Assembly: GCF_014647595.1 (NCBI RefSeq)
Contig: NZ_BMPM01000001.1
Span: forward strand, 372,001-436,000
Length of the DNA stretch: 64,000 nucleotides
Direction: 5' to 3'
Source of the DNA: Paenarthrobacter histidinolovorans
GTDB lineage: Bacteria > Actinomycetota > Actinomycetes > Actinomycetales > Micrococcaceae
Below are positions 1 through 64,000 of this stretch, piece after piece (within the stretch, counting starts at the first letter, position 1; each line of letters starts with the position of its first letter). The notes under the pieces were generated by a model. The model saw nothing but the letters and a program-made list of their open reading frames with translations, made no database searches and was not told the origin of the DNA. The position numbers were made by a program, and so were the translations under genes.

Positions 1-244
1 TTACCTCTCCCCCGGCGTCATGGGACACGTAGCGCAGGAAAACCCTGTTGTACCGCCAGTCAAGATCCGGATGGTGGTTCTGCTCTTCGGCGATCTGTCC
101 TATGGCCGCGATGAGCGCCAATGCTTCGGCCGCCGTCGACGTCTTGTAAACCGTGACAAGCCCGTCCTGGAGCCTCCACCCCACGAGGTCCACGAGAGCG
201 GCCTCGAGGGCTGCTTGGGGCACCGGTTCTTTCCTGTCAGCCAT
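1..244 (-). CDS. 4a-hydroxytetrahydrobiopterin dehydratase (pterin-4a-carbinolamine dehydratase), 3' end beyond window
   Basis: Reading the minus strand from ATG at 244 gives MADRKEPVPQAALEAALVDL followed by a GWRL segment, an EEQNHHPDLDWRYNRV segment and YVSHDAGG. The NHHPD...YN...HDAGG pattern is the signature of the PCD/PhhB/DCoH family, which dehydrates 4a-hydroxy-tetrahydropterins. A ribosome-binding site (AAGGAG) sits 6 nt before the ATG. The family is about 95-110 residues long; 81 codons are visible and the C-terminal end runs off the window. It lies 30 nt downstream of thiG on the same strand, so it may be cotranscribed with the thiamine genes, although no thiamine role is known for it. 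No phenylalanine hydroxylase is visible, so its substrate here is uncertain. Confidence 0.85.
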   Translation of the reverse strand, partial: MADRKEPVPQAALEAALVDLVGWRLQDGLVTVYKTSTAAEALALIAAIGQIAEEQNHHPDLDWRYNRVFLRYVSHDAGGEV

Positions 245-274
245 GACGGCTCCTTGTTGGTAGGGAACCGGTTT

Positions 275-1075
<801 letters not shown>

Positions 1076-1312
1076 TCAGCCTCCCTGTACTGCTGTAACG
1101 AGTTCGAGTTCATCGCCGTCGGCCAGCGGAGTCGCTGCCCACTGGCTGCGTGGCACCACCTCGGAATTGCGGGCGACGGCGACACCCAGCTTCCCGCCGT
1201 CGGCCGCCTGTCCGCGGTGGTCAAGTACGCGGCCGGTGACGGCCGTGACGAGCGTGCTGACGGAGGCGTCGGCGGGCACCTGGTGGGCTGCGCCGTTGAG
1301 CTTGATGTTCAT
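1076..1312 (-). CDS. thiS: Sulfur carrier protein ThiS
   Basis: 78 residues with a beta-grasp fold pattern: MNIKLNG at the N-terminus, LADGDELELVTAVQGG at the C-terminus. The terminal Gly-Gly is the site that becomes adenylated and then thiocarboxylated to donate sulfur to ThiG. A longer in-frame reading exists upstream, but it runs through the end of thiO and a palindromic repeat; the ATG at 1312 fits the family start. The gene is 37 nt after the thiO stop and 3 nt before thiG. It is slightly longer than the 65-70 residues usual for ThiS, with the extra residues around GQAADGGK, as often seen in actinobacteria. Confidence 0.95.
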   Translation of the reverse strand: MNIKLNGAAHQVPADASVSTLVTAVTGRVLDHRGQAADGGKLGVAVARNSEVVPRSQWAATPLADGDELELVTAVQGG

Positions 1313-1338
1313 GCTGTTTCCTTGCTGTGGAGTTGAGG

Positions 1339-1403
1339 GCAACGCGGGCTCACTGATGGCCCCCTGCGGGGACTTCCATGGGCCATGGCTGACCCCGCGA
1401 TGC
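1339..1403 (+). repeat. 65-bp palindromic element, copy 1 (overlaps 3' end of thiO)
   Basis: This segment aligns without gaps to 30852-30916, with about 50 of 65 positions identical by hand count. Both copies begin gcaacgcggg and end tgaccccgcgatgc, with complementary outer arms and inner ggccc/gggcc arms. Here it encodes the last residues of ThiO (about FSASRGQPWPMEVPAGGHQ) and supplies its stop codon (1350-1352). It looks like an interspersed REP-like element that has become coding. Confidence 0.65.
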
Positions 1404-2594
1404 GCTGAAACGGTCGGGCCGGAAAATGGACCAGCGGGAATCAGGGGAACCAGTGAGCAGCTCCCCCACGATCCTGGCGGCCACAGGGGTGAGGAGGACA
1501 CCGTGCCGGAAGAATCCGGTGGCAACGATCAGCCCTGCCAGGTACCCGTCCGGTTCGGCTACGCGGCCCAGCAACGGAGCGTTGTCCGGAGTTCCTGGCC
1601 TGGCGCGTGCAGTTGCTTCCAGGAGTTCAAGTTCGGCCACGGCAGGAACCAGGACCTGGGCGTCCCGAAGGAGCTGGTAAACGCCGCCGGCGGAGACTGC
1701 GTTGGAAGTCGCCGACAAGCCGTCCTCGCGCTGGGTGGCTCCGATGACCACTGTTCCGTCGTCCCGGGGAACGATGTAAACGGGCACCCCGCGGACCATG
1801 CCACGCACGGTGGCTGTGAGCAGGGGCCTGAGGTGCGCCGGGACCCGAAGCCTGAGGATATCTCCGTAGACCGGCCGGACCGGAAGTTCCAGGCCTTCGG
1901 GGAGGCCAGCCAGCGCGGGAGCACCCAGCCCGTTGGCCACAACGGTCTCGCCGGCCAGGACGGACTGCCCGGATCCGAGCTCCACTCCGGCCACGCGACG
2001 CCCATCCCACAACAAGCCGTGGGCGGAGTCCGCAACGGCAAAACCGTCCCTGGCGCCGCCCACCCACGTGTCGTCGCCGGGTGAATGCGCGGCCAGCCCT
2101 GCCATGAGGCAGCCCGCCAGCTTCCGGGGATCAACCTGATGATCTGCGGGGATCTCAAAGGCACAGGAAATTTGCGGGCTCAGGAGCGGTTCGCGCTCCC
2201 TGGCAGTCCGCACCGACAACGGTTCGACCCCAAGGCCTGCGGCAAGCTGGACGGTTCGAAGGTCTGCGAGCGCACGGCGGTCGGCGGCGTCGGCACCCAC
2301 GGCGAGAGTCGGCGTCGTGCGGTATCCGGTAGCTTCCACAGCTTGGCGAAGGCCGCCGGCAAACGAGGGCCACAACTTCGATGACTCAAGCATGAGGCCC
2401 AGGAGGTCTTCTTCCTGGTAATGGAGTTCACTGACGGGAGCCAGCATGCCGGCAGCTGCAAATGTCGCACCCGTGGCGGGTGCCGGATCGATGAGGGCTA
2501 CGGAGCGGCCCAGCCGCCGGGCCTCGTGGGCGATGCCCAGTCCGATGACGCCGCCGCCGATAACGGCAACATCCGCGTGAATGGCTTCTGCCAT
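1350..2594 (-). CDS. thiO: Glycine oxidase ThiO (FAD-dependent)
   Basis: 414 residues. ThiO oxidises glycine to dehydroglycine for thiazole synthesis. The N-terminal dinucleotide-binding motif VAVIGGGVIGLGIAHEARRL with ALIDP identifies an FAD-dependent DAO-fold oxidase. The C-terminal RARPGTPDNAPLLG and ATGFFRHGVLLTP segments are typical of glycine oxidase. ATG at 2594 is preceded by AAGGAAAC just after the TPP aptamer, so ligand binding probably masks the ribosome-binding site. The last ~19 codons and the stop are made from a palindromic repeat also found downstream of galE, so the C-terminal tail is probably extended or replaced relative to homologues. Confidence 0.93.
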   Translation of the reverse strand: MAEAIHADVAVIGGGVIGLGIAHEARRLGRSVALIDPAPATGATFAAAGMLAPVSELHYQEEDLLGLMLESSKLWPSFAGGLRQAVEATGYRTTPTLAVGADAADRRALADLRTVQLAAGLGVEPLSVRTAREREPLLSPQISCAFEIPADHQVDPRKLAGCLMAGLAAHSPGDDTWVGGARDGFAVADSAHGLLWDGRRVAGVELGSGQSVLAGETVVANGLGAPALAGLPEGLELPVRPVYGDILRLRVPAHLRPLLTATVRGMVRGVPVYIVPRDDGTVVIGATQREDGLSATSNAVSAGGVYQLLRDAQVLVPAVAELELLEATARARPGTPDNAPLLGRVAEPDGYLAGLIVATGFFRHGVLLTPVAARIVGELLTGSPDSRWSIFRPDRFSASRGQPWPMEVPAGGHQ

Positions 2595-2599
2595 TTGTT

Positions 2600-2700
2600 T
2601 CCTTCCCTACGCCGGTACTAGCCGGATCAGGTCAAGCGGTCGGCTCTGAAGCCCTCTCAGCCGGACAGTCATAAAGACGCGCGTCACGGCTCCCGCAGTA
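2600..2700 (-). promoter_or_regulatory. TPP riboswitch (THI element) controlling thiO-thiS-thiG
   Basis: On the minus strand the conserved TPP aptamer blocks appear in order: GCGGGAGCC (2688-2696), CTGAGAGGGC (2651-2660), ACCTGATC (2625-2632) and CGTAGGGA (2604-2611). The ribosome-binding site AAGGAAAC follows directly at about 2596-2603. There is no obvious terminator between aptamer and thiO, so control of translation initiation is the likelier mechanism (inference). Confidence 0.95.
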
Positions 2701-2724
2701 CGTGCCCAGTTTAGAGGAACTACT

Positions 2725-3420
2725 GTGGATTCCATGACCCAGCACCATGCCCTCGCCAGCGCCCGCCTCTACCTGTGCACTGATGCGCGCAAACGCCAAG
2801 GCGACTTTGAAGACTTTGTCGACGCCGCTTTCCAGGGCGGAGTGGATATCATCCAACTCCGTGACAAGACAATCGAAGCCGCCGAGGAATTGGAATTGCT
2901 GGCAGTCCTGCGTAGCGTCGCAGAACGGCACGGACGGCTCTGGGCGGTCAATGACAGGGCCGATGTTGCCAGCGTTTCCGGGGCTCCTGTGTTCCATGTG
3001 GGCCAGAAAGACCTCCCGTTGGAGATTGCCCGCACCTTCCTCCCCCGCCCTGCTTCGATCGGCCTCTCCACCCACACGCCCGAGCAGGTCAATGCCGCGA
3101 TCACCGCTTCGCCCGGAGATCCGGGGCTGGACTATTTTTGTGTCGGACCGGTCTGGGCAACCCCGACCAAACCCGGCCGCGAAGCGGTAGGAACCGGCTT
3201 GGTCACATATGCCGCGGAAGCGATCAGGCGCGCGGATGAGACCACCGGCGGCGCCGTGGAGGTGCCGTGGTTTGCGATCGGTGGAATCGACCTCAGCAAC
3301 GTCGAACAGGTGCTTGATGCCGGCGCCAGCCGCATAGTCGTCGTTCGCGCCATTACAGAGGCGGAAGATCCGACGGCGGCCGCCAAGTCGCTGCTCGAAG
3401 CTCTCGACGCCGCCGCGTAA
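2725..3420 (+). CDS. thiE: Thiamine-phosphate synthase ThiE
   Basis: 231 residues. ThiE couples HMP pyrophosphate with thiazole phosphate to give thiamine monophosphate. Visible motifs include [58 protein letters not shown] and FAIGGI, all matching the TIM-barrel active site. GTG at 2725 is chosen because AGAGGA ends about 6 nt before it; ATG at 2734 is in frame but too far from that site. The gene diverges from riboswitch-controlled thiO with only about 25 bp between the aptamer and the start, so the two promoters must overlap. The thiE transcript carries no aptamer of its own. Confidence 0.95.
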
Positions 3421-3472
3421 CGCTCCCCGGGGCGCGGACCTTCGAAGGTGACGGCGGTTGTTGCTCCCGGGG

Positions 3473-4141
3473 TCAGGCCGCCAGGCCCAGGCCCGCCATC
3501 CTGTGGGCGTGCTTTTCTGCGAGTTCCCCGGTCAGGCGCCGCACCTTGGCACGGGCATCTCCGCCGCCTCTGAGCAGGGGCCCCAGAAGGGGGTGTTCCA
3601 GGCCGGTACGCTGCGCCTGTGTGAGAGCTTCCCCCACCAGCCGCCGGCCCCATAGCGCCAACCGCGATGCCAGCCTGGGGTCATCCGACAAGGCCCGTCT
3701 CAACAGCACACGCAGGACCTCCGTGGCCTGGTCCGGGGAGGCCACTTGCTCAACAAGGCGCTGGGTACCGGGATCGAGGAACCCCGCTATGGTGCGGTAG
3801 AAGTCCGACGACACGGTATCGATGACGTAGGCCTTCATGACGGATTCGAACCAATCCCCCGGCCGGGTGCGTTCATGGAAGTGGTCGAAGGCGCGTTGGA
3901 AGGGCAGCATGGCTTCTTCCGGGTCCGTTCCCATCTCGGAGAGCCTGCCGTTGAGCAGCGCGAAGTTTCCGTAGGCGCCCACAGCAATTTTCGCCAGCAC
4001 AGCCCTGTCATGGAGGGTGGGCGCGTAGCGGGAATCTGTGGAAAGGCGTCCAAAAGCCGACAACTCTCCGTACGCCATGGCTCCCAGGAGCTGTGACGCG
4101 AGTTGCCCGGCGGAAGCTGGTGCGTCCGGGGAAGTGCCCAT
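3473..4141 (-). CDS. Ferritin-like fold-containing protein (actinobacterial, next to RNB/DEAD genes)
   Basis: 222 residues, mostly helical. EKHAH, FDHFHERTRPGDWFE and DTVSSDFYR segments resemble the ferritin-like/MiaE-type hydroxylase fold that actinobacteria keep next to a DEAD-box helicase (the mycobacterial Rv3210c/Rv3211 pairing, from memory). Acidic residues and histidines such as E74, H87 and H89 could bind a di-metal centre, but I cannot confirm the ligands. The start codon ATG 4141 has TAGTCT six nt upstream on the minus strand and no Shine-Dalgarno, fitting a leaderless mRNA. It is divergent from the ribonuclease gene across 41 bp. Function remains unproven; RNA modification is one possibility from context. 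Confidence 0.7.
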   Translation of the reverse strand: MGTSPDAPASAGQLASQLLGAMAYGELSAFGRLSTDSRYAPTLHDRAVLAKIAVGAYGNFALLNGRLSEMGTDPEEAMLPFQRAFDHFHERTRPGDWFESVMKAYVIDTVSSDFYRTIAGFLDPGTQRLVEQVASPDQATEVLRVLLRRALSDDPRLASRLALWGRRLVGEALTQAQRTGLEHPLLGPLLRGGGDARAKVRRLTGELAEKHAHRMAGLGLAA

Positions 4142-4147
4142 GATCCA

Positions 4148-4175
4148 AGACTATCCGCCGGTTTCGGGCTACCCT
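4148..4175. promoter_or_regulatory. Back-to-back leaderless -10 boxes between ferritin-like gene and RNB gene
   Basis: Minus strand: TAGTCT at 4153-4148, then 6 nt, then ATG. Plus strand: TACCCT at 4170-4175, then 7 nt, then GTG. Neither start has a Shine-Dalgarno. The 41-bp gap forces each promoter's upstream region to overlap the other promoter. -35 boxes are not recognisable. Confidence 0.55.
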
Positions 4176-4182
4176 GATTTTC

Positions 4183-5667
4183 GTGTCACATCATCGGATA
4201 GCACCCAACGTCGACGACTCATCCGACCAGCTCGCAGCGGCTTTCGCGGCCCTGCGGACGGAACTGGAGCTGCCCGGCGAGTATCCGGTTGATGCCGTCC
4301 GGGAGGCCCGGGACGCCGTCGAATCCCTCCGCCTGCCCGGCCACGACCTCAAGCACATCCCTTTCCTGACCATTGACCCTGCCACCTCCACGGACCTGGA
4401 CCAGGCGTTGTTCATTGACCGCGACGGTCAGGGGTACAAGGTTCTGTACGCCATTGCGGACGTACCGTCCTTCGTAGCCCCGGGCGGAGCACTGGATGCC
4501 GAAACCCGGCACCGCGGCCAGACGTTCTATGCGCCGGACGGGCGCATCCCGCTGCACCCGGAGATCATCAGCGAAAACGCCGGAAGCCTGCTTGCCGATC
4601 AGGACTGCGGAGCGTTCGTCTGGGATTTCGACCTCGATGGCAACGCGGAAGTGGTTAGTGTTTCCATCGGCCGTGCCACTGTGCGCAGCCGCGCCAAGCT
4701 CAGTTACAAAGGTGCCCAACAGCAGATCGACGACGGCTCGGCACCGCCCGTTCTGCAGCTCCTCAAAGAGGTGGGTCTGAAACGGGTCGAACTTGAGAGG
4801 CTGCGTGGAGGAGCCAGCCTCAACATGCCCGAGCAGGAGATCGTCCAGGCGACCGACGGCGGCGGGTACAGGATCGTTGCAGCGCCGTCACTGCCCGTGG
4901 AGGACTGGAACGCACAGATCTCCCTCATGACCGGGATGGCCGCGGCCCAGCTGATGCTTGACGGAAAAGTCGGCATCCTGCGGACCATGCCCGCCCCCGA
5001 CGACAGGTCCCTCCAGCACTTCAAGCGGCAAACCGCGGCCCTGGGCAAGCCGTGGGACGGCCAGGTCACCTACGGCGAGTACCTGCGTACCCTGGACGCC
5101 TCTGATCCGAAGCAGCTCGCCATCCTGCACTCCGCCGGGATGCTGTTCAGGGGCGCCGGATACACCCCTTTCGATGGCGAAGTGCCGGACACCGTGATCC
5201 AGGCAGCCATCGGCGCCCCGTATGCCCACACCACCGCTCCCCTGCGTCGACTCATCGACAGGTTCGTCCTGGTGATCTGCGATGCCCTCTGCAATGGCAA
5301 GGAAATTCCCGGTTGGGTCAGGGAGGCCCTTCCATCGTTGCCCGACATCATGGGAGCCTCCGACCAGTTGGCGGGGCGGCTCGAGCGTGCTGCCCTCGAT
5401 ACCGTGGAAGCGGCACTTGTGGCCAACCATGTGGGGCAGGACTTCGATGCCGTGGTGATTTCCGGATCCAAGCCCGCCAACGGAAACGGCAATGGAAACG
5501 GCAAAAGCAACGGAAACGGCGGCGGCCCATCCGGGGTCGTCCAGATCTCAGAACCTGCCGTCACCGCGCGGTGCGACGGCGAACTTGAGTCCGGCACCCA
5601 GGTCAGGGTGCGCCTTGTCAGGGCAGATATAGCCAGCCGTGAGATCCGGTTTGAGCTTCTGAACTGA
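4183..5667 (+). CDS. RNB-domain ribonuclease (RNase II/R family, actinobacterial type)
   Basis: 494 residues, shorter than RNase R because it lacks obvious N-terminal cold-shock domains. The catalytic RNB motif reads TIDPATSTDLDQALFI (about 63-78). Compared with the four metal-site aspartates of RNase II, the first three (D65, D71, D73) are present but the fourth is glutamine (Q74). The downstream HTTAPLRRLIDRFVL motif (about 350) is the conserved RNA-binding/catalytic Arg segment. A low-complexity Asn/Gly linker (about 430-445) precedes a short C-terminal beta-rich tail in the S1 position. GTG at 4183 has no Shine-Dalgarno and lies 7 nt after TACCCT. It is expected to be a 3'-5' exoribonuclease; the DLDQ variant could affect activity. 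Confidence 0.88.
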   Translation: MSHHRIAPNVDDSSDQLAAAFAALRTELELPGEYPVDAVREARDAVESLRLPGHDLKHIPFLTIDPATSTDLDQALFIDRDGQGYKVLYAIADVPSFVAPGGALDAETRHRGQTFYAPDGRIPLHPEIISENAGSLLADQDCGAFVWDFDLDGNAEVVSVSIGRATVRSRAKLSYKGAQQQIDDGSAPPVLQLLKEVGLKRVELERLRGGASLNMPEQEIVQATDGGGYRIVAAPSLPVEDWNAQISLMTGMAAAQLMLDGKVGILRTMPAPDDRSLQHFKRQTAALGKPWDGQVTYGEYLRTLDASDPKQLAILHSAGMLFRGAGYTPFDGEVPDTVIQAAIGAPYAHTTAPLRRLIDRFVLVICDALCNGKEIPGWVREALPSLPDIMGASDQLAGRLERAALDTVEAALVANHVGQDFDAVVISGSKPANGNGNGNGKSNGNGGGPSGVVQISEPAVTARCDGELESGTQVRVRLVRADIASREIRFELLN

Positions 5668-5943
5668 CGCGCATCACCCGACGATCCGGGCTTTATGGCT
5701 CCCAGAGGATAGACTGGGCGTGTAGTAATGGATGCCCGGTCGTTGATTCAGTTAATTTTTGAACTCAACAAGCCCGCCCCTACGCGATCTTGAGATGTAC
5801 CAACTGGTCACCAGTGCCAGTACTTAGATAGCCCGCGATCGGCTTCCACTGGACTTGCTTGCGCGCCCGTTCTGCTCCGGTACGGCTCCGCCGCCCCCGT
5901 TGAGCATGCAGCGCCAATGCCCAAATGAATAAGGAAACTCCCT
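5668..5943 (+). promoter_or_regulatory. Long leader region of the DEAD-box helicase gene
   Basis: 276 bp without a gene. A possible -10 (TAGACT, 5710-5715) would give a leader of about 220 nt. The leader contains a perfect short palindrome ACTGGTcACCAGT near 5803-5815 and an AT-rich patch (ttaatttttgaa) in otherwise GC-rich DNA. No clear terminator for the upstream RNB gene is seen. Leader-based regulation is inference. Confidence 0.4.
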
Positions 5944-7638
5944 GTGAGTGAATTGCACACCCATGAAGTCCTGACGGACTCCACCGGAACTGAAACCATC
6001 GAACCCGAGGAAACGATCATCTCGGATGAGACGCCCCACGAGATCGAGGAAAAGTCGTTTGCGGACTTCAACGTCCGCGCCGACATCGTCGAGTCCTTGG
6101 CCGACGCCGGTATCACGCACCCCTTCCCCATCCAGGCGATGACCCTTCCGGTCGCGCTGAGCGGCCATGACATCATCGGCCAGGCAAAGACCGGCACCGG
6201 CAAGACGCTGGGCTTCGGAATCCCCGCCCTGCAGCGCGTTGTCGGCAGGGATGACGCGGGCTACGGGAAACTCGCTGTCCCGGGCGCGCCCCAGGCCCTG
6301 GTGATCGTCCCTACGCGTGAACTCGCCGTGCAGGTTGCCAACGACCTCCAGGCAGCCTCGCGCAAGCGGAACGCCCGTATCGCCACCATTTACGGTGGAC
6401 GCGCCTACGAGCCGCAGGTCGATGCGCTGCAGAAGGGCGTCGAAATCGTCGTGGGTACGCCCGGGCGTCTGATCGACCTCTACAAGCAGAAGCACCTGAG
6501 CCTCAAGAACGTCAAGATGGTCATCCTTGATGAGGCCGACGAAATGCTGGATCTTGGCTTCCTTCCGGACGTCGAAACCCTGATCGCCGGCACCCCCGCG
6601 GTCCGCCAGACGCTGCTCTTCTCCGCCACCATGCCTGGCCCGGTTATTGCCATGGCACGCCGGTACATGACGCAGCCTACCCACATCCGGGCAGCCGACC
6701 CGAACGATGAGGGGCTGACCAAGCGCGACATCCGCCAGCTCATCTACCGTGCCCACGCCATGGACAAGACCGAGGTAGTGGCACGCATCCTGCAGGCACG
6801 CGGCCGTGGCAGGACCATCATTTTCACCAAGACCAAGCGCACAGCAGCGAAGGTTGCCGAGGAACTGGTTGACCGCGGCTTCGCCGCCGCCGCCATCCAC
6901 GGCGACCTCGGCCAGGGCGCCCGCGAACAGGCTCTGCGTGCCTTCCGCAACAACAAGGTGGATGTCCTGGTGGCTACCGACGTAGCGGCCCGCGGCATCG
7001 ACGTCGACGACGTCACGCACGTGATCAACTACCAGTGCGTCGAAGACGAAAAGATCTACCTGCACCGCGTTGGCCGCACCGGCCGCGCCGGCAACAAGGG
7101 CACCGCCGTCACGTTCGTCGACTGGGACGACATGCCGCGCTGGGGCCTGATCAACAAGGCCCTGGGACTCAGTGTTCCGGAGCCCGTTGAGACCTACTCG
7201 TCCTCACCGCACCTCTATACGGACCTCGACATCCCCGAGGGCACCAAGGGCCGTCTGCCCCGCAATAAGCGCGTCCTCGCCGGCGTGGACGCCGAGGTCC
7301 TTGAGGACCTGGGCGAGACCGGCAAGAAGAACGCACGTTCGGGCGGTTCCGGGCGCGACGGCGGACGTGACGGAAAGCGCGACGGCGGCCGCGGCCGCTC
7401 CGGCAAGTCCGGTAACTCAAGCGAATCCCGGGGCGAGGGCGGAAACAACCGCACCCGTCGTCGTCGTACTTCTGACGGCGACGCAGCTCCGACCACCGGT
7501 GCCTCAGAATCCCGCACTGCCACTGCGGACAACGCGGAGAAGCCCGCACGCACGCGCCGTACCCGCACGCGTCGCCGCAACGGTGAAGTGGTTTCAGGCG
7601 AGACGGCTGCTGCACAGCCAGGCAACGCCGAGGCCTAA
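5944..7638 (+). CDS. DEAD/DEAH-box RNA helicase with Arg/Gly-rich tail
   Basis: 564 residues. All helicase motifs are present in order: Q-motif (FADFNV...PFPIQ), I AKTGTGKT, Ia PTRELAVQ, Ib VGTPGRLID, II DEADEMLD, III SAT, IV IIFTKTK, V TDVAARGID, VI HRVGRTGRAG. The C-terminal ~110 residues are Gly/Arg/Ser-rich (RDGGRDGKRDGGRGRSG, then RTRRRR) and probably bind RNA non-specifically. GTG 5944 has AAGGAAAC upstream. It resembles mycobacterial RhlE and, like it, sits next to the ferritin-like gene. Its role is likely RNA unwinding in ribosome assembly or degradation, possibly with the RNB nuclease 276 bp upstream on the same strand. The long non-coding leader (5668-5943) suggests post-transcriptional control. 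Confidence 0.95.
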   Translation: MSELHTHEVLTDSTGTETIEPEETIISDETPHEIEEKSFADFNVRADIVESLADAGITHPFPIQAMTLPVALSGHDIIGQAKTGTGKTLGFGIPALQRVVGRDDAGYGKLAVPGAPQALVIVPTRELAVQVANDLQAASRKRNARIATIYGGRAYEPQVDALQKGVEIVVGTPGRLIDLYKQKHLSLKNVKMVILDEADEMLDLGFLPDVETLIAGTPAVRQTLLFSATMPGPVIAMARRYMTQPTHIRAADPNDEGLTKRDIRQLIYRAHAMDKTEVVARILQARGRGRTIIFTKTKRTAAKVAEELVDRGFAAAAIHGDLGQGAREQALRAFRNNKVDVLVATDVAARGIDVDDVTHVINYQCVEDEKIYLHRVGRTGRAGNKGTAVTFVDWDDMPRWGLINKALGLSVPEPVETYSSSPHLYTDLDIPEGTKGRLPRNKRVLAGVDAEVLEDLGETGKKNARSGGSGRDGGRDGKRDGGRGRSGKSGNSSESRGEGGNNRTRRRRTSDGDAAPTTGASESRTATADNAEKPARTRRTRTRRRNGEVVSGETAAAQPGNAEA

Positions 7639-7646
7639 AACCGTCG

Positions 7647-8552
7647 ATGACTGAATCTGTTTGGGCGCCGGACGGCGGCAACATGGTGGTGCACGCGGAC
7701 AACGCGGAATTCCTCCCAACGCTGCCGGACGGCGCCTTCACACTCATTTACGTGGACCCGCCCTTCAACACGGGCCGGGTCCAGCGGCGGCAGGAAACCC
7801 GCATGGTCCGCAACGCCGACGGCGACGGCGACCGGGTGGGCTTCAAGGGCCGTTCCTATGACACGATCAAGGGCGCCCTCCACAGCTATGACGACGCCTT
7901 CAGCGATTACTGGTCCTTCCTGGAACCCAAACTCGTGGAGGCCTGGCGGCTCCTGGCCGACGACGGCACCTTGTACCTGCACCTGGACTACCGGGAAGTG
8001 CACTACGCCAAGGTGATGCTCGACGCCATCTTCGGCAGGGAATGCTTCCTCAACGAAATCATCTGGGCCTACGATTACGGCGCCCGCGCCAAGAACCGTT
8101 GGCCCACCAAGCACGACAACATCCTGGTGTACGTGAAGAACCCCGCGAAGTACCACTTCGACAACGCCGAAGTGGACCGGGAACCGTACATGGCGCCGGG
8201 TCTGGTGACGCCGGCCAAACGCGAACGCGGCAAGTTGCCCACGGACGTCTGGTGGCACACCATCGTCTCCCCCACCGGACGCGAAAAGACCGGCTACCCC
8301 ACCCAAAAGCCCGAAGGACTGGTGCGCAGGATCGTCTCAGCCTCGAGCCGTGAAGGCGACTGGTGCCTTGATTTCTTCGCAGGTTCCGGGACTCTCGGCG
8401 CCGTAGCAGCCAAGCTGGGGCGCAGCTTTGTGTGCGTCGACCAGAATGAACAGGCCATCGAGGTCATGCGGAAACGACTGGGCAGCAAAGCCGGATTCCA
8501 CGAGTTGATGCCAAGCAGCCTCCAGGCCCCGTTATTGCCTGGCCGTCCTTGA
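7647..8552 (+). CDS. Solitary DNA methyltransferase (beta-class N6-adenine/N4-cytosine)
   Basis: 301 residues. Catalytic motif IV is DPPF (about 37-40) near the N-terminus and the SAM-binding motif FAGSGTLGAVAA (about 249-260) is near the C-terminus, the motif order of beta-class amino-methyltransferases such as type III Mod and CcrM. Between them lie a variable recognition region and YPTQKPEGLVRRIV, which is typical before motif I. DPPF rather than DPPY/NPPY suggests adenine as target (inference). Starting 8 nt after the helicase stop, it is probably cotranscribed. No restriction endonuclease or specificity subunit is near, so it is an orphan methylase. Confidence 0.88.
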   Translation: MTESVWAPDGGNMVVHADNAEFLPTLPDGAFTLIYVDPPFNTGRVQRRQETRMVRNADGDGDRVGFKGRSYDTIKGALHSYDDAFSDYWSFLEPKLVEAWRLLADDGTLYLHLDYREVHYAKVMLDAIFGRECFLNEIIWAYDYGARAKNRWPTKHDNILVYVKNPAKYHFDNAEVDREPYMAPGLVTPAKRERGKLPTDVWWHTIVSPTGREKTGYPTQKPEGLVRRIVSASSREGDWCLDFFAGSGTLGAVAAKLGRSFVCVDQNEQAIEVMRKRLGSKAGFHELMPSSLQAPLLPGRP

Positions 8553-8560
8553 CCGCACGT

Positions 8561-9169
8561 TCAGGCCACACCCTTGACGAAGGCCGTCACGGAGTCGGCG
8601 ATCATCTGCACGGCGATGGCTGAAAGCAGCAGGCCGGCGATCCTGGTCACCAGCTCAACACCGTTCTCACCCAGCACCCGCTGAACCACGCCTGCGAACC
8701 GCATTGCCAGATACAACGAGGCCAGCACCACCGTGATGCCCAGCCCCACAGCGAGGTAGTCCGACAACTCGCTGGACTGTTGGACGAAGACCATCACGGC
8801 GACAATCGCGCCCGGGCCGGCCATGAGCGGCGTTCCCAACGGCACGAAAGCCACGTTCTTGTACTTGGCGGCGTTCTCTTCCCCGCTGGTTGAACCCGTC
8901 AGCAACTGCAAGGCGATGAGCACCAGGAGCAAGCCTCCTGCACCTTGCAGGGCCGCCAGCGAGATGTGCATGTAGTTCAGGATGGACTGGCCGAAGATGG
9001 CGAACAGCACGATCACGCCTGTTGCCACCAGGAGTGCCTGGAACGCTGAACGGTTTCGGTCCTTCGCGGAAAGCTGGGCCGTCAACGACATGAAGATCGG
9101 CACGGTTCCCGGCGGATCCATGATCACGAACAGGGTGACGATCACGGACGCAAGCAATTGCAGGTCCAT
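8561..9169 (-). CDS. MarC family integral membrane protein
   Basis: 202 residues with about six hydrophobic helices. IMDPPGTVPIFMSLT near the N-terminus and FVPLGTPLMAGPGAIVAVMVF are the two family motifs of MarC/SnoA-like membrane proteins. Function is not established for any member (no proven role in multiple antibiotic resistance). It ends 8 nt from the convergent methyltransferase and starts 13 nt after the PHP gene on the same strand, so the two are likely one operon. Confidence 0.93.
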   Translation of the reverse strand: MDLQLLASVIVTLFVIMDPPGTVPIFMSLTAQLSAKDRNRSAFQALLVATGVIVLFAIFGQSILNYMHISLAALQGAGGLLLVLIALQLLTGSTSGEENAAKYKNVAFVPLGTPLMAGPGAIVAVMVFVQQSSELSDYLAVGLGITVVLASLYLAMRFAGVVQRVLGENGVELVTRIAGLLLSAIAVQMIADSVTAFVKGVA

Positions 9170-9182
9170 CAGCGGGCCCCCT

Positions 9183-10028
9183 TCACCGAACCACCGTGCT
9201 GCCCGTTGCCAACTCCTCGATCCGCGCCAAAACCTCCGGCGATGTCAGGTTCTCGCCCAACAGGTTCGGCTTGCCTGCCCCGTGGTAGTCGGAGGATCCC
9301 GTCATCAGCAGCCCATGCTCTGCCGCAAGCCCACGCAGGAAGGCGCGTCCTTCCTGAGGGTTGTCCCGGTGCTCCACTTCCAGGCCCAGCAGTCCGGCGT
9401 CAATCATGTCCCGGTAGGTGCGCTCCCCCACGATGCGCCCCCTCGATGAGGCCACCGGATGCGCGAAGACGGGAACGCCGCCAGCGGCCCGGACAAGCCC
9501 GACGGCGAATGCCGGGTTGGGTGCGTAATGCTGCACGAAGTAACGCGAGTGCGAAGTAAGGATGGAGGTGAAGGCTTCGGTACGGTCCGCCACGACCCCA
9601 GCTGCCACCAAGGCATCGGCGATGTGGGGACGCCCTACCGTGGCGCCGGGTGCCACGTGGTGGATGACGTCGTCCCACGTCAGCGGGTAATCCTCGGACA
9701 GTAAGGTCACCATGTGCTCGGCCCGGGTGAGGCGGGCATCCTTGGACTTCGTAATTTCCTCCAGCAGTCCCTCATGCGCAGGATCGTGAAGGTAGCTGAG
9801 GAGATGGACGCTGATCCCTTCCTCCGTGCGGCAGGAAATCTCCATGCCGGGGACGAACGCAATGCCATGCTCCTGCGCAGCCGCCGCCGCAGATTCCCAC
9901 CCGTCCGTCGAATCGTGGTCGGTCAGGGCAACGGCGTCCAGCCCGGCGGCCACGGCGGAAACGATCACGCCGTCGGGTGTTTCGGTTCCGTCGGAAACGT
10001 TGGAGTGCGCATGCAGGTCTATCCTCAC
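9183..10028 (-). CDS. PHP-domain phosphoesterase (TrpH/YciV-like; possible 5'-3' RNase or 3',5'-nucleotide phosphatase)
   Basis: 281 residues. Metal-binding motifs of the PHP fold: DLHAHSNVSDG (4-14), LTDHDSTDG, PGMEIS and a late SSDYHG. These match the family of E. coli YciV (RNase AM), which trims 5' ends of rRNA, and related 3',5'-bisphosphate phosphatases. The substrate here is not determined. The start GTG 10028 lies 6 nt after TAGGCT on the minus strand; GGGGAA between them could also serve as a weak ribosome-binding site. It is divergent from aminopeptidase P. Confidence 0.88.
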   Translation of the reverse strand: MRIDLHAHSNVSDGTETPDGVIVSAVAAGLDAVALTDHDSTDGWESAAAAAQEHGIAFVPGMEISCRTEEGISVHLLSYLHDPAHEGLLEEITKSKDARLTRAEHMVTLLSEDYPLTWDDVIHHVAPGATVGRPHIADALVAAGVVADRTEAFTSILTSHSRYFVQHYAPNPAFAVGLVRAAGGVPVFAHPVASSRGRIVGERTYRDMIDAGLLGLEVEHRDNPQEGRAFLRGLAAEHGLLMTGSSDYHGAGKPNLLGENLTSPEVLARIEELATGSTVVR

Positions 10029-10034
10029 TTCCCC

Positions 10035-10040
10035 AGCCTA
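10035..10040 (-). promoter_or_regulatory. -10 box (TAGGCT) six nt before PHP gene start
   Basis: TAGGCT on the minus strand followed by GGGGAA and GTG. Spacing fits a leaderless transcript, but GGGGA may act as a Shine-Dalgarno instead. Confidence 0.4.
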
Positions 10041-10108
10041 TGGGATGCAGGCGCGCTTGGAGTGTTGCGCCGTTGGCCTCCTCACGGAACTGGTGGGACG
10101 ATGTAACA

Positions 10109-11692
10109 GTGAACGATGCCGAAAACACCCAAAACATGGACTCCACAAATTCCCAGCCGCTGCAGGAGCGCGTCAACAACCGCTCACAGAGGCCCACGTC
10201 CGATGCCTTCAAGGCATTCATGGCCAGCAACTGGGCGCCCGCCCCGCAGGTGACCCCTGCACGTGACGCCGTTGCAGACCACGCCGCACACCGCCGTCGC
10301 AGCATCTCCGAACTGTTCAAAGGCGAACGGCTTGTCATCCCGGCCGGACCGCTGAAGGTCCGCTCGAACGACTGCGACTACCGCTTCCGCCCCCACTCCG
10401 GTTTCGCGCACCTGACCGGCCTGGGCGTGGACCACGAGCCCGACGCCGTCCTCATCCTTGAGCCGGCAGCCGAAGGAAAGGGCGACGACGGCGGTCACCA
10501 CACTGCCACGCTCTACTTCCGTCCGCTGGCCGGCCGCGACACCGAACAGTTCTACGCCGACTCCCGTGCCGGTGAGTTCTGGATCGGTGCCCGCCCGACG
10601 CTCGCCGAATTCGAAGCACGCCTTGGCCTGCCCACAGCGCACATCGCCGAACTTGAAATGGCCATCACCAAGAACGTGGGCGCCCCGGAGATCGGCGGGA
10701 TCTCCATCCGCCTTGTCCGCAAGGTGGACGAGAACATCGATGCCCTGGTGGATACCGCCCGCTACAACACCGCCAAGGATCCCGAAACCCTGGACCTGGG
10801 TGAACTGGACGCCCTTGATGAGAAGCTCAGCGAAGCTCTCTCCGAGCTGCGCCTCATCAAGGATGAATGGGAAATCGAGCAGATGAAGATCGCGGTGGCA
10901 GCCACCGTTGAGGGCTTCGCCGACGTCGTCCGCGCACTTCCCCGCGCCCTGACGCACAAGCGCGGCGAGCGCGTTGTTGAAGGTGCCTTCTTCGCCCGTG
11001 CCCGCGAAGAAGGCAACGAACTCGGCTACGACACCATTGCAGCGTCCGGTAACAACGCCACCGTGCTGCACTGGACCCGCAACTCGGGAACCGTCAACGC
11101 CGGCGAGCTGCTTCTCCTGGATGCAGGGGTGGAGGCAGATTCCCTCTACACCGCGGACGTCACCCGTACGATGCCGGCCACCGGTACCTTCACCGATGTC
11201 CAGCGCAAGGTCTACGAAGCAGTGCTCGACGCCGCCGACGCCGGCTTCGCAGCCGCGCAGCCTGGCGTGAAGTTCCGCGACATCCACACCGCGGCCACCA
11301 CCGTCCTGGCTGAGCGCCTGGCCGAATGGGGCCTGCTGCCTGTATCCGTCGACGAAGCGATCAGCCAGGAGGGCCAGCAGCACCGCCGCTGGATGCCGCA
11401 CGGCACCAGCCACCACCTGGGCCTGGATGTTCACGACTGTGCCCAGGCAAAGCGGGAGCTTTACCTGGATGGCGTCCTCACTGAGGGAATGGTCTTCACC
11501 ATCGAACCGGGCCTGTACTTCAAGGAAGAGGACCTTGCCATCCCGGAGGAATACCGCGGGATTGGTGTCAGGATTGAAGACGATATCCTCATGACTGCCG
11601 ACGGCCCCGTCAACCTCAGCGCCGCCCTGCCGCGCAAGGCTGACGACGTCGAGGCCTGGATGGCGGGCATCTACCAGGACGCACAGGGCTAA
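10109..11692 (+). CDS. pepP: Aminopeptidase P family protein (Xaa-Pro aminopeptidase)
   Basis: About 527 residues from GTG 10109. It has an N-terminal aminopeptidase-P domain and a C-terminal pita-bread (M24) domain. Metal ligands are visible: LLLDAGVEADSLYTADVTRT (two Asp), GTSHHLGLDVHD (His), FTIEPGLY (Glu) and GVRIEDDIL (Glu). It removes N-terminal residues preceding proline. An in-frame reading extends upstream to 9977 but overlaps the divergent PHP gene, so GTG 10109 is preferred; ATG 10136 is an alternative. No Shine-Dalgarno is obvious. A strong hairpin terminator follows at 11713. Confidence 0.93.
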   Translation: MNDAENTQNMDSTNSQPLQERVNNRSQRPTSDAFKAFMASNWAPAPQVTPARDAVADHAAHRRRSISELFKGERLVIPAGPLKVRSNDCDYRFRPHSGFAHLTGLGVDHEPDAVLILEPAAEGKGDDGGHHTATLYFRPLAGRDTEQFYADSRAGEFWIGARPTLAEFEARLGLPTAHIAELEMAITKNVGAPEIGGISIRLVRKVDENIDALVDTARYNTAKDPETLDLGELDALDEKLSEALSELRLIKDEWEIEQMKIAVAATVEGFADVVRALPRALTHKRGERVVEGAFFARAREEGNELGYDTIAASGNNATVLHWTRNSGTVNAGELLLLDAGVEADSLYTADVTRTMPATGTFTDVQRKVYEAVLDAADAGFAAAQPGVKFRDIHTAATTVLAERLAEWGLLPVSVDEAISQEGQQHRRWMPHGTSHHLGLDVHDCAQAKRELYLDGVLTEGMVFTIEPGLYFKEEDLAIPEEYRGIGVRIEDDILMTADGPVNLSAALPRKADDVEAWMAGIYQDAQG

Positions 11693-11712
11693 AGCCCTTT
11701 CACTCCGGAACA

Positions 11713-11756
11713 AACAGGGAAGGCCACCGGTGATCCGGTGGCCTTCCCTGTTGTTT
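11713..11756. terminator. Intrinsic terminator, pepP / general stress protein (convergent)
   Basis: Perfect 18-bp stem (11713-11730 with 11735-11752), loop tgat, followed by gttt on the plus strand. Probably terminates pepP and perhaps the convergent gene from the other side. Confidence 0.85.
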
Positions 11757-11800
11757 GGTGCCTGTTGTTTTAGTGCCCTGTTTAGTGCCCTGTTTAGCGG

Positions 11801-12688
11801 CTACTCCTTGGACGAGCCGTCAGGGCCTGCCTGCTGCGGCGCGTCCCTGGGAGCATTGTTCTGGCTCTCGGTGTTCTGGCCCTCGGTGTGCTGGCCCTCG
11901 GTGACCCTGACTCCGTACTGGGGACGGCCGTCGGGGAGGTCCGGGTAACGGACGGCCGCCGGCTTCGGGTTCTGCGATGCCTGGGCGGGGGCGCCTTCCG
12001 GGTTTCCGGGCTGAGCGGGGTATCCCGGCTGACCTGGGTTTCCGGGCTGACCTGGGTTTCCGGGCTGACCTGCGGCCGGACCGCGCTGGCCGTAGGGGTC
12101 GTTCCACGTGGAGGGGCGCTCCGGGGCTTGCCCCGGCTGCTGGAACGGAGGATTGTGCTGGGTGTAGTTGCTGGTCTGGGCCGTGGCGGCCTGTGACGGG
12201 TTCATTGGCAGCTGCTGGAGCAAGCGGCGTGCCTCGTGGGATGCCTCCTGGGCCACGATGACGTCGTAGTTCGTGGCCACCACCTGGCTGGTGGAGGTGA
12301 AGTCGCGCTTGCCGCGCTGCATGGCATAGGTGACGATGCCGAAGAGCATGAAGAAGGCCGCGCCCATCAACACAGAGGTAATGATGGAGAACGGACCGCC
12401 GGCAGGGGTGAAGAAGGAGAGCATGACCCCGACAAACAGGCCGAACCACATGCCGCTCAGCGCACCGGACAATGCCACCCTCGGGTAGCTCAGTCGACCG
12501 GTCACCCGCTCCACCATTTTGAGGTCGTTGCCCACGATCGACACCAGTTGAACCGGGAACTGCTGGTCCGCGAGGTAGTCCACCGCCTTCTGGGCATCCA
12601 AATAAGAGGTATATGAACCCACGGTGTCGCCTTGGGGGACGCTGCGGGATTCCTCAATGGCTTTGGGGGCACCAAAAATGTTAGACAT
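11801..12688 (-). CDS. General stress protein (YflT/GSP17M-like) with Pro/Gly/Gln-rich tail
   Basis: 295 residues. The N-terminal part (VGSYTSYLDAQKAVDYLADQ...QLVSIVGNDLKMVERVTGRL) matches the general-stress-protein 17M domain, followed by two hydrophobic segments (about 72-120: SGALSGMWFGLFVGVMLSFF and SVLMGAAFFMLFGIVTYAM). The C-terminal 130 residues are a low-complexity tail with GQPGNP repeats. ATG 12688 has GGGG just upstream; a longer in-frame reading overlaps the divergent CBS gene and is rejected. It probably is a small membrane-associated stress protein whose tail is disordered. The actual role is unknown. Confidence 0.8.
   Translation of the reverse strand: MSNIFGAPKAIEESRSVPQGDTVGSYTSYLDAQKAVDYLADQQFPVQLVSIVGNDLKMVERVTGRLSYPRVALSGALSGMWFGLFVGVMLSFFTPAGGPFSIITSVLMGAAFFMLFGIVTYAMQRGKRDFTSTSQVVATNYDVIVAQEASHEARRLLQQLPMNPSQAATAQTSNYTQHNPPFQQPGQAPERPSTWNDPYGQRGPAAGQPGNPGQPGNPGQPGYPAQPGNPEGAPAQASQNPKPAAVRYPDLPDGRPQYGVRVTEGQHTEGQNTESQNNAPRDAPQQAGPDGSSKE
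12001..12070. repeat. 18-bp in-frame tandem repeat in the stress-protein gene
   Basis: The unit ggctgacctgggtttccg occurs at 12027-12044 and 12045-12062, followed by a partial third copy and preceded by a degenerate copy. It encodes GQPGNP repeats on the minus strand. Such perfect copies suggest recent slippage and possible length variation. Confidence 0.85.
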
Positions 12689-12764
12689 AGCCCCATTGTG
12701 TCCCATGGACATGTGAAGCGGCTGGAATTCAGCTAAAAGAGAGCAGACTCGGTAGCCTGTAAAC

Positions 12765-14048
12765 ATGAGCACACATCCTTCTCGCGTCTTCGTGGCGCGC
12801 CTTCTGGGCTTGGACGTCTTCGACCCCCTGGGCGATCGTCTGGGCCGGTTGCGGGACGTCGTGGTGCTCTCCCGCGGGACCCGCGGCGCGCCCCACGTCG
12901 TCGGCATCGTCGTCGAGGTGCCTGGCAAGAAACGCGTCTTCGTCCCCATGACGCGCATTACCTCCATCGACCAGACCCAAATCATCTGCACGGGGTTGGT
13001 CAACCTGCGTCGCTTCGAGCAGCGCGGCGCCGAAACGCTGGTGGTGGCCGAGATGTTCGACCGCCGGGTCACGCTGGCCGACGGCAGTGGCGACGCCACC
13101 ATTGAAGACATCGCCATGGACCAGCACCGGTCAAAGGACTGGTTCGTGAGCAAGCTGTTCGTACGCCGCGGTCACTCACTCTCCCCCTTGAGCAGGCTCC
13201 GGCGGAACGAAACCCTGATCATCGATTGGGCCGACGCCCAGACCGGTGGCCACAACGAACCCCAGGCAGCCACCCAGTTCGTTGCCACGCACGAAGACCT
13301 CAAACCTGCCGACTTCGCCGAGGCCCTGCAGGAAATGAGCGATAAACGGCGCTTTGAAGTCGCCAGTGAACTTCAGGACGAGCGGCTCGCCGATGTCCTC
13401 CAGGAGCTCCCGGAAGACGACCAGGTCACCATCCTGTCCGCGCTGGACGTGGAGCGGGCGGCCGACGTCCTGGAAGAGATGGACCCGGACGACGCCGCCG
13501 ACCTCCTGGCCGAGCTCCCTTCTGCGCAGGCTGAAGAGCTGCTGCAGCTGATGGAACCCCAGGAAGCCGAAGATGTGCGCCGCCTCCTGGAATACGACGA
13601 AGACACCGCCGGTGGTTTAATGACCCCCGTTCCGGTGATCCTGCCGCCGGAAGCCACAGTGGCCGAGGCCCTGGCCCATGTCCGCCGGGAAGAACTTTCA
13701 CCGGCGCTGGCCTCCTCCATTTTCATTGCGCGCCCGCCCCTGGAGACGCCCACGGGACGTTTCCTCGGCGTAGTGCACATACAACAGCTGCTGCGGTTCC
13801 CTCCGCCGGAGCCCCTGGGCAACCTCGTGGACAAAAACCTGGAACCCCTTTCGGACCAGGCCCGCATCAGCGAGGTCGCCCGGACCCTGGCCACGTACAA
13901 CCTGAACTCGCTTCCAGTCGTGGACGACGACGGCCGCCTCGTGGGGGCGGTGACTGTTGATGACGTGCTGGATCACCTGTTACCGGATGATTGGCGCGCC
14001 CACGAGGACGACGCCCCGATAAGGAAACTTGGAGGCCGCATTGGCTGA
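12765..14048 (+). CDS. Soluble MgtE N-terminal/CBS domain protein (PRC-barrel-like N-terminus)
   Basis: 427 residues. After an N-terminal region (VFVARLLGLDVFDPLGDRLG... like PRC-barrel), an MgtE-N helical superhelix (about 175-285: EALQEMSDKRRFEVASEL, LADVLQELPEDDQ, DVLEEMDPDDAADLLAEL) precedes two CBS domains ending in DDDGRLVGAVTVDDVLDHLL. There is no transmembrane channel, unlike real MgtE magnesium channels, so it is a cytosolic regulator or scaffold of unknown ligand. Homologues sit next to DUF1003 and mrp in mycobacteria (Rv1232c-like). It overlaps the DUF1003 gene by 8 bp. Confidence 0.88.
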   Translation: MSTHPSRVFVARLLGLDVFDPLGDRLGRLRDVVVLSRGTRGAPHVVGIVVEVPGKKRVFVPMTRITSIDQTQIICTGLVNLRRFEQRGAETLVVAEMFDRRVTLADGSGDATIEDIAMDQHRSKDWFVSKLFVRRGHSLSPLSRLRRNETLIIDWADAQTGGHNEPQAATQFVATHEDLKPADFAEALQEMSDKRRFEVASELQDERLADVLQELPEDDQVTILSALDVERAADVLEEMDPDDAADLLAELPSAQAEELLQLMEPQEAEDVRRLLEYDEDTAGGLMTPVPVILPPEATVAEALAHVRREELSPALASSIFIARPPLETPTGRFLGVVHIQQLLRFPPPEPLGNLVDKNLEPLSDQARISEVARTLATYNLNSLPVVDDDGRLVGAVTVDDVLDHLLPDDWRAHEDDAPIRKLGGRIG

Positions 14049-14760
14049 CAACAACGCCACCCGTTCCCCCCGTGGCACGGCACGCCCGGGCAGCAGCCTG
14101 GATACGCCACTGAGCGGTCGTCAACGGATCCTCCCCAAGTTCTCCCCCAACCCTGACGCCTTCGGCAATGCAACCGAAGGTTTTGCCCGATTCATGGGTA
14201 CGCCAACGTTCCTGGTGTACATGACCGTGTTTTGTGTTTTCTGGCTCGCCTGGAACTCGTTTGCGCCCACGGAGTGGCAGTTCGACCGCATGGAGCTGGG
14301 CTTCACCCTCCTGACTCTCATGTTGTCCCTCCAGGCTTCCTACGCGGCACCGCTGCTCCTGCTGGCCCAGAACCGGCAGGATGACCGCGACCGTGTCTCG
14401 CTCCAGCAGGACCGCCAGCGTGCTGAGCGTAACCTCTCTGACACCGAATACCTCACCAGGGAACTGGCTTCACTCCGCATCGCCTTGCGCGAGGTAGCCA
14501 CCCGTGACTACGTCCGGGCCGAGCTCCGCAGCTTGCTCGAGGACATCATCGACGCGCAGGAAGAACTCCGCGAAAGCGAAGCCTCCGCCGATGGCTCGGA
14601 ATCGCCTGGAGAGAAGGTCAAGGAGAAACTGAAGGAGAAGCGGGACAAGTCCCGGGGACCCCGCACCCAGCAGATCCCCAAGGTGCGTGCACCCCGGGCC
14701 GCCGGACCCCAGCATTCCACCGCCAAGCCATCCCAAGACACTCCTGAAAGCCGGGCCTGA
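14041..14760 (+). CDS. DUF1003 family membrane protein
   Basis: About 239 residues from TTG 14041, which has GGAGG five nt upstream; TTG 14029 is an alternative. Two transmembrane helices (TFLVYMTVFCVFWLAWNSF and LGFTLLTLMLSLQASYAAPL) followed by LLAQNRQDDRDRVSLQQDRQ are the DUF1003 signature. A long charged C-terminus includes a coiled-coil-like segment and a Lys-rich tail (KVKEKLKEKRDKSRG). It overlaps the preceding CBS gene by 8 bp, so a partnership between the soluble MgtE-N/CBS protein and this membrane protein is plausible. Function unknown. Confidence 0.88.
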   Translation: MADNNATRSPRGTARPGSSLDTPLSGRQRILPKFSPNPDAFGNATEGFARFMGTPTFLVYMTVFCVFWLAWNSFAPTEWQFDRMELGFTLLTLMLSLQASYAAPLLLLAQNRQDDRDRVSLQQDRQRAERNLSDTEYLTRELASLRIALREVATRDYVRAELRSLLEDIIDAQEELRESEASADGSESPGEKVKEKLKEKRDKSRGPRTQQIPKVRAPRAAGPQHSTAKPSQDTPESRA

Positions 14761-14765
14761 ACGTT

Positions 14766-15893
14766 ATGAGCACCGCAACCGCCGAGGCGCTGCATGCTGC
14801 CCTGGCAACGGTCATTGATCCCGAACTCCGGCGCCCCATCACGGAACTGGGCATGCTGGAATCGGTCACTTCCGACGATGACGGAATGGTGCACGTCGCC
14901 GTCCTGCTGACGATTGCCGGTTGCCCGCTGCGCGAAACCATCACCCAGGACGCGACCAACGCCCTCATGGGGGTGGATGGTGTTACCGGCGTGGACGTGG
15001 AACTGAAAGTCATGACTCCTGCCCAGCGCGAAGCCCTCAAGGAACAGCTTCGCGGCCCGGGTGGCCAGCGCGGCATTCCGTTCGCCAAACCGGGGTCATT
15101 GACCAAGGTGTACGCCGTGGCCAGCGGAAAAGGCGGCGTGGGCAAGTCCTCCGTCACGGTCAACCTTGCGTGCGCCCTGGCGGCCCAGGGCCTCCGGGTG
15201 GGAGTTGTGGACGCGGACGTTCACGGATTCTCCGTACCCGCCCTCATGGGTATCACCCAGAAGCCCACGCAGGTGGATGACATGATCCTGCCGCCAGTGG
15301 CCTACGGCGTGAAGGTCATCTCCATTGGCATGTTCGTTGAAGGCAACCAGCCCGTGGCCTGGCGCGGCCCCATGCTGCACCGCGCCTTGGAACAGTTCCT
15401 CACCGACGTCTACTTCGGTGACCTCGACGCGCTCTTCCTGGATTTGCCCCCGGGCACGGGCGACATCGCAATCTCCGTGGCGCAGCTGCTGCCGAACGCT
15501 GAAATCCTGGTGGTCACCACACCGCAGGCAGCAGCAGCCGACGTCGCTGAACGCGCCGGAACCATCGCTACGCAGACCGGGCAGAAAGTGGCCGGCGTCA
15601 TAGAGAACATGTCGTTCCTGGAAATGCCCGACGGCGGTCGCATGGAACTGTTTGGAAGCGGCGGAGGCGCCATCCTGGCTGAAAGACTGAGCACAGCCGT
15701 GGGCCGCGACGTTCCACTGCTGGGTCAGATCCCGCTGGACATCCGCTTGCGCGAGGGCGGCGATGCGGGAAAGCCGGTGGTCCTGGCAGCGCCCGACACG
15801 GCCGCTGCCAAGGCCATGGAAGGGATCGCTTCGGCCTTGGCTTCCCGGCCACGCGGCTTGTCCGGCATGTCGTTGGGAATCGAACCCCGCTAG
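14766..15893 (+). CDS. mrp: Mrp/ApbC P-loop ATPase, iron-sulfur carrier family
   Basis: 375 residues: N-terminal MIP18/DUF59 domain (about 1-95, VIDPELRRPITELGML) and a ParA-like ATPase with deviant Walker A SGKGGVGKSSVTVNLA (about 120) and LPPGTGD. The family loads Fe-S clusters onto apoproteins. In E. coli and Bacillus members the ENMS motif is followed by a CPHC cluster-binding pair; here ENMSFLEMPDGGRMELFG has no cysteines, as I recall for mycobacterial Mrp. ATG 14766 follows the DUF1003 stop by 5 nt, giving one operon of three genes. Confidence 0.95.
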   Translation: MSTATAEALHAALATVIDPELRRPITELGMLESVTSDDDGMVHVAVLLTIAGCPLRETITQDATNALMGVDGVTGVDVELKVMTPAQREALKEQLRGPGGQRGIPFAKPGSLTKVYAVASGKGGVGKSSVTVNLACALAAQGLRVGVVDADVHGFSVPALMGITQKPTQVDDMILPPVAYGVKVISIGMFVEGNQPVAWRGPMLHRALEQFLTDVYFGDLDALFLDLPPGTGDIAISVAQLLPNAEILVVTTPQAAAADVAERAGTIATQTGQKVAGVIENMSFLEMPDGGRMELFGSGGGAILAERLSTAVGRDVPLLGQIPLDIRLREGGDAGKPVVLAAPDTAAAKAMEGIASALASRPRGLSGMSLGIEPR

Positions 15894-15953
15894 GACCCGC
15901 CAGCTGCACGCGCGGGCGTGTGGGGCTACACGGGAATCGTGAAGGCTGTTGAC

Positions 15954-16346
15954 TCAGGTTGCTTCGGTGTCGAAAGGCGCGGCTTCGCCCTCTGCGAGCC
16001 TCTCGATGACCCGCACTGGAGCCTTGGGCCTGGACTCGTCGGCAACAGCGGTCGCCGCGGCCACCGGTCCTCCGGCACTGACCGGCTTGGTGTCGTCGTC
16101 CAGCAGGGCATCCTTGATGATGCGGCGGGGATCGTACTGGCGTGGATCGTACTTCTTCCAGTCGACTTCATCGATGTCGATGCCGACTTCTTCTTTGATC
16201 TGCTCGCGCGCGCCGGAAGCCATCCGTCGCACTTCCTTGACCAAATTGGCCAGCTTTTGAGTGTATTCGGGCAAACGGCTGGGACCGATGACGAGTACGC
16301 CGATAATCAGAAGGAGTATGAACTCCGGGCCGTTGATTCCAAGCAC
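15954..16346 (-). CDS. tatB: Twin-arginine translocase subunit TatB
   Basis: 130 residues from GTG 16346, whose product begins VLGINGPEFILLLIIGVLVI, the N-terminal TatB membrane helix, followed by GPSRLPEYTQKLANLVKEVR, an amphipathic helix. The C-terminal region is acidic and disordered. A longer in-frame reading upstream overlaps the anti-sigma gene and is rejected. It is 31 nt downstream of the anti-sigma gene on the same strand, the arrangement of sigE-rseA-(htrA)-tatB in mycobacteria except that the HtrA protease is missing here. tatA and tatC are not in the window. Confidence 0.9.
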   Translation of the reverse strand: MLGINGPEFILLLIIGVLVIGPSRLPEYTQKLANLVKEVRRMASGAREQIKEEVGIDIDEVDWKKYDPRQYDPRRIIKDALLDDDTKPVSAGGPVAAATAVADESRPKAPVRVIERLAEGEAAPFDTEAT

Positions 16347-16377
16347 GCTACGAAGATTACCTTGTCTGTGGTGCCGC

Positions 16378-17292
16378 TCATAAACCAGCGGGGCGAAGAA
16401 GGGTCTGAAGTCCCCGGAGCAGCCTGGGGTACCAGGCCTCGGATCCCCCGGTGTGAGGAGCCCGCGCCAGGGAATCACCGGCCCGGACTATTTCCGGGAC
16501 GGCGTCATCGGCGCTCTCTGCCGGGAGATCGGAGGCATAACTGATCACCGCTGCCTGCGTGGAGTAGACGGCCTTCCACGGTGTTCCCTGGGTGACCGAG
16601 AGCTGCGCCGTCGTCGACTGTCCGGAGTGATCCGGCTCCGCGGGCCGGTGTTCCTCCACGATGGTGGCGAAATGACCGTTGTGCTCAAGCCTGAGTTCAA
16701 CAGCCGGATGTCCATTGAGCATGGTGGCTTGGGCGGACACGACGCTGAAGCCCATTCCGGCCAGCTCAGGACATGCCCAGCCCTCATCCCTGAGGGCATC
16801 CAGCTGGTCCGGGCTCAGGGTGACCGTGCTCCCGGTCCGAAAAGCCGGCGCTACGGCGGAATCCATGGGCCCGCCCGTCCAAGCCCCGGCGAGGACTCCG
16901 GCGTCGTTGTTTTCCACAAAGGCCTGCGGCACCTCATCCCCCGCCACGGTGAAGGCCGAGACAGCCAGGGCCGCGGCCGAAACCGTCAGGGTGCCTGCGG
17001 CGATGGCCGTGATCCTCAGACTCCGGCGGATTCCATTCCGTGAAGGTGGTGCATCGGAGGGCGGTGCCGGGCGGTTTGCGAGCCGTTCAGTGTGCTGGAT
17101 CAACCTGGCTGCGAGGTCATGGCTGGCCTCAGGCACAGCAGCACCCCGGAGGCGTTCAATATACTGCTGCTCCTGGCGCTGCATGGCACGGCACTTTACA
17201 CATTCCTGCACATGCTCCGGGCTCCGGGAATGACGCAGCGCAGCAAACTTCCGCCGGTACGAAGCTCCCGGGCGATGAGGACGTCGGGGCAT
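16378..17292 (-). CDS. Zinc-binding anti-sigma factor, probable regulator of SigE
   Basis: About 304 residues from ATG 17292 (TTG 17298 also in frame). The N-terminal domain holds HVQECVKC, the HxxxCxxC zinc motif of ZAS anti-sigma factors. A single transmembrane helix (about 93-117, SLRITAIAAGTLTVSAAALA) leads to a ~185-residue extracytoplasmic domain, so it is membrane-anchored, unlike the soluble mycobacterial RseA. It starts 8 nt after the sigE stop with no clear ribosome-binding site, suggesting translational coupling. It likely holds SigE inactive until envelope or redox stress; the pairing is inferred from position. Confidence 0.85.
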   Translation of the reverse strand: MPRRPHRPGASYRRKFAALRHSRSPEHVQECVKCRAMQRQEQQYIERLRGAAVPEASHDLAARLIQHTERLANRPAPPSDAPPSRNGIRRSLRITAIAAGTLTVSAAALAVSAFTVAGDEVPQAFVENNDAGVLAGAWTGGPMDSAVAPAFRTGSTVTLSPDQLDALRDEGWACPELAGMGFSVVSAQATMLNGHPAVELRLEHNGHFATIVEEHRPAEPDHSGQSTTAQLSVTQGTPWKAVYSTQAAVISYASDLPAESADDAVPEIVRAGDSLARAPHTGGSEAWYPRLLRGLQTLLRPAGL

Positions 17293-17299
17293 CGACAAC

Positions 17300-17923
17300 C
17301 TAGAGGATACTTGCGATGCGGGGCATCTTCAGGCGCGGCTTGCGGGCCTCGGCCGGACGGGGGTCGCGGTGGGCCAGTTTCTCCCGCAGCATGGTGCGGC
17401 CGCGGTGGATACGGGACCGGACGGTGCCGAGCTTCACGCCCAGGGCTTCGGCGACTTCGTCATAGGAAAGACCTTCAAGATCGCACAGCACGACGGCGGC
17501 GCGGAAGTCGGGTGGGAGTTCCTCCAGGGCCCGCTGGACATCGAGGTCGAGGTTGTTGTGTTCGAAGCTCTGCTCGGGGCCCGGTTCACGTCCGGGAAGT
17601 CGTGATTCCGCGTCCTCGGCAAGCGCGTCAAAGCGGATCCTGCTCTTGCGGCGGGCCTGGTCCAGGAACAGGTTGGTTGTGATGCGGTGCAGCCAACCGT
17701 CGAGTGTTCCGGGTTTGAAGTTTTCGAGCGAGCGGAAGACCCGCACAAAGACCTCCTGGGTGAGATCCTCGGCGTCGAACTTGTTGCCGGTCAGGCGGTA
17801 GGCGAGGCGATAAACTTTGGCGGAGTGGTTGGAAACCACTTCCTCCCAGCTGGGCATGACCCAGTCAGTGGCTGCCTCAAGGCCCTCTGATGTCAGGACT
17901 GGCGCAGCATTGGATGCCGGCAT
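17300..17923 (-). CDS. sigE: ECF sigma factor SigE-like
   Basis: 207 residues. Sigma region 2 ([20 protein letters not shown] ... [17 protein letters not shown]) and region 4 ([40 protein letters not shown]) are intact; there is no region 1 or 3. ATG 17923 has GGGGAG upstream. It directly precedes a zinc anti-sigma gene and tatB, and diverges from an O-methyltransferase, which matches the mycobacterial sigE locus (Rv1220c-Rv1224). It probably directs envelope-stress genes. An autoregulatory promoter could lie in 17924-18158, but I found no convincing ECF consensus. Confidence 0.92.
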
Positions 17924-18158
17924 CGTCCACTCCCCTCAAACTGTGGTTCACCGATTATTCGGTGCCGCCCACCTCTTGGATGACCGGAGCAATATCATCC
18001 CAAGTTTGTCTGGGAATTTCCTGACTGGACGCAGATTTTCCCGCAAGGCTGAAAACATAGCCGGACACAGCCCCGGGGCGCCCGGCAACGGCGGTCCAGC
18101 GGGGGCAGACACAGTAGTCTGGTACAAACACCCCTACCCGCGGAAAGCGAATCCCTTC

Positions 18159-18791
18159 ATGAGTGCCGACAAGTCAAGCAGCTGGTCCTACGCAGAAGAT
18201 CTGCCAGCTGAGGATGACGTGATGTTGCGCGCCCGTGAGCGTTCCTTCGAGTTGGGCGTAACTCCCATCAGCCCCGGCGTGGGCGCCGTCCTGACAGTGC
18301 TCGCTGCAGCTTCCAAGGCCCAGACAGTGGTGGAGGTTGGCTCCGGAGCCGGGGTATCAGGCGTCTGCTTGCTGCGTGGGCTGAGCCCCCAGGCCGTGCT
18401 GACCACCATCGACGTTGACGTCGAACATCTCAAGGCAGCCAGGGAAGCGTTCCTCGAGTCCGGCAGTCCAGCCAACCGCACCCGCACCATCTCGGGCCGC
18501 GCCGCGGATGTCCTGCCAAGGTTGACCGACTCCGCGTATGACCTGGTGTTCATTGACGCCGACAAGCCGAACTTTCCCAAGTATGTGGAGCAGGCAATCC
18601 GCCTGCTCAAATCCGGCGGCACGCTCGTCATCAACGATGCCCTGGACAAGGACCGCGTCTCCAACCCGGCGGCGCGGGACGCCACTACCGTAGTGCTGCG
18701 CCAGATCGGCAAGGCAATACGCGACGACGAACGGCTGGCTTCAGCAATGCTGCCCACCGGCGATGGTCTTCTGGTGGCCGTTAAGAAGTAG
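18159..18791 (+). CDS. Class I SAM-dependent O-methyltransferase
   Basis: 210 residues. Motif I is VVEVGSGAGVSGVCLLRGL, and DLVFIDADKPNFPKYVE with VINDALDKDRV are motifs of the cation-dependent caffeoyl-CoA/catechol O-methyltransferase type. ATG 18159 is chosen; the longer in-frame upstream reading overlaps divergent sigE. It corresponds in position to mycobacterial Rv1220c. Natural substrate unknown. Confidence 0.9.
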   Translation: MSADKSSSWSYAEDLPAEDDVMLRARERSFELGVTPISPGVGAVLTVLAAASKAQTVVEVGSGAGVSGVCLLRGLSPQAVLTTIDVDVEHLKAAREAFLESGSPANRTRTISGRAADVLPRLTDSAYDLVFIDADKPNFPKYVEQAIRLLKSGGTLVINDALDKDRVSNPAARDATTVVLRQIGKAIRDDERLASAMLPTGDGLLVAVKK

Positions 18792-18843
18792 GGGGACGTG
18801 GGCGGCCCGACGCGGGCAGCCGGCGGGCTTCGGGGTTAAACAA

Positions 18844-18876
18844 AAGCAGGGCTCCAGCTCACGCCGGGCCCTGCTT
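18844..18876 (-). terminator. Terminator of the DUF3117 gene
   Basis: 9-bp perfect stem (18844-18852 with 18868-18876). Read on the minus strand the stem is followed by TTTTG. It lies between the convergent methyltransferase and DUF3117 genes. Confidence 0.7.
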
Positions 18877-18883
18877 CGCAACT

Positions 18884-19051
18884 CTATTCGGTCACACCTA
18901 CGAGGCATTCCTTGAGGTTTTCCGCTTCGGCGGCATTGAGCTCAACCACAAGCCGTCCGCCACCTTCGAGCGGCACACGCATGATGAGGCTGCGTCCCTC
19001 TTTGGTAACTTCCATAGGGCCGTCGCCAGTCCGTGGTTTCATAGCCGCCAT
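18884..19051 (-). CDS. DUF3117 domain small protein
   Basis: 55 residues starting MAAMKPRTGDGPMEVTKEGR and ending LKECLVGVTE. MKPRTGDGP, followed by VPLEGGGRLVVEL, is the DUF3117 signature, a highly conserved actinobacterial small protein of unknown function. ATG 19051 has GGAGGGG nine nt upstream; a longer in-frame extension is not supported. Monocistronic, with its own terminator. Confidence 0.92.
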   Translation of the reverse strand: MAAMKPRTGDGPMEVTKEGRSLIMRVPLEGGGRLVVELNAAEAENLKECLVGVTE

Positions 19052-19279
19052 TAGGAAAATCCCCTCCATTTGTCCCAAGTCACGCCCAACCCGGCCGGGC
19101 TGGATCCGCGTCGCAATTGCAGCCGGCGGCACCGCTTGGGAGGCCGCCATGGCCGGGCACTGTTAGGTGCTTTGTCCTTGCTCTTGGTCCATTATCCCGT
19201 ACTTACCCGCCCGTAGCGAAATCAGCGGCCCATTTGTCCGGGCTTTGTACATATTCGCGTTGGCGGGCAAAGGTCCACG

Positions 19280-20578
19280 TCAGGGCGGATAGTCGCCTCC
19301 TCCGGGAAGCTGGGCCCAGGCCCACAGCCACACCACCCAGACAATTTGGAGGAGGACGAACATCACCACCACCGTCCCCCGGTACGCCTTCGACTTTGAC
19401 AGCGCAGCCGCCGCAAGGGCCAAGGGGAACAGCGGCAGGAGCATCCGGAAGGTGCTGGTCTGGGGGTGCAGGAAAACCAGCAGGTAACCCATGTAGCAGA
19501 CGCACCATAGCCGCAATTCCGTCCCCAGCGCCCGCACCGGGGCGGACATCATGACCAGCACGAACGCTCCGGTGAAGACAAAGGGTGCAAGGACCCCAAG
19601 CACCGGACCGAACAGCATCCGTCCGGTGTCGAACCACGGTTTGAAGGGCACGAGGTCGTGTCCGCGCCACGCGGTTTCAGTCCGCGTGTAGGCTGCCGGG
19701 TCGCCGGTCACCGCCCAGGCTATGGCCGGCCACGCGAGGGCGGCGAGCCCCGTTGCCACCACCAATGCTCCCAAACCGAGCAGGCTGCGGGTGGAGGATA
19801 CCGCGCCCTCCGATGGGCGCCTGAACCGCTCCCGGAGACGCCACAGCAGCAGCAATCCCAACATGGCGGCAAACGGCACTCCGGTAGGCCTGGACAGGCA
19901 CATGAGGAGGACCACGGGAATCGCTGACAGATAACGGCGCCTGACCACCAGAAGCAGTGATGCCGCCAGCAGCAGCAGATTCAACGACTCCGCATAAGGC
20001 ACCTGGAGAATGGGCGACACGGGGAAGGTCGACAGGAAAACGACGCCCCACAGAGCCGTGCGCTTCCCCGCGAATTCACGGAAGAGCTTGAAGATCACCA
20101 GGGCAGCAGCCAGTCCCGAAAGCATCGCTATGACCGTCAGGGCCTGCAATGTGCCAAGGCCGGTCATGGCGGCGAGCCCGCGTCCCAGGAACGGGAAAAG
20201 AGCGTAGAACGCCCAAGCGTTCTCCTTGACTACCCCGTTGGCATCTACTGGCAGGACCGAAGGATAGCCTTCATCGGCAGCACGCTGGTACCAGCGGGCA
20301 TCCCAGATTGTGATGAAGTTCCAATAGTCGGGAGCCGGCGGAAACCATGGGTTGGTTCCCTGCTGGAGCGCTGCCGCCATGAAGATGCAGGCACTGACCA
20401 GTCGGGCGGCCACGAAGATCAGTGATACCTGCAACCACCAAGGCCATCCGGACATCCTTGACCCGGCATCCATCATTGCCCGGGAGAGCCTCGCTGTGGC
20501 CCCTTCGCCGTGCAGGGCGGGCGCCGGAACAGTCACCGTCCCATCCGGCCGGTTCACTGCCGCATCCGGCCGGTTCAC
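19280..20578 (-). CDS. Integral membrane glycosyltransferase, PIG-V-like mannosyltransferase
   Basis: 432 residues with about 10-11 hydrophobic helices. The N-terminal NFITIWDARWYQRAADEGYP loop between helices 1 and 2 (an acidic WDARWY motif) is typical of PIG-V/GT-C type polyprenyl-phosphate-dependent mannosyltransferases. The first ~40 residues are cytosolic and include a duplicated MNRPDAAVNRPDG. GTG 20578 overlaps the stop of the DivIVA-like gene (GTGA), implying coupling. Likely adds mannose to a lipid or lipoglycan; acceptor unknown. Confidence 0.78.
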   Translation of the reverse strand: MNRPDAAVNRPDGTVTVPAPALHGEGATARLSRAMMDAGSRMSGWPWWLQVSLIFVAARLVSACIFMAAALQQGTNPWFPPAPDYWNFITIWDARWYQRAADEGYPSVLPVDANGVVKENAWAFYALFPFLGRGLAAMTGLGTLQALTVIAMLSGLAAALVIFKLFREFAGKRTALWGVVFLSTFPVSPILQVPYAESLNLLLLAASLLLVVRRRYLSAIPVVLLMCLSRPTGVPFAAMLGLLLLWRLRERFRRPSEGAVSSTRSLLGLGALVVATGLAALAWPAIAWAVTGDPAAYTRTETAWRGHDLVPFKPWFDTGRMLFGPVLGVLAPFVFTGAFVLVMMSAPVRALGTELRLWCVCYMGYLLVFLHPQTSTFRMLLPLFPLALAAAALSKSKAYRGTVVVMFVLLQIVWVVWLWAWAQLPGGGDYPP

Positions 20579-20916
20579 TGCCCTGTCCGGCCGGTTTCGC
20601 CGTCCCCGGACAGCTCCCGGACCTGCACGCCAAGCCGCTCAATTTCGAGGTCCCTCGCCCGCAGCTGGTCCCGGAGGTCATCGAGAACCTGGTCCACTTG
20701 GTCCATCCGGTACCCGCGCAGCCCCAGCGCGAAGCGCAGGGAGTCGACGTCGGACGGCCGCGCCTCTGCCGGTAAAAGCACCGGGGGCAGGCTCGGAACC
20801 GGGTCATCGAGACCCGCTCCGATCGTGCGCCCACGGACCATTCCGGCGCCGAGGTACAGCGCCGCACCAACCAGGACAATCGCCAGAAACACCAGGAAAA
20901 AGCTCACAGTGTCCAT
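20575..20916 (-). CDS. Small membrane-anchored DivIVA-domain protein
   Basis: 113 residues. An N-terminal transmembrane helix (VSFFLVFLAIVLVGAALYLG) is followed by a single DivIVA-like motif (SDVDSLRFALGLRGYRMDQV), which in DivIVA/Wag31/SepIVA proteins binds or organises curved or polar membranes. A short coiled coil follows (LDDLRDQLRARDLEIERLGV). Too short to be Wag31. It is coupled to the downstream PIG-V-like gene by a 4-bp overlap and follows the LOG gene by 18 nt. Confidence 0.82.
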   Translation of the reverse strand: MDTVSFFLVFLAIVLVGAALYLGAGMVRGRTIGAGLDDPVPSLPPVLLPAEARPSDVDSLRFALGLRGYRMDQVDQVLDDLRDQLRARDLEIERLGVQVRELSGDGETGRTGQ

Positions 20917-20934
20917 CGTGCCAGAAACACGCCG

Positions 20935-21771
20935 CTACTCGGGGCGCTGTTCTCCCGTGGGTGTGGGAAGCGGAGCCCCATGAAGCACGCGGTGGACGGC
21001 GTCGGCCGGGTCATCGACCAACTGGATCAGGTCGAGGTCTTTTTCGGACACCATGCCCTCTGCCACCAGGGTTTCCCTGATCCACTCGATCATGGGGCCC
21101 CAGAACCGAACGCCCAGGAGGACAATCGGGAAGGAGGTCACTTTGCGGGTCTGGACCAGGACCATGGCTTCAAAGAGCTCGTCGAGGGTTCCGAGCCCGC
21201 CAGGCAGCACCACAAAGCCCTGCGCATACTTGACGAACATCGTCTTGCGGGCGAAGAAATACCGGAAGTTGATCCCCAGGTCCACCCACTGGTTGAGGCC
21301 CTGTTCGAAAGGCAGCTCGATCCCCAAGCCCACGGAGATCCCGTTGCCCTCAACAGCACCTTTGTTCGCGGCCTCCATGGAACCGGGTCCACCGCCTGTG
21401 ATGACCGCAACCCCGGACTCCGCGAGTTTGCGTCCAACTTCCACAGCCATCTCGTAGTACTCGGTCCCCGGCTTGGTGCGCGCCGAACCGAATACACTCA
21501 CGGCAGGGCCGAGATCGGCCAGGGCGCCGAAGCCTTCCACGAACTCGCTTTGGATCCGAAGGACGCGCCAGGGATCTGTATGGATGAACTGTCCGGCACC
21601 GCTCGTATCCAGCAAATGCTGGTCCGACATTCCCGTATCGGCCTGTTTGCGCCGAAGCTCCAAAGAGCCTTTGTGCTTGGCTGGCGCAATCTCCGAAGGC
21701 AGGGGCACGTGGGCGGTCCTGTCGTGGCCATTGGCATCCGGGTTGGGAATTGAGTGCTGGCTGATGCTCAT
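20935..21771 (-). CDS. LOG family protein (TIGR00730; Rossmann-fold nucleotide-binding)
   Basis: 278 residues. GGGPGSMEAANKGA (about 130) and PGGLGTLDELFEA (about 195) are the two LOG signature motifs; such proteins are often cytokinin-riboside 5'-monophosphate phosphoribohydrolases or related nucleosidases. An extra ~70-residue N-terminal region is typical of the actinobacterial longer group. ATG 21771 lies six nt after TAGCCT on the minus strand with no Shine-Dalgarno. Biochemical role unproven. Confidence 0.9.
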   Translation of the reverse strand: MSISQHSIPNPDANGHDRTAHVPLPSEIAPAKHKGSLELRRKQADTGMSDQHLLDTSGAGQFIHTDPWRVLRIQSEFVEGFGALADLGPAVSVFGSARTKPGTEYYEMAVEVGRKLAESGVAVITGGGPGSMEAANKGAVEGNGISVGLGIELPFEQGLNQWVDLGINFRYFFARKTMFVKYAQGFVVLPGGLGTLDELFEAMVLVQTRKVTSFPIVLLGVRFWGPMIEWIRETLVAEGMVSEKDLDLIQLVDDPADAVHRVLHGAPLPTPTGEQRPE

Positions 21772-21777
21772 TGCCCA

Positions 21778-21783
21778 AGGCTA
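21778..21783 (-). promoter_or_regulatory. -10 box (TAGCCT) of leaderless LOG-family gene
   Basis: TAGCCT then TGGGCA then ATG on the minus strand; no ribosome-binding site. Confidence 0.5.
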
Positions 21784-21891
21784 GCGCCTATGGACGCCAG
21801 CTCCATCGCAGCGACCCGCTTCTTGTATTGCAGTCTGGTATATGGCTGGGGAGCAGGTTTCTGTTCAGTCACGATCTTCAGGAAGTTGCCG

Positions 21892-21928
21892 TGACCGTGG
21901 TCATATTTGCTTCTTTGTTCGCTAGATT
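21892..21928 (+). promoter_or_regulatory. gluA promoter region: palindrome and leaderless -10
   Basis: Palindrome TGACCGTGGTCA (21892-21903) lies 19 bp before TAGATT (21923-21928). Six nt separate TAGATT from the gluA ATG and no Shine-Dalgarno is present, suggesting a leaderless mRNA. The palindrome is a candidate operator overlapping the -35 zone. Confidence 0.5.
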
Positions 21929-21934
21929 CTTCGT

Positions 21935-22690
21935 ATGACTACTCAAGCGTCCGGCGATGCCCTCGTCTCCCTGAATGGCGTCAATAAGCACTACGGTCAA
22001 TTGCACGTCCTCAAAAACATCAACCTTCAGGTCAAGAAGGGTGAGGTCGTGGTGGTTATCGGACCTTCCGGTTCCGGTAAGTCCACCCTCTGCCGCGCGA
22101 TCAACCGTCTGGAAACGATCGACGACGGCGACATCGCCATCGACGGGAAGAAGCTTCCCGAAGAAGGCAAGGACCTTGCGCACCTGCGGGCCGACGTCGG
22201 AATGGTGTTCCAGTCCTTCAACCTGTTCGCCCACAAAACGATTCTTGAGAACGTCACCCTGGGGCCGATCAAGGTCAAGAAGGTTGCCAAGGGCACCGCG
22301 GACAAGGAAGCCATGGCCCTCCTTGAGCGTGTCGGCGTGGGCCACCAGGCTCCAAAGCTGCCCGCGCAGCTCTCCGGCGGACAGCAACAGCGTGTGGCGA
22401 TCGCCCGCGCCCTTGCCATGAAGCCCAAGGTGATGTTGTTCGACGAGCCTACGTCCGCGTTGGACCCCGAAATGATCAACGAAGTCCTGGACGTCATGAT
22501 CCAGCTGGCCAAGGAAGGCATGACCATGATCGTGGTAACCCACGAGATGGGCTTTGCCCGCAAGGCTGCTGATCGTGTGGTGTTCATGGCCGATGGTCAG
22601 ATCGTAGAGGACGCAACCCCGGAGGAGTTCTTCACCAACCCGAAGAGCGACCGCGCCAAGGACTTTTTGTCCAAGCTACTGACCCACTAG
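21935..22690 (+). CDS. gluA: Glutamate/polar amino acid ABC transporter ATP-binding protein
   Basis: 251 residues with Walker A ([11 protein letters not shown]), signature [14 protein letters not shown], Walker [15 protein letters not shown] and the H-loop VTHEMGFA. Close in order and length to the PAAT-family ATPase GluA of corynebacteria. It energises uptake by the two permeases encoded downstream. First gene of gluABCD; the start has a leaderless -10. Confidence 0.95.
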
Positions 22691-22744
22691 CTCCTTACCG
22701 CCCGCACCCCGGCCGTAAGGCGGCCACCCAATGAAAGGAACACC

Positions 22745-23620
22745 ATGAAGTCTCTTATTACCCGGAGGAAGTCACTCCTGGTGGCCGCTTCTGCTGCTCT
22801 TGCCCTGACGCTGAGCGCTTGTGGCGGCAGCAGCACCACCACTCCCCCCGTTGCTTCCGCGAGCTTCGAAGCCGGCACCACCATGGCGAAGCTGAGCGAG
22901 GCCAAGACGATCAAGATCGGCACCAAGTTCGATCAGCCGCTCTTCGGCCAGAAGGGCCTGGATGGCAAGCCTGTCGGTTTCGACGTGGAAATGGGCAAGG
23001 CAATCGCCGCCAAGCTGGGCATCGCCGCCGACAAGATCGAATGGGTGGAGACCGTCTCCCAGAACCGCGAATCCTTCATTGAGCAAGGCCGCGTTGACCT
23101 CGTCATTGCCACCTACACCATCAACGATGCCCGTAAGGAAAAGGTCTCCTTCGCTGGACCGTACTACGAAGCAGGCCAGGCGCTGCTGGTGAACAAGGAC
23201 GACAACTCCATCACCAAGCCCGAGGATGTTGCCGGCAAGAAGGTCTGCTCCGTCACGGGTTCCACCCCGGCCAAAACCATCGCAGAAAAGTACAAGGCTG
23301 AGGTAGTCCCTGCGGCCACCTACACCGCTTGCCTTGAGCCGCTGCGCAACAAGCAGGTTGTTGCTGTTACCACCGACAACGTGATCCTCGCCGGTTACGT
23401 CGACAAGGAACCGGACGCTTTCAAGCTCGCCTCTGATGAGACCTTCACCAAGGAGCCCTACGGCATCGGCCTGAAGAAGGACGACACCGTCTTCCGCAAC
23501 TGGATCAACGACCAGCTTGAGGAATTCGCCAAGGACGGCACCTACAAGAAGGCTTGGGAAGCCACGGCAGGCAAGGTCATCAAGACCGCTCCTGAACTTC
23601 CTGCGATCAACCGCTACTAG
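22745..23620 (+). CDS. gluB: Glutamate ABC transporter substrate-binding lipoprotein
   Basis: 291 residues. A type II signal peptide ends in the lipobox LSACGG (cleavage before C26), followed by a Ser/Thr linker and an SBP_bac_3 domain: IKIGTKFDQPLFGQ, GFDVEMGKAIAAKLG, IEQGRVDLVIATYTINDARK. It is the membrane-tethered receptor of the gluABCD transporter. AAGGAA precedes the ATG. A 12-bp hairpin follows at 23632. Confidence 0.95.
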   Translation: MKSLITRRKSLLVAASAALALTLSACGGSSTTTPPVASASFEAGTTMAKLSEAKTIKIGTKFDQPLFGQKGLDGKPVGFDVEMGKAIAAKLGIAADKIEWVETVSQNRESFIEQGRVDLVIATYTINDARKEKVSFAGPYYEAGQALLVNKDDNSITKPEDVAGKKVCSVTGSTPAKTIAEKYKAEVVPAATYTACLEPLRNKQVVAVTTDNVILAGYVDKEPDAFKLASDETFTKEPYGIGLKKDDTVFRNWINDQLEEFAKDGTYKKAWEATAGKVIKTAPELPAINRY

Positions 23621-23631
23621 TCGGGACCCGT

Positions 23632-23665
23632 CAACTGCCGCCGCCCACCTGGACGGCGGCAGTTG
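23632..23665 (+). terminator. Intercistronic hairpin between gluB and gluC
   Basis: 12-bp perfect stem (23632-23643 with 23654-23665), no T-run. Probably stabilises or partially terminates the gluB mRNA so that more binding protein than permease is made. Confidence 0.65.
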
Positions 23666-23712
23666 CGGAATCCAGGACCCTGTTCCCTGATTAGCTGCAG
23701 CCAAAGGAAGCC

Positions 23713-24363
23713 ATGGACGCCGTCATAGCAAGCCTCCCCGAATACTGGGACGGATTTCTCCGTACCCTCTATCTCTCCGTCATTTCAGGAATCATTGCCC
23801 TCATTGTCGGCACACTCCTGGCGGCCATGCGGGTTTCCCCCGTGGCTGCACTGCGCGGCTTCAGCATGTTCTATGTTGAGGTTGCACGTAACACCCCTTT
23901 GACCATCATCTTCTTCTTCGCAGCCATCGTTCTCCCCCGGCTGGGCGTCAAGTTCGAACAGTTCGAAGTGGCCGCCATCATCGCGCTGAGCAGTTACACA
24001 GCGGCCTTCATCGCCGAAGCCGTTCGTTCCGGTGTCAACAGCGTGCCCGTTGGCCAAGCTGAAGCTGCCCGCAGCATCGGCATGACCTTCACCCAGGTCC
24101 TGGGCTTCATCGTTCTCCCCCAGGCCGTCCGCACCGTGGTGCCGCCGTTGATCAACATCCTTATCGCCTTGGTGAAGAACTCCTCGGTGGCCGGCGCGTT
24201 CTTCGTCCTGGAGCTGTTCGGCTACGGTCGTCAGCTCTCCAATGACTACGGAAACCAGGTCCTCTGGATCCTCCTCGGGGTGGCGTTCTTCTACCTCCTG
24301 ATCACGGTTCCCCTGGGCCTCCTGGCGCACTTTGTTGAACGAAAGGTGGCGATTGCCCGATGA
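23713..24363 (+). CDS. gluC: Glutamate ABC transporter permease
   Basis: 216 residues with about 5 transmembrane helices. EAARSIGMTFTQVLGFIVLP is the EAA loop that contacts the ATPase. HisM/GlnP (PAAT) type. ATG 23713 has AAAGGAAG upstream. Its stop overlaps gluD by 4 bp (ATGA). Confidence 0.94.
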   Translation: MDAVIASLPEYWDGFLRTLYLSVISGIIALIVGTLLAAMRVSPVAALRGFSMFYVEVARNTPLTIIFFFAAIVLPRLGVKFEQFEVAAIIALSSYTAAFIAEAVRSGVNSVPVGQAEAARSIGMTFTQVLGFIVLPQAVRTVVPPLINILIALVKNSSVAGAFFVLELFGYGRQLSNDYGNQVLWILLGVAFFYLLITVPLGLLAHFVERKVAIAR

Positions 24364-25253
24364 CCTCGGTCCTGTACGACGTCCCCGGGCCCAAGGCCCG
24401 CCTCTACTCGCTCATCGGTTCTGCAGCAGGAATCCTGATCATCCTCGGTGTCCTGGCCATTGCCGTTACAACCCTGGCCCAGCAAGGAATCTTCGACGCC
24501 GACCGTTGGGAGATCTTCTACGGTCCCATGGCGCCGGATGTTTGGAACCTGATCGGCCAAGGCATCCTCTCCACCTTGGCCGCCGCCGCCGTGGCCGCGA
24601 TCATCGCATTCCCGCTGGGAATCGCACTCTGCCTGCTGCGCATTTCCCTGATCCCGTGGATCCGCATTCCTACCCAGGTGGTCCTTGAGTTCCTCCGCGG
24701 CATGCCCGTGGTCCTCATGATGTTGTTCGTTCTGCTGGTGTTCGCCACCGGGCAGTTCCAGGCAGTTGTCGTAGGCCTGGTTCTTTACAACGCAGCCATC
24801 TTCGCCGAGATCCTGCGTGCCGGCATCCAGTCCCTCCCGAAGGGACAGCGCGAGGCCGGCCTTGCCATCGGCCTGCGGAGCTTCCAGTCACGGATGTCCA
24901 TCGAGTTCCCCCAGGCAGTCCGGCGCATGCTTCCCTCGTTGGTTGCCCAGCTGGTCGTCCTGCTCAAGGACACCTCGCTCGGCTACATCGTTGGCTACGA
25001 GGAACTGCTGCGGAAGATCCAGATCATGGCAGACTTCCTTGGCCCGGACTTCCTGTTCCCGGCGTTCTTTGTGGGCGCCGCGATCTACATCCTGATCAAC
25101 CTCACGGTGTCCCGGATCGCGATCATGATCGAACGGCGCGGATCCAAGAAGGCTGCGGGCGGTGTGGCCGCCCCGAGCCTCCGTACCGGCCTCATGGTCG
25201 GTGGGAACGACCCCATCGCCAAGGATTCGGTGGAGGGTCCGGACAAGAAGTAG
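24360..25253 (+). CDS. gluD: Glutamate ABC transporter permease
   Basis: 297 residues; about 5-6 transmembrane helices with an EAA-type motif (REAGLAIGLRSFQSRMSIEF), again PAAT type. Longer than GluC because of an N-terminal extra helix and a soluble C-terminal tail. ATG overlaps the gluC stop. Followed by a strong terminator. Confidence 0.94.
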   Translation: MTSVLYDVPGPKARLYSLIGSAAGILIILGVLAIAVTTLAQQGIFDADRWEIFYGPMAPDVWNLIGQGILSTLAAAAVAAIIAFPLGIALCLLRISLIPWIRIPTQVVLEFLRGMPVVLMMLFVLLVFATGQFQAVVVGLVLYNAAIFAEILRAGIQSLPKGQREAGLAIGLRSFQSRMSIEFPQAVRRMLPSLVAQLVVLLKDTSLGYIVGYEELLRKIQIMADFLGPDFLFPAFFVGAAIYILINLTVSRIAIMIERRGSKKAAGGVAAPSLRTGLMVGGNDPIAKDSVEGPDKK

Positions 25254-25267
25254 CCCCGCATCAAGAT

Positions 25268-25307
25268 AAGAAGGTCCGCAGCCAAGCCGGCTGCGGACCT
25301 TCTTTTT
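25268..25307 (+). terminator. Terminator of gluABCD
   Basis: 16-bp perfect stem (25268-25283 with 25289-25304), loop aagcc, then a T-run (to 25307). Confidence 0.92.
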
Positions 25308-25328
25308 CCCGTGTGCGAACTTTGCGAA

Positions 25329-26453
25329 CTACGGCGTCAGCCATGTCCTGAGCGCGCGGAGGCACTCACGGATGGCATCGGCGTCGACGTGTTCGTTGTC
25401 CTTGTGCGCCAGCAGCGGATCGCCGGGCCCGAAGTTCACCGCCGGGATGCCCAGCTCACTGAAACGCGCGACGTCGGTCCATCCGTATTTGGGCTTCGGC
25501 TCGGCGCCCACCGCGGCAACAAAGGAAGCAGCCGCCGGGTGGTTCAGTCCCGGTCGCGCGCCGGCGGCGGCGTCCGTGCGGACGACGTCGAAGCCTTCCA
25601 GGAGTTCGCGGACGTGGGCTTCGGCCTCATCCGGCGTCTTGTCCGGGGCAAAGCGGTAATTGATCTCAACCACGCAACGGTCCGGGATCACGTTGCCGGC
25701 CGTTCCGCCGTTGATCTTTACGGCGTTGAGGCTCTCGCGGTAGTCCAGGCCGTCCACGTTGATGGTCTTGGGCTCGTACGCAGCCAAGCGCCCAAGAATC
25801 GGGGCAGCGGCGTGGATCGCGTTAACGCCCATCCAGGCCCGTGCGGAGTGGGCTGTCTCACCGAGCGTGGTGGCCTCGAAACGGCTTGTTCCGTTGCAGC
25901 CACCTTCCACCGTGCCGTGGGTCGGCTCCAGAAGTATGGCGAAGTCGCCCTTCAGGAGGTCTCCATGGTTCCGGACCAGCCTCCCAAGACCGCTCTTGAC
26001 CGCCTCCACTTCCTCATGGTCGTAGAAGACGAAGGTGACGTCCTTGTCCGGCTGCACCCCGCCGTCGAACAGCGTTGCCGCAAGCGCGAGCTGCACCGCG
26101 ACGCCGCCCTTCATATCAGTGGTGCCGCGACCATACAGAACGCCCTCCCCCGGAGTACCCGATTCCCACGTTGCCGGCACGGTGCCCAGCGATCCTTCAA
26201 CTGTGGGAAGGGGAACCGTGTCCAGGTGGCCGGCAAGAATGACGCGCTCGGGACGGCCAAGTTCTGTACGGGCGATGATGGCGTCTCCGTCGCGGACCAC
26301 CGTGTAGTCGGGGATCGCGCGAAGGGCGGCCTCGACGGCGTCGGCCAGTTCGGTCTCGTTGCCGGAGACGCTGTTGAAGTCAATGATCGCGGCCGTCAGC
26401 AGGGCAACGTCCTGGCGCAGGTCAAGAAGGGCGGGAGCAGGATTCAGGGTCAC
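25329..26453 (-). CDS. dapE: Succinyl-diaminopimelate desuccinylase
   Basis: 374 residues of the M20 zinc peptidase family. Metal motifs: LAGHLDTVPL, YGRGTTDMKGGVAVQLALA, FVFYDHEEVEA, and LLEPTHGTVEGGCNG. It hydrolyses N-succinyl-LL-2,6-diaminopimelate to LL-DAP for lysine and peptidoglycan synthesis. GTG 26453 lies six nt after TAAGCT on the minus strand with no Shine-Dalgarno. Divergent from dapD over 85 bp, so both dap genes are transcribed from one intergenic region. Confidence 0.95.
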   Translation of the reverse strand: MTLNPAPALLDLRQDVALLTAAIIDFNSVSGNETELADAVEAALRAIPDYTVVRDGDAIIARTELGRPERVILAGHLDTVPLPTVEGSLGTVPATWESGTPGEGVLYGRGTTDMKGGVAVQLALAATLFDGGVQPDKDVTFVFYDHEEVEAVKSGLGRLVRNHGDLLKGDFAILLEPTHGTVEGGCNGTSRFEATTLGETAHSARAWMGVNAIHAAAPILGRLAAYEPKTINVDGLDYRESLNAVKINGGTAGNVIPDRCVVEINYRFAPDKTPDEAEAHVRELLEGFDVVRTDAAAGARPGLNHPAAASFVAAVGAEPKPKYGWTDVARFSELGIPAVNFGPGDPLLAHKDNEHVDADAIRECLRALRTWLTP

Positions 26454-26459
26454 TCGTCC

Positions 26460-26532
26460 AGCTTAATGCCAACAAATGCGACTTCACCGGCATGAGACGC
26501 GTTTCAGCCGACCTCCGCCTGCTGGATAGACT
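26460..26532. promoter_or_regulatory. Divergent leaderless promoters of dapE and dapD
   Basis: Minus strand: TAAGCT (26465-26460) then GGACGA then GTG of dapE. Plus strand: TAGACT (26527-26532) then tggccc then ATG of dapD. No Shine-Dalgarno at either start. Confidence 0.6.
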
Positions 26533-26538
26533 TGGCCC

Positions 26539-27564
26539 ATGACTGAAACTGCTTCCTCCGCTGCGCCCGCGAACGCGCCCACCAACGATCGATCAGCTTA
26601 CGGATTCGGCCTCGCCACCATAGCCACTTCGGCCTCCGGGGAAGCAACCGTTCTGGATGTCTGGTTCCCCGCGCCCTCTCTGGGCGTCGCTGCCGAGACC
26701 CTGCGCGACGTCGAAAACGCCGACCCCGCGCTCACGGCCCTTGCCGACTCCGGGAAGGACGCCGACCGCGGCACCGAGCAGAAGGTGGTCTTCGCGCAGA
26801 TCGATCTCGACGCCGCTCCGGCAGACACTGCCGATGCCTACCTCCGCCTGCACCTTCTGTCCCACCGCCTGGTCAAGCCGAACAGCATCAACCTGGATGG
26901 CATCTTCGCAAAGCTCCCCAACGTGGTCTGGACCAACTTCGGTCCGGCTGCCGTCGACGGTTTCGAGCTGACCCGCGCACGCCTGCGCAAGCGCGGCAAC
27001 GTCGTGGTCTACGGCGTGGACAAGTTCCCGCGCATGGTCGACTACGTTCTCCCCACCGGCGTGCGCATTGCCGACGCCGACCGCGTCCGCTTGGGTGCCC
27101 ACCTCGCCGAGGGCACCACGGTAATGCACGAGGGCTTCGTGAACTTCAACGCCGGCACCCTTGGCACTTCAATGGTTGAAGGCCGCATCTCGGCTGGCGT
27201 TGTGGCCGGTGACGGCACGGACGTCGGCGGCGGCGCTTCCATCATGGGAACGCTCTCCGGTGGCGGCAAGGAAAAGATTGCCCTGGGCGAGCGTGTCCTC
27301 TTGGGTGCCAACTCCGGCGTGGGCATCAGCATCGGCGATGACTCCGTAGTTGAAGCCGGCCTCTACGTCACCGCTGGAACGCGTGTCCGGGTCCCTGGCC
27401 CCAAGGACGAGAACGGCGAAGACACCAGCCAGATCATCAAGGCTGTGGAACTTTCCGGTGTCCCCAACCTGCTCTTCCGCCGCAACTCCACCACAGGTGG
27501 CGTGGAAGTCCTTCCGCGCAAGGGCCAGACGGTGGAGCTGAACGAGGCCCTTCACGCCAACTAG
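26539..27564 (+). CDS. dapD: 2,3,4,5-tetrahydropyridine-2,6-dicarboxylate N-succinyltransferase, actinobacterial type
   Basis: 341 residues, the length of actinobacterial DapD rather than the ~275 of E. coli. The C-terminal half shows the left-handed beta-helix pattern ([26 protein letters not shown]-like repeats, [20 protein letters not shown]). It transfers succinyl from succinyl-CoA to tetrahydrodipicolinate. Together with dapC and dapE here, it supplies most of the succinylase branch. Confidence 0.95.
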
Positions 27565-27577
27565 CAGGAGGACATCC

Positions 27578-28420
27578 GTGCGCCGGTTCCGCCGCGCCAT
27601 CGTAGCGGTGCTGGCCCTGGCCCTCGTAGCAGGGGCCGTCTATGCAATCGTGGCTGTACTGCAGCGCTCCGAGACCCTGGTCACGGAGCGCTGCGTCGCC
27701 GTCGTCGGCTCTGAAAGCCACGAGCTCGCCACGGACCAGGCCGCGAATGCTTCGCTCATCACGGCGATCTCAGTCAAACGTGGCCTGCCGCCCCGGGCCG
27801 CCAGCATAGCCTTGGCCACGGCCATGCAGGAATCCAGGCTGCGCAACATCAACTACGGTGACGACGCCGGACCCGACTCCCGGGGCCTGTTCCAGCAAAG
27901 GCCGTCCCAGGGCTGGGGCACCGAGGCGCAGATCATGGACCCCGTCTACGCCACCAACGCGTTCTACGACGGCCTGGTCAAGGTGCCCGGATACGAGACC
28001 ATGGAAATCACCCAGGCCGCCCAGGCTGTCCAACGTTCGGCCTTTCCCCGCGCCTACGCCCAGCATGAGCCCATGGGACGGGCCTTCGCGTCAGCCCTGA
28101 CCGGACACTCGGAGTCGTCACTGAACTGTGAACTGCGCATGCCCGAAGCGGCAGGCGACCCGGCCGTCGTCGTGGATGAACTTACGACGGCGTTCGGCAC
28201 CCAGGCGGCCACGGTCCAGGGCCGCTCGGTACAAGTGGACGTTTCCGGTACACAGGCCTGGGCTGTGGCGCACTGGGCCGTGGCAAATGCCAAGACCCTG
28301 TCCATCACCCAGGTGGATGTGGCCGGCCAGACCTGGAACCGGGAAAAGCGCGATGGCTGGCACGCTGCCGCGGCACCCTCGGAAATCGTCACCATAACGG
28401 TCTCGGCCCCGGCCACCTAG
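27578..28420 (+). CDS. Secreted/membrane-anchored lysozyme-like (transglycosylase-like) protein
   Basis: 280 residues. An N-terminal signal anchor (IVAVLALALVAGAVYAIVAV) leads to an extracytoplasmic domain. ALATAMQESRLRNINYGDDA followed by DSRGLFQQRPSQGWG resembles the catalytic Glu region of lysozyme/SLT-like folds (ES-x...GLFQ). The C-terminal ~90 residues look beta-rich. GTG 27578 has AGGAGG upstream, 13 nt after dapD, so it may be co-transcribed. Proteins like this are often given the misleading label heavy metal transporter; I read it as a cell-wall protein. Activity unproven. Confidence 0.7.
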   Translation: MRRFRRAIVAVLALALVAGAVYAIVAVLQRSETLVTERCVAVVGSESHELATDQAANASLITAISVKRGLPPRAASIALATAMQESRLRNINYGDDAGPDSRGLFQQRPSQGWGTEAQIMDPVYATNAFYDGLVKVPGYETMEITQAAQAVQRSAFPRAYAQHEPMGRAFASALTGHSESSLNCELRMPEAAGDPAVVVDELTTAFGTQAATVQGRSVQVDVSGTQAWAVAHWAVANAKTLSITQVDVAGQTWNREKRDGWHAAAAPSEIVTITVSAPAT

Positions 28421-28421
28421 C

Positions 28422-29033
28422 TCAGGCGAGCATCTCCACTACGGGCTGGACGTAGCTGCGGAAGGCATCAGGCTCCGACATCAGCCGGTGGCTCATGATC
28501 ATGGTGTCAGGTTCCAGGTACCAGGCACGGGGCTCGTTGAGCGGCAATTCGATGATGGTCAGCTCAAAGTCGCGGGCGCTGCGCCCGACTTCCAGTAATC
28601 TGTCCTCCACCATTTCGTTGAGGACCTGCGTCAGGCCATTGGCTTCACGCTCGGCCTCAAGATGGGCGTACTCATCGATCCTGTCCGTCGCCCAGCCCAA
28701 CGCCGATCCGAAATGTGCTTGCAGGACGCGTTGGAGGGCCGGCGAGTTGCCGAAGGCTTTGAAGCTGGGCGGCGCCAGTTCAGATACCGGCTTGGGATAG
28801 GACTTCAGCAGGCTCTCCCACCAGGCTTCCCATTCGGTCTTGAGGGCGTTGATGCCGCCCACGTCAGAGGTGAGATGGCTGTGGTCCGCGTGCCGGACTT
28901 TGGGATCGGCGTGGGAGAGACTGGGCCTGCCGGCACCGTCCAGGCCGGCAACATCACGCAAATACAAAGCGATGAGCATCGGTCCGGACGTATCCATGGT
29001 GATGCGCCACCCCTGGCCGTCTGATACGTGCAT
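28422..29033 (-). CDS. Conserved hypothetical protein
   Basis: 203 residues, acidic, mainly helical, no signal peptide or membrane helix. FGSALGWATDRIDEYAHLEA and LEPDTMIMSHRLM are visible but I recognise no family. ATG 29033 has GGAGG seven nt upstream; ATG at 28998 (MDTSGP) is an alternative. It ends 1 nt from the convergent lysozyme-like gene. Function unknown. Confidence 0.7.
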   Translation of the reverse strand: MHVSDGQGWRITMDTSGPMLIALYLRDVAGLDGAGRPSLSHADPKVRHADHSHLTSDVGGINALKTEWEAWWESLLKSYPKPVSELAPPSFKAFGNSPALQRVLQAHFGSALGWATDRIDEYAHLEAEREANGLTQVLNEMVEDRLLEVGRSARDFELTIIELPLNEPRAWYLEPDTMIMSHRLMSEPDAFRSYVQPVVEMLA

Positions 29034-29129
29034 CCCAAGACCTCCATCAGCAGGATACCGACATCTCCCAGTCTATTCCTGATGGGCTGCCCTGTCCCAT
29101 GCCGTTGGCAGGGCATTGGCGTAGCGGTA

Positions 29130-29753
29130 CTAGGACGCTGCCGGCCCGGACAACGACTTCAAGTGCGATGCCAGTACGTCGCTGCACACCTCGGCCGTCA
29201 TCCACTCGGGTTGGAGCAGGGCGTGCATGCACAGCCCGTCCAGGGTTGCCAGAAGGCGTTCCGCTTCGGTTACCAGGACTTGCCGGGCATCCGCCTGGCC
29301 GGGGTTCAGGAGCAGGATCAGACGACCCACCACGGCTGCCACTGTCCGGTGGCTCCGCTCCGCTTCCGGGGCGAGGACGGGCTTGATGCGAGCGGCGTGA
29401 CGGAAGGCCATCCAGACGCAGGCGTCCACAGCGAGTTCCTCATCCAAGGGAAGGAACTGGCCCAGGAGATTCAGGACGGCAGCCTGGTGCCCGGGGCTGC
29501 CGGCGACTTCCAGTTCAACCTCGGACAGCGCCGTTTCGAGGCGCCCTGCGATGCGGTCAATGACCGCTCCAAAGGAGAAGACCAGGAGTTCGTCACTGCT
29601 GGCAAAATAGTGACGAACCGAGCCCACGGCCAATCCGGCTTCGTCCGCCACCTCCCGGAGGGATGCCCGTTCCAAGCCATCACTGGCAATGATCCGGAAT
29701 ACTGCTTGGACTACTTCCTGGCGCCGGGCTTCGGCATCAACAATTTTGGGCAC
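29130..29753 (-). CDS. TetR family transcriptional regulator
   Basis: 207 residues. The N-terminal helix-turn-helix reads GLERASLREVADEAGLAVGS with VRHYFASSDELL, followed by a helical C-terminal ligand domain. GTG 29753; no Shine-Dalgarno. The palindrome AGCACGaaCGTGCT (29765-29778) lies 11 bp upstream of its start, so it probably represses itself. It is divergent from galE and there is no efflux or catabolic gene beside it, so its target and ligand are not evident. Confidence 0.88.
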   Translation of the reverse strand: MPKIVDAEARRQEVVQAVFRIIASDGLERASLREVADEAGLAVGSVRHYFASSDELLVFSFGAVIDRIAGRLETALSEVELEVAGSPGHQAAVLNLLGQFLPLDEELAVDACVWMAFRHAARIKPVLAPEAERSHRTVAAVVGRLILLLNPGQADARQVLVTEAERLLATLDGLCMHALLQPEWMTAEVCSDVLASHLKSLSGPAAS

Positions 29754-29764
29754 CAGTTGTTTTT

Positions 29765-29778
29765 AGCACGAACGTGCT
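29765..29778. promoter_or_regulatory. Candidate TetR operator
   Basis: Inverted repeat AGCACG-aa-CGTGCT between the divergent TetR gene and galE, 11 bp from the TetR start and 56 bp from the galE start. Confidence 0.6.
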
Positions 29779-29820
29779 TCAACACCGCTCAATACAAAGC
29801 GGCGTGGCTCCAATTTCCGA

Positions 29821-29826
29821 TAGCGT
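29821..29826 (+). promoter_or_regulatory. -10 box (TAGCGT) of leaderless galE
   Basis: TAGCGT, then agggacc (7 nt), then ATG. Confidence 0.45.
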
Positions 29827-29833
29827 AGGGACC

Positions 29834-30850
29834 ATGAAAATTCTTGTCACGGGTGGCACCGGCTACATCGGATCCCACACCGTCTTGTCCCTTCAGGAAG
29901 CCGGCCACGACGTCGTCGTGCTGGATAATCTGGTGAACTCCAGCGAAGAATCCCTCCGCCGGGTGTCCGAGCTCACCGGCAAGACCGCCGCCTTCCACAA
30001 GGTTGACCTGGTGGACGAGCCCGCCGTCGAGGCCGTGTTTGACCAGCACCAGATCGATGCCGTGATCCACTTTGCGGGCTTGAAGGCTGTAGGAGAGTCC
30101 GTCCAGGAGCCGCTCGCTTACTACTACAACAACATCGTGGGCACCCTAAATCTGCTCCGCGCCATGGACAAGCACAATGTGCGCTCCATCGTCTTCAGTT
30201 CCTCGGCCACCGTATATGGCGAGCACAACCCGATCCCCTACATCGAGAAGATGGAGATTGGAGCGAACAACCCCTACGGCCGCACCAAGGAACAGATCGA
30301 AGACATCCTCTCCGATCTTGGCAACGCCGACGACCGCTGGCATATCGCACTGCTGCGCTATTTCAACCCGGTGGGCGCCCATCCGTCCGGCCGCATCGGC
30401 GAGGACCCGCAGGGCATCCCGAACAACCTTGTACCCTTCATCGCACAGGTGGCTGTTGGACGCCGCGAGAAGCTGATGGTCTTCGGCGGGGACTATGACA
30501 CCCCGGACGGCACGGCCCAGCGCGATTACATCCACGTGGTGGACCTTGCGGATGGCCACGTAGCAGCCCTGAACTACATCGCGGACCGTGCGGGCGTCCG
30601 CCGCTGGAACCTGGGCTCCGGCCGCGGCTCCTCGGTCTTGGAGGTCCTGCGGTCCTTCGAGAAGGCCGTGGGCCAGCCAATCCCCTACGAGATCACCGGC
30701 CGCCGGGCCGGCGACCTCCCTGCCTTCTGGGCCGACGCTTCCTCAGCCCTTGCGGACCTGGGATGGTCCACCACCAAGACCGTGGACCAGATGTGCGAGG
30801 ACCACTGGCGCTGGCAGAAGAACAACCCCTTCGGCTACAACGCTTCCTAA
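29834..30850 (+). CDS. galE: UDP-glucose 4-epimerase
   Basis: 338 residues, family length. N-terminal NAD motif VTGGTGYIGSHTVLSLQEAG, catalytic SSSATVYG (Ser/Thr) and YGRTK (Tyr-xxx-Lys), and LRYFNPVGAHPSGRIGED. ATG 29834 is chosen; an in-frame reading upstream covers the promoter. It interconverts UDP-glucose and UDP-galactose, for galactose use or cell-surface glycans. It is followed by a palindromic element ending in a T-run. Confidence 0.96.
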   Translation: MKILVTGGTGYIGSHTVLSLQEAGHDVVVLDNLVNSSEESLRRVSELTGKTAAFHKVDLVDEPAVEAVFDQHQIDAVIHFAGLKAVGESVQEPLAYYYNNIVGTLNLLRAMDKHNVRSIVFSSSATVYGEHNPIPYIEKMEIGANNPYGRTKEQIEDILSDLGNADDRWHIALLRYFNPVGAHPSGRIGEDPQGIPNNLVPFIAQVAVGRREKLMVFGGDYDTPDGTAQRDYIHVVDLADGHVAALNYIADRAGVRRWNLGSGRGSSVLEVLRSFEKAVGQPIPYEITGRRAGDLPAFWADASSALADLGWSTTKTVDQMCEDHWRWQKNNPFGYNAS

Positions 30851-30851
30851 A

Positions 30852-30922
30852 GCAACGCGGGGTCACTTATGGCCCATGTTGGGGCCTCCAAGGGGCCACA
30901 AGTGACCCCGCGATGCTTTTTT
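30852..30922 (+). terminator. Terminator of galE formed by the 65-bp palindromic element (copy 2)
   Basis: Element at 30852-30916, gap-free match to 1339-1403. The outer arms cgcggggtcactt / aagtgaccccgcg pair, and the hairpin is followed by a T-run (30917-30922), so this copy acts as a terminator. Confidence 0.85.
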
Positions 30923-30932
30923 GGGCGGGAAT

Positions 30933-30982
30933 AACGACGGCGGCCGTCCCACCTCGCGTGAGGTGGGACGGCCGCCGTCGTT
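30933..30982 (-). terminator. Terminator of gltA
   Basis: 23-bp perfect inverted repeat (30933-30955 with 30960-30982), loop gcgt. Read on the minus strand it is followed by ATTCCC. It lies directly downstream of citrate synthase and 11 bp from the galE terminator. Confidence 0.85.
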
Positions 30983-30994
30983 GTTGGCCTGAAA

Positions 30995-32278
30995 CTAGTT
31001 GGCCGGGTAGTTGCGCTCCGGCTCCCCTGTGTAGAGCTGCCGCGGGCGGCCGATCTTGGTCTGGGGATCGTTGATCATTTCGCGCCACTGGGCAATCCAG
31101 CCCGGGAGGCGTCCAATGGCGAAGAGTACGGTGAACATCTTTTCCGGGAAGCCCATGGCCTTGTAGATCAGACCGGTGTAGAAGTCCACGTTCGGGTACA
31201 GCTTGCGCTGGATGAAGTAGTCGTCAGCCAGTGCCTTCTCTTCGAGGCGCATGGCGATATCCAGGAGTTCGTCGTTGCCGCCGAGCTTGCCCAGGACTTC
31301 GTGTGCCGTGGCCTTGATGATCTTGGCGCGGGGGTCGTAGTTCTTGTAAACACGGTGTCCGAAGCCCATGAGGCGGACGCCGTCTTCCTTGTTCTTGACC
31401 TTCTCCATGTAGTCCTCGGGCTTGATGCCGTCAGCCTGGATCTGGCGGAGCATCTTCAGGACGGCCTCGTTGGCACCACCGTGGGCGGGACCGAAGAGGG
31501 CGTTGATGCCGGCCGAAACCGAAGCGAAGAGGTTCGCGTTGGACGAGCCCACCAGCCTCACGGTGGAGGTGGAGCAGTTCTGCTCGTGGTCAGCGTGCAG
31601 GATGAGCAGGAGGTCCAGTGCCTTGACGACAACCGGGTCCATTTCATACTGCTCAGCCGGGAGACCGAAGCTCAGGCGCAGGAAGTTCTCCACCAGGTTC
31701 ATGGAGTTGTCCGGATACAGCATCGGCTGGCCGATGGACTTCTTGTGCGCGTAGGCCGCGATGACGGGCAGTTTGGCCATCAGGCGGATCGTGGAAACTT
31801 CCACGTGCTCGGCGTTGAACGGATCCAGCGAGTCCTGGTAGAACGTGGACAACGCTGAAACAGCCGAGGACAGCACGGGCATGGGGTGCGCGTCACGCGG
31901 GAATCCACCGAAGAAGCCCTTGAGTTCCTCGTGCAGGAGCGTGTGGCGGCGGATTTTCTGATCAAACTCTTCCAGCTCCGTGGGAGTGGGAAGGTTGCCG
32001 TAGATCAGCAGGTAGGAAACTTCGAGGAAGCTCGAGTGCTGTGCGAGCTGCTCAATGGGGTAACCGCGGTACCGCAGGATGCCTGCGTCGCCGTCGATGT
32101 AGGTGATGGCCGAGGTGGTGGCCGCTGTGTTCATGAAGCCGGGGTCATAGGCAACGGCGCCCGTCTGCTTCAGCAGCTTGGAAACGTCGTAGCCTTCGTT
32201 TCCTTCTACAACCTTGATGCGCGGCAGTTCGAGTTCGCCGCCGGCATGGCGCAGTGTCGCGCTGGTGGTCTCAGTCAT
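30995..32278 (-). CDS. gltA: Citrate synthase
   Basis: 427 residues, hexameric type I class. Active-site motifs: LILHADHEQNCSTSTVRLVG, FGPAHGGANEAVL, MGFGHRVYKNYDPRA, VDFYTGLIYKAMGFP. It condenses oxaloacetate with acetyl-CoA. ATG 32278 has AAGGGG upstream; the longer in-frame reading (to 32326) lacks a ribosome-binding site. A short perfect hairpin (GAGGCC-tatg-GGCCTC, 32293-32308) lies immediately upstream of the ribosome-binding site, and a further inverted repeat lies at 32429-32476. Confidence 0.96.
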   Translation of the reverse strand: MTETTSATLRHAGGELELPRIKVVEGNEGYDVSKLLKQTGAVAYDPGFMNTAATTSAITYIDGDAGILRYRGYPIEQLAQHSSFLEVSYLLIYGNLPTPTELEEFDQKIRRHTLLHEELKGFFGGFPRDAHPMPVLSSAVSALSTFYQDSLDPFNAEHVEVSTIRLMAKLPVIAAYAHKKSIGQPMLYPDNSMNLVENFLRLSFGLPAEQYEMDPVVVKALDLLLILHADHEQNCSTSTVRLVGSSNANLFASVSAGINALFGPAHGGANEAVLKMLRQIQADGIKPEDYMEKVKNKEDGVRLMGFGHRVYKNYDPRAKIIKATAHEVLGKLGGNDELLDIAMRLEEKALADDYFIQRKLYPNVDFYTGLIYKAMGFPEKMFTVLFAIGRLPGWIAQWREMINDPQTKIGRPRQLYTGEPERNYPAN

Positions 32279-32292
32279 GGAGTCCCCTTCAT

Positions 32293-32308
32293 GAGGCCTA
32301 TGGGCCTC
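32293..32308 (-). promoter_or_regulatory. Short leader hairpin before gltA ribosome-binding site
   Basis: GAGGCC / GGCCTC, loop of four; the 3' arm ends a few nt from AAGGGG. It could modulate translation of citrate synthase. Confidence 0.35.
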
Positions 32309-32352
32309 TATCGAACGCTTGTCCAACCACCTTCTGGTGTCGCCGCTTTAGG

Positions 32353-32370
32353 CCCTGCTGTTGCAGGGCT
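32353..32370 (-). other. Hairpin in gltA upstream region
   Basis: Perfect 7-bp stem GCCCTGC-TGTT-GCAGGGC. It lies in the likely 5' untranslated or promoter region of gltA. Role unknown. Confidence 0.35.
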
Positions 32371-32428
32371 CCAACGGCCGAAGTGCATTCTTAGAGAAGG
32401 CCACCATTGATAGTCAGTTAAGAAGTTA

Positions 32429-32476
32429 CCGCCAGTAACCCTGCGGAACTAATCCGTAGCCCCCGGTTACTGGCGG
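32429..32476. repeat. 12-bp inverted repeat between dapC and gltA
   Basis: CCGCCAGTAACC (32429-32440) and GGTTACTGGCGG (32465-32476), spacer 24 nt. It may be a dapC terminator (both genes run on the minus strand), or a two-site operator for gltA. Confidence 0.55.
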
Positions 32477-32510
32477 AATGACGCTATTAGTGGCGCAAGT
32501 CACAGCATTG

Positions 32511-33659
32511 TTATGCGTTGGCGACAAGCCTTTCAACTGCGGCATCAATTCGCTCGTCGCTCCCGGTCAGGGCAACCCGGATGAAACCGTTGCCGGCGTC
32601 GCCGTAGAAGACTCCCGGACCCACCACAATGCCGAGGTCGGCGAACCGTGCGACCGTGTCCCAGGTGGCCTCGCCGGCTGTGGACCACAGGTAAAGCCCG
32701 GCCTTGGACTCGTGAATCGTCAATCCGAATTTCTCCAAGGCAGGAACGATCCGTTCGCGCCGTCCCCGGTAGAGGTCCTTCTGCGCGAGCACATGGTCGG
32801 AATCGCCCAAGGCCACGCGCATGGCTTCCTGGACAGGGAAGGGCACGATCATGCCTGCATGCTTGCGGCTGTTGACCAGGTTGGCAATGATCGCGGAATC
32901 ACCCGCGACGAAGGCTGCCCGGTAACCCGCAAGGTTGGATTGCTTGCTCAACGAGTAGACGCACAGCAAGCCATCGGTGGACCCGTCCGTGACCCGGGGA
33001 TCCAGGATGCTGGGGACAGCCTCTCCCCCGCGCTGGGCATCCCACTCACCCCAGCCAAGTTCTGCGTAGCATTCGTCCGAGGCCACCACGGCACCCAGCT
33101 CACGGGCCTGGGCCACGATCCGGCGGAGGGACACGACATCCCGGACACTGCCCGTGGGGTTGCCCGGAGAGTTGATCCAGATCAGACGGACCTTGGCGCG
33201 GGTGGCGGGGTCCAGCTCATCCAGGTCATCTGCAGCAACCGCAGTGGCACCTGCCAGTGAGGCGCCAATGTCATAAGTCGGGTACGCGACGGTAGGCCGG
33301 ACCACCACGTCACCGGCGCTCAATCCGAGCAGAAACGGCAGCCAGGCAACCAGTTCCTTGGAACCCACCGTGGGCATGACGTCCTTGGGATCCAACCCGG
33401 GCACCCCGCGCCTGCCGGCGAACCAGTCAACAACAGCCTGACGAAGTGCCTCAGTGCCGTGCACCGTCGGATAGCCGTGGGCATCCGCTGCGTTGGCCAG
33501 CGCATCCCGGATCAGTCCGGGCGTGGGATCCACCGGCGTTCCGATGGAAAGGTTCACCGCACCGCCGGGGTGTTTGGCAGCCTTGGCGACATACGGCGCC
33601 ATGGCTTCCCATGGGTAGTCAGGCAGGTTCAGGCCGAAAGCCGGTGCCGCTGAGATCAA
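32511..33659 (-). CDS. dapC: Succinyldiaminopimelate transaminase
   Basis: 382 residues of fold type I PLP aminotransferases. The PLP lysine is in VYSLSKQSNLAGYR, and WINSPGNPTGSVRD is the family Asn-Pro-x-Gly segment. It converts N-succinyl-2-amino-6-ketopimelate to succinyl-DAP. TTG 33659 follows AAGGGCGG and lies 14 nt after the ferredoxin stop; fdxA-dapC is the pairing known from mycobacteria (Rv1177-Rv1178). It links with dapD and dapE 5 kb away. Confidence 0.93.
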   Translation of the reverse strand: MISAAPAFGLNLPDYPWEAMAPYVAKAAKHPGGAVNLSIGTPVDPTPGLIRDALANAADAHGYPTVHGTEALRQAVVDWFAGRRGVPGLDPKDVMPTVGSKELVAWLPFLLGLSAGDVVVRPTVAYPTYDIGASLAGATAVAADDLDELDPATRAKVRLIWINSPGNPTGSVRDVVSLRRIVAQARELGAVVASDECYAELGWGEWDAQRGGEAVPSILDPRVTDGSTDGLLCVYSLSKQSNLAGYRAAFVAGDSAIIANLVNSRKHAGMIVPFPVQEAMRVALGDSDHVLAQKDLYRGRRERIVPALEKFGLTIHESKAGLYLWSTAGEATWDTVARFADLGIVVGPGVFYGDAGNGFIRVALTGSDERIDAAVERLVANA

Positions 33660-33673
33660 CCTAGCTACCGCCC

Positions 33674-34000
33674 TTAGTGGTCTTGGTTCTGCGGGGGCAG
33701 GGCAGCGATGAACGGGTGATCCTTACCCGTGTTGCCGATCTTGGCCGCTCCACCCGGAGAGCCGAGGTCGTCAAAGAACTCGACGTTGGCCTTGTAGTAG
33801 TCGGCCCATTCTTCCGGGGTGTCATCCTCGTAGTAGATGGCCTCTACCGGGCATACGGGTTCGCAGGCACCACAGTCGACACATTCGTCGGGGTGGATGT
33901 AGAGGGAACGCTCACCTTCGTAAATGCAGTCGACAGGGCATTCTTCAATACATGCCTTGTCCTTGACATCCACACACGGCTGCGCGATTACGTACGTCAC
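33674..34000 (-). CDS. fdxA: 7Fe/8Fe ferredoxin
   Basis: 108 residues. Cysteines: QPCVDVKDKACIEECPVDCI (the Cx7CxxxC arrangement of seven-iron ferredoxins) and ECVDCGACEPVCP (four-iron site). The C-terminal ~45 residues follow the typical FdxA pattern (EWADYYKANVEFFDDLG). GTG 34000 has GGAGAGG upstream. Electron donor for redox enzymes; partner not defined. Confidence 0.95.
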   Translation of the reverse strand: MTYVIAQPCVDVKDKACIEECPVDCIYEGERSLYIHPDECVDCGACEPVCPVEAIYYEDDTPEEWADYYKANVEFFDDLGSPGGAAKIGNTGKDHPFIAALPPQNQDH

Positions 34001-34122
34001 GTCCCAGACCTCTCCACGGTTTGTCCCGGCGATGGCCGGGTAATACTGCCGGCATCATGCCGGGCACTCAACTTCTGAGCCTATTATCCAACAGTGCGAT
34101 CACGCCAACCTAGCCCGCGTCT

Positions 34123-34128
34123 TAGTAT
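34123..34128 (+). promoter_or_regulatory. -10 box (TAGTAT) of a leaderless small gene
   Basis: TAGTAT, then gaaacg (6 nt), then GTG 34135, with no ribosome-binding site. Confidence 0.5.
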
Positions 34129-34134
34129 GAAACG

Positions 34135-34371
34135 GTGAATCCGCCACACTTGCCTCCGCGACAGTTCCTGCTCAACGCAACTCCGGGCATCCGGGTGGTG
34201 GTGCGCTACAAAATCGAGGACGGCCTTACGGACGCCCTGGGCTATCTGGTGGCCAGCAACGACACCGTTTGCACGGTACGGACCCGCACCTCCGACGTCG
34301 ACATCCCGTTGGCGATGGTCATCGCCGCGAAAGAGGTTCCGCCTCCACCGCCGCGGCGACAGGCGAGGTAG
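34135..34371 (+). CDS. Small protein resembling an SH3-like N-terminal domain of actinobacterial acetyltransferases
   Basis: 78 residues. GIRVVVRYKIEDGLTDALGYLV followed by VCTVRTRTSDVDIPLAMVIAAKEVP resembles, from memory, the small beta domain at the N-terminus of some actinobacterial GNAT proteins, but no acetyltransferase domain follows. Start has a clear leaderless -10. The last 53 bp overlap the convergent membrane-protein gene. Might be a stand-alone domain or a truncated gene. Confidence 0.6.
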   Translation: MNPPHLPPRQFLLNATPGIRVVVRYKIEDGLTDALGYLVASNDTVCTVRTRTSDVDIPLAMVIAAKEVPPPPPRRQAR

Positions 34372-34735
34372 TTCGAAGGCGGCTGGCCGCCACCAACATG
34401 ACCAGCGTCACAGCGCAGATCCCGAAAACCCACACGTTTCCCACAGCATCGCCCAGCACCAACTGCTTGTCCGGCCCCGCCGACGACAAAACGCCGACGA
34501 CGGCATAACCCACCACGCCTGCCACCGCCGTCGGGACTATGGAGCGCGACCAGGCCGCCAACCATAACTGCACAGAAGCGACGAGCACCAGAGCCGCTGC
34601 AACGCCCCAGAAGACCTCGACGCCGGAGAACTGGACGGTTTGCCGGTGCAGGGCGGTTCCTGCTGCAGCAACGAAAAGAGCCGCCGGTACGGCCGCGGCT
34701 ATGCCACGGATCGTACCGGCGACCCTCTTCTTCAT
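34319..34735 (-). CDS. Small integral membrane protein, unknown
   Basis: 138 residues with four hydrophobic segments (AAAVPAALFVAAAGTALH, VFWGVAAALVLVASVQLWLA, SIVPTAVAGVVGYAVVGVLS, VWVFGICAVTLVMLVAASRL). N-terminus MKKR is a positive-inside start. It lies downstream of typA on the same strand, 35 nt after the typA end reversed in order, and overlaps the convergent small gene by 53 bp. I do not recognise the family with certainty. Confidence 0.65.
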   Translation of the reverse strand: MKKRVAGTIRGIAAAVPAALFVAAAGTALHRQTVQFSGVEVFWGVAAALVLVASVQLWLAAWSRSIVPTAVAGVVGYAVVGVLSSAGPDKQLVLGDAVGNVWVFGICAVTLVMLVAASRLRTTSPVAAAVEAEPLSRR

Positions 34736-34770
34736 GTAGCTGTCCCTAGCTGGTTATGAACCAGTAAGGG

Positions 34771-36687
34771 CTAGGACTTGGCGCGGGCGCGGTTGGCCTT
34801 TGCACGCTCATTGGAGTCCAGAATGACCTTGCGGATACGGATGGATTCCGGGGTCACCTCGACGCACTCGTCCTCGCGGGCGAATTCGAGGGACTCTTCG
34901 AGGGTAAGATCGCGCGGCGGCGTCAGGTTTTCGAAGGTGTCGGAGGAAGCTGCACGCATGTTGGTGAGCTTCTTTTCCTTGGTGATGTTGACGTCCATGT
35001 CGTCGGCGCGGGAGTTCTCGCCCACGATCATGCCTTCGTAAACCTCGGACGTGGGCTTCACGAAGAAGGAGCCGCGTTCCTGCAGGTTGATCATGGCGAA
35101 CGGCGTCACAACACCGGCACGGTCGGCGATCATCGAACCGTTGGTGCGGTACTCGATGGGGCCGGCCCACGGCTCGTAGCCTTCGGAGATGGATGCCGCA
35201 ATACCGGCACCGCGGGTGTCCGTCAGGAACCTGGTGCGGAAACCGATCAGGCCACGTGCCGGAACGATGAACTCCATGCGGCACCAGCCGGTGCCGTGGT
35301 TGGCCATGTTGGTCATGCGGCCCTTGCGGGCTGCCATGAGCTGGGTGACGGCGCCGAGGTACTCTTCCGGTACGTCGATGGTCATGTGTTCCATCGGCTC
35401 GTGGAGCTTGCCGTCAATGGTCTTGGTGACAACCTGCGGCTTGCCCACGGTCAGCTCGAAGCCTTCACGGCGCATCTGCTCTACCAGGATGGCCAGCGCG
35501 AGCTCGCCACGGCCCTGGACTTCCCAGGCGTCGGGACGCTCGGTGGGGAGCACCTTGATGGAGACGTTACCGATGAGCTCCTTGTCCAGGCGGTCCTTCA
35601 CCTGGCGCGCGGTGACCTTGGCACCCTTGACCTTGCCGGCCAGCGGCGAGGTGTTGATGCCGATGGTCATGGAGATCGCGGGATCATCCACCGTGATGAG
35701 CGGCAGCGGCTGCGGGTTCTCGGCATCCGTCAGGGTTTCACCGATGGTGATCTCCTCGATGCCGGCAACAGCAACGATTTCACCGGGGCCAGCCGATTCG
35801 GCAGGAACGCGGGTGAGGGCCTTGGTTGCCAGCAGCTCGGTGATCTTGACGTTCTTGAGTTCACCGTTGGCGCGAGCCCAAGCGACGGTCTGGCCCTTGC
35901 GGAGCGTGCCGTTGTAGATGCGCAGCAGGGCGAGACGGCCAAGGAACGGCGATGCGTCCAGGTTGGTCACGTGCGCCTGCAGCACGCCGTCCGGGTTGTA
36001 CGTCGGAGCGGGGATGTGCTCAATGATGGTCTTGAAGAGGGGCTCAAGGTCCTCGTTCTCCGGGGCCGAGCCGTTGGCCGGCTGGTCCAGGGACGCGCGG
36101 CCAACCTTGGCGGCGGCGTAGACAACGGGAACCTCAAGGACCTTGTCCAGGTCGAGGTCCGGAACTTCGTCCGCGAGGTCCGAAGCCAGGCCCAGGAGCA
36201 GGTCCATGGACTCGTGGACAACCTCGTCGATGCGGGCATCGGGGCGGTCGGTCTTGTTGACCAGGAGGATGACGGGCAGGTGCGCGGCAAGGGCCTTGCG
36301 GAGCACGAAGCGGGTCTGCGGCAGGGGACCCTCGGAAGAGTCAACCAGCAGGACGACGCCGTCGACCATGGACAGACCGCGCTCCACCTCGCCACCGAAG
36401 TCGGCGTGGCCGGGGGTGTCGATCACGTTGATGGTGATGGTCTCGCCGTTGGACGACGGGCCGTTGTAGGCAACCGTGGTGTTCTTGGCGAGGATGGTGA
36501 TGCCCTTTTCGCGCTCCAGGTCACCGGAGTCCATGACGCGGTCCTCAACCTCACCGTGGGAAGCGAAGGAGTTGGTCTGCTTGAGCATGGCGTCGACCAG
36601 GGTGGTCTTACCGTGGTCAACGTGTGCGACGATCGCGACGTTGCGCAGATCGCTCCGCGACGCAGTGTTGGTGATGGTTTCAGACAT
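34771..36687 (-). CDS. typA: Translational GTPase TypA/BipA
   Basis: 638 residues from ATG 36687. G-domain motifs: IVAHVDHGKTTLVDAML, REKGITILAKN, DTPGHADFGGEV, NKTDRPDAR, then domain II, and the TypA-specific C-terminal domain (HGTGWCRMEFIVPARGLIGF, FRTRFLTDTRGAG, ITKEKKLTNMRAASSD). It binds 70S ribosomes and supports growth at low temperature and stress, probably in 50S assembly. A longer in-frame reading to 36786 has no ribosome-binding site. Confidence 0.95.
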   Translation of the reverse strand: MSETITNTASRSDLRNVAIVAHVDHGKTTLVDAMLKQTNSFASHGEVEDRVMDSGDLEREKGITILAKNTTVAYNGPSSNGETITINVIDTPGHADFGGEVERGLSMVDGVVLLVDSSEGPLPQTRFVLRKALAAHLPVILLVNKTDRPDARIDEVVHESMDLLLGLASDLADEVPDLDLDKVLEVPVVYAAAKVGRASLDQPANGSAPENEDLEPLFKTIIEHIPAPTYNPDGVLQAHVTNLDASPFLGRLALLRIYNGTLRKGQTVAWARANGELKNVKITELLATKALTRVPAESAGPGEIVAVAGIEEITIGETLTDAENPQPLPLITVDDPAISMTIGINTSPLAGKVKGAKVTARQVKDRLDKELIGNVSIKVLPTERPDAWEVQGRGELALAILVEQMRREGFELTVGKPQVVTKTIDGKLHEPMEHMTIDVPEEYLGAVTQLMAARKGRMTNMANHGTGWCRMEFIVPARGLIGFRTRFLTDTRGAGIAASISEGYEPWAGPIEYRTNGSMIADRAGVVTPFAMINLQERGSFFVKPTSEVYEGMIVGENSRADDMDVNITKEKKLTNMRAASSDTFENLTPPRDLTLEESLEFAREDECVEVTPESIRIRKVILDSNERAKANRARAKS

Positions 36688-36970
36688 GCGGTAATGACTC
36701 GATTCAGTGGTGAAGTCAGCTGTTTGTATCCGCGCGCATACCTGATCGACTTGATCGGAACACACAGCGAAAAGACCCCGGGACACAGGGCACCTGCATC
36801 CAGTCTAAACGCAGATGCATTTCTGAGCCTAAAAAGCAAGCCATCACCCCCCGTATTGTGGTGGCGGTCACAGCAGGTCACGTGTTCGTAAACACAAGTC
36901 AAGATGCTGGATTTTCCCGCCCGGGTGCCCCATGATTGCAGCAGAACCAGTGCCCCACGGAGACCAATCA

Positions 36971-37813
36971 ATGCGTCAATCTTCGGCCGTGTTCCGCATG
37001 ATCGCACCATTGATCGCCGTCGGCGTTCTTTTGGTGGGTTGCGGACCAAGCCCAGTGCCCAGCAGTGCCCCCTCGCAATCAGCCGCGCCTGCGCCGGCCC
37101 AGACGGCGGCCTCGGATAAGCCGCTCAGGGTTGCCCCTGCACCCAGCGCCCTGAATCTCCCTGCCGGTTCCCTTTACAAAAACCCGACGAACAACCGCAA
37201 CGAATTGGTGTTGGCCGACGTGCGCCACACCGCCGTGCTGATCGGCGACTCACAGGCCATGCCTGCAGGTTCCTGGCCGCAGCAAGGCATCGCAGCCCTG
37301 GGGTACAAACTGCACGTGGTGGGCATGGGCGGTACCGGATACGTCGCCACCAACGGCAAGACCGGCAACTACATCGACGCGCTGCAGCGCGGCGACTGGG
37401 TCCTCCCCTACGGCGAGCCACCTCTGATCGTGGTGGAAGGCGGCGGAAACGACGCCACACAGCGCGCCACGGATGCTCAGATCACCGGCAACGCCGAGCG
37501 GTTGCTCGCCGCCTTGAAAACCCGCTACCCAGGCTCACGCCTGGCCATGATCGGCACCCTCGCCCGCGGCATCAGCAACGGAGGAGGACGCCGAACGGAA
37601 GTGGACGCCCTGCTGGGCCGGATCGCTGCCAAGCACGGCATCCCGTTCGTCAGTGCCGGCGACTGGCTCACCCGTTACGACGCCATCGGCGACCTTCAGG
37701 ACGGGGTCCATTTGCGGGCAACCGGACACGCAAAGCTTGGTGTGGCCCTGGCCCGGGAACTCACGGCGTTGGGCCTCACTGCCCGCCCGGACAACCCCCA
37801 GCCTGCCAAGTAG
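36971..37813 (+). CDS. SGNH/GDSL-hydrolase lipoprotein
   Basis: 280 residues from ATG 36971, which has GGAG eight nt upstream. Type II signal peptide with lipobox LLVGCGPS (Cys at about 24), then a Pro/Ala-rich linker. SGNH motifs: VLIGDSQAMPAG (block I, GDS), GMGGTGY (block II), VEGGGNDATQ (block III, GxND) and DGVHLRATGHAKLG (block V, DxxH). Probably an anchored esterase or acetyl-hydrolase acting on surface polysaccharide. Monocistronic, followed by a hairpin. Confidence 0.85.
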   Translation: MRQSSAVFRMIAPLIAVGVLLVGCGPSPVPSSAPSQSAAPAPAQTAASDKPLRVAPAPSALNLPAGSLYKNPTNNRNELVLADVRHTAVLIGDSQAMPAGSWPQQGIAALGYKLHVVGMGGTGYVATNGKTGNYIDALQRGDWVLPYGEPPLIVVEGGGNDATQRATDAQITGNAERLLAALKTRYPGSRLAMIGTLARGISNGGGRRTEVDALLGRIAAKHGIPFVSAGDWLTRYDAIGDLQDGVHLRATGHAKLGVALARELTALGLTARPDNPQPAK

Positions 37814-37830
37814 ACAACCGAACTTAAACG

Positions 37831-37875
37831 GCAAGAGCCGGTGGCTCCCTCTCCAGGGAACCACCGGCTCTTCTG
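37831..37875. terminator. Bidirectional terminator between SGNH gene and oligopeptide operon
   Basis: Long stem: AAGAGCCGGTGG (37833-37844) pairs with CCACCGGCTCTT (37861-37872), with an inner ccct/aggg stem. It lies between convergent genes. Confidence 0.8.
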
Positions 37876-37903
37876 CTGAACCGCAGCAGGATTACGACGC
37901 CGG

Positions 37904-39613
37904 TCAGGCCACCGCGGGCGGCAGCAGGAGCGAGCCACCGGGAATCGCATCCAGGAGTGCCTGGGTGTAGGCCTCCCGCGGGTTATCGAAGACGTCATCC
38001 GTGCTGCCCGTTTCCACAAGCTTGCCCTTTTCCATGACGCAGACGTGGTCTGCGATCTGGCGGACTACGGCGAGGTCGTGGGTGATGAACAGATAGGTCA
38101 AACCGAGGTTGTCCTGGAGATCGGCCAACAGGTTCAGGACCTGGGCCTGGACCAGGACGTCCAGAGCGGATACGGCCTCGTCACAGATGATGACTTCAGG
38201 ATCCAATGCCAAGGCACGCGCGATGGCAATACGCTGACGCTGGCCGCCTGAGAGCTCGTTCGGGTACCGCTGCATCATGGACTGCGGCAAAGCCACCTGG
38301 TCCAACAGCTCACGGACCTTCTTTTCACGGCTGGCCGCATTTCCGATCTTGTGCACGCGCAACGGCTCTTCAATGGTCCGGAAGATGTTGTACATCGGGT
38401 CCAGGGAACCATAGGGATCCTGGAAGATCGGCTGCACACGGCGACGGAACTTGAACAAATCCTTGCCCTTGAGCCCCGCTGTGTCCACACCGTCGAAAAC
38501 GATCTGGCCCTCTGTGGGCTTTTCCAACTGGAGAACCATTTTGGCCACAGTGGACTTGCCCGAACCGGACTCGCCCACAATGGCCGTCGTGGTCCCCCGC
38601 TTTACCGTAAAGCTGACATCGTCAACCGCAGCGAAGTCGGACGTCTGACCGAGGCCCTGTCGCAACTTGTAGATTTTGCGCAGGTTCTTGATCTGGAGAA
38701 TTTCATCCGTGGAGCGTTCCTTGGCAACAGCCACAGGAGCCAGCAAGTCCTCGGCTTCCACCCCCTGTTCCTTGGCAACCTGGATCCGGCGCGAGGCCAG
38801 CGAAGGTGCCGACTCAACGAGGCGACGGGTGTAGGGGTGCTGCGGGTTGCGGAGCAGTTCCAGGGAAGGTCCCGCCTCCACCACATTGCCCTGGTACATC
38901 ACGATGACTTTGTCCGCGCGCTCGGCAGCAAGACCGAGGTCGTGGGTGATGAGCAATACGGACGTACCAAGCTCCGTAGTCATCTTGTCCAGGTGATCCA
39001 GGATCCTCCGCTGAACTGTGACATCCAGTGCGGACGTCGGTTCGTCGGCGATCAAGAGCTTGGGCTGGCAGCTCAGGCCGATGGCGATAAGCGCGCGCTG
39101 ACGCATACCACCGGAAAACTCGTGCGGATACTGCTTGGCACGCCGTGCAGCATCAGGAAGCCCGGCCTCGGCAAGAACGCGTGCGACGTCTTCGGGTCCG
39201 TCCGGACGACCATTGGCCTTCAAGGTCTCACGGACCTGGTAACCGATCTTCCACACAGGGTTCAGGTTGGACATCGGATCCTGGGGAACCATGCCGATGT
39301 GGCTGCCTCGGAGTTCGATCATGCGCTTTTCCGGCGCATGGGCGATGTCTTCGCCGTCGAGCAGAATCTGCCCACCCGAGACGCGGCCGTTGTTGGGCAA
39401 CAGGCCGATGGCGGCCAGCGCCGTCGTCGACTTTCCTGAACCCGACTCACCCACAATGGCGACCGTCTCGCCCGGCATGATGGTCAGGTGGGCGTTCTTT
39501 ACCGCCTTGACCTCGCCGGAGCCGGTCTTGAAGGTGATGGCCAGGTCCTTGATCTCCAGGATTGGCCGTACTGGTGCAGTGGCTTCATCAATTCTGATGT
39601 TGGCAGAAGTCAT
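37904..39613 (-). CDS. Oligopeptide/dipeptide ABC transporter ATP-binding protein, fused double domain
   Basis: 569 residues containing two complete ATPases: first Walker A VGESGSGKSTTALAAIGLLP, signature FSGGMRQRALIAIG; second VGESGSGKSTVAKMVLQLE, signature LSGGQRQRIAIARA. They equal DppD plus DppF fused in one chain. The oligopeptide-type C-terminal motif HPYTRRLVESAPS follows the first domain and AYTQALLDAIPGG the second. ATG 39613 has AAGGAGG upstream. Terminal gene of the oppA-B-C-DF operon. Confidence 0.94.
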   Translation of the reverse strand: MTSANIRIDEATAPVRPILEIKDLAITFKTGSGEVKAVKNAHLTIMPGETVAIVGESGSGKSTTALAAIGLLPNNGRVSGGQILLDGEDIAHAPEKRMIELRGSHIGMVPQDPMSNLNPVWKIGYQVRETLKANGRPDGPEDVARVLAEAGLPDAARRAKQYPHEFSGGMRQRALIAIGLSCQPKLLIADEPTSALDVTVQRRILDHLDKMTTELGTSVLLITHDLGLAAERADKVIVMYQGNVVEAGPSLELLRNPQHPYTRRLVESAPSLASRRIQVAKEQGVEAEDLLAPVAVAKERSTDEILQIKNLRKIYKLRQGLGQTSDFAAVDDVSFTVKRGTTTAIVGESGSGKSTVAKMVLQLEKPTEGQIVFDGVDTAGLKGKDLFKFRRRVQPIFQDPYGSLDPMYNIFRTIEEPLRVHKIGNAASREKKVRELLDQVALPQSMMQRYPNELSGGQRQRIAIARALALDPEVIICDEAVSALDVLVQAQVLNLLADLQDNLGLTYLFITHDLAVVRQIADHVCVMEKGKLVETGSTDDVFDNPREAYTQALLDAIPGGSLLLPPAVA

Positions 39614-39623
39614 GTTCGCCTCC

Positions 39624-40568
39624 TTAGCGCTGACGGCTCTTGGGATCAAGAGCATCGCGGACGGCGTCGCCAAGCATGATGAAGCTCAGGACGGTGATGG
39701 ACAGGGCGGCTGCCGGGTAGAGCAGGATACCGGGATTGGTACGGATGGACGCATTGGCCGCGGAGATGTCGTTACCCCATGACATCACGCTGCCGGGCAG
39801 ACCAACACCCAGGAATGACAGGGTGGCTTCCAGAACAATGAAGACACCCAGTTCAAGCGTTGCCAGCACGATCACCGGAGCGAGGGCATTCGGCAGTGCG
39901 TGCTTGACCAGGGCACCGAACTTGGAGACACCCAGCGAACGGGCAGCGGTGACAAAGTCCGCATTGCGCACTTCGATGACCGCACCACGGGTGATGCGTG
40001 CCATTTGCGGCCATGCCAGCAGGGATATGGTCATGACCACGGTCCAGACGCTCCTGTTCTCACGGAACAACGGAAGCTGCGTGATGACCAATGCACCAAG
40101 GATGATCGGCAAGGCGAAGAAGATGTCGCCAAGGCGGGCCAGGACGGCGTCAAGCCATCCACCGTAGTAGCCGGCCAAGGCTCCGAGTGTGACACCGATG
40201 ATGACGACGGCGAGAACGGACAGAACGCCCACCGACAGTGACGCCTGCGTACCGTGGATGACCCGGGAGTAAACGTCGCAACCCTGCAAGGTAAAGCCAA
40301 GCGGGTGGCCTGCTGTGGGTGCACCTTCAGAGTTGGACAGCTGGCAGTCATTGTTGGGCTCGACACTTGTGAAGAGTCCAGGGAACAGCGCAACAGTCAC
40401 CAGGAGCAGGATCAGAAGCGAGGAAACAATAAACAGGGGGCGACGCCGCAGCTTGCGCCACGCATCAGCCCACAGGCTCAGGGGCGCCTGATCTGTCTTG
40501 ACAGCATCAGTTGCCAGAAGCGGTGTCTCCTCGACAGGAGCCACGAAGTGTTCAGTATTACTGGTCAT
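39624..40568 (-). CDS. Oligopeptide ABC transporter permease (DppC/OppC type)
   Basis: 314 residues from ATG 40568 with GAGGAT upstream. An N-terminal OppC_N-like cytosolic and helix region (WRKLRRRPLFIVSSLLILLL) is followed by about five more helices and the EAA motif (ARSLGVSKFGALVKHALPNA). Extra-cytoplasmic CQLSN and CDVYS cysteines may pair. The start overlaps the DppB-type gene by 11 bp. Confidence 0.92.
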   Translation of the reverse strand: MTSNTEHFVAPVEETPLLATDAVKTDQAPLSLWADAWRKLRRRPLFIVSSLLILLLVTVALFPGLFTSVEPNNDCQLSNSEGAPTAGHPLGFTLQGCDVYSRVIHGTQASLSVGVLSVLAVVIIGVTLGALAGYYGGWLDAVLARLGDIFFALPIILGALVITQLPLFRENRSVWTVVMTISLLAWPQMARITRGAVIEVRNADFVTAARSLGVSKFGALVKHALPNALAPVIVLATLELGVFIVLEATLSFLGVGLPGSVMSWGNDISAANASIRTNPGILLYPAAALSITVLSFIMLGDAVRDALDPKSRQR

Positions 40569-41487
40569 AGCGGATCCTCGGGTCAAGCCAGGCGTACAGG
40601 AGGTCAACAAGGAGGTTGGTGATAACGAAGACCAGGACCAGGACGCTGACGATGGCTACGATGGTCGGCCCCTCGCTGCGCTGGATGGCCTGGAAGAGTT
40701 TGTTTCCAACTCCCGGCACGTTGAAGATGCCCTCCGTAACAATGGCGCCGCCCATGAGGCCACCAAGGTTCGCACCCAGGTAGGTCACCACTGGAATCAA
40801 GGAGTTCCTGAGGATGTGGGCAATAACCACGCGGGGACGGGAGAGCCCCTTCGCGGTGGCGGTCCGGACGTAGTCAGCGTTCATGTTTTCGCTGACTGAT
40901 GCCCGCGTAAGACGAAGGACGTAGGCGAAGGACACGAGTCCAAGGACTACAGCGGGAAGAATCAGGTTGCCCCAGTCAGCATTGGCACCCACTGTGGGCT
41001 TTGCCCAACCGAGTTGAACGCCAAAGATGAGCTGGAAAACGAAGCCGAGAACGAACGTCGGAACAGCGATCACCAGGAGTGAGACGACCAGGACCGTGGA
41101 ATCGAACAGCTTGCCCTTCTTCAGCCCGGCGAAGACACCGAAGGCGATGCCGAAGACTGCCTGGATGATCAGGGCCTCGATCGCAAGCATGGCCGTTACG
41201 GGGAACGCCCTGGCAAGAGCGGCAGCGATGGGCTGCTGTGTGAAGTCGACGCCAAGGTTAAAGGTGAACAGGTTCTTGAGGAAGAGTCCATACTGAACCC
41301 AGAACGGCTGGTCCAGGTTGTACTGCGCCCGCAGGGCGTCGATAACGCTCTGCGGAGGCTGGCGCTCACCGAAGAGCGCAGCAATTGGGTCTCCGGGGAG
41401 TGCGAAAACCATGTAATACACGAGGAGCGTGGTCCCCAGGAATACCGGGATGACCTGGAGGAGCCTGCGGAAAATGAAGCGAACCAC
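40558..41487 (-). CDS. Oligopeptide ABC transporter permease (DppB/OppB type)
   Basis: 309 residues with six helices. MVRFIFRRLLQVIPVFLGTT and YNLDQPFWVQYGLFLKNLF are typical of DppB/OppB; the EAA motif is YVRTATAKGLSRPRVVIAHI. It is separated from the binding-protein gene by a 124-nt gap with a strong hairpin. Confidence 0.93.
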   Translation of the reverse strand: MVRFIFRRLLQVIPVFLGTTLLVYYMVFALPGDPIAALFGERQPPQSVIDALRAQYNLDQPFWVQYGLFLKNLFTFNLGVDFTQQPIAAALARAFPVTAMLAIEALIIQAVFGIAFGVFAGLKKGKLFDSTVLVVSLLVIAVPTFVLGFVFQLIFGVQLGWAKPTVGANADWGNLILPAVVLGLVSFAYVLRLTRASVSENMNADYVRTATAKGLSRPRVVIAHILRNSLIPVVTYLGANLGGLMGGAIVTEGIFNVPGVGNKLFQAIQRSEGPTIVAIVSVLVLVFVITNLLVDLLYAWLDPRIRYDQ

Positions 41488-41549
41488 CGGTCACCCCTCT
41501 CCGTTGGTTGGGCGTTGGAATGTCATGTGTGCCTTCCTGCCAAGCAAGC

Positions 41550-41584
41550 AAGGGGGGCCCGGCGCGTTGGCCGGACCCCCTTTG
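41550..41584 (-). terminator. Intercistronic hairpin between binding-protein and permease genes
   Basis: Arms aggggggcccggc (41551-41563) and gccggaccccct (41570-41581), with a short mismatch. It lies after the substrate-binding gene, as does the hairpin after gluB. Likely attenuates readthrough or protects the upstream mRNA. Confidence 0.7.
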
Positions 41585-41611
41585 CCTTACGGCAAGTTCA
41601 GATCCTGAGGA

Positions 41612-43294
41612 CTACTTGGCCTCAATGTCGAAGTAACGGATGCCGCCGTTCCAGCCGGTTTCAGCTGAGACGACATTGTTGCTCCAGACGATCGGGGTTG
41701 CGCGGTACCACAACGGCAGGCCGGGGAGGTCCTTGAAGAGGACTTCCTGTGCCTGGTTGAACTTCTTGTTGGCGTCCTCTGGCGTCTTGGCTGCAAGGCC
41801 TTCCTTGAGGAGCTTGTCGAACTCAGGGTTCGAGTACTTCTCATAGTTGGACGATGCGTTGGTTGCCCAAACCGGTCCCAGGAAGTTGTAGAGGGACGGG
41901 TAGTCGCCCTGCCAGCCGGCGCGGGTCAGACCCGGGAGGGACTGCGACTTGCGCAGGTCGAGAACTTCAGCAAACTTGGCGAACGGCTGGATTTCAGCCT
42001 GGATGCCGAGGTTGTTCTTGAAGCCGTTTGCAACGGCGTCGATCCATTCCTTGTTGCCACCATCAGTGTTGGAGGCGATGAGGAGCGGCTTGGAGCCGTC
42101 GTAGGGCTTGATCTTCTCAGCCTGTGCCCACAGATCCTTGGCCTTCTGGACGTCGAACTTCAGGACGTCGCTGCCGGGGATGGAATCGTTGTAACCGTCG
42201 AGGACCGGTGCGGTGAACTCAGTGGCCGGGGTACGCGTGCCGTTGAAGATGACCTTGGTGATCTCTTCACGGTTGATGGCGTGGGACAGAGCCTGGCGAC
42301 GCAGCGTTCCAGCTTCACCCTGGAAGTTCGGGTTGTAGCCCGGGATGTTCAGGGTGGAGTTGTTGGCGTTCGGACGGGTGGAGTTCCGGTCCGGGAAGTC
42401 CGTGGTGTAGGTCTTCAGGGCGTTCGACGGAACGACGTCGGTGACGTCGAGGTTGTCAGCCTGGAGATCCGTGTATGCGGGGCCGGGATCGGTGTAGAAC
42501 TTGAAGGTCACGCCACCGTTCTTGGCGGCACGCGGTCCGCTGTAGTCCGGGTTCTTGACCAGGGAGATGGACTGGTCGTGTACCCAGGCACCTTCCTTCT
42601 CAAACTTGTACGGGCCGTTGCCGATGGGGTTCTCGCCGAACTTCTTCGGGTCCTTCAGGGCCTCGGAAGGAAGCGGGTAGAAGGCGGAGTAACCAAGACG
42701 CAGGGACCAGTCAGCCTCCGGCTGGGAGAGCTTGACCGTAATGGTCTGGTCGTCCTTGGCAGCGAGACCGGACATGGTCTGTGCCGTCGGCGCCGGAGTG
42801 GAGGTCTTCTTGCCGTCAGCGCCTGTGGTCTCGTTGACCGCACTGACGTCGGCGTAGCCTTCGATGGATTCGAAGAAGAAGCCGTTGTTCTGGAGGTTGG
42901 TGCTCAGTGCGGCGAAGTTCCAGGAATCAACGAAGGTCTTGGCCGTGATGGCCTCTCCGTTGGTGAACTTGGCGCCGGACTTGACCTTGATGGTCCAGTT
43001 CTGCGAGTCGGTGGTCTCGATCGAATCTGCCAGGGCGTTGACCGGCTTGCCGTCGGAGTCGTAGGCACGAAGGCCTTCGAACAGCAGCTCCACGACGCGG
43101 CCACCGTACACCTCGTTGGTGTTGGCCGGCAGCAGCGGGTTCTGCGGTTCGTTGCTGTATGCGGAGATGACCTTGTTCGGGTCAGCTGCGGCAGAGCTGT
43201 TGTTGTTGCTGCCGCCGCCGCCGCCGCAACCGGTCACTGCGAGGGCGATGATCGCCGCTACGCCTAGAGCTTTGGAAGTGCGCGAGAAACGCAT
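41612..43294 (-). CDS. Oligopeptide ABC transporter substrate-binding lipoprotein
   Basis: 560 residues of SBP family 5. The signal peptide ends in a lipobox VTGCGGGG (Cys about 23). NNSSAAADPNKVISAYSNEP and AITAKTFVDSWNFAAL are typical of DppA/OppA proteins. ATG 43294 has AGGAGG upstream. It is the first and most highly expressed gene of the operon (inference from the promoter and the following hairpin). Substrate: peptides, specificity unknown. Confidence 0.92.
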   Translation of the reverse strand: MRFSRTSKALGVAAIIALAVTGCGGGGGSNNNSSAAADPNKVISAYSNEPQNPLLPANTNEVYGGRVVELLFEGLRAYDSDGKPVNALADSIETTDSQNWTIKVKSGAKFTNGEAITAKTFVDSWNFAALSTNLQNNGFFFESIEGYADVSAVNETTGADGKKTSTPAPTAQTMSGLAAKDDQTITVKLSQPEADWSLRLGYSAFYPLPSEALKDPKKFGENPIGNGPYKFEKEGAWVHDQSISLVKNPDYSGPRAAKNGGVTFKFYTDPGPAYTDLQADNLDVTDVVPSNALKTYTTDFPDRNSTRPNANNSTLNIPGYNPNFQGEAGTLRRQALSHAINREEITKVIFNGTRTPATEFTAPVLDGYNDSIPGSDVLKFDVQKAKDLWAQAEKIKPYDGSKPLLIASNTDGGNKEWIDAVANGFKNNLGIQAEIQPFAKFAEVLDLRKSQSLPGLTRAGWQGDYPSLYNFLGPVWATNASSNYEKYSNPEFDKLLKEGLAAKTPEDANKKFNQAQEVLFKDLPGLPLWYRATPIVWSNNVVSAETGWNGGIRYFDIEAK

Positions 43295-43464
43295 TCCGCC
43301 TCCTATGAGTCGGGAAGTTGATCAGGGGAATTTTGGTAGGTTCCCCCAAGGCAGGGCACAGATTCCTACTGTGACGTTGCCTACATGTGAGTGTAAGCCT
43401 ACCCACATTGCGTCCGGATGTTGGAACATGCTGGCCAAACTGTAACCGTTCCGCAACCTCTACA

Positions 43465-43493
43465 TGCCTAAAACGCCGGGAATTTCAAGTCAA
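43465..43493 (-). promoter_or_regulatory. Promoter of the oligopeptide ABC operon
   Basis: Minus strand TTGACT (43493-43488), 17-nt spacer, TAGGCA (43470-43465). This is the clearest vegetative promoter in the window. Confidence 0.7.
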
Positions 43494-43672
43494 ACGTTAC
43501 CCAGTGGTAGCATTCGCTGTCTGACAGCAGGACAGGACGTATTTCGGGCGTAGAAGCAACCCGGTTCCCACTTCATTTCTCGCCCCGTGGATGAGCGGGG
43601 TCACTGGCAACGGCAGTTCCGTGACCGCTTTTCTCGTTGGCTTTCCCTGAAACTTAAAGTTCTTCATACTGC

Positions 43673-43706
43673 TGAGGCCCCTCCCGGCGAACCGGGAAGG
43701 GCCTCA
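43673..43706 (-). terminator. Hairpin downstream of the 848-residue membrane protein gene
   Basis: 15-bp stem (43673-43687 with 43692-43706), one mismatch, loop cgaa; no good T-run on the minus strand. Confidence 0.6.
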
Positions 43707-43717
43707 ACGTGTGGATC

Positions 43718-46264
43718 CTAGTAGTCGTTGAACGACACCTTTACCTTGCCACCATCCATGCTGATGTTGGCGCTCAGTGAGACTGAGGTGGTGTCCGTTG
43801 TGGTTTTCCAGTCCGGCGTCCCGAAACCATATGAGTTGTCCTTCTCGTAAGTGACGGTCGCTTTCCCCGGATTCGACGTGCGTACACGCCAAGGGGTTTC
43901 GCCGTAGCCCTTGCTGACAACGAACGTGGGCTTGGTGGTGAGTGCCCAGCGGAAGTTCTTTGTGTAGCGCGAGGAACTGTAGCTGTTCAAAGGGCAATTG
44001 GCTGGCCGGGCCTCGGTGGACTTCACACATTCAGCCAGGTAGGCATCGATTTGGGCCATCACCTCTGTCTTCAATGCTTCGGAAGCTTCCACCTTCAGGC
44101 TGGCCGCTGAAGAAGTCGACACCGTGCCGATGGTCACCATCGTGGTCAGCTTCGGAGCCGTCAGGTACTTCTCCGAGGATGGCAACTCCACCGTGTACTC
44201 GCCGGGCAAGGCGGGATATGTCACGGAGCGGCTGTCGGAGAGATTGACATCAACTGGCTGTCCATTGATCAGGAGGGTCTTCACCGGGGTGTCGGACGAA
44301 ATGCGCAACGTCCGGGGAGACGCAGAGTCCATGACCCAGTGATCGTCCAAGAACTCCGGGTTGGACTTATGCAAACGGTAGGTCGTTTGCTGTCTCCGGC
44401 CGTCCTGGTACATGGCCGCAACCACGGTGGCTGTGTCGTTCGAGACACTCGTCGACAAGATCTCGAACCTGTCGATGCGCTTGCCCGCCTTGGAATAGAC
44501 CTCATCGGTCAGCAGAATTCGTTGGTCACTGGCGACGCCGGGATCGGCGATGGCCATCGCTTTGGATGCCTCGCCGTTCTGCATCGCTTGGAGGTAGCCG
44601 GCTACGGCCTTGTCTGGTCCGTTGTTGCCCTTGATCATATCGACGGCGATGAATCCCCCGACGACCAGTACGACCACCAGACCTGCTGCTCCCAGGATCA
44701 GGCTCAGCTTGCGCTTCGCCTGGGGAGTCATGGGCTCCCTGGGTGCCATGGCCGGGTAGCCCGCAGCGTCAGCCGGCACGGATTGACCGTCATCAGGAGC
44801 CGTGGCCGCCTGCTCAGCAGCGACAGGCCGGGCAGGAGCGATCCTGCCCGCCACGGACAAGGGCACATAGCTGCTCAACCGGGGCGCGAGGAAACGTGCT
44901 GAAACTTCCGTTGCGCCGCCCCAAAGCAGCAAGAAGAACGGCGTCCACCACGCCAGCGTCATACTGACGGACCCCGAAGCCAGTGACCCGGCGTCGAACG
45001 TTCCTGTTACACCACTGAGCCACGTCATCAGCGTCCCGGCCACAAGGAAGGCAGCGGGAAGCAGGACCCAGTCGGTGATCTTGTTGCTGACCATCGGCCC
45101 CCGGCGCAGGTACCAGAAAACAGAAGCCACCACGACAGAGATCAATGCCAGGAGAAGCATCAGCCACCCGGCCCAGCCCGGCACGCCGAATTGGGTGAGT
45201 GCATTGCCGAATCCAAAGCTGATATCCGAGCCTGATGAATTTGACGACGACATGCTGGAACCGGAATTCCAGGTGCGACTGACGGCACTCAGGTGGCCCA
45301 ATCCGAACATGAAAAAGCCTGCCGTGGGCGCCCACAAAGGTGAGGAGAGCGAGGCCTGCCATCCGGACTTAATGCCCATGGCAATTACCAGGACGGGAAT
45401 CGCAATGGCAAGAAATGCACCATAATGAACGGCCACAGCTTCGAAGGCCCGACCAATTGCGGCACCCGGCCCACTACGCGCCGGGACGCGCGGTTTACCC
45501 GATATCCGGCCCAAATATGCGGCAAGGGTTCCAAGGATCAGCGCAAAAAACACAGAGCCAAAGGTCACGGCCCCGATCGAGCTGATCTTCACGTTGGAAA
45601 CGGGCAGGTTCACGGCAAATATCGCGCCGAAGATGTTGACCAGGAGAGTGAATACGAGGCCGGCTGTTGCTGCCTCGATCCAGATTCCGGCCGTGGTGTG
45701 GGCGTTGGACCGCTTGGCGGCAATCCGTGCGGCAAGGAACAGGACCGCAACTGAGATGGCAGTCAACAACAGTGGAACGGCAAAGAATGATGCTGAACCT
45801 TTGACGCTGCCAACTAAGGGGATGGTTGCGTCGATGCTCGTGCCAAGCGCCCCAAGCTGGCTCATGACCACCACTTGAACGGCCAACTGACCCATCAGGG
45901 ACCAGGGGGACGGCATGCTGCTGCTATTGCCGCCGGAAACCATCGAATTGGACGGTAGATCGGTGTTGCCGCCGTTGCTGAGGGCGATACCTATAAGAGC
46001 CAGAATCAGGAAGAGAAGTGCGGTGATGAGAACGGCCGCATAGGAAATGGCCCCCACCACGGCCCCCGGAATCAGCGACTTGGCGTCAAAGGAATTGACG
46101 ACGCCGGACAACGGCCCGCTTTTGAGGCCGGCGTTGGTAGAGCCGAAATTTTTGGCGCCGGTCTCTGCGCCGATGACTGAAGGGCTGTCCGGTGCCGCAT
46201 TGTGCGGGACTGTATTCTGCGGCGGCCCGTCCGGCGCGGCAGGCGGTTGATGTGGTTCGGTCAT
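43718..46264 (-). CDS. Large multi-pass membrane protein with TcaA-like extracytoplasmic C-terminus
   Basis: 848 residues. The N-terminal ~55 are Pro/Gly/Asn-rich. About 10 hydrophobic helices follow (about 65-500), with a Ser/Gly-rich loop (SSMSSSNSSGSDI). A basic linker (PREPMTPQAKRKLSL) precedes another helix (LILGAAGLVVVLVVGGFIAV) and a ~310-residue extracytoplasmic region starting GPDKAVAGYLQAMQNGEASK, the pattern of NTF2/DUF4878-like domains seen in TcaA/YvbJ-type proteins, then a PVKTLLINGQPVDVNLSDSR repeat-like domain. I recognise no named family for the whole protein. It could be a cell-envelope sensor or assembly factor. Monocistronic. Confidence 0.75.
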   Translation of the reverse strand: MTEPHQPPAAPDGPPQNTVPHNAAPDSPSVIGAETGAKNFGSTNAGLKSGPLSGVVNSFDAKSLIPGAVVGAISYAAVLITALLFLILALIGIALSNGGNTDLPSNSMVSGGNSSSMPSPWSLMGQLAVQVVVMSQLGALGTSIDATIPLVGSVKGSASFFAVPLLLTAISVAVLFLAARIAAKRSNAHTTAGIWIEAATAGLVFTLLVNIFGAIFAVNLPVSNVKISSIGAVTFGSVFFALILGTLAAYLGRISGKPRVPARSGPGAAIGRAFEAVAVHYGAFLAIAIPVLVIAMGIKSGWQASLSSPLWAPTAGFFMFGLGHLSAVSRTWNSGSSMSSSNSSGSDISFGFGNALTQFGVPGWAGWLMLLLALISVVVASVFWYLRRGPMVSNKITDWVLLPAAFLVAGTLMTWLSGVTGTFDAGSLASGSVSMTLAWWTPFFLLLWGGATEVSARFLAPRLSSYVPLSVAGRIAPARPVAAEQAATAPDDGQSVPADAAGYPAMAPREPMTPQAKRKLSLILGAAGLVVVLVVGGFIAVDMIKGNNGPDKAVAGYLQAMQNGEASKAMAIADPGVASDQRILLTDEVYSKAGKRIDRFEILSTSVSNDTATVVAAMYQDGRRQQTTYRLHKSNPEFLDDHWVMDSASPRTLRISSDTPVKTLLINGQPVDVNLSDSRSVTYPALPGEYTVELPSSEKYLTAPKLTTMVTIGTVSTSSAASLKVEASEALKTEVMAQIDAYLAECVKSTEARPANCPLNSYSSSRYTKNFRWALTTKPTFVVSKGYGETPWRVRTSNPGKATVTYEKDNSYGFGTPDWKTTTDTTSVSLSANISMDGGKVKVSFNDY

Positions 46265-46364
46265 GACAATTTCCCCCTATTGTTTTCTCTACAGCTCATG
46301 GTGCCATAGCCAGGCATGTTTCACGGGGTCGTCATAACCGGCGGACTACCCCGGCACACACCAC

Positions 46365-46401
46365 AAAAAAATAAGCCGCCCTCCGATTCACGGGGGGCGG
46401 C
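46365..46401 (-). terminator. Terminator of ychF
   Basis: Perfect 10-bp GC stem (46375-46384 with 46392-46401, one wobble possible). Read on the minus strand it is followed by TTATTTTTTT. Confidence 0.9.
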
Positions 46402-46421
46402 ATATTTCCATCTAATAAAAT

Positions 46422-47507
46422 CTAGACATTAAAGCGGAATTCAACCACATCGCCGTCGGCCATTACATACTCTTTGCCTTCGATGCGGACCTTCCCGCGG
46501 GACTTTGCCTCGGCCATGGATCCTGCCTCGATGAGGTCATCGAAGGAGACAACTTCGGCCTTGATGAAGCCACGCTGGAAGTCGGAGTGGATCACGCCTG
46601 CTGCCTGCGGTGCGGTGTCGCCCTGCCGGATGGTCCATGCACGGGTTTCCTTGGGGCCGGCCGTAAGGTAGGTCTGCAGGCCGAGCGTGTGGAACCCGAC
46701 GCGTGCCAGCTGGTCGAGGCCTGATTCGGACTGGCCGTTCATTTCCAGCATCTCGCGGGCCTCTTCCTCGTCCAGTTCAACGAGGTCGGATTCGAGCTTG
46801 GCGTCAAGGAATACAGCGTCTGCGGGCGCCACCAGGGCGCGCAGTTCTTCCTGCTTGGCGGAGTCGCCAAGGATTCCCTCGTCCGCGTTGAAGACGTAGA
46901 TGAACGGCTTGGCCGTCAGGAGTCCGAGCTCCTTGAGGTGGCCCATTTCGAGCTTGTCGCTCTTGATGGAGGAGAAGATGGTGTCGCCACGTTCCAGCAC
47001 TGCCTGGGCGGCCTTAATGGCGGCCAGTTCTGCGGCGTCGCGCTTCTTGATCTTGACTTCTTTTTCGATGCGCGGGATGGCGTTTTCGATGGTCTGAAGG
47101 TCAGCGAGGATCAGTTCGGTGTTGATGGTCTCCATGTCGGAGCGCGGGTCGACCTTCCCGTCGACGTGGATGACATCGGGGTCGTCAAAAACGCGGACAA
47201 CCTGGGCGATGGCTTCAGCCTCGCGGATGTTGGCCAGGAACTTGTTGCCCAGGCCTTCGCCTTCGGATGCGCCCTTGACGATACCGGCGATGTCCACGAA
47301 GGACACGGGAGCGGGCAGCAACTTCTGCGAACCGAAGATCTCGGCCAGCTTCGCCAGGCGGGGGTCCGGCAGGTTCACGACGCCAACGTTGGGCTCGATC
47401 GTAGCGAACGGGTAGTTCGCTGCGAGCACCTGATTGCGGGTCAGTGCGTTGAAAAGGGTTGATTTGCCGACGTTGGGCAGTCCGACGATGCCAATAGTAA
47501 GAGCCAC
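46422..47507 (-). CDS. ychF: Ribosome-binding ATPase YchF
   Basis: 361 residues from GTG 47507, giving the family N-terminus [20 protein letters not shown]. The G-domain motifs are [23 protein letters not shown] and YVFNADEG (NxxE in place of NKxD, which gives ATP preference). A TGS domain ends the protein ([20 protein letters not shown]). The -10 TAGAAT (47516-47521) lies 8 nt from GTG 47507 and only 2 nt from the in-frame ATG 47513, favouring the GTG as a leaderless start. Confidence 0.95.
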
Positions 47508-47515
47508 GAGCATTG

Positions 47516-47521
47516 ATTCTA
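47516..47521 (-). promoter_or_regulatory. -10 box (TAGAAT) of leaderless ychF
   Basis: TAGAAT, then CAATGCTC, then GTG on the minus strand; the ATG two nt after the box would precede the expected transcription start. Confidence 0.6.
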
Positions 47522-47618
47522 CCCGTAGGAAGCGCGTCCCCGCTTGCCTTGGGAAGTCAGAGCGCCTCCTGCCGGGCGCCTCGCTAAAACTGTCGGACCC
47601 CTGTGACAGGGTTGCCTC

Positions 47619-48851
47619 ATGGATGGATTTGGATTGGTTTTGGCTCTGCTGATGCTGCTGGTCGGCGCTGCTGTTGGTCTCGCTGCCGGCTACGTTGTTT
47701 TCCGACGCCGGGGCGCCGGCCTGGAAGAGGACTTCGACGCCGTCTCGTCGCGGCTTTCGGAGGTGACGGCCCAGTTGGCAGCGGCCGACGCCGAGCGGCG
47801 GCTGTTGTTTACGCAGAACCGCGAGTTGAGCGCGGCCAGGAATTCCGATGGCAGTGTTCTACGGGCTTTGGCTCCCGTAGCCGAGAAATTGACTGCGGTT
47901 CAGCAACAGGTGTCGTTGCTGGAACGGGACCGCGTTGAGCAGTACGGACAGCTTGCCCAGCAACTGCAGGACGCACGACTTTCCGATGAACAGCTTCTCA
48001 GGTCCACCCACGCCTTGGCCTCCGCTCTCCGTTCCAACAGCGCTCGTGGCCAGTGGGGTGAAGTTCAACTCCGCCGGGTGGTGGAAGCGTCCGGGATGCT
48101 GCGCCATGTGGACTTCCACGAACAGGTGCATTCGGGCAGAACCGAGAACACGTTGCGGCCCGACCTCGTGGTTCAGCTGCCCGGCGGCAAGCAACTGGTG
48201 GTGGACGCCAAGGTCCCGTTGGCCTCCTACCTCGCGGCCCAGGAGCAATTGCATGGAGACGGGGCCTTCGGTGAATCGGTAACCCCTGCCAGCAACCAGG
48301 ACTCAAAAACACTCCTGGCACAGCACGCCAAAGCCCTTAAGGCACACATCGATGCTCTGGCTACCAAGAAGTACTGGGATATTCCGGGCAACTCCCCCGA
48401 ACTGGTGATCTGTTTTCTTCCGGCGGAGTCCATCCTGGCATCCGCGCTTGAGGCCGATCCCGCGTTGCTGGAGCACGCCCTGTCCAGGAACGTCGTCCTG
48501 GCCTCCCCCGGCACGCTGCTGGCTGTCCTCAAATCCGTAGCCTTCACCTGGCGGCAGGATGTCCTCACGGACAGTGCCCACGAGCTGTTTGAGCTCGCCA
48601 AGCAGTTGTACGAACGCATGGGCACACTGGGTGAGAATGTCAGCAAGCTGGGGAGCTCCCTCAAGACCTCCGTAGATCGCTACAACGCCATGGTGGGCAC
48701 CTTGGAAGCACGAGTGCTCCCCACGGCCCGCAAGCTCAACACCATGGACGATGCCGGCCTCACAGCACCGCCGCAAGTGGAAGCCGTGCCCCGGGCCCTG
48801 GCAGCCCCGGAGCTCCTTGAAAACAGGGAAGACCGCGATTCAGCAGCCTGA
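47619..48851 (+). CDS. rmuC: DNA recombination protein RmuC
   Basis: 410 residues. An N-terminal membrane helix (LVLALLMLLVGAAVGLAAGY) and coiled coil (VSSRLSEVTAQLAAADAERR) precede the RmuC nuclease-like core: RGQWGEVQLRRVVEASGM, PDLVVQLPGGKQLVVDAKVP, LATKKYWDIPGNSPELVICF. RmuC limits inversions and is a PD-(D/E)XK-like protein. Convergent with ispH. Confidence 0.93.
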   Translation: MDGFGLVLALLMLLVGAAVGLAAGYVVFRRRGAGLEEDFDAVSSRLSEVTAQLAAADAERRLLFTQNRELSAARNSDGSVLRALAPVAEKLTAVQQQVSLLERDRVEQYGQLAQQLQDARLSDEQLLRSTHALASALRSNSARGQWGEVQLRRVVEASGMLRHVDFHEQVHSGRTENTLRPDLVVQLPGGKQLVVDAKVPLASYLAAQEQLHGDGAFGESVTPASNQDSKTLLAQHAKALKAHIDALATKKYWDIPGNSPELVICFLPAESILASALEADPALLEHALSRNVVLASPGTLLAVLKSVAFTWRQDVLTDSAHELFELAKQLYERMGTLGENVSKLGSSLKTSVDRYNAMVGTLEARVLPTARKLNTMDDAGLTAPPQVEAVPRALAAPELLENREDRDSAA

Positions 48852-48879
48852 TCAACGCGATTCAGGAGCCTTATTAAAA

Positions 48880-48919
48880 GACCCGTCGCAGGCCGTCCGT
48901 AGGCGGCCCGCGACGGGTC
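48880..48919 (-). terminator. Terminator of ispH (convergent with rmuC)
   Basis: Arms gacccgtcgc and gcgacgggtc around an inner ggccg/cggcc stem; on the minus strand it is followed by TTTTAATAAG. Confidence 0.85.
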
Positions 48920-48952
48920 AAATGTTCGGAGCCCAGTGTCTGGGTTTGGGCC

Positions 48953-50038
48953 CTAGGACGAGGGCCGGTTGCCGCGCCCACCCAGGGCGCGCGTGACGTC
49001 GCCGGCCTTCTTCAAGGTTGCACGCAGTTCCTTGGGCAGTGAGAAGAGGAGGTCTTCTTCTGCCGTGACAACTTCCTGAACTTCACCGTAGCCATAGTCC
49101 GCCAGCAGTCGCAGGACATCCTGCACCAGGACTTCAGGAACAGAGGCCCCGGAGGTCACACCAACGGTAGCCACACCTTCGAACCAGGCTTCGTCCACCT
49201 CGTTCGCAAAGTCGACACGATATGAACTCTTGGCTCCGTATTCGAGGGCAACTTCAACCAGGCGTACCGAGTTGGACGAGTTCGCGGAACCCACGACGAT
49301 CACCAGGTCAGCCTGCGGAGCGATCTTCTTGATGGCTACCTGGCGGTTGGTGGTGGCGTAGCAGATATCGTCGCTGGGCGGATCCTGCAAGGTCGGGAAG
49401 CGGTCTTTCAGGAGACGGACAGTTTCCATGGTCTCGTCCACGCTCAGCGTCGTCTGCGAGAGCCAGATGGTCTTCTCCGGGTCACGGACAGTGACCTTGT
49501 CCACCTCGTGCGGGCCGTTGATGATCTGGATGTGCTCGGGAGCCTCGCCGGCCGTACCTTCAACCTCTTCATGGCCTTCGTGGCCAATGAGCAGGATGTC
49601 GTAGTCATCCTTGGCGAACCGGACAGCTTCGCGGTGAACCTTCGTGACCAAGGGGCAGGTGGCATCGATGGTGCGAAGGCCGCGGTCCTCAGCCGACTGG
49701 ACAACAGCGGGAGAAACGCCGTGTGCCGAGAAGATCACCAGGGCGCCCTCGGGAACTTCGTCGGTTTCCTCCACGAAAATGGCGCCCTGTTCTTCCAGGG
49801 AACTGACCACATGGACGTTGTGGACGATCTGCTTCCGGACGTAGACGGGCGGCCCGTAGTGCTCCAAGGCCTTCTCAACAGCGATGACAGCCCTGTCCAC
49901 ACCGGCACAGTAGCCGCGCGGGGCTGCCAGCAGGACCTTCTTGGGACCCGTAACGGGAGCCGCTGCCTGTACCTCTTCCGGAGATCGCCGTCTGCGGGGC
50001 ACCATTGGCATAGGAATGGAAACTGCTGTGCTGGTCAT
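48953..50038 (-). CDS. ispH: 4-hydroxy-3-methylbut-2-enyl diphosphate reductase
   Basis: 361 residues. Three cluster cysteines are in [23 protein letters not shown] and [26 protein letters not shown] is the conserved substrate-binding segment. Last enzyme of the MEP isoprenoid pathway, [4Fe-4S] dependent. The N-terminus carries ~32 residues before the family core. ATG 50038 lies downstream of the 50063 gene on the same strand. Confidence 0.96.
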
Positions 50039-50062
50039 GTCTCCATGCTACCGGCCCGGCCT

Positions 50063-50953
50063 TTAGCTCACGGCAGAACGTGACCGTTGTCGCCCTGACA
50101 CCGCCGCAGCTATGACGCCCACCACAAGGACAGCCCCGGATACCACCGCAGCAACAACAATCCATTGCCCAAAGCCTGTCCTGGCTGCAGTGAGGAACTC
50201 ATCCTTGAACAGCTCCGCAACACCATTGGCACTGTCGAGGTTCCCCACCACTCCCCCGGCGAGATCAGCCCCGGCAGTCCAGAGGGCCGAAAGGGCCAAT
50301 CCACCAAGTCCCAGGAACACCATCACCAGGGAACGCCGTCGTGAGGCAACGAGCGCGAGGAGGGCCGAAACCACGGCGCCGAGCGCCGCCACCCACCACA
50401 AGGGAGCGAAGGCCGCGACACGCTCAACAAGTTGCCGGTGGGAGGGCTGCCCCAGCGACACCAGGCTCTCGGCCGGAACATCAATCCGAATCGTGGTTGC
50501 CTCGGCGAAGTGGTCGCGAACAAGCCTGACCATGGGACCGATATCGAGGACCAGAGCCGTACTGCCGCGGGCTTCTTCGGGTTGGTCCGCTGTGCCGAAG
50601 TTGAGCCTGTGGCTGTTCCTGACAGTGTCCTCCCAAGCCTTTGGATAGTCACTCCACGACTGCATGCCCGAGGCAGCTTTCCGCAGGGCGTCGGCGGCCA
50701 GGGACTGTATGGGATCCGGGAGATCCACCGAGGACTCAAAGGTCCCAACAGCGGCAGCGGCCAGCTTGCTCTGGAATCCGGGATCATTTCCCAGGGATCC
50801 CGCGATGCGGACAAACCCTTCTTCCTTGACGATGTTCTGGTCCACCCACGCGGTGGGAACGGCGATGGCCGTGAGGAGCACGGCGAGGACCACTCCAACT
50901 GCTGTGACAAAAGTACGCAAGGTCATCCTTGGGGTTGGGGGCAGTGCCACCAT
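50063..50953 (-). CDS. Membrane protein with large extracytoplasmic domain, unknown
   Basis: About 296 residues from ATG 50953. One N-terminal helix (AVGVVLAVLLTAIAVPTAWV), a ~140-residue extracytoplasmic region with FVRIAGSLGNDPGFQSKLAA, then three C-terminal helices (WWVAALGAVVSALLALVAS and onwards). The TATCAT at 50974-50969 suits a -10 with a start about 8 nt downstream, so GTG 50968 is unlikely; ATG 50926 is the other option. 24 nt before ispH on the same strand, so possibly an operon. Family not recognised with certainty. Confidence 0.7.
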   Translation of the reverse strand: MVALPPTPRMTLRTFVTAVGVVLAVLLTAIAVPTAWVDQNIVKEEGFVRIAGSLGNDPGFQSKLAAAAVGTFESSVDLPDPIQSLAADALRKAASGMQSWSDYPKAWEDTVRNSHRLNFGTADQPEEARGSTALVLDIGPMVRLVRDHFAEATTIRIDVPAESLVSLGQPSHRQLVERVAAFAPLWWVAALGAVVSALLALVASRRRSLVMVFLGLGGLALSALWTAGADLAGGVVGNLDSANGVAELFKDEFLTAARTGFGQWIVVAAVVSGAVLVVGVIAAAVSGRQRSRSAVS

Positions 50954-51107
50954 CCTAGGTCTGTCCACATGATAGGAAAAATGTCGGGGCCGGCGATAAA
51001 GCTATGGATAGAGTTGGAAGGCGGCCGGCATCCAAGGACGCACCCCTGAACGAGGACAACAAGAATGCAGCCACAACCGCAGCGACCGGAACAGGCACGG
51101 ACCAGCC

Positions 51108-52385
51108 ATGTCCGCTGAAGCGACGCCGGAATCAACCCTTCCCGGGACCGCTGCTGAAACCAGCCCGGACAATCCCTGGCCTCTGCAACTGCTGTCCCGG
51201 AAACTCAAGGCCCACATTGAGCGTGCACCGGCTGCGTGGATCGAGGGCCAGGTCATTGAGATGAACCGCAGGGGCGGCAACGCCTTCCTCACGCTCCGTG
51301 ACGTCGACGCCGAAATTTCCCTGCCTGCCTCCGTATGGTCCACCGTGCTGGACCGGCAAAAAGTACCGCTGGAGCGCGGATCGCGCGTGGTTGCCCTGGT
51401 GAAGGCGGACTTCTGGGTGAAAACCGGGCGCCTGAACATGTCGGTCAAGGACATCAGGCCGGTTGGCCTCGGTGACCTGCTGGCGAGGATCGAAAGGCTG
51501 CGCCAGGCCCTTGCAGCGGAAGGCCTGTTTGCCGATTCCCGGAAAAGGAAGCTGCCACTGCTCCCCCACCGCATCGGCCTGATAACTGGCCGGGACTCGG
51601 ACGCCAAGAAGGATGTCATGCGCAATGCTGCCCTGCGGTGGCCCGCCGTTGAGTTTGATGTCAGGGAAGTGGCCGTCCAGGGAAACACCGCAGTTTCCCA
51701 GATCATTGCCGCCCTGAAGAAACTCGACGCCGATCCGCACGTGGATGTCATCGTGCTGGCCCGCGGTGGTGGCGCACTCGAAGACCTACTCCCGTTCAGC
51801 AATGAGGACCTCATTCGCGCGGTCTCGGCAGCAAGCACCCCTGTGGTCAGTGCCATCGGCCATGAGGCCGACCGGCCCATCCTGGATGATGTTGCGGACC
51901 TCCGCGCGTCCACACCCACGGATGCCGCCAAGCGGATCGTTCCGGACGTCGCAGAAGAACTGGCCATGGTCCGGCAAGCGAGGGAGCACCTGCGCCGCGG
52001 CATCAGCCGCATGGTGGACCGCGAAATGGACAGGCTTCATTCCCTGAAATCACGCCCGGTCCTCGCCTCGCCGGCCACCATGGTGGACGCCCGCGCGGAG
52101 GATATCCATCGCCTGCAGCGCAGAACACATTCAGCGGTCAGCACGGCCGTTGTGAGGGCACTGGACCAAGTGCATCACCTGCGGGCCCAGGTCCGGGCAC
52201 TGTCACCGCAGAAGACCCTGGACCGCGGTTACGCCGTTGTCCAACTCATGGGAGAGGACCAGGCAGGCCACCATGTGGTCAGCACTCCCGAGGAGGCTCC
52301 GGACGGTACAGCACTCGCCATTCGGGTTGCCCACGGACGATTCAAGGCCGTCTCCGCCGGTCACGGGGAGATCCTGGAACCGTGA
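51108..52385 (+). CDS. xseA: Exodeoxyribonuclease VII large subunit
   Basis: 425 residues. N-terminal OB domain ([20 protein letters not shown]), catalytic-region motifs [40 protein letters not shown] and [20 protein letters not shown], coiled-coil arm, and [10 protein letters not shown] near the end. With XseB it degrades single-stranded DNA from both ends to oligonucleotides. ATG 51108 has no good ribosome-binding site; an unconfirmed -10 (TAGAGT, 51009-51014) would give a leader of about 90 nt. Confidence 0.94.
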
Positions 52386-52422
52386 TTTCCCCACAGCCCG
52401 GCAAAACCACGCAAAGGACATC

Positions 52423-52680
52423 ATGACCGACAACAATCCAACAGCCTCCGGGACCGATCCCCTGGACTCCCTGAGCTACGAAGAAGCCCGCGAACAGCTG
52501 GTCGCCGTCGTCAGCCGGCTCGAGGCAGGCGGGGCCAGCCTCGAAGAGTCCCTGGCCCTCTGGGAACGCGGTGAGGCCCTTGCCAAACGCTGCGAGGACT
52601 GGCTGGAAGGCGCCCGCAAACGCCTGGCTACCGCCCGCGACGCAGGGAACGACGCCGGAGCTGCCGCCGGCTCCGACTGA
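52423..52680 (+). CDS. xseB: Exodeoxyribonuclease VII small subunit
   Basis: 85 residues. [20 protein letters not shown] followed by [20 protein letters not shown] is the XseB helical hairpin. ATG 52423 has AAAGGA six nt upstream; 37 nt after xseA in the same operon. The C-terminus ([12 protein letters not shown]) is low complexity. Confidence 0.94.
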
Positions 52681-52700
52681 AGCTTGGAGGCACGGGACTG

Positions 52701-53555
52701 CTAGGAATCCGCCACCAGCGCGCGTTCGGCGGCGACGTCAAAGGTTGCTTTGGGCCAGTCCAGGTCCAAGCCTTCAAGTGCATCCAGCAGCAGCTGTTGC
52801 ACGGCGATCCTGGCGTACCACTTCTTGTTTGCCGGGACGACGTGCCAAGGCGCCACATCCGTTGAGGTCTTCTCAAAGGCGAGGTCGTAGGCCGCCATGT
52901 AGTCATCCCAGAAGGCCCGCTCAGCGAGGTCCGTCCGACTGTACTTCCAGTGTTTGGTGGGATCGTCAAGCCTGGCAATGAGTCGCTTCTTTTGCTCGTC
53001 CTTGCTGATGTTAAGCATGACCTTGACCACGGTGGTGCCCTGCTCGGCAAGACGGGTCTCGAAGTCATTAATCGCAGCATACCGGCGTTCCAACTCGGAA
53101 GCGTCGGCCCAGCCGTGGACGCGATGAATCAGGACATCCTCGTACTGTGAACGGTCAAAGACTCCCACCATTCCGGCGGCAGGGACTTGCTTCTCGATCC
53201 TCCACAGGAAGTCGTGCGACTTTTCCTCGTCAGTTGGGGCCTTGAATGCTGATACTTGAACGCCTTGGACATCCATGGCGCCCACTACGTGGCTGACAAT
53301 GCCACCTTTCCCGGCGGTGTCCATGGCTTGGAGTATCAACAGGAGCCGTTTCTCGCTGCCCGCCCTGCCCTCGGCGAAGAGCTTTTCCTGCAGCTCCGCC
53401 AGCCGCGCATCCTGTGCCTCCAGCAACGCCTTGCCGTCAGCTTTGTTGCCCGTGTAACCAGGAGTGGATTGCGGATCAACGCTTGCCAGCGAAAAGCCTG
53501 GTCCAACCCTTAGAACTTCGGCTGGACTCTTGGCAAACTCAACTGCAGCAGCCAT
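52701..53555 (-). CDS. Polyphosphate kinase 2 family protein
   Basis: 284 residues, the PPK2 single-domain length. Walker A region LQAMDTAGKGGIVSHVVGAM; Walker B-like FDRSQYEDVLIHRVH; lid region LARLDDPTKHWKYSRTDLAE. PPK2 enzymes phosphorylate NDPs or NMPs with polyphosphate. Class (I or III) cannot be assigned from sequence alone here. ATG 53555 has AAGGGG. Convergent with xseB. Confidence 0.93.
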   Translation of the reverse strand: MAAAVEFAKSPAEVLRVGPGFSLASVDPQSTPGYTGNKADGKALLEAQDARLAELQEKLFAEGRAGSEKRLLLILQAMDTAGKGGIVSHVVGAMDVQGVQVSAFKAPTDEEKSHDFLWRIEKQVPAAGMVGVFDRSQYEDVLIHRVHGWADASELERRYAAINDFETRLAEQGTTVVKVMLNISKDEQKKRLIARLDDPTKHWKYSRTDLAERAFWDDYMAAYDLAFEKTSTDVAPWHVVPANKKWYARIAVQQLLLDALEGLDLDWPKATFDVAAERALVADS

Positions 53556-53610
53556 GTGGCATACCCCTTCTGCCCGGACGCGCCCTCATGGCGCGGCTAT
53601 GAACCTCAGG

Positions 53611-54831
53611 CTAGTTGCCCGGGTACCTCGACAGGAAGTCCGCCATGCGGCCGATCGCTTCCTCGATGTCCTTAACGTTGGGCAAAGTCACCATCCGGAA
53701 GTGGTCAGGACGAACCCAGTTGAACGCACGTCCGTGGGAAACCAGGATCTTTTGTTCCTTCAGAAGGTCAAGGACAAACTTTTCGTCGTCCCTGATGTGG
53801 TAAACCTCGGGATCCAGTTTCGGGAACAGGTACAAGGCACCCCGTGCCTGCTGGGTGCTGACTCCCGGGATGGCGTTAAGGAGGTCGTAGGCCTTGTTGC
53901 GCTGCTCCAGGAGCCTGCCGCCTGGCAGGATGAGGTCGTTGATGCTCTGATAGCCACCGAGGGCAGTCTGAATGGCGTGCTGGGCAGGAACGTTGGCACA
54001 CAGGCGCATGTTGGCCAGGAGGTTGATGCCTTCGAGATAATCTGCGGCGTCCTTCTTCGGCCCGGAGATAGCCATCCAACCGGCACGGTAACCGCAGACA
54101 CGGTAAGCCTTGGACAGACCACTGAACGTCAAGCAAAGGACGTCGTCACCGGTCAACCCGGCGAGGTTGGTGTGGACGGCATCTTCGTAGAGGATTTTTT
54201 CGTAGATCTCATCGGCGAACAGCACCAGGCCGTGCTTTTCTGCCACGGCCACAATCTTCTTGAGTGTCTCTTCCGGATATACGGCACCCGTGGGGTTGTT
54301 CGGGTTGATCACCACGATGCCCTTGGTTCGTGGCGTGATCTTGGATTCGAGATCTTCAAGGTCGGGCTGCCAGCCCGACTCCTCATCGCAGAGGTAGTGC
54401 ACCGGGCGGCCACCGGCGAGGGCAACCGAGGCAGTCCACAGCGGGTAGTCCGGTGTGGGTATCAGAACCTCGTCCCCATCCTCCAACAGAGCCATGAGGG
54501 ACATCGTGATGAGTTCGCTGACCCCGTTGCCCAGGTAAATGTCGTCCACGTGGATGTTCTGGATTCCACGGGTTTGGTAGTACTGCGATACGGCTGTCCG
54601 GGCCGAGAAGATTCCGCGGGAATCGCTGTAGCCCTGGGCGTTCGGGAGGTGGCGGATCATGTCCACCAAGATGGCGTCGGGCGCTTCAAAACCAAACGGG
54701 GCCGGGTTTCCGATGTTCAGTTTGAGGATTCTGTGACCCTCCGCCTCCATTTGCTGGGCGGCCTGAAGAATCGGTCCACGGATGTCGTAGAGGACATTAT
54801 GAAGCTTGGTGGACTGCTTGAATTTCGCCAT
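53611..54831 (-). CDS. PLP-dependent aminotransferase, AlaA-like
   Basis: 406 residues. LKLNIGNPAPFGFEAPDAIL near the N-terminus, INPNNPTGAVYPEE, YEKILYEDAVHTNLA, and the PLP lysine in FSGLSKAYRVCGYRAGWM. Length and sequence pattern match glutamate-pyruvate aminotransferase AlaA. ATG 54831 has GAGGA immediately before it. Confidence 0.9.
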   Translation of the reverse strand: MAKFKQSTKLHNVLYDIRGPILQAAQQMEAEGHRILKLNIGNPAPFGFEAPDAILVDMIRHLPNAQGYSDSRGIFSARTAVSQYYQTRGIQNIHVDDIYLGNGVSELITMSLMALLEDGDEVLIPTPDYPLWTASVALAGGRPVHYLCDEESGWQPDLEDLESKITPRTKGIVVINPNNPTGAVYPEETLKKIVAVAEKHGLVLFADEIYEKILYEDAVHTNLAGLTGDDVLCLTFSGLSKAYRVCGYRAGWMAISGPKKDAADYLEGINLLANMRLCANVPAQHAIQTALGGYQSINDLILPGGRLLEQRNKAYDLLNAIPGVSTQQARGALYLFPKLDPEVYHIRDDEKFVLDLLKEQKILVSHGRAFNWVRPDHFRMVTLPNVKDIEEAIGRMADFLSRYPGN

Positions 54832-54888
54832 TCCTCAAATATGCCATACGGGTGATGGAGTTCAGCTGAGACTTAACTCACATATACG

Positions 54889-54932
54889 ACGACGGCGGTG
54901 ACGGACCCGCGCGGGTCCGTCACCGCCGTCGT
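54889..54932 (-). terminator. Terminator of the compatible-solute ABC operon
   Basis: 22-bp perfect palindrome (54889-54910 with 54911-54932), directly downstream of the binding-protein gene. Confidence 0.85.
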
Positions 54933-54951
54933 ACGCGGTTTTGTCCGGGTG

Positions 54952-55908
54952 CTACTTAACGATGCCCTTGTCCTTCAGCCACGCTGCTGCTGCGTCCTTG
55001 GGTGCCTGCTTCTGGTCGCCACTTACGGCCCTGTTCAGATTGATGAGGTCCTCGGTGGTGAGGATCTTGGAAACATTGTTGAGTGCTTCCTTGGCCTTGT
55101 CCGTCATCTTGGCTTTGCTGTAGAGCGGCAGGACCTGCTGGGCCTTGAAGTTGTTCTTGGGATCTTCAAGGACCACGAGGTCGTTGTCAACGATGGACGG
55201 CGTGGTGGTGTAGATGTCGGCCACCTGGACCTTGTCCTCCAACAGAGCCTGGAGGGTCAGGTTGCCACCGCCGTCACTGAACGGCTGCAGGCCCTTGAGC
55301 TCGCAGTTGTAGTTCTTCTTCAGGCCGGGGAAGCCGTACGAGCGGGTCTCGAACGTTGCCGGAGCAGCCATGGTGAAGTCCTTGCACACCTTGGCCAGGT
55401 CCTCGATGGACTTCAACTGGTACTTCTCGGCCGTCGCCTTGGTGACCACCATGGCGTCCTTGTCCTCTGCCTTGGCAGCATCCAGGACCCCGAGGCCCTC
55501 AGGAAGCTTGCCGGGGAGCGCCTTGTAGACGTCATCGGCCGAGACCTCCGCGGCCTCGGTGTCTACGAAGGAAAGGAGGTTGCCGGAGTAGTCAGGTACG
55601 AGGTCGATGGAGCCATCCTGCACTGCCTTGAAGTAGATCTCACGCGAACCGATGTTCGGCTTGGACGTGGCCGTGAGGCCTGCGGCGTTAAGGGCTCCCA
55701 CGTAGATCTCAGCGATGACTTGGCTCTCGGGGAAGTCGGCAGAACCAACCACCAGGGAACCTCCGCCGGACGAGCCGCTGGGGGCCGCGGAGGACGGAGT
55801 GGCCAGGGGGCTGCCGCCGCAAGCACTCAAGGCGAGGGCCACACCCACACCGGCTGCGAGGCCGCCGAGACCACGGCGTGTAAGGGTCATGGGGACGGGG
55901 TTCTTCAT
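54952..55908 (-). CDS. Glycine betaine/choline-type ABC transporter substrate-binding lipoprotein (OpuCC/OsmX-like)
   Basis: 318 residues. Lipobox LALSACGGSP (Cys about 30), then a Ser-rich linker and an OpuAC-type domain: LVVGSADFPESQVIAEIYVG, IDLVPDYSGNLLSF, LVVLEDPKNNFKAQQVLPLY. The start overlaps the upstream permease by 4 bp (55905-55908). It is last in the operon instead of first, as is common for OpuC-type operons. ATG 55908. Confidence 0.9.
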   Translation of the reverse strand: MKNPVPMTLTRRGLGGLAAGVGVALALSACGGSPLATPSSAAPSGSSGGGSLVVGSADFPESQVIAEIYVGALNAAGLTATSKPNIGSREIYFKAVQDGSIDLVPDYSGNLLSFVDTEAAEVSADDVYKALPGKLPEGLGVLDAAKAEDKDAMVVTKATAEKYQLKSIEDLAKVCKDFTMAAPATFETRSYGFPGLKKNYNCELKGLQPFSDGGGNLTLQALLEDKVQVADIYTTTPSIVDNDLVVLEDPKNNFKAQQVLPLYSKAKMTDKAKEALNNVSKILTTEDLINLNRAVSGDQKQAPKDAAAAWLKDKGIVK

Positions 55909-56648
55909 GGTGTACCTCCTTGAACGGCAGCCCCGGCTGGAGCCGCGGCTGTGAGATCTTCGGCGGCCTTGTGGCTGCCTCTTGAGTCGAGGGTGAGGCC
56001 TGGAGAAAGGACCATCCGCTGCACTGCAGCGAGGATCAGGTCCACGACGATCGCCAGGCCGGCGATGAGCAACGAGCCGCCAAGCATCCTGGGGAAATCC
56101 TGAAGGACAAGGCCGTCGAACAAGTATCGGCCCAGCCCTCCCAGCGGCAGGTACGCAACCACGGAAACAGTCGCGATGACCTGCAACACCGCGGTTCGGA
56201 TGCCACCGAACATGACCTGCAGGCCATTGGGCAGTTCCACCCGGAAGAGGATCTGCAGTTCGGTCATGCCCACGGCCCTGGCAGCATCAACCACATTGGC
56301 GTCAACGCTGGAAATACCGGCGTAGGTACCGGCGAGAAGCGGCGGCACGGTGAGGATCACCAGCGCCCAGACTGGAGGCATGAGTCCGCTCCCGGCGAGC
56401 AAGGCGAAAAGGACCAGCAGGCCAAGGGTGGGCAAGGCGCGGAGGGCGCCGGCTACGGCGACAGCCACAACGCGGCCCCGGCCCGTGTGCCCGATGAACA
56501 GGCCCACCGGCACGGCGATGACTGCGGCGATGAGCAGGACAAGCCCGCTGTATTGCAGGTGCTCCAGCAAGCGGGTGGGAATTCCCCCGGTTCCGGTCCA
56601 GTGTTTGGGGTCGGCGAGCCACGCAATGGTCTCGGCAAAAATATTCAT
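55905..56648 (-). CDS. Compatible-solute ABC transporter permease (OpuCB/OpuCD type)
   Basis: 247 residues with about six helices. TRLLEHLQYSGLVLLIAAVI, GALRALPTLGLLVLFALLAG and the EAA-like DAARAVGMTELQILFRVELP identify a ProW/OpuCB permease. ATG 56648 overlaps the preceding permease by 4 bp. Confidence 0.93.
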   Translation of the reverse strand: MNIFAETIAWLADPKHWTGTGGIPTRLLEHLQYSGLVLLIAAVIAVPVGLFIGHTGRGRVVAVAVAGALRALPTLGLLVLFALLAGSGLMPPVWALVILTVPPLLAGTYAGISSVDANVVDAARAVGMTELQILFRVELPNGLQVMFGGIRTAVLQVIATVSVVAYLPLGGLGRYLFDGLVLQDFPRMLGGSLLIAGLAIVVDLILAAVQRMVLSPGLTLDSRGSHKAAEDLTAAAPAGAAVQGGTP

Positions 56649-57385
56649 CCTGACGCCCCCGGATCTGTTCGCAGACCTGCATGCGGCAGGCCGGGTCCGG
56701 ACTTGGGTTCAGTGATCAAGGTGGTGGCGTCGGCACCGGAAGACTTGCCCCCTGCCGCGCGGGTCCAGGGCGTCAGGAGTCGTTCCAACACCACAAGAAC
56801 AGCATCCATCAGCAAGGCCAGGACCAGGATGGCGAGGATTCCCACCACGACTTCAGTGATGAAAGTGCGTTGCAATCCGTCGGTGAAGAGGAATCCAAGG
56901 TTCCCTACGCCCAGCAATGCCGCAACGCTGACCAGGGAGATGTTGCTGACCGACACTACCCGAAGGCCGGCGAACATCACCGGGAGGGACAACGGCAGGT
57001 CCACCTGGAAGAACCGGGCCATGGGTTTGAAGCCCATGGCAACGGCCGCGTTCCGGAGATCATCGTCCACGGAGTCGAACGCGTCCATCGCTGCGCGGAC
57101 CAGCAAGGCCACGGCGTAGATGGTCAGCGCCACCACCACATTCAGGGGGTCCAGGATCCTTGTGCCCAGAATCGTGGGCAGAATGATGAACAGGGCAAGC
57201 GAAGGAATGGTGTAGAGCAGTGACGTCGCAGTAGCCACCACTGAGCGGAGCGTGCTGTTCCGCCGGGCAAGCTGGGCCAGGGGAATGGAAATCAACAATC
57301 CCAGGACCATGGGAACGATCGCCAGCACCAGATGCTGGCCGGCAAGTCCCAGGACCATACCGCTGTTGGCGAGGAACCACTCCAT
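56645..57385 (-). CDS. Compatible-solute ABC transporter permease (OpuCB type)
   Basis: 246 residues, six helices. TTSLLYTIPSLALFIILPTI-like segment (YTIPSLALFIILPTILGTRI), and the EAA-like LRNAAVAMGFKPMARFFQVD. Pairs with the second permease to form a heterodimeric channel. Its ATG overlaps the ATPase stop by one base. Confidence 0.93.
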   Translation of the reverse strand: MEWFLANSGMVLGLAGQHLVLAIVPMVLGLLISIPLAQLARRNSTLRSVVATATSLLYTIPSLALFIILPTILGTRILDPLNVVVALTIYAVALLVRAAMDAFDSVDDDLRNAAVAMGFKPMARFFQVDLPLSLPVMFAGLRVVSVSNISLVSVAALLGVGNLGFLFTDGLQRTFITEVVVGILAILVLALLMDAVLVVLERLLTPWTRAAGGKSSGADATTLITEPKSGPGLPHAGLRTDPGASG

Positions 57386-58479
57386 CAGGTGGCGTCCTCC
57401 CTGTGGTGGCGGACTTCCTCGATCAAGGCCAGGACTTCCGGCGCCTTCAGGACTCCGGCAACCCGGCCGTCGTCGTCCACTGCCACGCCAAGACCCGACG
57501 GCGACGACAACGCGGCGTCCAAAGCGCGGCGCAGCGTGTCCCCCTTGCGGAAGAGCGAACCACCGGGGATCAGACCGGCGCCGTCACGCGGCGAGGACCA
57601 CCCCAACGGACGGTTGTCGGTGTCGACCACCAGGGCCCACTCCCCCGAGCGGCGTCCAGCGCTTTGGCCGTCGTTGGCGCCGACCATGGTCACCGGGTGC
57701 AAGGTCACGGCATCGGCCGGGTTGAAAGCCAGGTGCCGGAATCCGCGGTCGCGCCCAACGAAGGAGGCGACAAAGTCGTTTGCCGGTGCCCTGAGGATTT
57801 CCTCCGGCGCTGCGTACTGGGCCAGCTTGCCGCCAACGGCAAACACCGCCACTTTGTCGCCGAGCACAGTGGCTTCGTCAATGTCGTGCGTGACGAACAC
57901 GATGGTCTTGGCAAGTTCGCGTTGCAGGCGAAGCAGCTCCTGCTGCAATTCGTCGCGGACCACGGGATCCACGGCGCTGAACGGTTCGTCCATGAGCAGG
58001 ACCGGCGGATCAGCAGCAAGCGCCCGGGCAACCCCGACGCGCTGCTGCTGACCACCGGAGAGTTGGCTCGGGTAGCGCTTCCCGAGAACCGAAGCCAGCC
58101 CGACGACGTCGAGCAGTTCCGCCGCGCGTTTCCGCGCCGCTGCCTTGGGCACGCCGTTAAGCCGCGGGACGGTGGCGATGTTGTCCAGTACAGAGCGGTG
58201 CGGCAACAGGCCCGAGGACTGCATCACGTAGCCCATGGAGCGGCGCAGCTTGGCCGCGGGAACCTGGGATACGTCCTCACCGGCTACGGTGATGGTCCCG
58301 CTGGTGGGCTCCACCATGCGGTTGATCATGCGCAGGGACGTGGTCTTGCCGCAGCCGGAAGGCCCAACGAACACGGTAATGGCACCTTTGTCGATGGACA
58401 TGCTGAGGGCATCCACCGCCGGTTGCCCGCCCTGGTATTGCTTGGTGACGCTCTGGAACTCAATCATGGCTTCGGCCAT
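57385..58479 (-). CDS. Compatible-solute ABC transporter ATP-binding protein with CBS domain
   Basis: 364 residues. Walker A FVGPSGCGKTTSLRMINRM, signature [20 protein letters not shown], Walker B VLLMDEPFSAVDP, H-loop FVTHDIDEA. A single C-terminal CBS-like region (ALVVDTDNRPLGWSS ... LGVAVDDDGRVAGVL, about 290-350) may sense ionic strength as in OpuA/OpuC. First gene of the operon. Promoter at 58527-58556. Confidence 0.94.
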   Translation of the reverse strand: MAEAMIEFQSVTKQYQGGQPAVDALSMSIDKGAITVFVGPSGCGKTTSLRMINRMVEPTSGTITVAGEDVSQVPAAKLRRSMGYVMQSSGLLPHRSVLDNIATVPRLNGVPKAAARKRAAELLDVVGLASVLGKRYPSQLSGGQQQRVGVARALAADPPVLLMDEPFSAVDPVVRDELQQELLRLQRELAKTIVFVTHDIDEATVLGDKVAVFAVGGKLAQYAAPEEILRAPANDFVASFVGRDRGFRHLAFNPADAVTLHPVTMVGANDGQSAGRRSGEWALVVDTDNRPLGWSSPRDGAGLIPGGSLFRKGDTLRRALDAALSSPSGLGVAVDDDGRVAGVLKAPEVLALIEEVRHHREDAT

Positions 58480-58526
58480 ACCCGGGCTTACCTATCTGTG
58501 GTCGAGAACATCGGTAGGGCCTGATG

Positions 58527-58556
58527 ATCATATGCATTCTTATTACTTGGCTGCAA
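58527..58556 (-). promoter_or_regulatory. Promoter of the compatible-solute ABC operon
   Basis: Minus strand TTGCAG (58556-58551), 18-nt spacer, TATGAT (58532-58527), in a locally AT-rich patch. Confidence 0.65.
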
Positions 58557-58634
58557 AGCAATCTTCACCCAGCGTAGCCAGCACCACCGACGATGTCAGC
58601 GGCGGCACGACTTCCGTAATCAATCGGCAATGTT

Positions 58635-59804
58635 TCACCGCTTCCTTCGTTTGGCTCCCCTGCCCGACCGTTCCTCAGCCTGGTCGTGTTTATAACGTTC
58701 GACGGCGCGTTGGCCCCTGTCTGCCGACATCACCTTCTGGTGCCATTCACGCTGGTAGGCGCGGCGGGCCGCGGCATCATGCTTACGGTTCAGTGCGGCC
58801 AGCTCGCGCTGCAGTTTCAGGTAGCTGGCCCATCGCCGCGCATCCAGGGCCCCTTCCGCGAGCGCCTGCTGCACGGCGCAGCCCGGCTCAGCCTGGTGGG
58901 CGCAGTCAGCAAAACGGCACTGGGCGAAGAGTTCGTCCAGGTCTCCGAACATCTCCTCCATCCCGTCCTCCGCGTCGAAGAGCCCGAACCCGCGGACGCC
59001 GGGGGTGTCCATCAGGACAGCTCCGCCACCGAGGGGCACCAGTTCCCTGGCCGTTGTGGTGTGCTTGCCTTTGCCGTCGCCTGCACGGACTGCACCGGTC
59101 TGCTGGATGTCCTGGCCGGCGAGTGCGTTGATGAGCGTCGATTTCCCCGCTCCTGAAGGACCCAACAGGACCAGGGTGGCACCGGGCGGGATGTGCTGCA
59201 TCAGTTCGTCGAGCCCATCACCTTGCTCTGCCGAGGTGGTGACCACTTCCACGCCGGCCGCTTGCACGATGACCTCCCCCACCACGTCATCCGCAAGATC
59301 CGCCAGGTCGGCTTTTGTGATGACCACCAACGGAGTGGCTCCGGAATCCCAGGCAGCCACCAACGTGCGTTCCAGTCGGTTGTGGGTCAACGGCCGGTCC
59401 ACGGGGACCACCACCGCCACAATGTCGATGTTGCTGCCAAGGACTTGTTCCTCGGAGGAAGCCTCAAAGGCGCGTTTACGGCTCAAGGCCGAGTATCGCG
59501 GCAGAACGTCGACGACGGCCGGCTCGCCTGCGTTGTTGTGGCCAAGCCAGACCCAGTCGCCAGTGGCAGGTACCAGTCCTTGGGCAGGATAGGGAAGATG
59601 CAAAAGGTGGTCAGCGGATGCCACGAGCACCCGGTTGCGGTCCAGCCGGACCACCCTGCCCGCGCTGGCCGTGTCCTGGTTGACCGCCGGGAGGTTGGCG
59701 CTGAAGAGTGCAGCTGTTCTGTCTGTGAAGCCGTATTCCGCCGGTCCGCGGAACTGCATGGTGGTGCTGGCTGAAGGGTCGCTTGAAGAAGCGTAAGTGT
59801 TCAA
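58635..59804 (-). CDS. rsgA: Ribosome small-subunit-dependent GTPase RsgA
   Basis: 389 residues. Circularly permuted GTPase: OB-fold region, then G4 VITKADLADL, G1 LLGPSGAGKSTLINALAG, G3 DTPGVRGFGLFDAEDG; the zinc knuckle CRFADCAHQAEPGC. It works in late 30S assembly. The N-terminal ~20 residues are low complexity. ATG 59804 is 31 nt after a possible 28-codon leader ORF. Confidence 0.95.
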   Translation of the reverse strand: MNTYASSSDPSASTTMQFRGPAEYGFTDRTAALFSANLPAVNQDTASAGRVVRLDRNRVLVASADHLLHLPYPAQGLVPATGDWVWLGHNNAGEPAVVDVLPRYSALSRKRAFEASSEEQVLGSNIDIVAVVVPVDRPLTHNRLERTLVAAWDSGATPLVVITKADLADLADDVVGEVIVQAAGVEVVTTSAEQGDGLDELMQHIPPGATLVLLGPSGAGKSTLINALAGQDIQQTGAVRAGDGKGKHTTTARELVPLGGGAVLMDTPGVRGFGLFDAEDGMEEMFGDLDELFAQCRFADCAHQAEPGCAVQQALAEGALDARRWASYLKLQRELAALNRKHDAAARRAYQREWHQKVMSADRGQRAVERYKHDQAEERSGRGAKRRKR

Positions 59805-59835
59805 TGAGATGCCTCTGTTGAGGCCCGGTTGCCTG

Positions 59836-59922
59836 CTACTGGCGGGCAGATGCCGGGACAGGATGAGTGGTGTGATGACGGTGCGCCGCCGCGTGCGGGG
59901 CGCGCGAAGTTATGGCAATCAT
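59836..59922 (-). CDS. Possible 28-residue leader peptide upstream of rsgA
   Basis: ATG 59922 is preceded by the strongest ribosome-binding site in this region (AAGGAGGTGG, 7 nt away). The ORF encodes MIAITSRAPHAAAHRHHTTH followed by PVPASARQ and a TAG at 59838-59836, with 6 His in 28 residues. It ends 31 nt before the rsgA start. Five histidines cluster in 8 residues (HRHHTTH), like the control segment of his-operon leader peptides, though the following gene is not histidine-related. Could be a chance ORF. Confidence 0.45.
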   Translation of the reverse strand: MIAITSRAPHAAAHRHHTTHPVPASARQ

Positions 59923-59976
59923 CAAAATCCACCTCCTTGGGCATCAGGACCGGCGTGGAGGCCGGCAACGATGCCA

Positions 59977-60005
59977 AGCCTAGCCAACTGTTGGGCAGCT
60001 TGGCT
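59977..60005 (-). terminator. Hairpin overlapping the stop of the NUDIX gene
   Basis: 8-bp perfect arms CTAGCCAA/TTGGCTAG, loop of 13. The NUDIX stop codon lies in one arm. A weak terminator. Confidence 0.45.
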
Positions 60006-60465
60006 AGCCCTGCGTGCTGGGCTTTCCGTCTGCCGGGCGCTCACTAAGGAGGCGCAGTGCAGTATCGACCAGGGAAACCCTGTTCAGCTTCACGACGTCG
60101 TGCAAGGGAATCCACGCGGCATGGGTTGTGCTGCCGTCCACCTCATATGTCAGTTCTCCGCCCACTACGGTGGCCTCGTAGACAATCCGCAGGGCCTGGA
60201 AGCCACGTACGGACCCGTCCGGACGCGTCTCTCCCGGCCAGTGTCCGACGTCGATCCCCAGCATGCGGTCAATCCTGGCCTCGTAGCCGGTTTCTTCCAG
60301 GACTTCGCGCCGGCATCCGTCCACGGGGTGTTCGGCAAAGTCAAGGCCACCGCCGGGAAGGGTCCATCCTTCCTTGTCATCCTGCTTCCAGTAGGCTAGG
60401 AGTATGCGCTCTTCCTTGACGATGACGGCGTAGGCTGCGGGGCGGGTGTCGAACTGCGGGCTCAT
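60004..60465 (-). CDS. NUDIX hydrolase
   Basis: 153 residues. Complete Nudix box GLDFAEHPVDGCRREVLEET (G-x5-E-x7-REUxEExGU). Substrate unknown; similar small Nudix proteins clean up nucleotides or sugar nucleotides. ATG 60465. It follows the GH35 gene by 30 nt and may be in the same operon. Confidence 0.9.
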   Translation of the reverse strand: MSPQFDTRPAAYAVIVKEERILLAYWKQDDKEGWTLPGGGLDFAEHPVDGCRREVLEETGYEARIDRMLGIDVGHWPGETRPDGSVRGFQALRIVYEATVVGGELTYEVDGSTTHAAWIPLHDVVKLNRVSLVDTALRLLSERPADGKPSTQG

Positions 60466-60495
60466 CGTGCCAGCATAATTCCCTTCGCCCGCTCC

Positions 60496-62292
60496 CTACG
60501 GCAATTCGGCGGCAGCGATGGGGCCCGGTTCTTCGGGGCCGAGGTCCGGCTTGGCACGCAGCTCGACGACGGTTCCCGGCTTGCCGAGTTCAAGAACCTT
60601 GATGTGGTTGAGGCCTGCGTTCAGCAACGGTGCGGGCGCGTAAAGCGTGACCTGCGGCCCTTTTTCCCAGTACCGACCGAGAAGGAAACCATTGAGCCAG
60701 ACGAAGCCCTTCCCGGAGTCGGGCAAGGCAATGTACGTATCGGCCGGTTCTCCCAAGTCAAAGTCGGCCCCGGCAAGGTGTTCCAGCTCATCGTTTCCCC
60801 ACTCGGAGAGGGCCACCGGAACCTGTGTCCAGTGGAACGTATAGCGCTGGTTCACCAGGACGCCACCCAGAATGCCCTTGCCCTGCCCGGTGAGGGGCCC
60901 GTAGTTGATGCGTCCCAGGTTCTCCACCAGAATGTCGAGCTTGGCGGAGGCGCCGGTGCCTGTCACGGGCAAGCCTTCAGCGCCGCTGGTGTCGTCCAGC
61001 ACTCCGGCAAAAACGCCATCCACCCAGATGTAGGCGCGGTCGTTCAAGCCCGTGATCTTCAACCGGCACTCGCTGGGAGCCTCGGCGCGGCCAGGGAGGA
61101 TGGCGTCGGCCGAGTACAGGACCATACCGGCGTCGAGTCCGAGCTGCTCGAAGCTGAGGGGCTTGACGCTGCTGACGGGCTTGGCGGACCTGCGCGCAAG
61201 CTCAAGCAAATCCATGCCCGCGGACAGTGGCAGGGACTGCGCCGGTACCACCGGAGGGTCCGCCAACAATTCGAGGGGGAGCCCGGGCATCTCCTCGAGG
61301 CCCTGCGCACGGAAGAATTCTGCCCGGAGCGCATGGAATTTCGGCGTCAGGGCACCGTTCTCCGCGATGGGAGCGTCTGAGTCGTAGCTTGTGACCGTGG
61401 GCTGCAAGCGGGAGCCATCGTGGTTGCTGCCGGATCCGAGGCCGAAGTTGGTCCCGCCATGGGCCATGTAGACACAGACGGAGCCACCAAGATCAAGCAT
61501 CTTCCGTGCTTCACGGGCTGCATCGGCAGCATCACGGCGGTGGTGGTGTTCACCCCAATGGTCAAACCAGCCGCCCCAGAACTCAACGTTGAAGAACGGC
61601 TCACCCGGCCGGCGCCGTTTCCACGTCTCCACGGCCTCGTCTCCCCGGCTTCCCAGCGTTGCCGTAGCCCATGTTCCCTCAACCGCACCGCCGTCAAGAA
61701 AGTAGTCGGTGCCGCCGTCGGCTGTAAACAGCAGTTCCGTGATGCCCCGCTCTTCCAGCACCCTGCGGTTCCAGCGGATGTATTCGTGGTCGTCGCCGTA
61801 GCTGCCGTACTCGTTCTCAATCTGCACGGCTACCACCGGCCCGCCCATGGAGGTCTGCCGGGAAGCAACGATCGGCAGGAGATGATCAAACCATTCCTCA
61901 ATGGCGGCGGTGAAAACCGGGTCCATGCAGCGCAACCCGATGCCCGGGATACCGGTCAGCCATGACGGGAAGCCGCCGTTGTCCCATTCGGCGCAGATGT
62001 AGGGACCCGGGCGGACAATGACATCCAGCCCTTCCTCCGCTGCGAGGTCGATGAAGTGCCCGATGTCCCGCCAGCCAGTGAAGTCCGGTGCTGCATCACG
62101 CTGCGGCTGATGGAAGTTCCAGGCCACGTAGGTGTCTACAGTGTTGGCTCCCATGGCCTTGAGCCGACGCAGGCGGTCCCGCCACAGCCCGGGGTGAACC
62201 CGGAAGTAGTGGATGGCTCCAGCGAGGATGCGGTACGGTTCACCCGAACGGTAAAGGACGGCGTCGTGGTAGCTCAAAAGGGCGTTGTTCAC
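60496..62292 (-). CDS. Glycoside hydrolase family 35 beta-galactosidase
   Basis: 598 residues. (beta/alpha)8 domain with acid/base Glu in VAVQIENEYGSYGDDHEYIR and nucleophile Glu in FFNVEFWGGWFDHWGE, followed by C-terminal beta domains. No signal peptide is visible, so it is probably cytosolic. GTG 62292 lies 7 nt after TAATCT on the minus strand and has no ribosome-binding site. Divergent from pirin. galE lies 30 kb away, not in the same unit. Confidence 0.93.
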   Translation of the reverse strand: MNNALLSYHDAVLYRSGEPYRILAGAIHYFRVHPGLWRDRLRRLKAMGANTVDTYVAWNFHQPQRDAAPDFTGWRDIGHFIDLAAEEGLDVIVRPGPYICAEWDNGGFPSWLTGIPGIGLRCMDPVFTAAIEEWFDHLLPIVASRQTSMGGPVVAVQIENEYGSYGDDHEYIRWNRRVLEERGITELLFTADGGTDYFLDGGAVEGTWATATLGSRGDEAVETWKRRRPGEPFFNVEFWGGWFDHWGEHHHRRDAADAAREARKMLDLGGSVCVYMAHGGTNFGLGSGSNHDGSRLQPTVTSYDSDAPIAENGALTPKFHALRAEFFRAQGLEEMPGLPLELLADPPVVPAQSLPLSAGMDLLELARRSAKPVSSVKPLSFEQLGLDAGMVLYSADAILPGRAEAPSECRLKITGLNDRAYIWVDGVFAGVLDDTSGAEGLPVTGTGASAKLDILVENLGRINYGPLTGQGKGILGGVLVNQRYTFHWTQVPVALSEWGNDELEHLAGADFDLGEPADTYIALPDSGKGFVWLNGFLLGRYWEKGPQVTLYAPAPLLNAGLNHIKVLELGKPGTVVELRAKPDLGPEEPGPIAAAELP

Positions 62293-62299
62293 ACGGAAC

Positions 62300-62305
62300 A
62301 GATTA
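62300..62305 (-). promoter_or_regulatory. -10 box (TAATCT) of leaderless beta-galactosidase gene
   Basis: TAATCT, then GTTCCGT (7 nt), then GTG on the minus strand. Confidence 0.5.
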
Positions 62306-62342
62306 GCTCAATTTCCAACATTTATGCACAGGTGATGAACAC

Positions 62343-63374
62343 GTGACCAATCTTGATACTTCCCCTGCACAGGAAGTTTGCCCTGCCGCACCCGAAGGCC
62401 AGGGGCCATGCGTTCAACTGTGGCCTGAACGGGAAGTCCCCTTGGGCGGCGTCCGCGCCATGAACGTCATGAGGACACTGCCGCAGCGGGGACTGCCGAC
62501 CGTCGGAGCCTGGTGCTTCCTGGACAGTTTTGGCCCTGACCGGGTGGCCATGAGCGTCCTTCCCCACCCTCACTGTGGCCTGCAGACTGTCACCTGGCCG
62601 TTGGAAGGCGCCGTGCGGCACCGCGACAGCGTGGGGAGCGACGTTGTGGTGCGGCCTGGCGAGCTGAACATCATGACCGCCGGCAACGGTATTTCCCATT
62701 CGGAGTTCTCGGTCCTTCCGGCCACTACCGGAGACGGTTCCAGCCCGCTCGTCGAGGAATTACCGGTTTCTCGGGGGCTCCAGCTCTGGGTTGCCCTTCC
62801 GGACGAGCATCGCCACCGCGCAGCGTCATTCGAGCAGGTCCGGAACCTGCCGGTGGCCACAGGAGACGGTTTCTCGGCCACAGTCATGGTGGGCGAGTTC
62901 GCCGGACAGCGCTCCCCTGCCACAATGTTCAGTCCCATCGTGGGCGCCGACATCGTGGGATCCGGCCGGCTGGAACTTCCATTGCGGCCCGACTTCGAGC
63001 ACGCCGTACTGGTCCTGGACGGCCACCTCGTCATTGACGGCCAGGAGGTCCAGGCCGGTCCTCTTGCCTACCTCGGCGCCGGCCGGTCCAGCCTCGCCGT
63101 GGAAGCACAGCCTGAAACCCGCTTCATGCTCCTTGGCGGCGAGCCTTTCGGCGAAGACCTCCTCATGTGGTGGAACTTCGTTGGGCGCACCCACGAGGAA
63201 GTAGAACGGGCCCGTGAAGAATGGGAAGCGGAAGGATTACTCGACGCCGCTGCTGCCGCGGCCTCGCGCTTCGGCCAAGTCCAAGGCCACGGACCTGATG
63301 CCGGTCCCGAAGCCGGCCGGATTCCTGCTCCCCCGCTTCCCGGCGTCAAGCTGCGCCCCCGGACCCGGGGCTGA
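62343..63374 (+). CDS. Pirin family protein
   Basis: 343 residues, two cupin domains. Metal ligands in LPHPHCGLQTVTW and NGISHSEF (HxH and HxE), as in quercetinase-like pirins. GTG 62343 has AGGTGATG upstream. The C-terminus is longer than in small pirins (about 230 residues). Function could be quercetin 2,3-dioxygenase or transcription/enzyme modulation. Convergent with the sugar-kinase-like gene. Confidence 0.9.
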   Translation: MTNLDTSPAQEVCPAAPEGQGPCVQLWPEREVPLGGVRAMNVMRTLPQRGLPTVGAWCFLDSFGPDRVAMSVLPHPHCGLQTVTWPLEGAVRHRDSVGSDVVVRPGELNIMTAGNGISHSEFSVLPATTGDGSSPLVEELPVSRGLQLWVALPDEHRHRAASFEQVRNLPVATGDGFSATVMVGEFAGQRSPATMFSPIVGADIVGSGRLELPLRPDFEHAVLVLDGHLVIDGQEVQAGPLAYLGAGRSSLAVEAQPETRFMLLGGEPFGEDLLMWWNFVGRTHEEVERAREEWEAEGLLDAAAAAASRFGQVQGHGPDAGPEAGRIPAPPLPGVKLRPRTRG

Positions 63375-63377
63375 GCC

Positions 63378-64000
63378 CTACACCCGCTGCTCAGCCACCA
63401 GCCGGGGAACACCGAAGACCGGATCCTGCCGGAGGATCCGCACATCAGTGATCCCTTGCTCGGCGAGCGCCGACGTGAACGCATCCTGCAAACGGGAAAC
63501 GTTCATTCCCAGCCCGCTGCCCAATATGACCGGGCCGTTAAGGCCCAGTTGGCGGATGGCCTGGCCGGCGAGATCGGCGAGGTCACGCCCGGCCTGCACC
63601 ACCATGGCCTGGCCGGCCTCGTCGCCGGCATCGGCTGCTTCCACTACGACCCGGGCCTGTTGGGCCCAGTAGCGGCGGCCTGTGTCCGGTGAATGGAACA
63701 GGGCTATGAGCTTCCCCGGTTCATCCACTCCGCAGGAATCCAGGAGGGCGCGGCTCAGACGGTCAGGCTCCAGCCCTTGGTTCATCCGCCGCAAACTGTG
63801 CCGCACGGCTTCCCTTCCCAGCCAGTATCCGCTTCCTTCATCCCCCAGGAGGTAGCCCCAGCCACCCGCCCGGGCTTCCTGGCCGGCGTCGTTCTTTCCC
63901 CACGCTGCCGAACCTGTTCCGGCAATGACGGCCACACCGGTGCTCGCTCCCCCGGCTGCCAGCAGCAGCCTCGAATCGTGGACCACGGTGATGCGCGCCC
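63378..64000 (-). CDS. BadF/BadG-type ATPase, probable N-acetylglucosamine kinase, 5' end beyond window
   Basis: About 207 codons to the window edge. VAVIAGTGSAAWGKN and GWGYLLGDEGSGYWLGREAV are the phosphate-1/2 motifs of the ASKHA fold of GlcNAc kinase-like proteins; VILGSGLGMNVSRLQ is the adenosine motif. The N-terminal part including the phosphate-1 loop of domain I is missing at the edge. Reads ARITVVHDSR into the end, so it continues. Likely phosphorylates GlcNAc or a related amino sugar. Confidence 0.85.
   Translation of the reverse strand, partial: ARITVVHDSRLLLAAGGASTGVAVIAGTGSAAWGKNDAGQEARAGGWGYLLGDEGSGYWLGREAVRHSLRRMNQGLEPDRLSRALLDSCGVDEPGKLIALFHSPDTGRRYWAQQARVVVEAADAGDEAGQAMVVQAGRDLADLAGQAIRQLGLNGPVILGSGLGMNVSRLQDAFTSALAEQGITDVRILRQDPVFGVPRLVAEQRV

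Follow-up and report, generated by a model that had tools for sequence, protein, structure and literature searches.

Two palindromic gene ends in the window

The window is a stretch of 64,000 nucleotides from contig NZ_BMPM01000001.1 of Paenarthrobacter histidinolovorans (genome G000 below). It holds two copies of a 65-bp palindromic element, one forming the 3' end of thiO and the other standing immediately behind galE. The features at these two loci are the following.

1076 to 1312, minus strand: thiS (which we take to be thiS from reading of the sequence), the next operon gene, its start 37 nt downstream of the thiO stop
1339 to 1403, no strand assigned: palindromic element, copy 1 (degenerate), 65 bp, overlapping the thiO 3' end, with length and arms as in 27 other copies of the genome
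1350 to 1403, minus strand: part of the element encoding the last 17 ThiO residues and a TGA stop; the frame enters the element and ends in its far arm
1350 to 2594, minus strand: thiO (414 aa), with a homologue in 61 of 61 genus genomes
2587 to 2706, minus strand: TPP riboswitch (RF00059, 61.4 bits), upstream of thiO
29834 to 30850, plus strand: galE
30852 to 30916, no strand assigned: palindromic element, copy 2, 65 bp, 1 bp past the galE stop codon
30933 to 30982, no strand assigned: separate hairpin between the element and gltA, with 20-bp arms and no mismatch
30995 to 32278, minus strand: gltA, convergent with galE, whose product we take to be citrate synthase from its translation

The operon that bears the palindrome between thiO and thiS is thus one under riboswitch control. 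The two copies are identical at 50 of 65 positions in an ungapped alignment (76.9%), and the next-best ungapped match in the window, on either strand, reaches 34/65 for copy 1 and 33/65 for copy 2. When each is compared with its own reverse complement, copy 2 matches at 50/65 positions and copy 1 at 42/65. The first-pass annotation of the window, made from sequence alone, had put the ungapped identity of the two segments at about 77%, which held. It had assigned the last ~19 residues and stop of ThiO to the element, which held in part, the correct extent being 17 residues plus the stop (1350 to 1403). It had also described a T-run behind the galE copy, which is present (CTTTTTTGG after the copy), and had called that copy a terminator; the separate hairpin at 30933 to 30982 also stands before gltA, which means that the site has a terminator-like structure besides the palindrome.

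A family of 65-bp palindromes

G000 holds at least 28 different copies of 65 bp, the two in the window among them; this is a lower bound because the count was taken from fetched stretches of the genome. A one-arm search of G000 returned matches that were mostly paired at a constant distance. The reversed control pattern gave 0 matches in each of 59 genomes, and with 28 copies on the other side of this comparison the family lies far beyond chance.

The element has 26-bp arms around a variable 13-bp centre, with a total that is nearly always 65 bp and the consensus TAAA-GCAACGCGGGGTCACTTATGGCCCAT-N13-ATGGGCCATAAGTGACCCCGCGTTGC-TTT, in which arm positions 5 to 14 are almost invariant among copies. 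All 95 exact-arm matches of four genomes had the 65-bp form (G000 26/26, G032 24/24, G002 6/6, G008 39/39) under a strict-arm pattern that permitted gaps of 22 to 52 bases; the G008 figure comes from comparing two scans. Other lengths occurred at 4 of the 21 example loci L046 to L066 (L050, L057, L060, and L064). None of the 28 is as degenerate as the thiO copy, which has three arm mismatches to the consensus; unpaired arm positions number seven in one copy and zero to three in the rest. Centres vary by locus, and the half-centres GTTG and AAAT each recur seven times among 86 halves.

Some paired columns show changes on both sides. Over 75 copies, of which many come from different species and some from different genera, pair 5 is C-G in 70 and T-A in 5, and pair 19 is T-A in 32 and C-G in 28. 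For two G000 copies, the G061 orthologue has diverged, and its arms show matching double changes. Across 17 orthologous G000-G061 pairs, 22 arm positions had changed without their partner and 6 together with it; divergence was 3.1% in the outer arm, 5.2% in the inner arm, and 12.2% in the centre, a comparison that is biased because copies had been located by their arms. The predicted hairpin energy ranged from -41 to -64 kcal/mol (43 copies).

Distribution across lineages

Strict arms were found in 21 of 37 genus genomes and were absent from all 22 genomes that represented the order's other families. The covariance model R1 matched 185 of 198 genus genomes at an E value of 0.001, weak matches included, and covariance searches matched 29 of 149 family genomes at 1e-4 (12 of 32 genera, the own genus counted) and 8 of 198 order genomes at 1e-5. 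The 80 loci examined from a named-genome scan that returned at least 116 stretches all belonged to Arthrobacter, Pseudarthrobacter, Paenarthrobacter, or unassigned Micrococcaceae. In these searches, then, strict copies were confined to the Arthrobacter group.

Palindromes of about this size but of different sequence occur in other genera, some of them close (group g40: L277, L279, L281, and L282), and many have a core resembling CACTT..GGC. Within the same GTDB genus we found a second family, CGATTGCTCCGTACTTGTCGTT-N12, of about 62 bp, in 10 of 61 genomes (for example, L259, L260, L355, and L362). Its centre measured exactly 12 bases at 33 of 33 places, although 2 to 32 were permitted. No strict copy of family 1 was present in any of the six family-2 genomes checked for both.

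Family 1 was found on only two plasmid records, both of StoSoilB13 (1.0 and 1.35 Mb), and no palindrome match was found in phage records or viral contigs. On this basis we rejected carriage by plasmids or phages. Rfam at gathering thresholds gave no family for the element, either in the window or at nine loci.

Genomic sites

Gene context was read for 176 copies: the neighbouring genes converge at 107 of them, run in tandem at 61, and diverge at 7, and one copy is inside a gene. Stop codons face 275 sides, at a median distance of 11 bp, and start codons face 75. On 11 of the 275 sides the stop codon lies at least 19 bases inside the element, as in ThiO. Genes for these site and flank analyses were called with a custom codon-score script trained on fetched Arthrobacter loci, without an annotation pipeline.

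An intrinsic terminator would have a strong hairpin followed by a U-run; the hairpins here are strong and the T-tract is weak. On 119 of 148 sides, 2 to 4 of the 8 downstream nt are T, which is T-richer than a control stretch with 0 to 2 T on 120 of 148. Solo copies may plausibly act as two-way terminators or transcript ends, which we infer from these features. We also infer that copies would persist best behind stop codons, where they would disturb little. There was no excess of target-site duplications of 4 bp or more (74 copies, shifts 0 to 5). Flank matches of 3 bp at shift 4 were seen 4 times against 0.7 expected, and we cannot exclude a duplication of 2 to 3 bp.

The thiO copy is an insertion in one small clade

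The element is present at 4 of 30 orthologous thiO loci (G000, G008, G033, and G082), and in each of these genomes ThiO reads into the element and ends at the far-arm TGA. Where our script located the thiS ATG, the ATG follows the ThiO stop at 37 nt in three element-bearing genomes, and the thiO stop and the thiS start overlap by 4 nt in 21 element-free relatives. Neither element nor scar was found at 25 of the 30 loci. The closest relative, G061, whose ThiO is 92% identical, has a deletion scar in the form of a short remnant, GCAACCGCGCGTCGC, and its thiO once more ends within the start of thiS. These results show that the thiO copy is an insertion in one small clade that gave ThiO a new C terminus and stop and set thiO and thiS apart. 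The length of the ThiO tail past the RF motif varies among orthologues, and from this we infer that the tail is dispensable.

Turnover at galE-gltA and other sites

Of 30 orthologous galE-gltA spacers, 21 were readable (9 minus-strand loci were left out), and element and hairpin were scored by eye. The family-1 element was present in 6 of the 21, the rest having a family-2-like palindrome, another hairpin, or none, and the separate gltA-side hairpin was present in 21 of 21, with the element or without it. It is thus the palindrome that is gained and lost at this site, next to a hairpin that stays.

The gltA-side hairpin belongs to a second recurrent type, ACGACG(G/A)CGG...CCGCCGTCGT, which occurs in the window at 30933 to 30982 and 54889 to 54932 and also at L386 (603 to 648), L353 (590 to 645), and L405 (5574 to 5620); by eye, it adjoins gltA in the 21 readable orthologues, with variants. 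In the L263 spacer a different hairpin, GGTTGAGCTTGTCGAAACC..., occupies the same site in one species.

All 17 copies of G061 and all 28 of G000 have an orthologous copy in at least one other of G000, G061, and G008, some of these assignments resting on one flank only. The 17 G061 copies are all common to G000, which suggests that the family is slow or dormant there. In G008, 19 of 46 copies have no orthologous copy in G000 or G061. For ten G000 copies that lack a G061 partner we looked at the corresponding site in G061, and six of these sites could be read: four are empty and two hold diverged copies. Two of the four empty sites hold an unrelated hairpin instead.

Between species, the centre of the palindrome has changed orientation at four loci while its flanks have not. 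At galE-gltA the G000 centre runs opposite to that of its orthologues in G061 and G008; 13 of 13 bases match G061 when inverted and 4 of 13 when read directly. The loci with inverted centres are the window copy at 30852 to 30916, compared with L300 and L318, and also L027, L022, and L037.

A nuclease-like gene is flanked by palindromes

Palindrome pairs about 1.04 to 1.05 kb apart recur. The G000 pair lies on contig C1 at 657541 and 658578, 221 kb beyond the window and invisible from the window's letters, and encloses an open reading frame of 324 codons that encodes a nuclease-like protein. Homologues stand between pairs of family-1 repeats in other genomes, between family-2 repeats in G078, G017, and G077 (frameshifted), and, in G250 and G342, which belong to two more genera, between two other repeats. 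The frameshifted G077 gene (L388) retains both flanking palindromes.

In family-1 genomes the gene occupies one locus, between genes that we take, from reading their translations, to be AlkA-like and AMP-ligase-like. Palindromes stand on both sides of it there in 11 genomes (G000, G061, G008, G186, G204, G182, Bi83, AQ5-06, G023, G012, and G069), AQ5-06 having two further genes on one side of it. When this locus was approached by synteny in seven genomes, three had the gene; G001, G006, and G074 had the neighbours only, with neither gene nor palindromes at the locus, and in the seventh (G022) the locus lay outside the stretches taken. There was no strict copy in G001 or G006 and no R1 match in G001 or G074. 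In family-2 genomes and in G250 the gene lies beside a gene that we take, likewise from its translation, to be purL-like.

We also searched plasmid and phage records protein first, with the protein and two homologues as queries, and this gave eight distinct places. Matching repeats stand on both sides in six of the eight: the two StoSoilB13 records, ERGS1:01, and three paralogues of one Tsukamurella tyrosinosolvens genome. The exceptions are L406, where just one side has a palindrome, and L407, where neither does. The three Tsukamurella paralogues have three different repeat sequences, those of the third (L410) being end repeats that resemble half-palindromes. These repeats recur at 11 places in 9 records, 20 places in 8 records, and 5 places in 3 records; in the count of 20, one palindrome may count on both strands. 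Eight further Tsukamurella sites, one viewed per record, are each no more than 15 bp from a stop codon, and five of the eight lie between convergent genes. Viral contigs searched with one protein gave no relative.

Control genes in the same loci were compared flank versus flank. The similarity was at most 31 bits for 90 of 91 controls, the sole exception being a DUF503 gene between two family-2 palindromes, and 37 to 128 bits for 17 of 19 nuclease genes. Eleven of the 19 nuclease loci cannot count as independent, since palindromes, or synteny with them, had led to their discovery. The centres of the flanking pair are the most similar of 378 pairs in G000 and tied first of 136 in G061; in G008 they match at 14/17 against a best of 16, so they are not the most similar there, and at L383, L390, and L419 they match at 8 to 10 of 17. 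These results establish the association of the gene with palindromes beyond the window's genus, across two bacterial orders.

Palindrome pairs also enclose ordinary genes, among them ones that we take from their translations to be DUF503-like (L276, L168, and L389) and FBP-domain-like (L037 and L339), as well as others. The name UDG used in our gene lists was assigned in the same way.

The protein combines a putative AbiEi-like part with a predicted Vsr/DUF559-type domain

The protein has 300 to 330 residues. PADLOC AbiEi models match its N-terminal half (E values of 1.7e-6 to 1e-11), and Pfam REase_MTES_1575 matches the C-terminal part at 1.1e-5 to 3.6e-4, below the curated cutoff, as does DUF559, also below its cutoff. 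MTES_1575 is a restriction endonuclease of the Vsr fold (PMC3710099). Residues E207, D239, G253, H256, and D265, possible catalytic residues, are invariant in 15 sequences.

In a structural model the C-terminal domain reached a pLDDT of about 68 to 90, and the N-terminal two thirds were poor (mean pLDDT of 59). VIA-align placed the C-terminal domain closest to I-Bth0305I (Z of 11.2), followed by 3hrl (10.7), a mitoribosomal chain (10.2), and Vsr (9.6). Residues ~53 to 132 compared with AbiEi gave a Z of 5.5, level with unrelated rows and in a poorly modelled region. Foldseek returned no PDB match at an E value of 0.001 or below, the best being 0.037. The model thus predicts a Vsr/DUF559-type fold for the C-terminal domain, from which nuclease activity is only inferred. 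AbiEi itself binds a perfect 11-bp inverted repeat with a separation of 27 bases, extendable to 23-bp arms, and these repeats stand in its own promoter (PMC3985639).

Interpretation and rival explanations

The reading that we favor, at a probability of roughly 0.62, is that each element in the window is a copy of a lineage-specific mobile palindrome that is spread or maintained by the nuclease-like protein found between two of its copies. The association is shown; the role of the protein is inferred. By analogy with AbiEi, and without binding data, the AbiEi-like/Vsr-type protein would bind the long palindrome. It would cut DNA in the manner of a homing endonuclease, an activity that is inferred and untested, and cutting followed by break repair would spread or maintain the palindrome, an inference that rests on the REPtron-like build and the homing-type fold. 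Solo copies may then be nonautonomous offspring, comparable to the REPs of REPtrons and served by an unrelated enzyme.

The first-pass annotation had proposed that a REP-like mobile palindrome could replace the 3' end of a gene. It had suggested a search for further copies and a comparison of ThiO C termini, and had named as refutation an alignment no better than that of random GC-rich hairpins together with the absence of more copies. That refutation did not materialize: the genome holds 28 copies with conserved arms at gene ends, the thiO insertion is specific to a clade, with the element supplying a new C terminus and stop in 4 of 30 orthologues, and the galE-gltA copy is optional. The proposal is supported, movement itself not having been observed. 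What could not be seen from the window alone is that the element is not a classical REP, as there is neither a GTAG/CGTC tag nor a Y1 transposase in the genome.

Several points stand against our reading. The Pfam and Foldseek scores are weak, two of the eight protein-first loci lack a matching pair and a third (L410) has only half-palindromes, and ordinary genes are also flanked. The poorly modelled N-terminal part with its weak AbiEi match, the lack of target-site duplications of 4 bp or more, the less similar flanking pairs of G008, L383, L390, and L419, and the frameshifted gene of G077 count against it too. There is no direct evidence of movement, and all 17 G061 copies are shared with G000. 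A bolder form of the reading, which we consider as likely to fail as to stand, is that this is an undescribed two-part selfish element of Actinomycetota, a long palindrome of nearly fixed length and free centre that is spread or maintained by a cognate AbiEi-like/Vsr-type enzyme encoded between two copies, the two codiverging by lineage and the solo copies settling at stop codons and remodelling the 3' ends of genes, as in thiO.

One rival is that the palindromes are selected two-way terminators at convergent gene ends and that a lone nuclease-like gene merely lies between the ends of other genes. The proximity to stop codons, the convergent excess, the strong hairpins with T-richer downstream flanks, the unrelated hairpin in the element's place at two of the four element-free G061 sites, and the double changes that preserve arm pairing at some columns all favor it. 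However, the outer arms are nearly invariant between loci, though a terminator requires no fixed sequence, and the length is nearly fixed while the centre is free. In addition, galE-gltA already has another hairpin, the thiO copy entered an operon and a coding sequence, and only 1 of 91 other genes has matching repeats on its two sides. We consider this rival unlikely.

Solo palindromes might instead be scars of gene loss, where a nuclease-like gene bearing a palindrome at each end first inserted and recombination between the two ends then left one hybrid palindrome in the manner of a solo LTR. In favor of this are the gene between similar copies, the recurrence of some half-centres in mixed pairs, the lack of target-site duplications of 4 bp or more, and the half-palindromes that serve as end repeats at one Tsukamurella locus. 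Against it, we encountered no intermediate with a gene remnant inside, though without a systematic search, and we judge this explanation improbable as well.

Still less likely is that the palindromes are operator sites of an AbiEi-like regulator, with no mobility. AbiEi does bind long inverted repeats in its own promoter (PMC3985639), and fixed arm spacing with a free centre would suit a protein dimer, but 275 sides face stops versus 75 facing starts, copies stand on both sides of the gene, the presence is limited by lineage, and thiO carries an insertion.

An ordinary MITE of an unrecognized DNA transposon would likewise be short, palindromic, intergenic, and limited to a lineage, but we consider it very unlikely; against it stand the lack of target-site duplications of at least 4 bp and of any transposase between the palindrome pairs that we opened (strict half-sites were paired at 44/50 in G186 and 30/35 in G177, two complete relatives whose unpaired half-sites were not all opened).

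These findings matter beyond the window. The spread of short palindromic repeats outside RAYT families is an open question, some families, such as the CGTC repeats, having no known enzyme (PMC3733652), and one candidate enzyme is offered here. The protein also gives a lead on function for DUF559/AbiEi-like proteins, and since three paralogues in one Tsukamurella genome each have a repeat of their own, binding and cutting are directly testable. Finally, thiO is an example of a mobile palindrome giving a gene a new end and stop codon.

Comparison with known systems

DNA uptake sequences occur in hundreds to thousands of copies, single ones too. We rejected this identity, as there are 28 copies in the fetched stretches, with arms mostly paired at a fixed distance. 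MITEs, ERIC, and Correia-type repeats are short noncoding intergenic palindromic repeats; unlike them, the present family has no target-site duplication of 4 bp or more, a near-fixed length, a free centre, and a nuclease-like partner.

The open-licence PMC literature that we searched held no printed instance of the arm sequences that we could find, and in the same literature, read as titles and abstract starts of the best matches only, we recognized no link of DUF559, MTES_1575, AbiEi, Vsr, or EDxHD to palindromic repeats. Within those limits the pairing of palindrome and nuclease-like gene appears to be undescribed. Palindromes of the genus have already been counted in print, since Arthrobacter livingstonensis is tabulated among the RepRanger REP candidates (PMC12306157); that tool's default palindrome is at most 32 nt, and the sections bearing on the question hold no 65-bp family or partner gene.

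On the protein side, the nearest likeness is to the EDxHD (Vsr-like) homing endonucleases, the catalytic domain of I-Bth0305I being the best match to our model. Unlike I-Bth0305I, the present protein has an AbiEi-like N-terminal part and is flanked by palindromes that occur genome-wide. It resembles the AbiEi type IV antitoxin in a weak profile match of its N-terminal half, and AbiEi too binds a long inverted repeat; it differs in the added nuclease-like domain, and no AbiEii toxin gene was noticed among the listed neighbours, which were not searched by profile.

A REP is a palindrome of 20 to 40 bp tagged at one end by GTAG or CGTC (PMC3733652), and we rejected classical REPs because the present element has 65 bp and consensus ends GCAAC...GTTGC without either tag. 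Y1_Tnp (PF01797) was found nowhere in G000 and in only 1 of 61 genus genomes (G032). We also rejected a RAYT partner: the one G032 match that we opened, of two, adjoins an open reading frame that we take to be TnpB, hence an element of the IS605 type. TIRtrons, in which terminal inverted repeats (TIRs) flank RAYT-like genes (PMC3733652), likewise have an enzyme gene between repeats that form small families, but their enzymes are tyrosine transposases, whereas the protein here is nuclease-like and of another fold. The closest parallel in build is with REPtrons, which combine REPs with a RAYT and, as here, have lineage-specific palindromes at gene ends and an enzyme gene between repeat copies (PMC3733652). 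That build is met in the present system, where the repeat flanks the enzyme gene on both sides, with a palindrome of 65 bp and 26-bp arms in place of a 20- to 40-bp REP and an AbiEi-like/Vsr-type protein in place of the Y1 HUH transposase.
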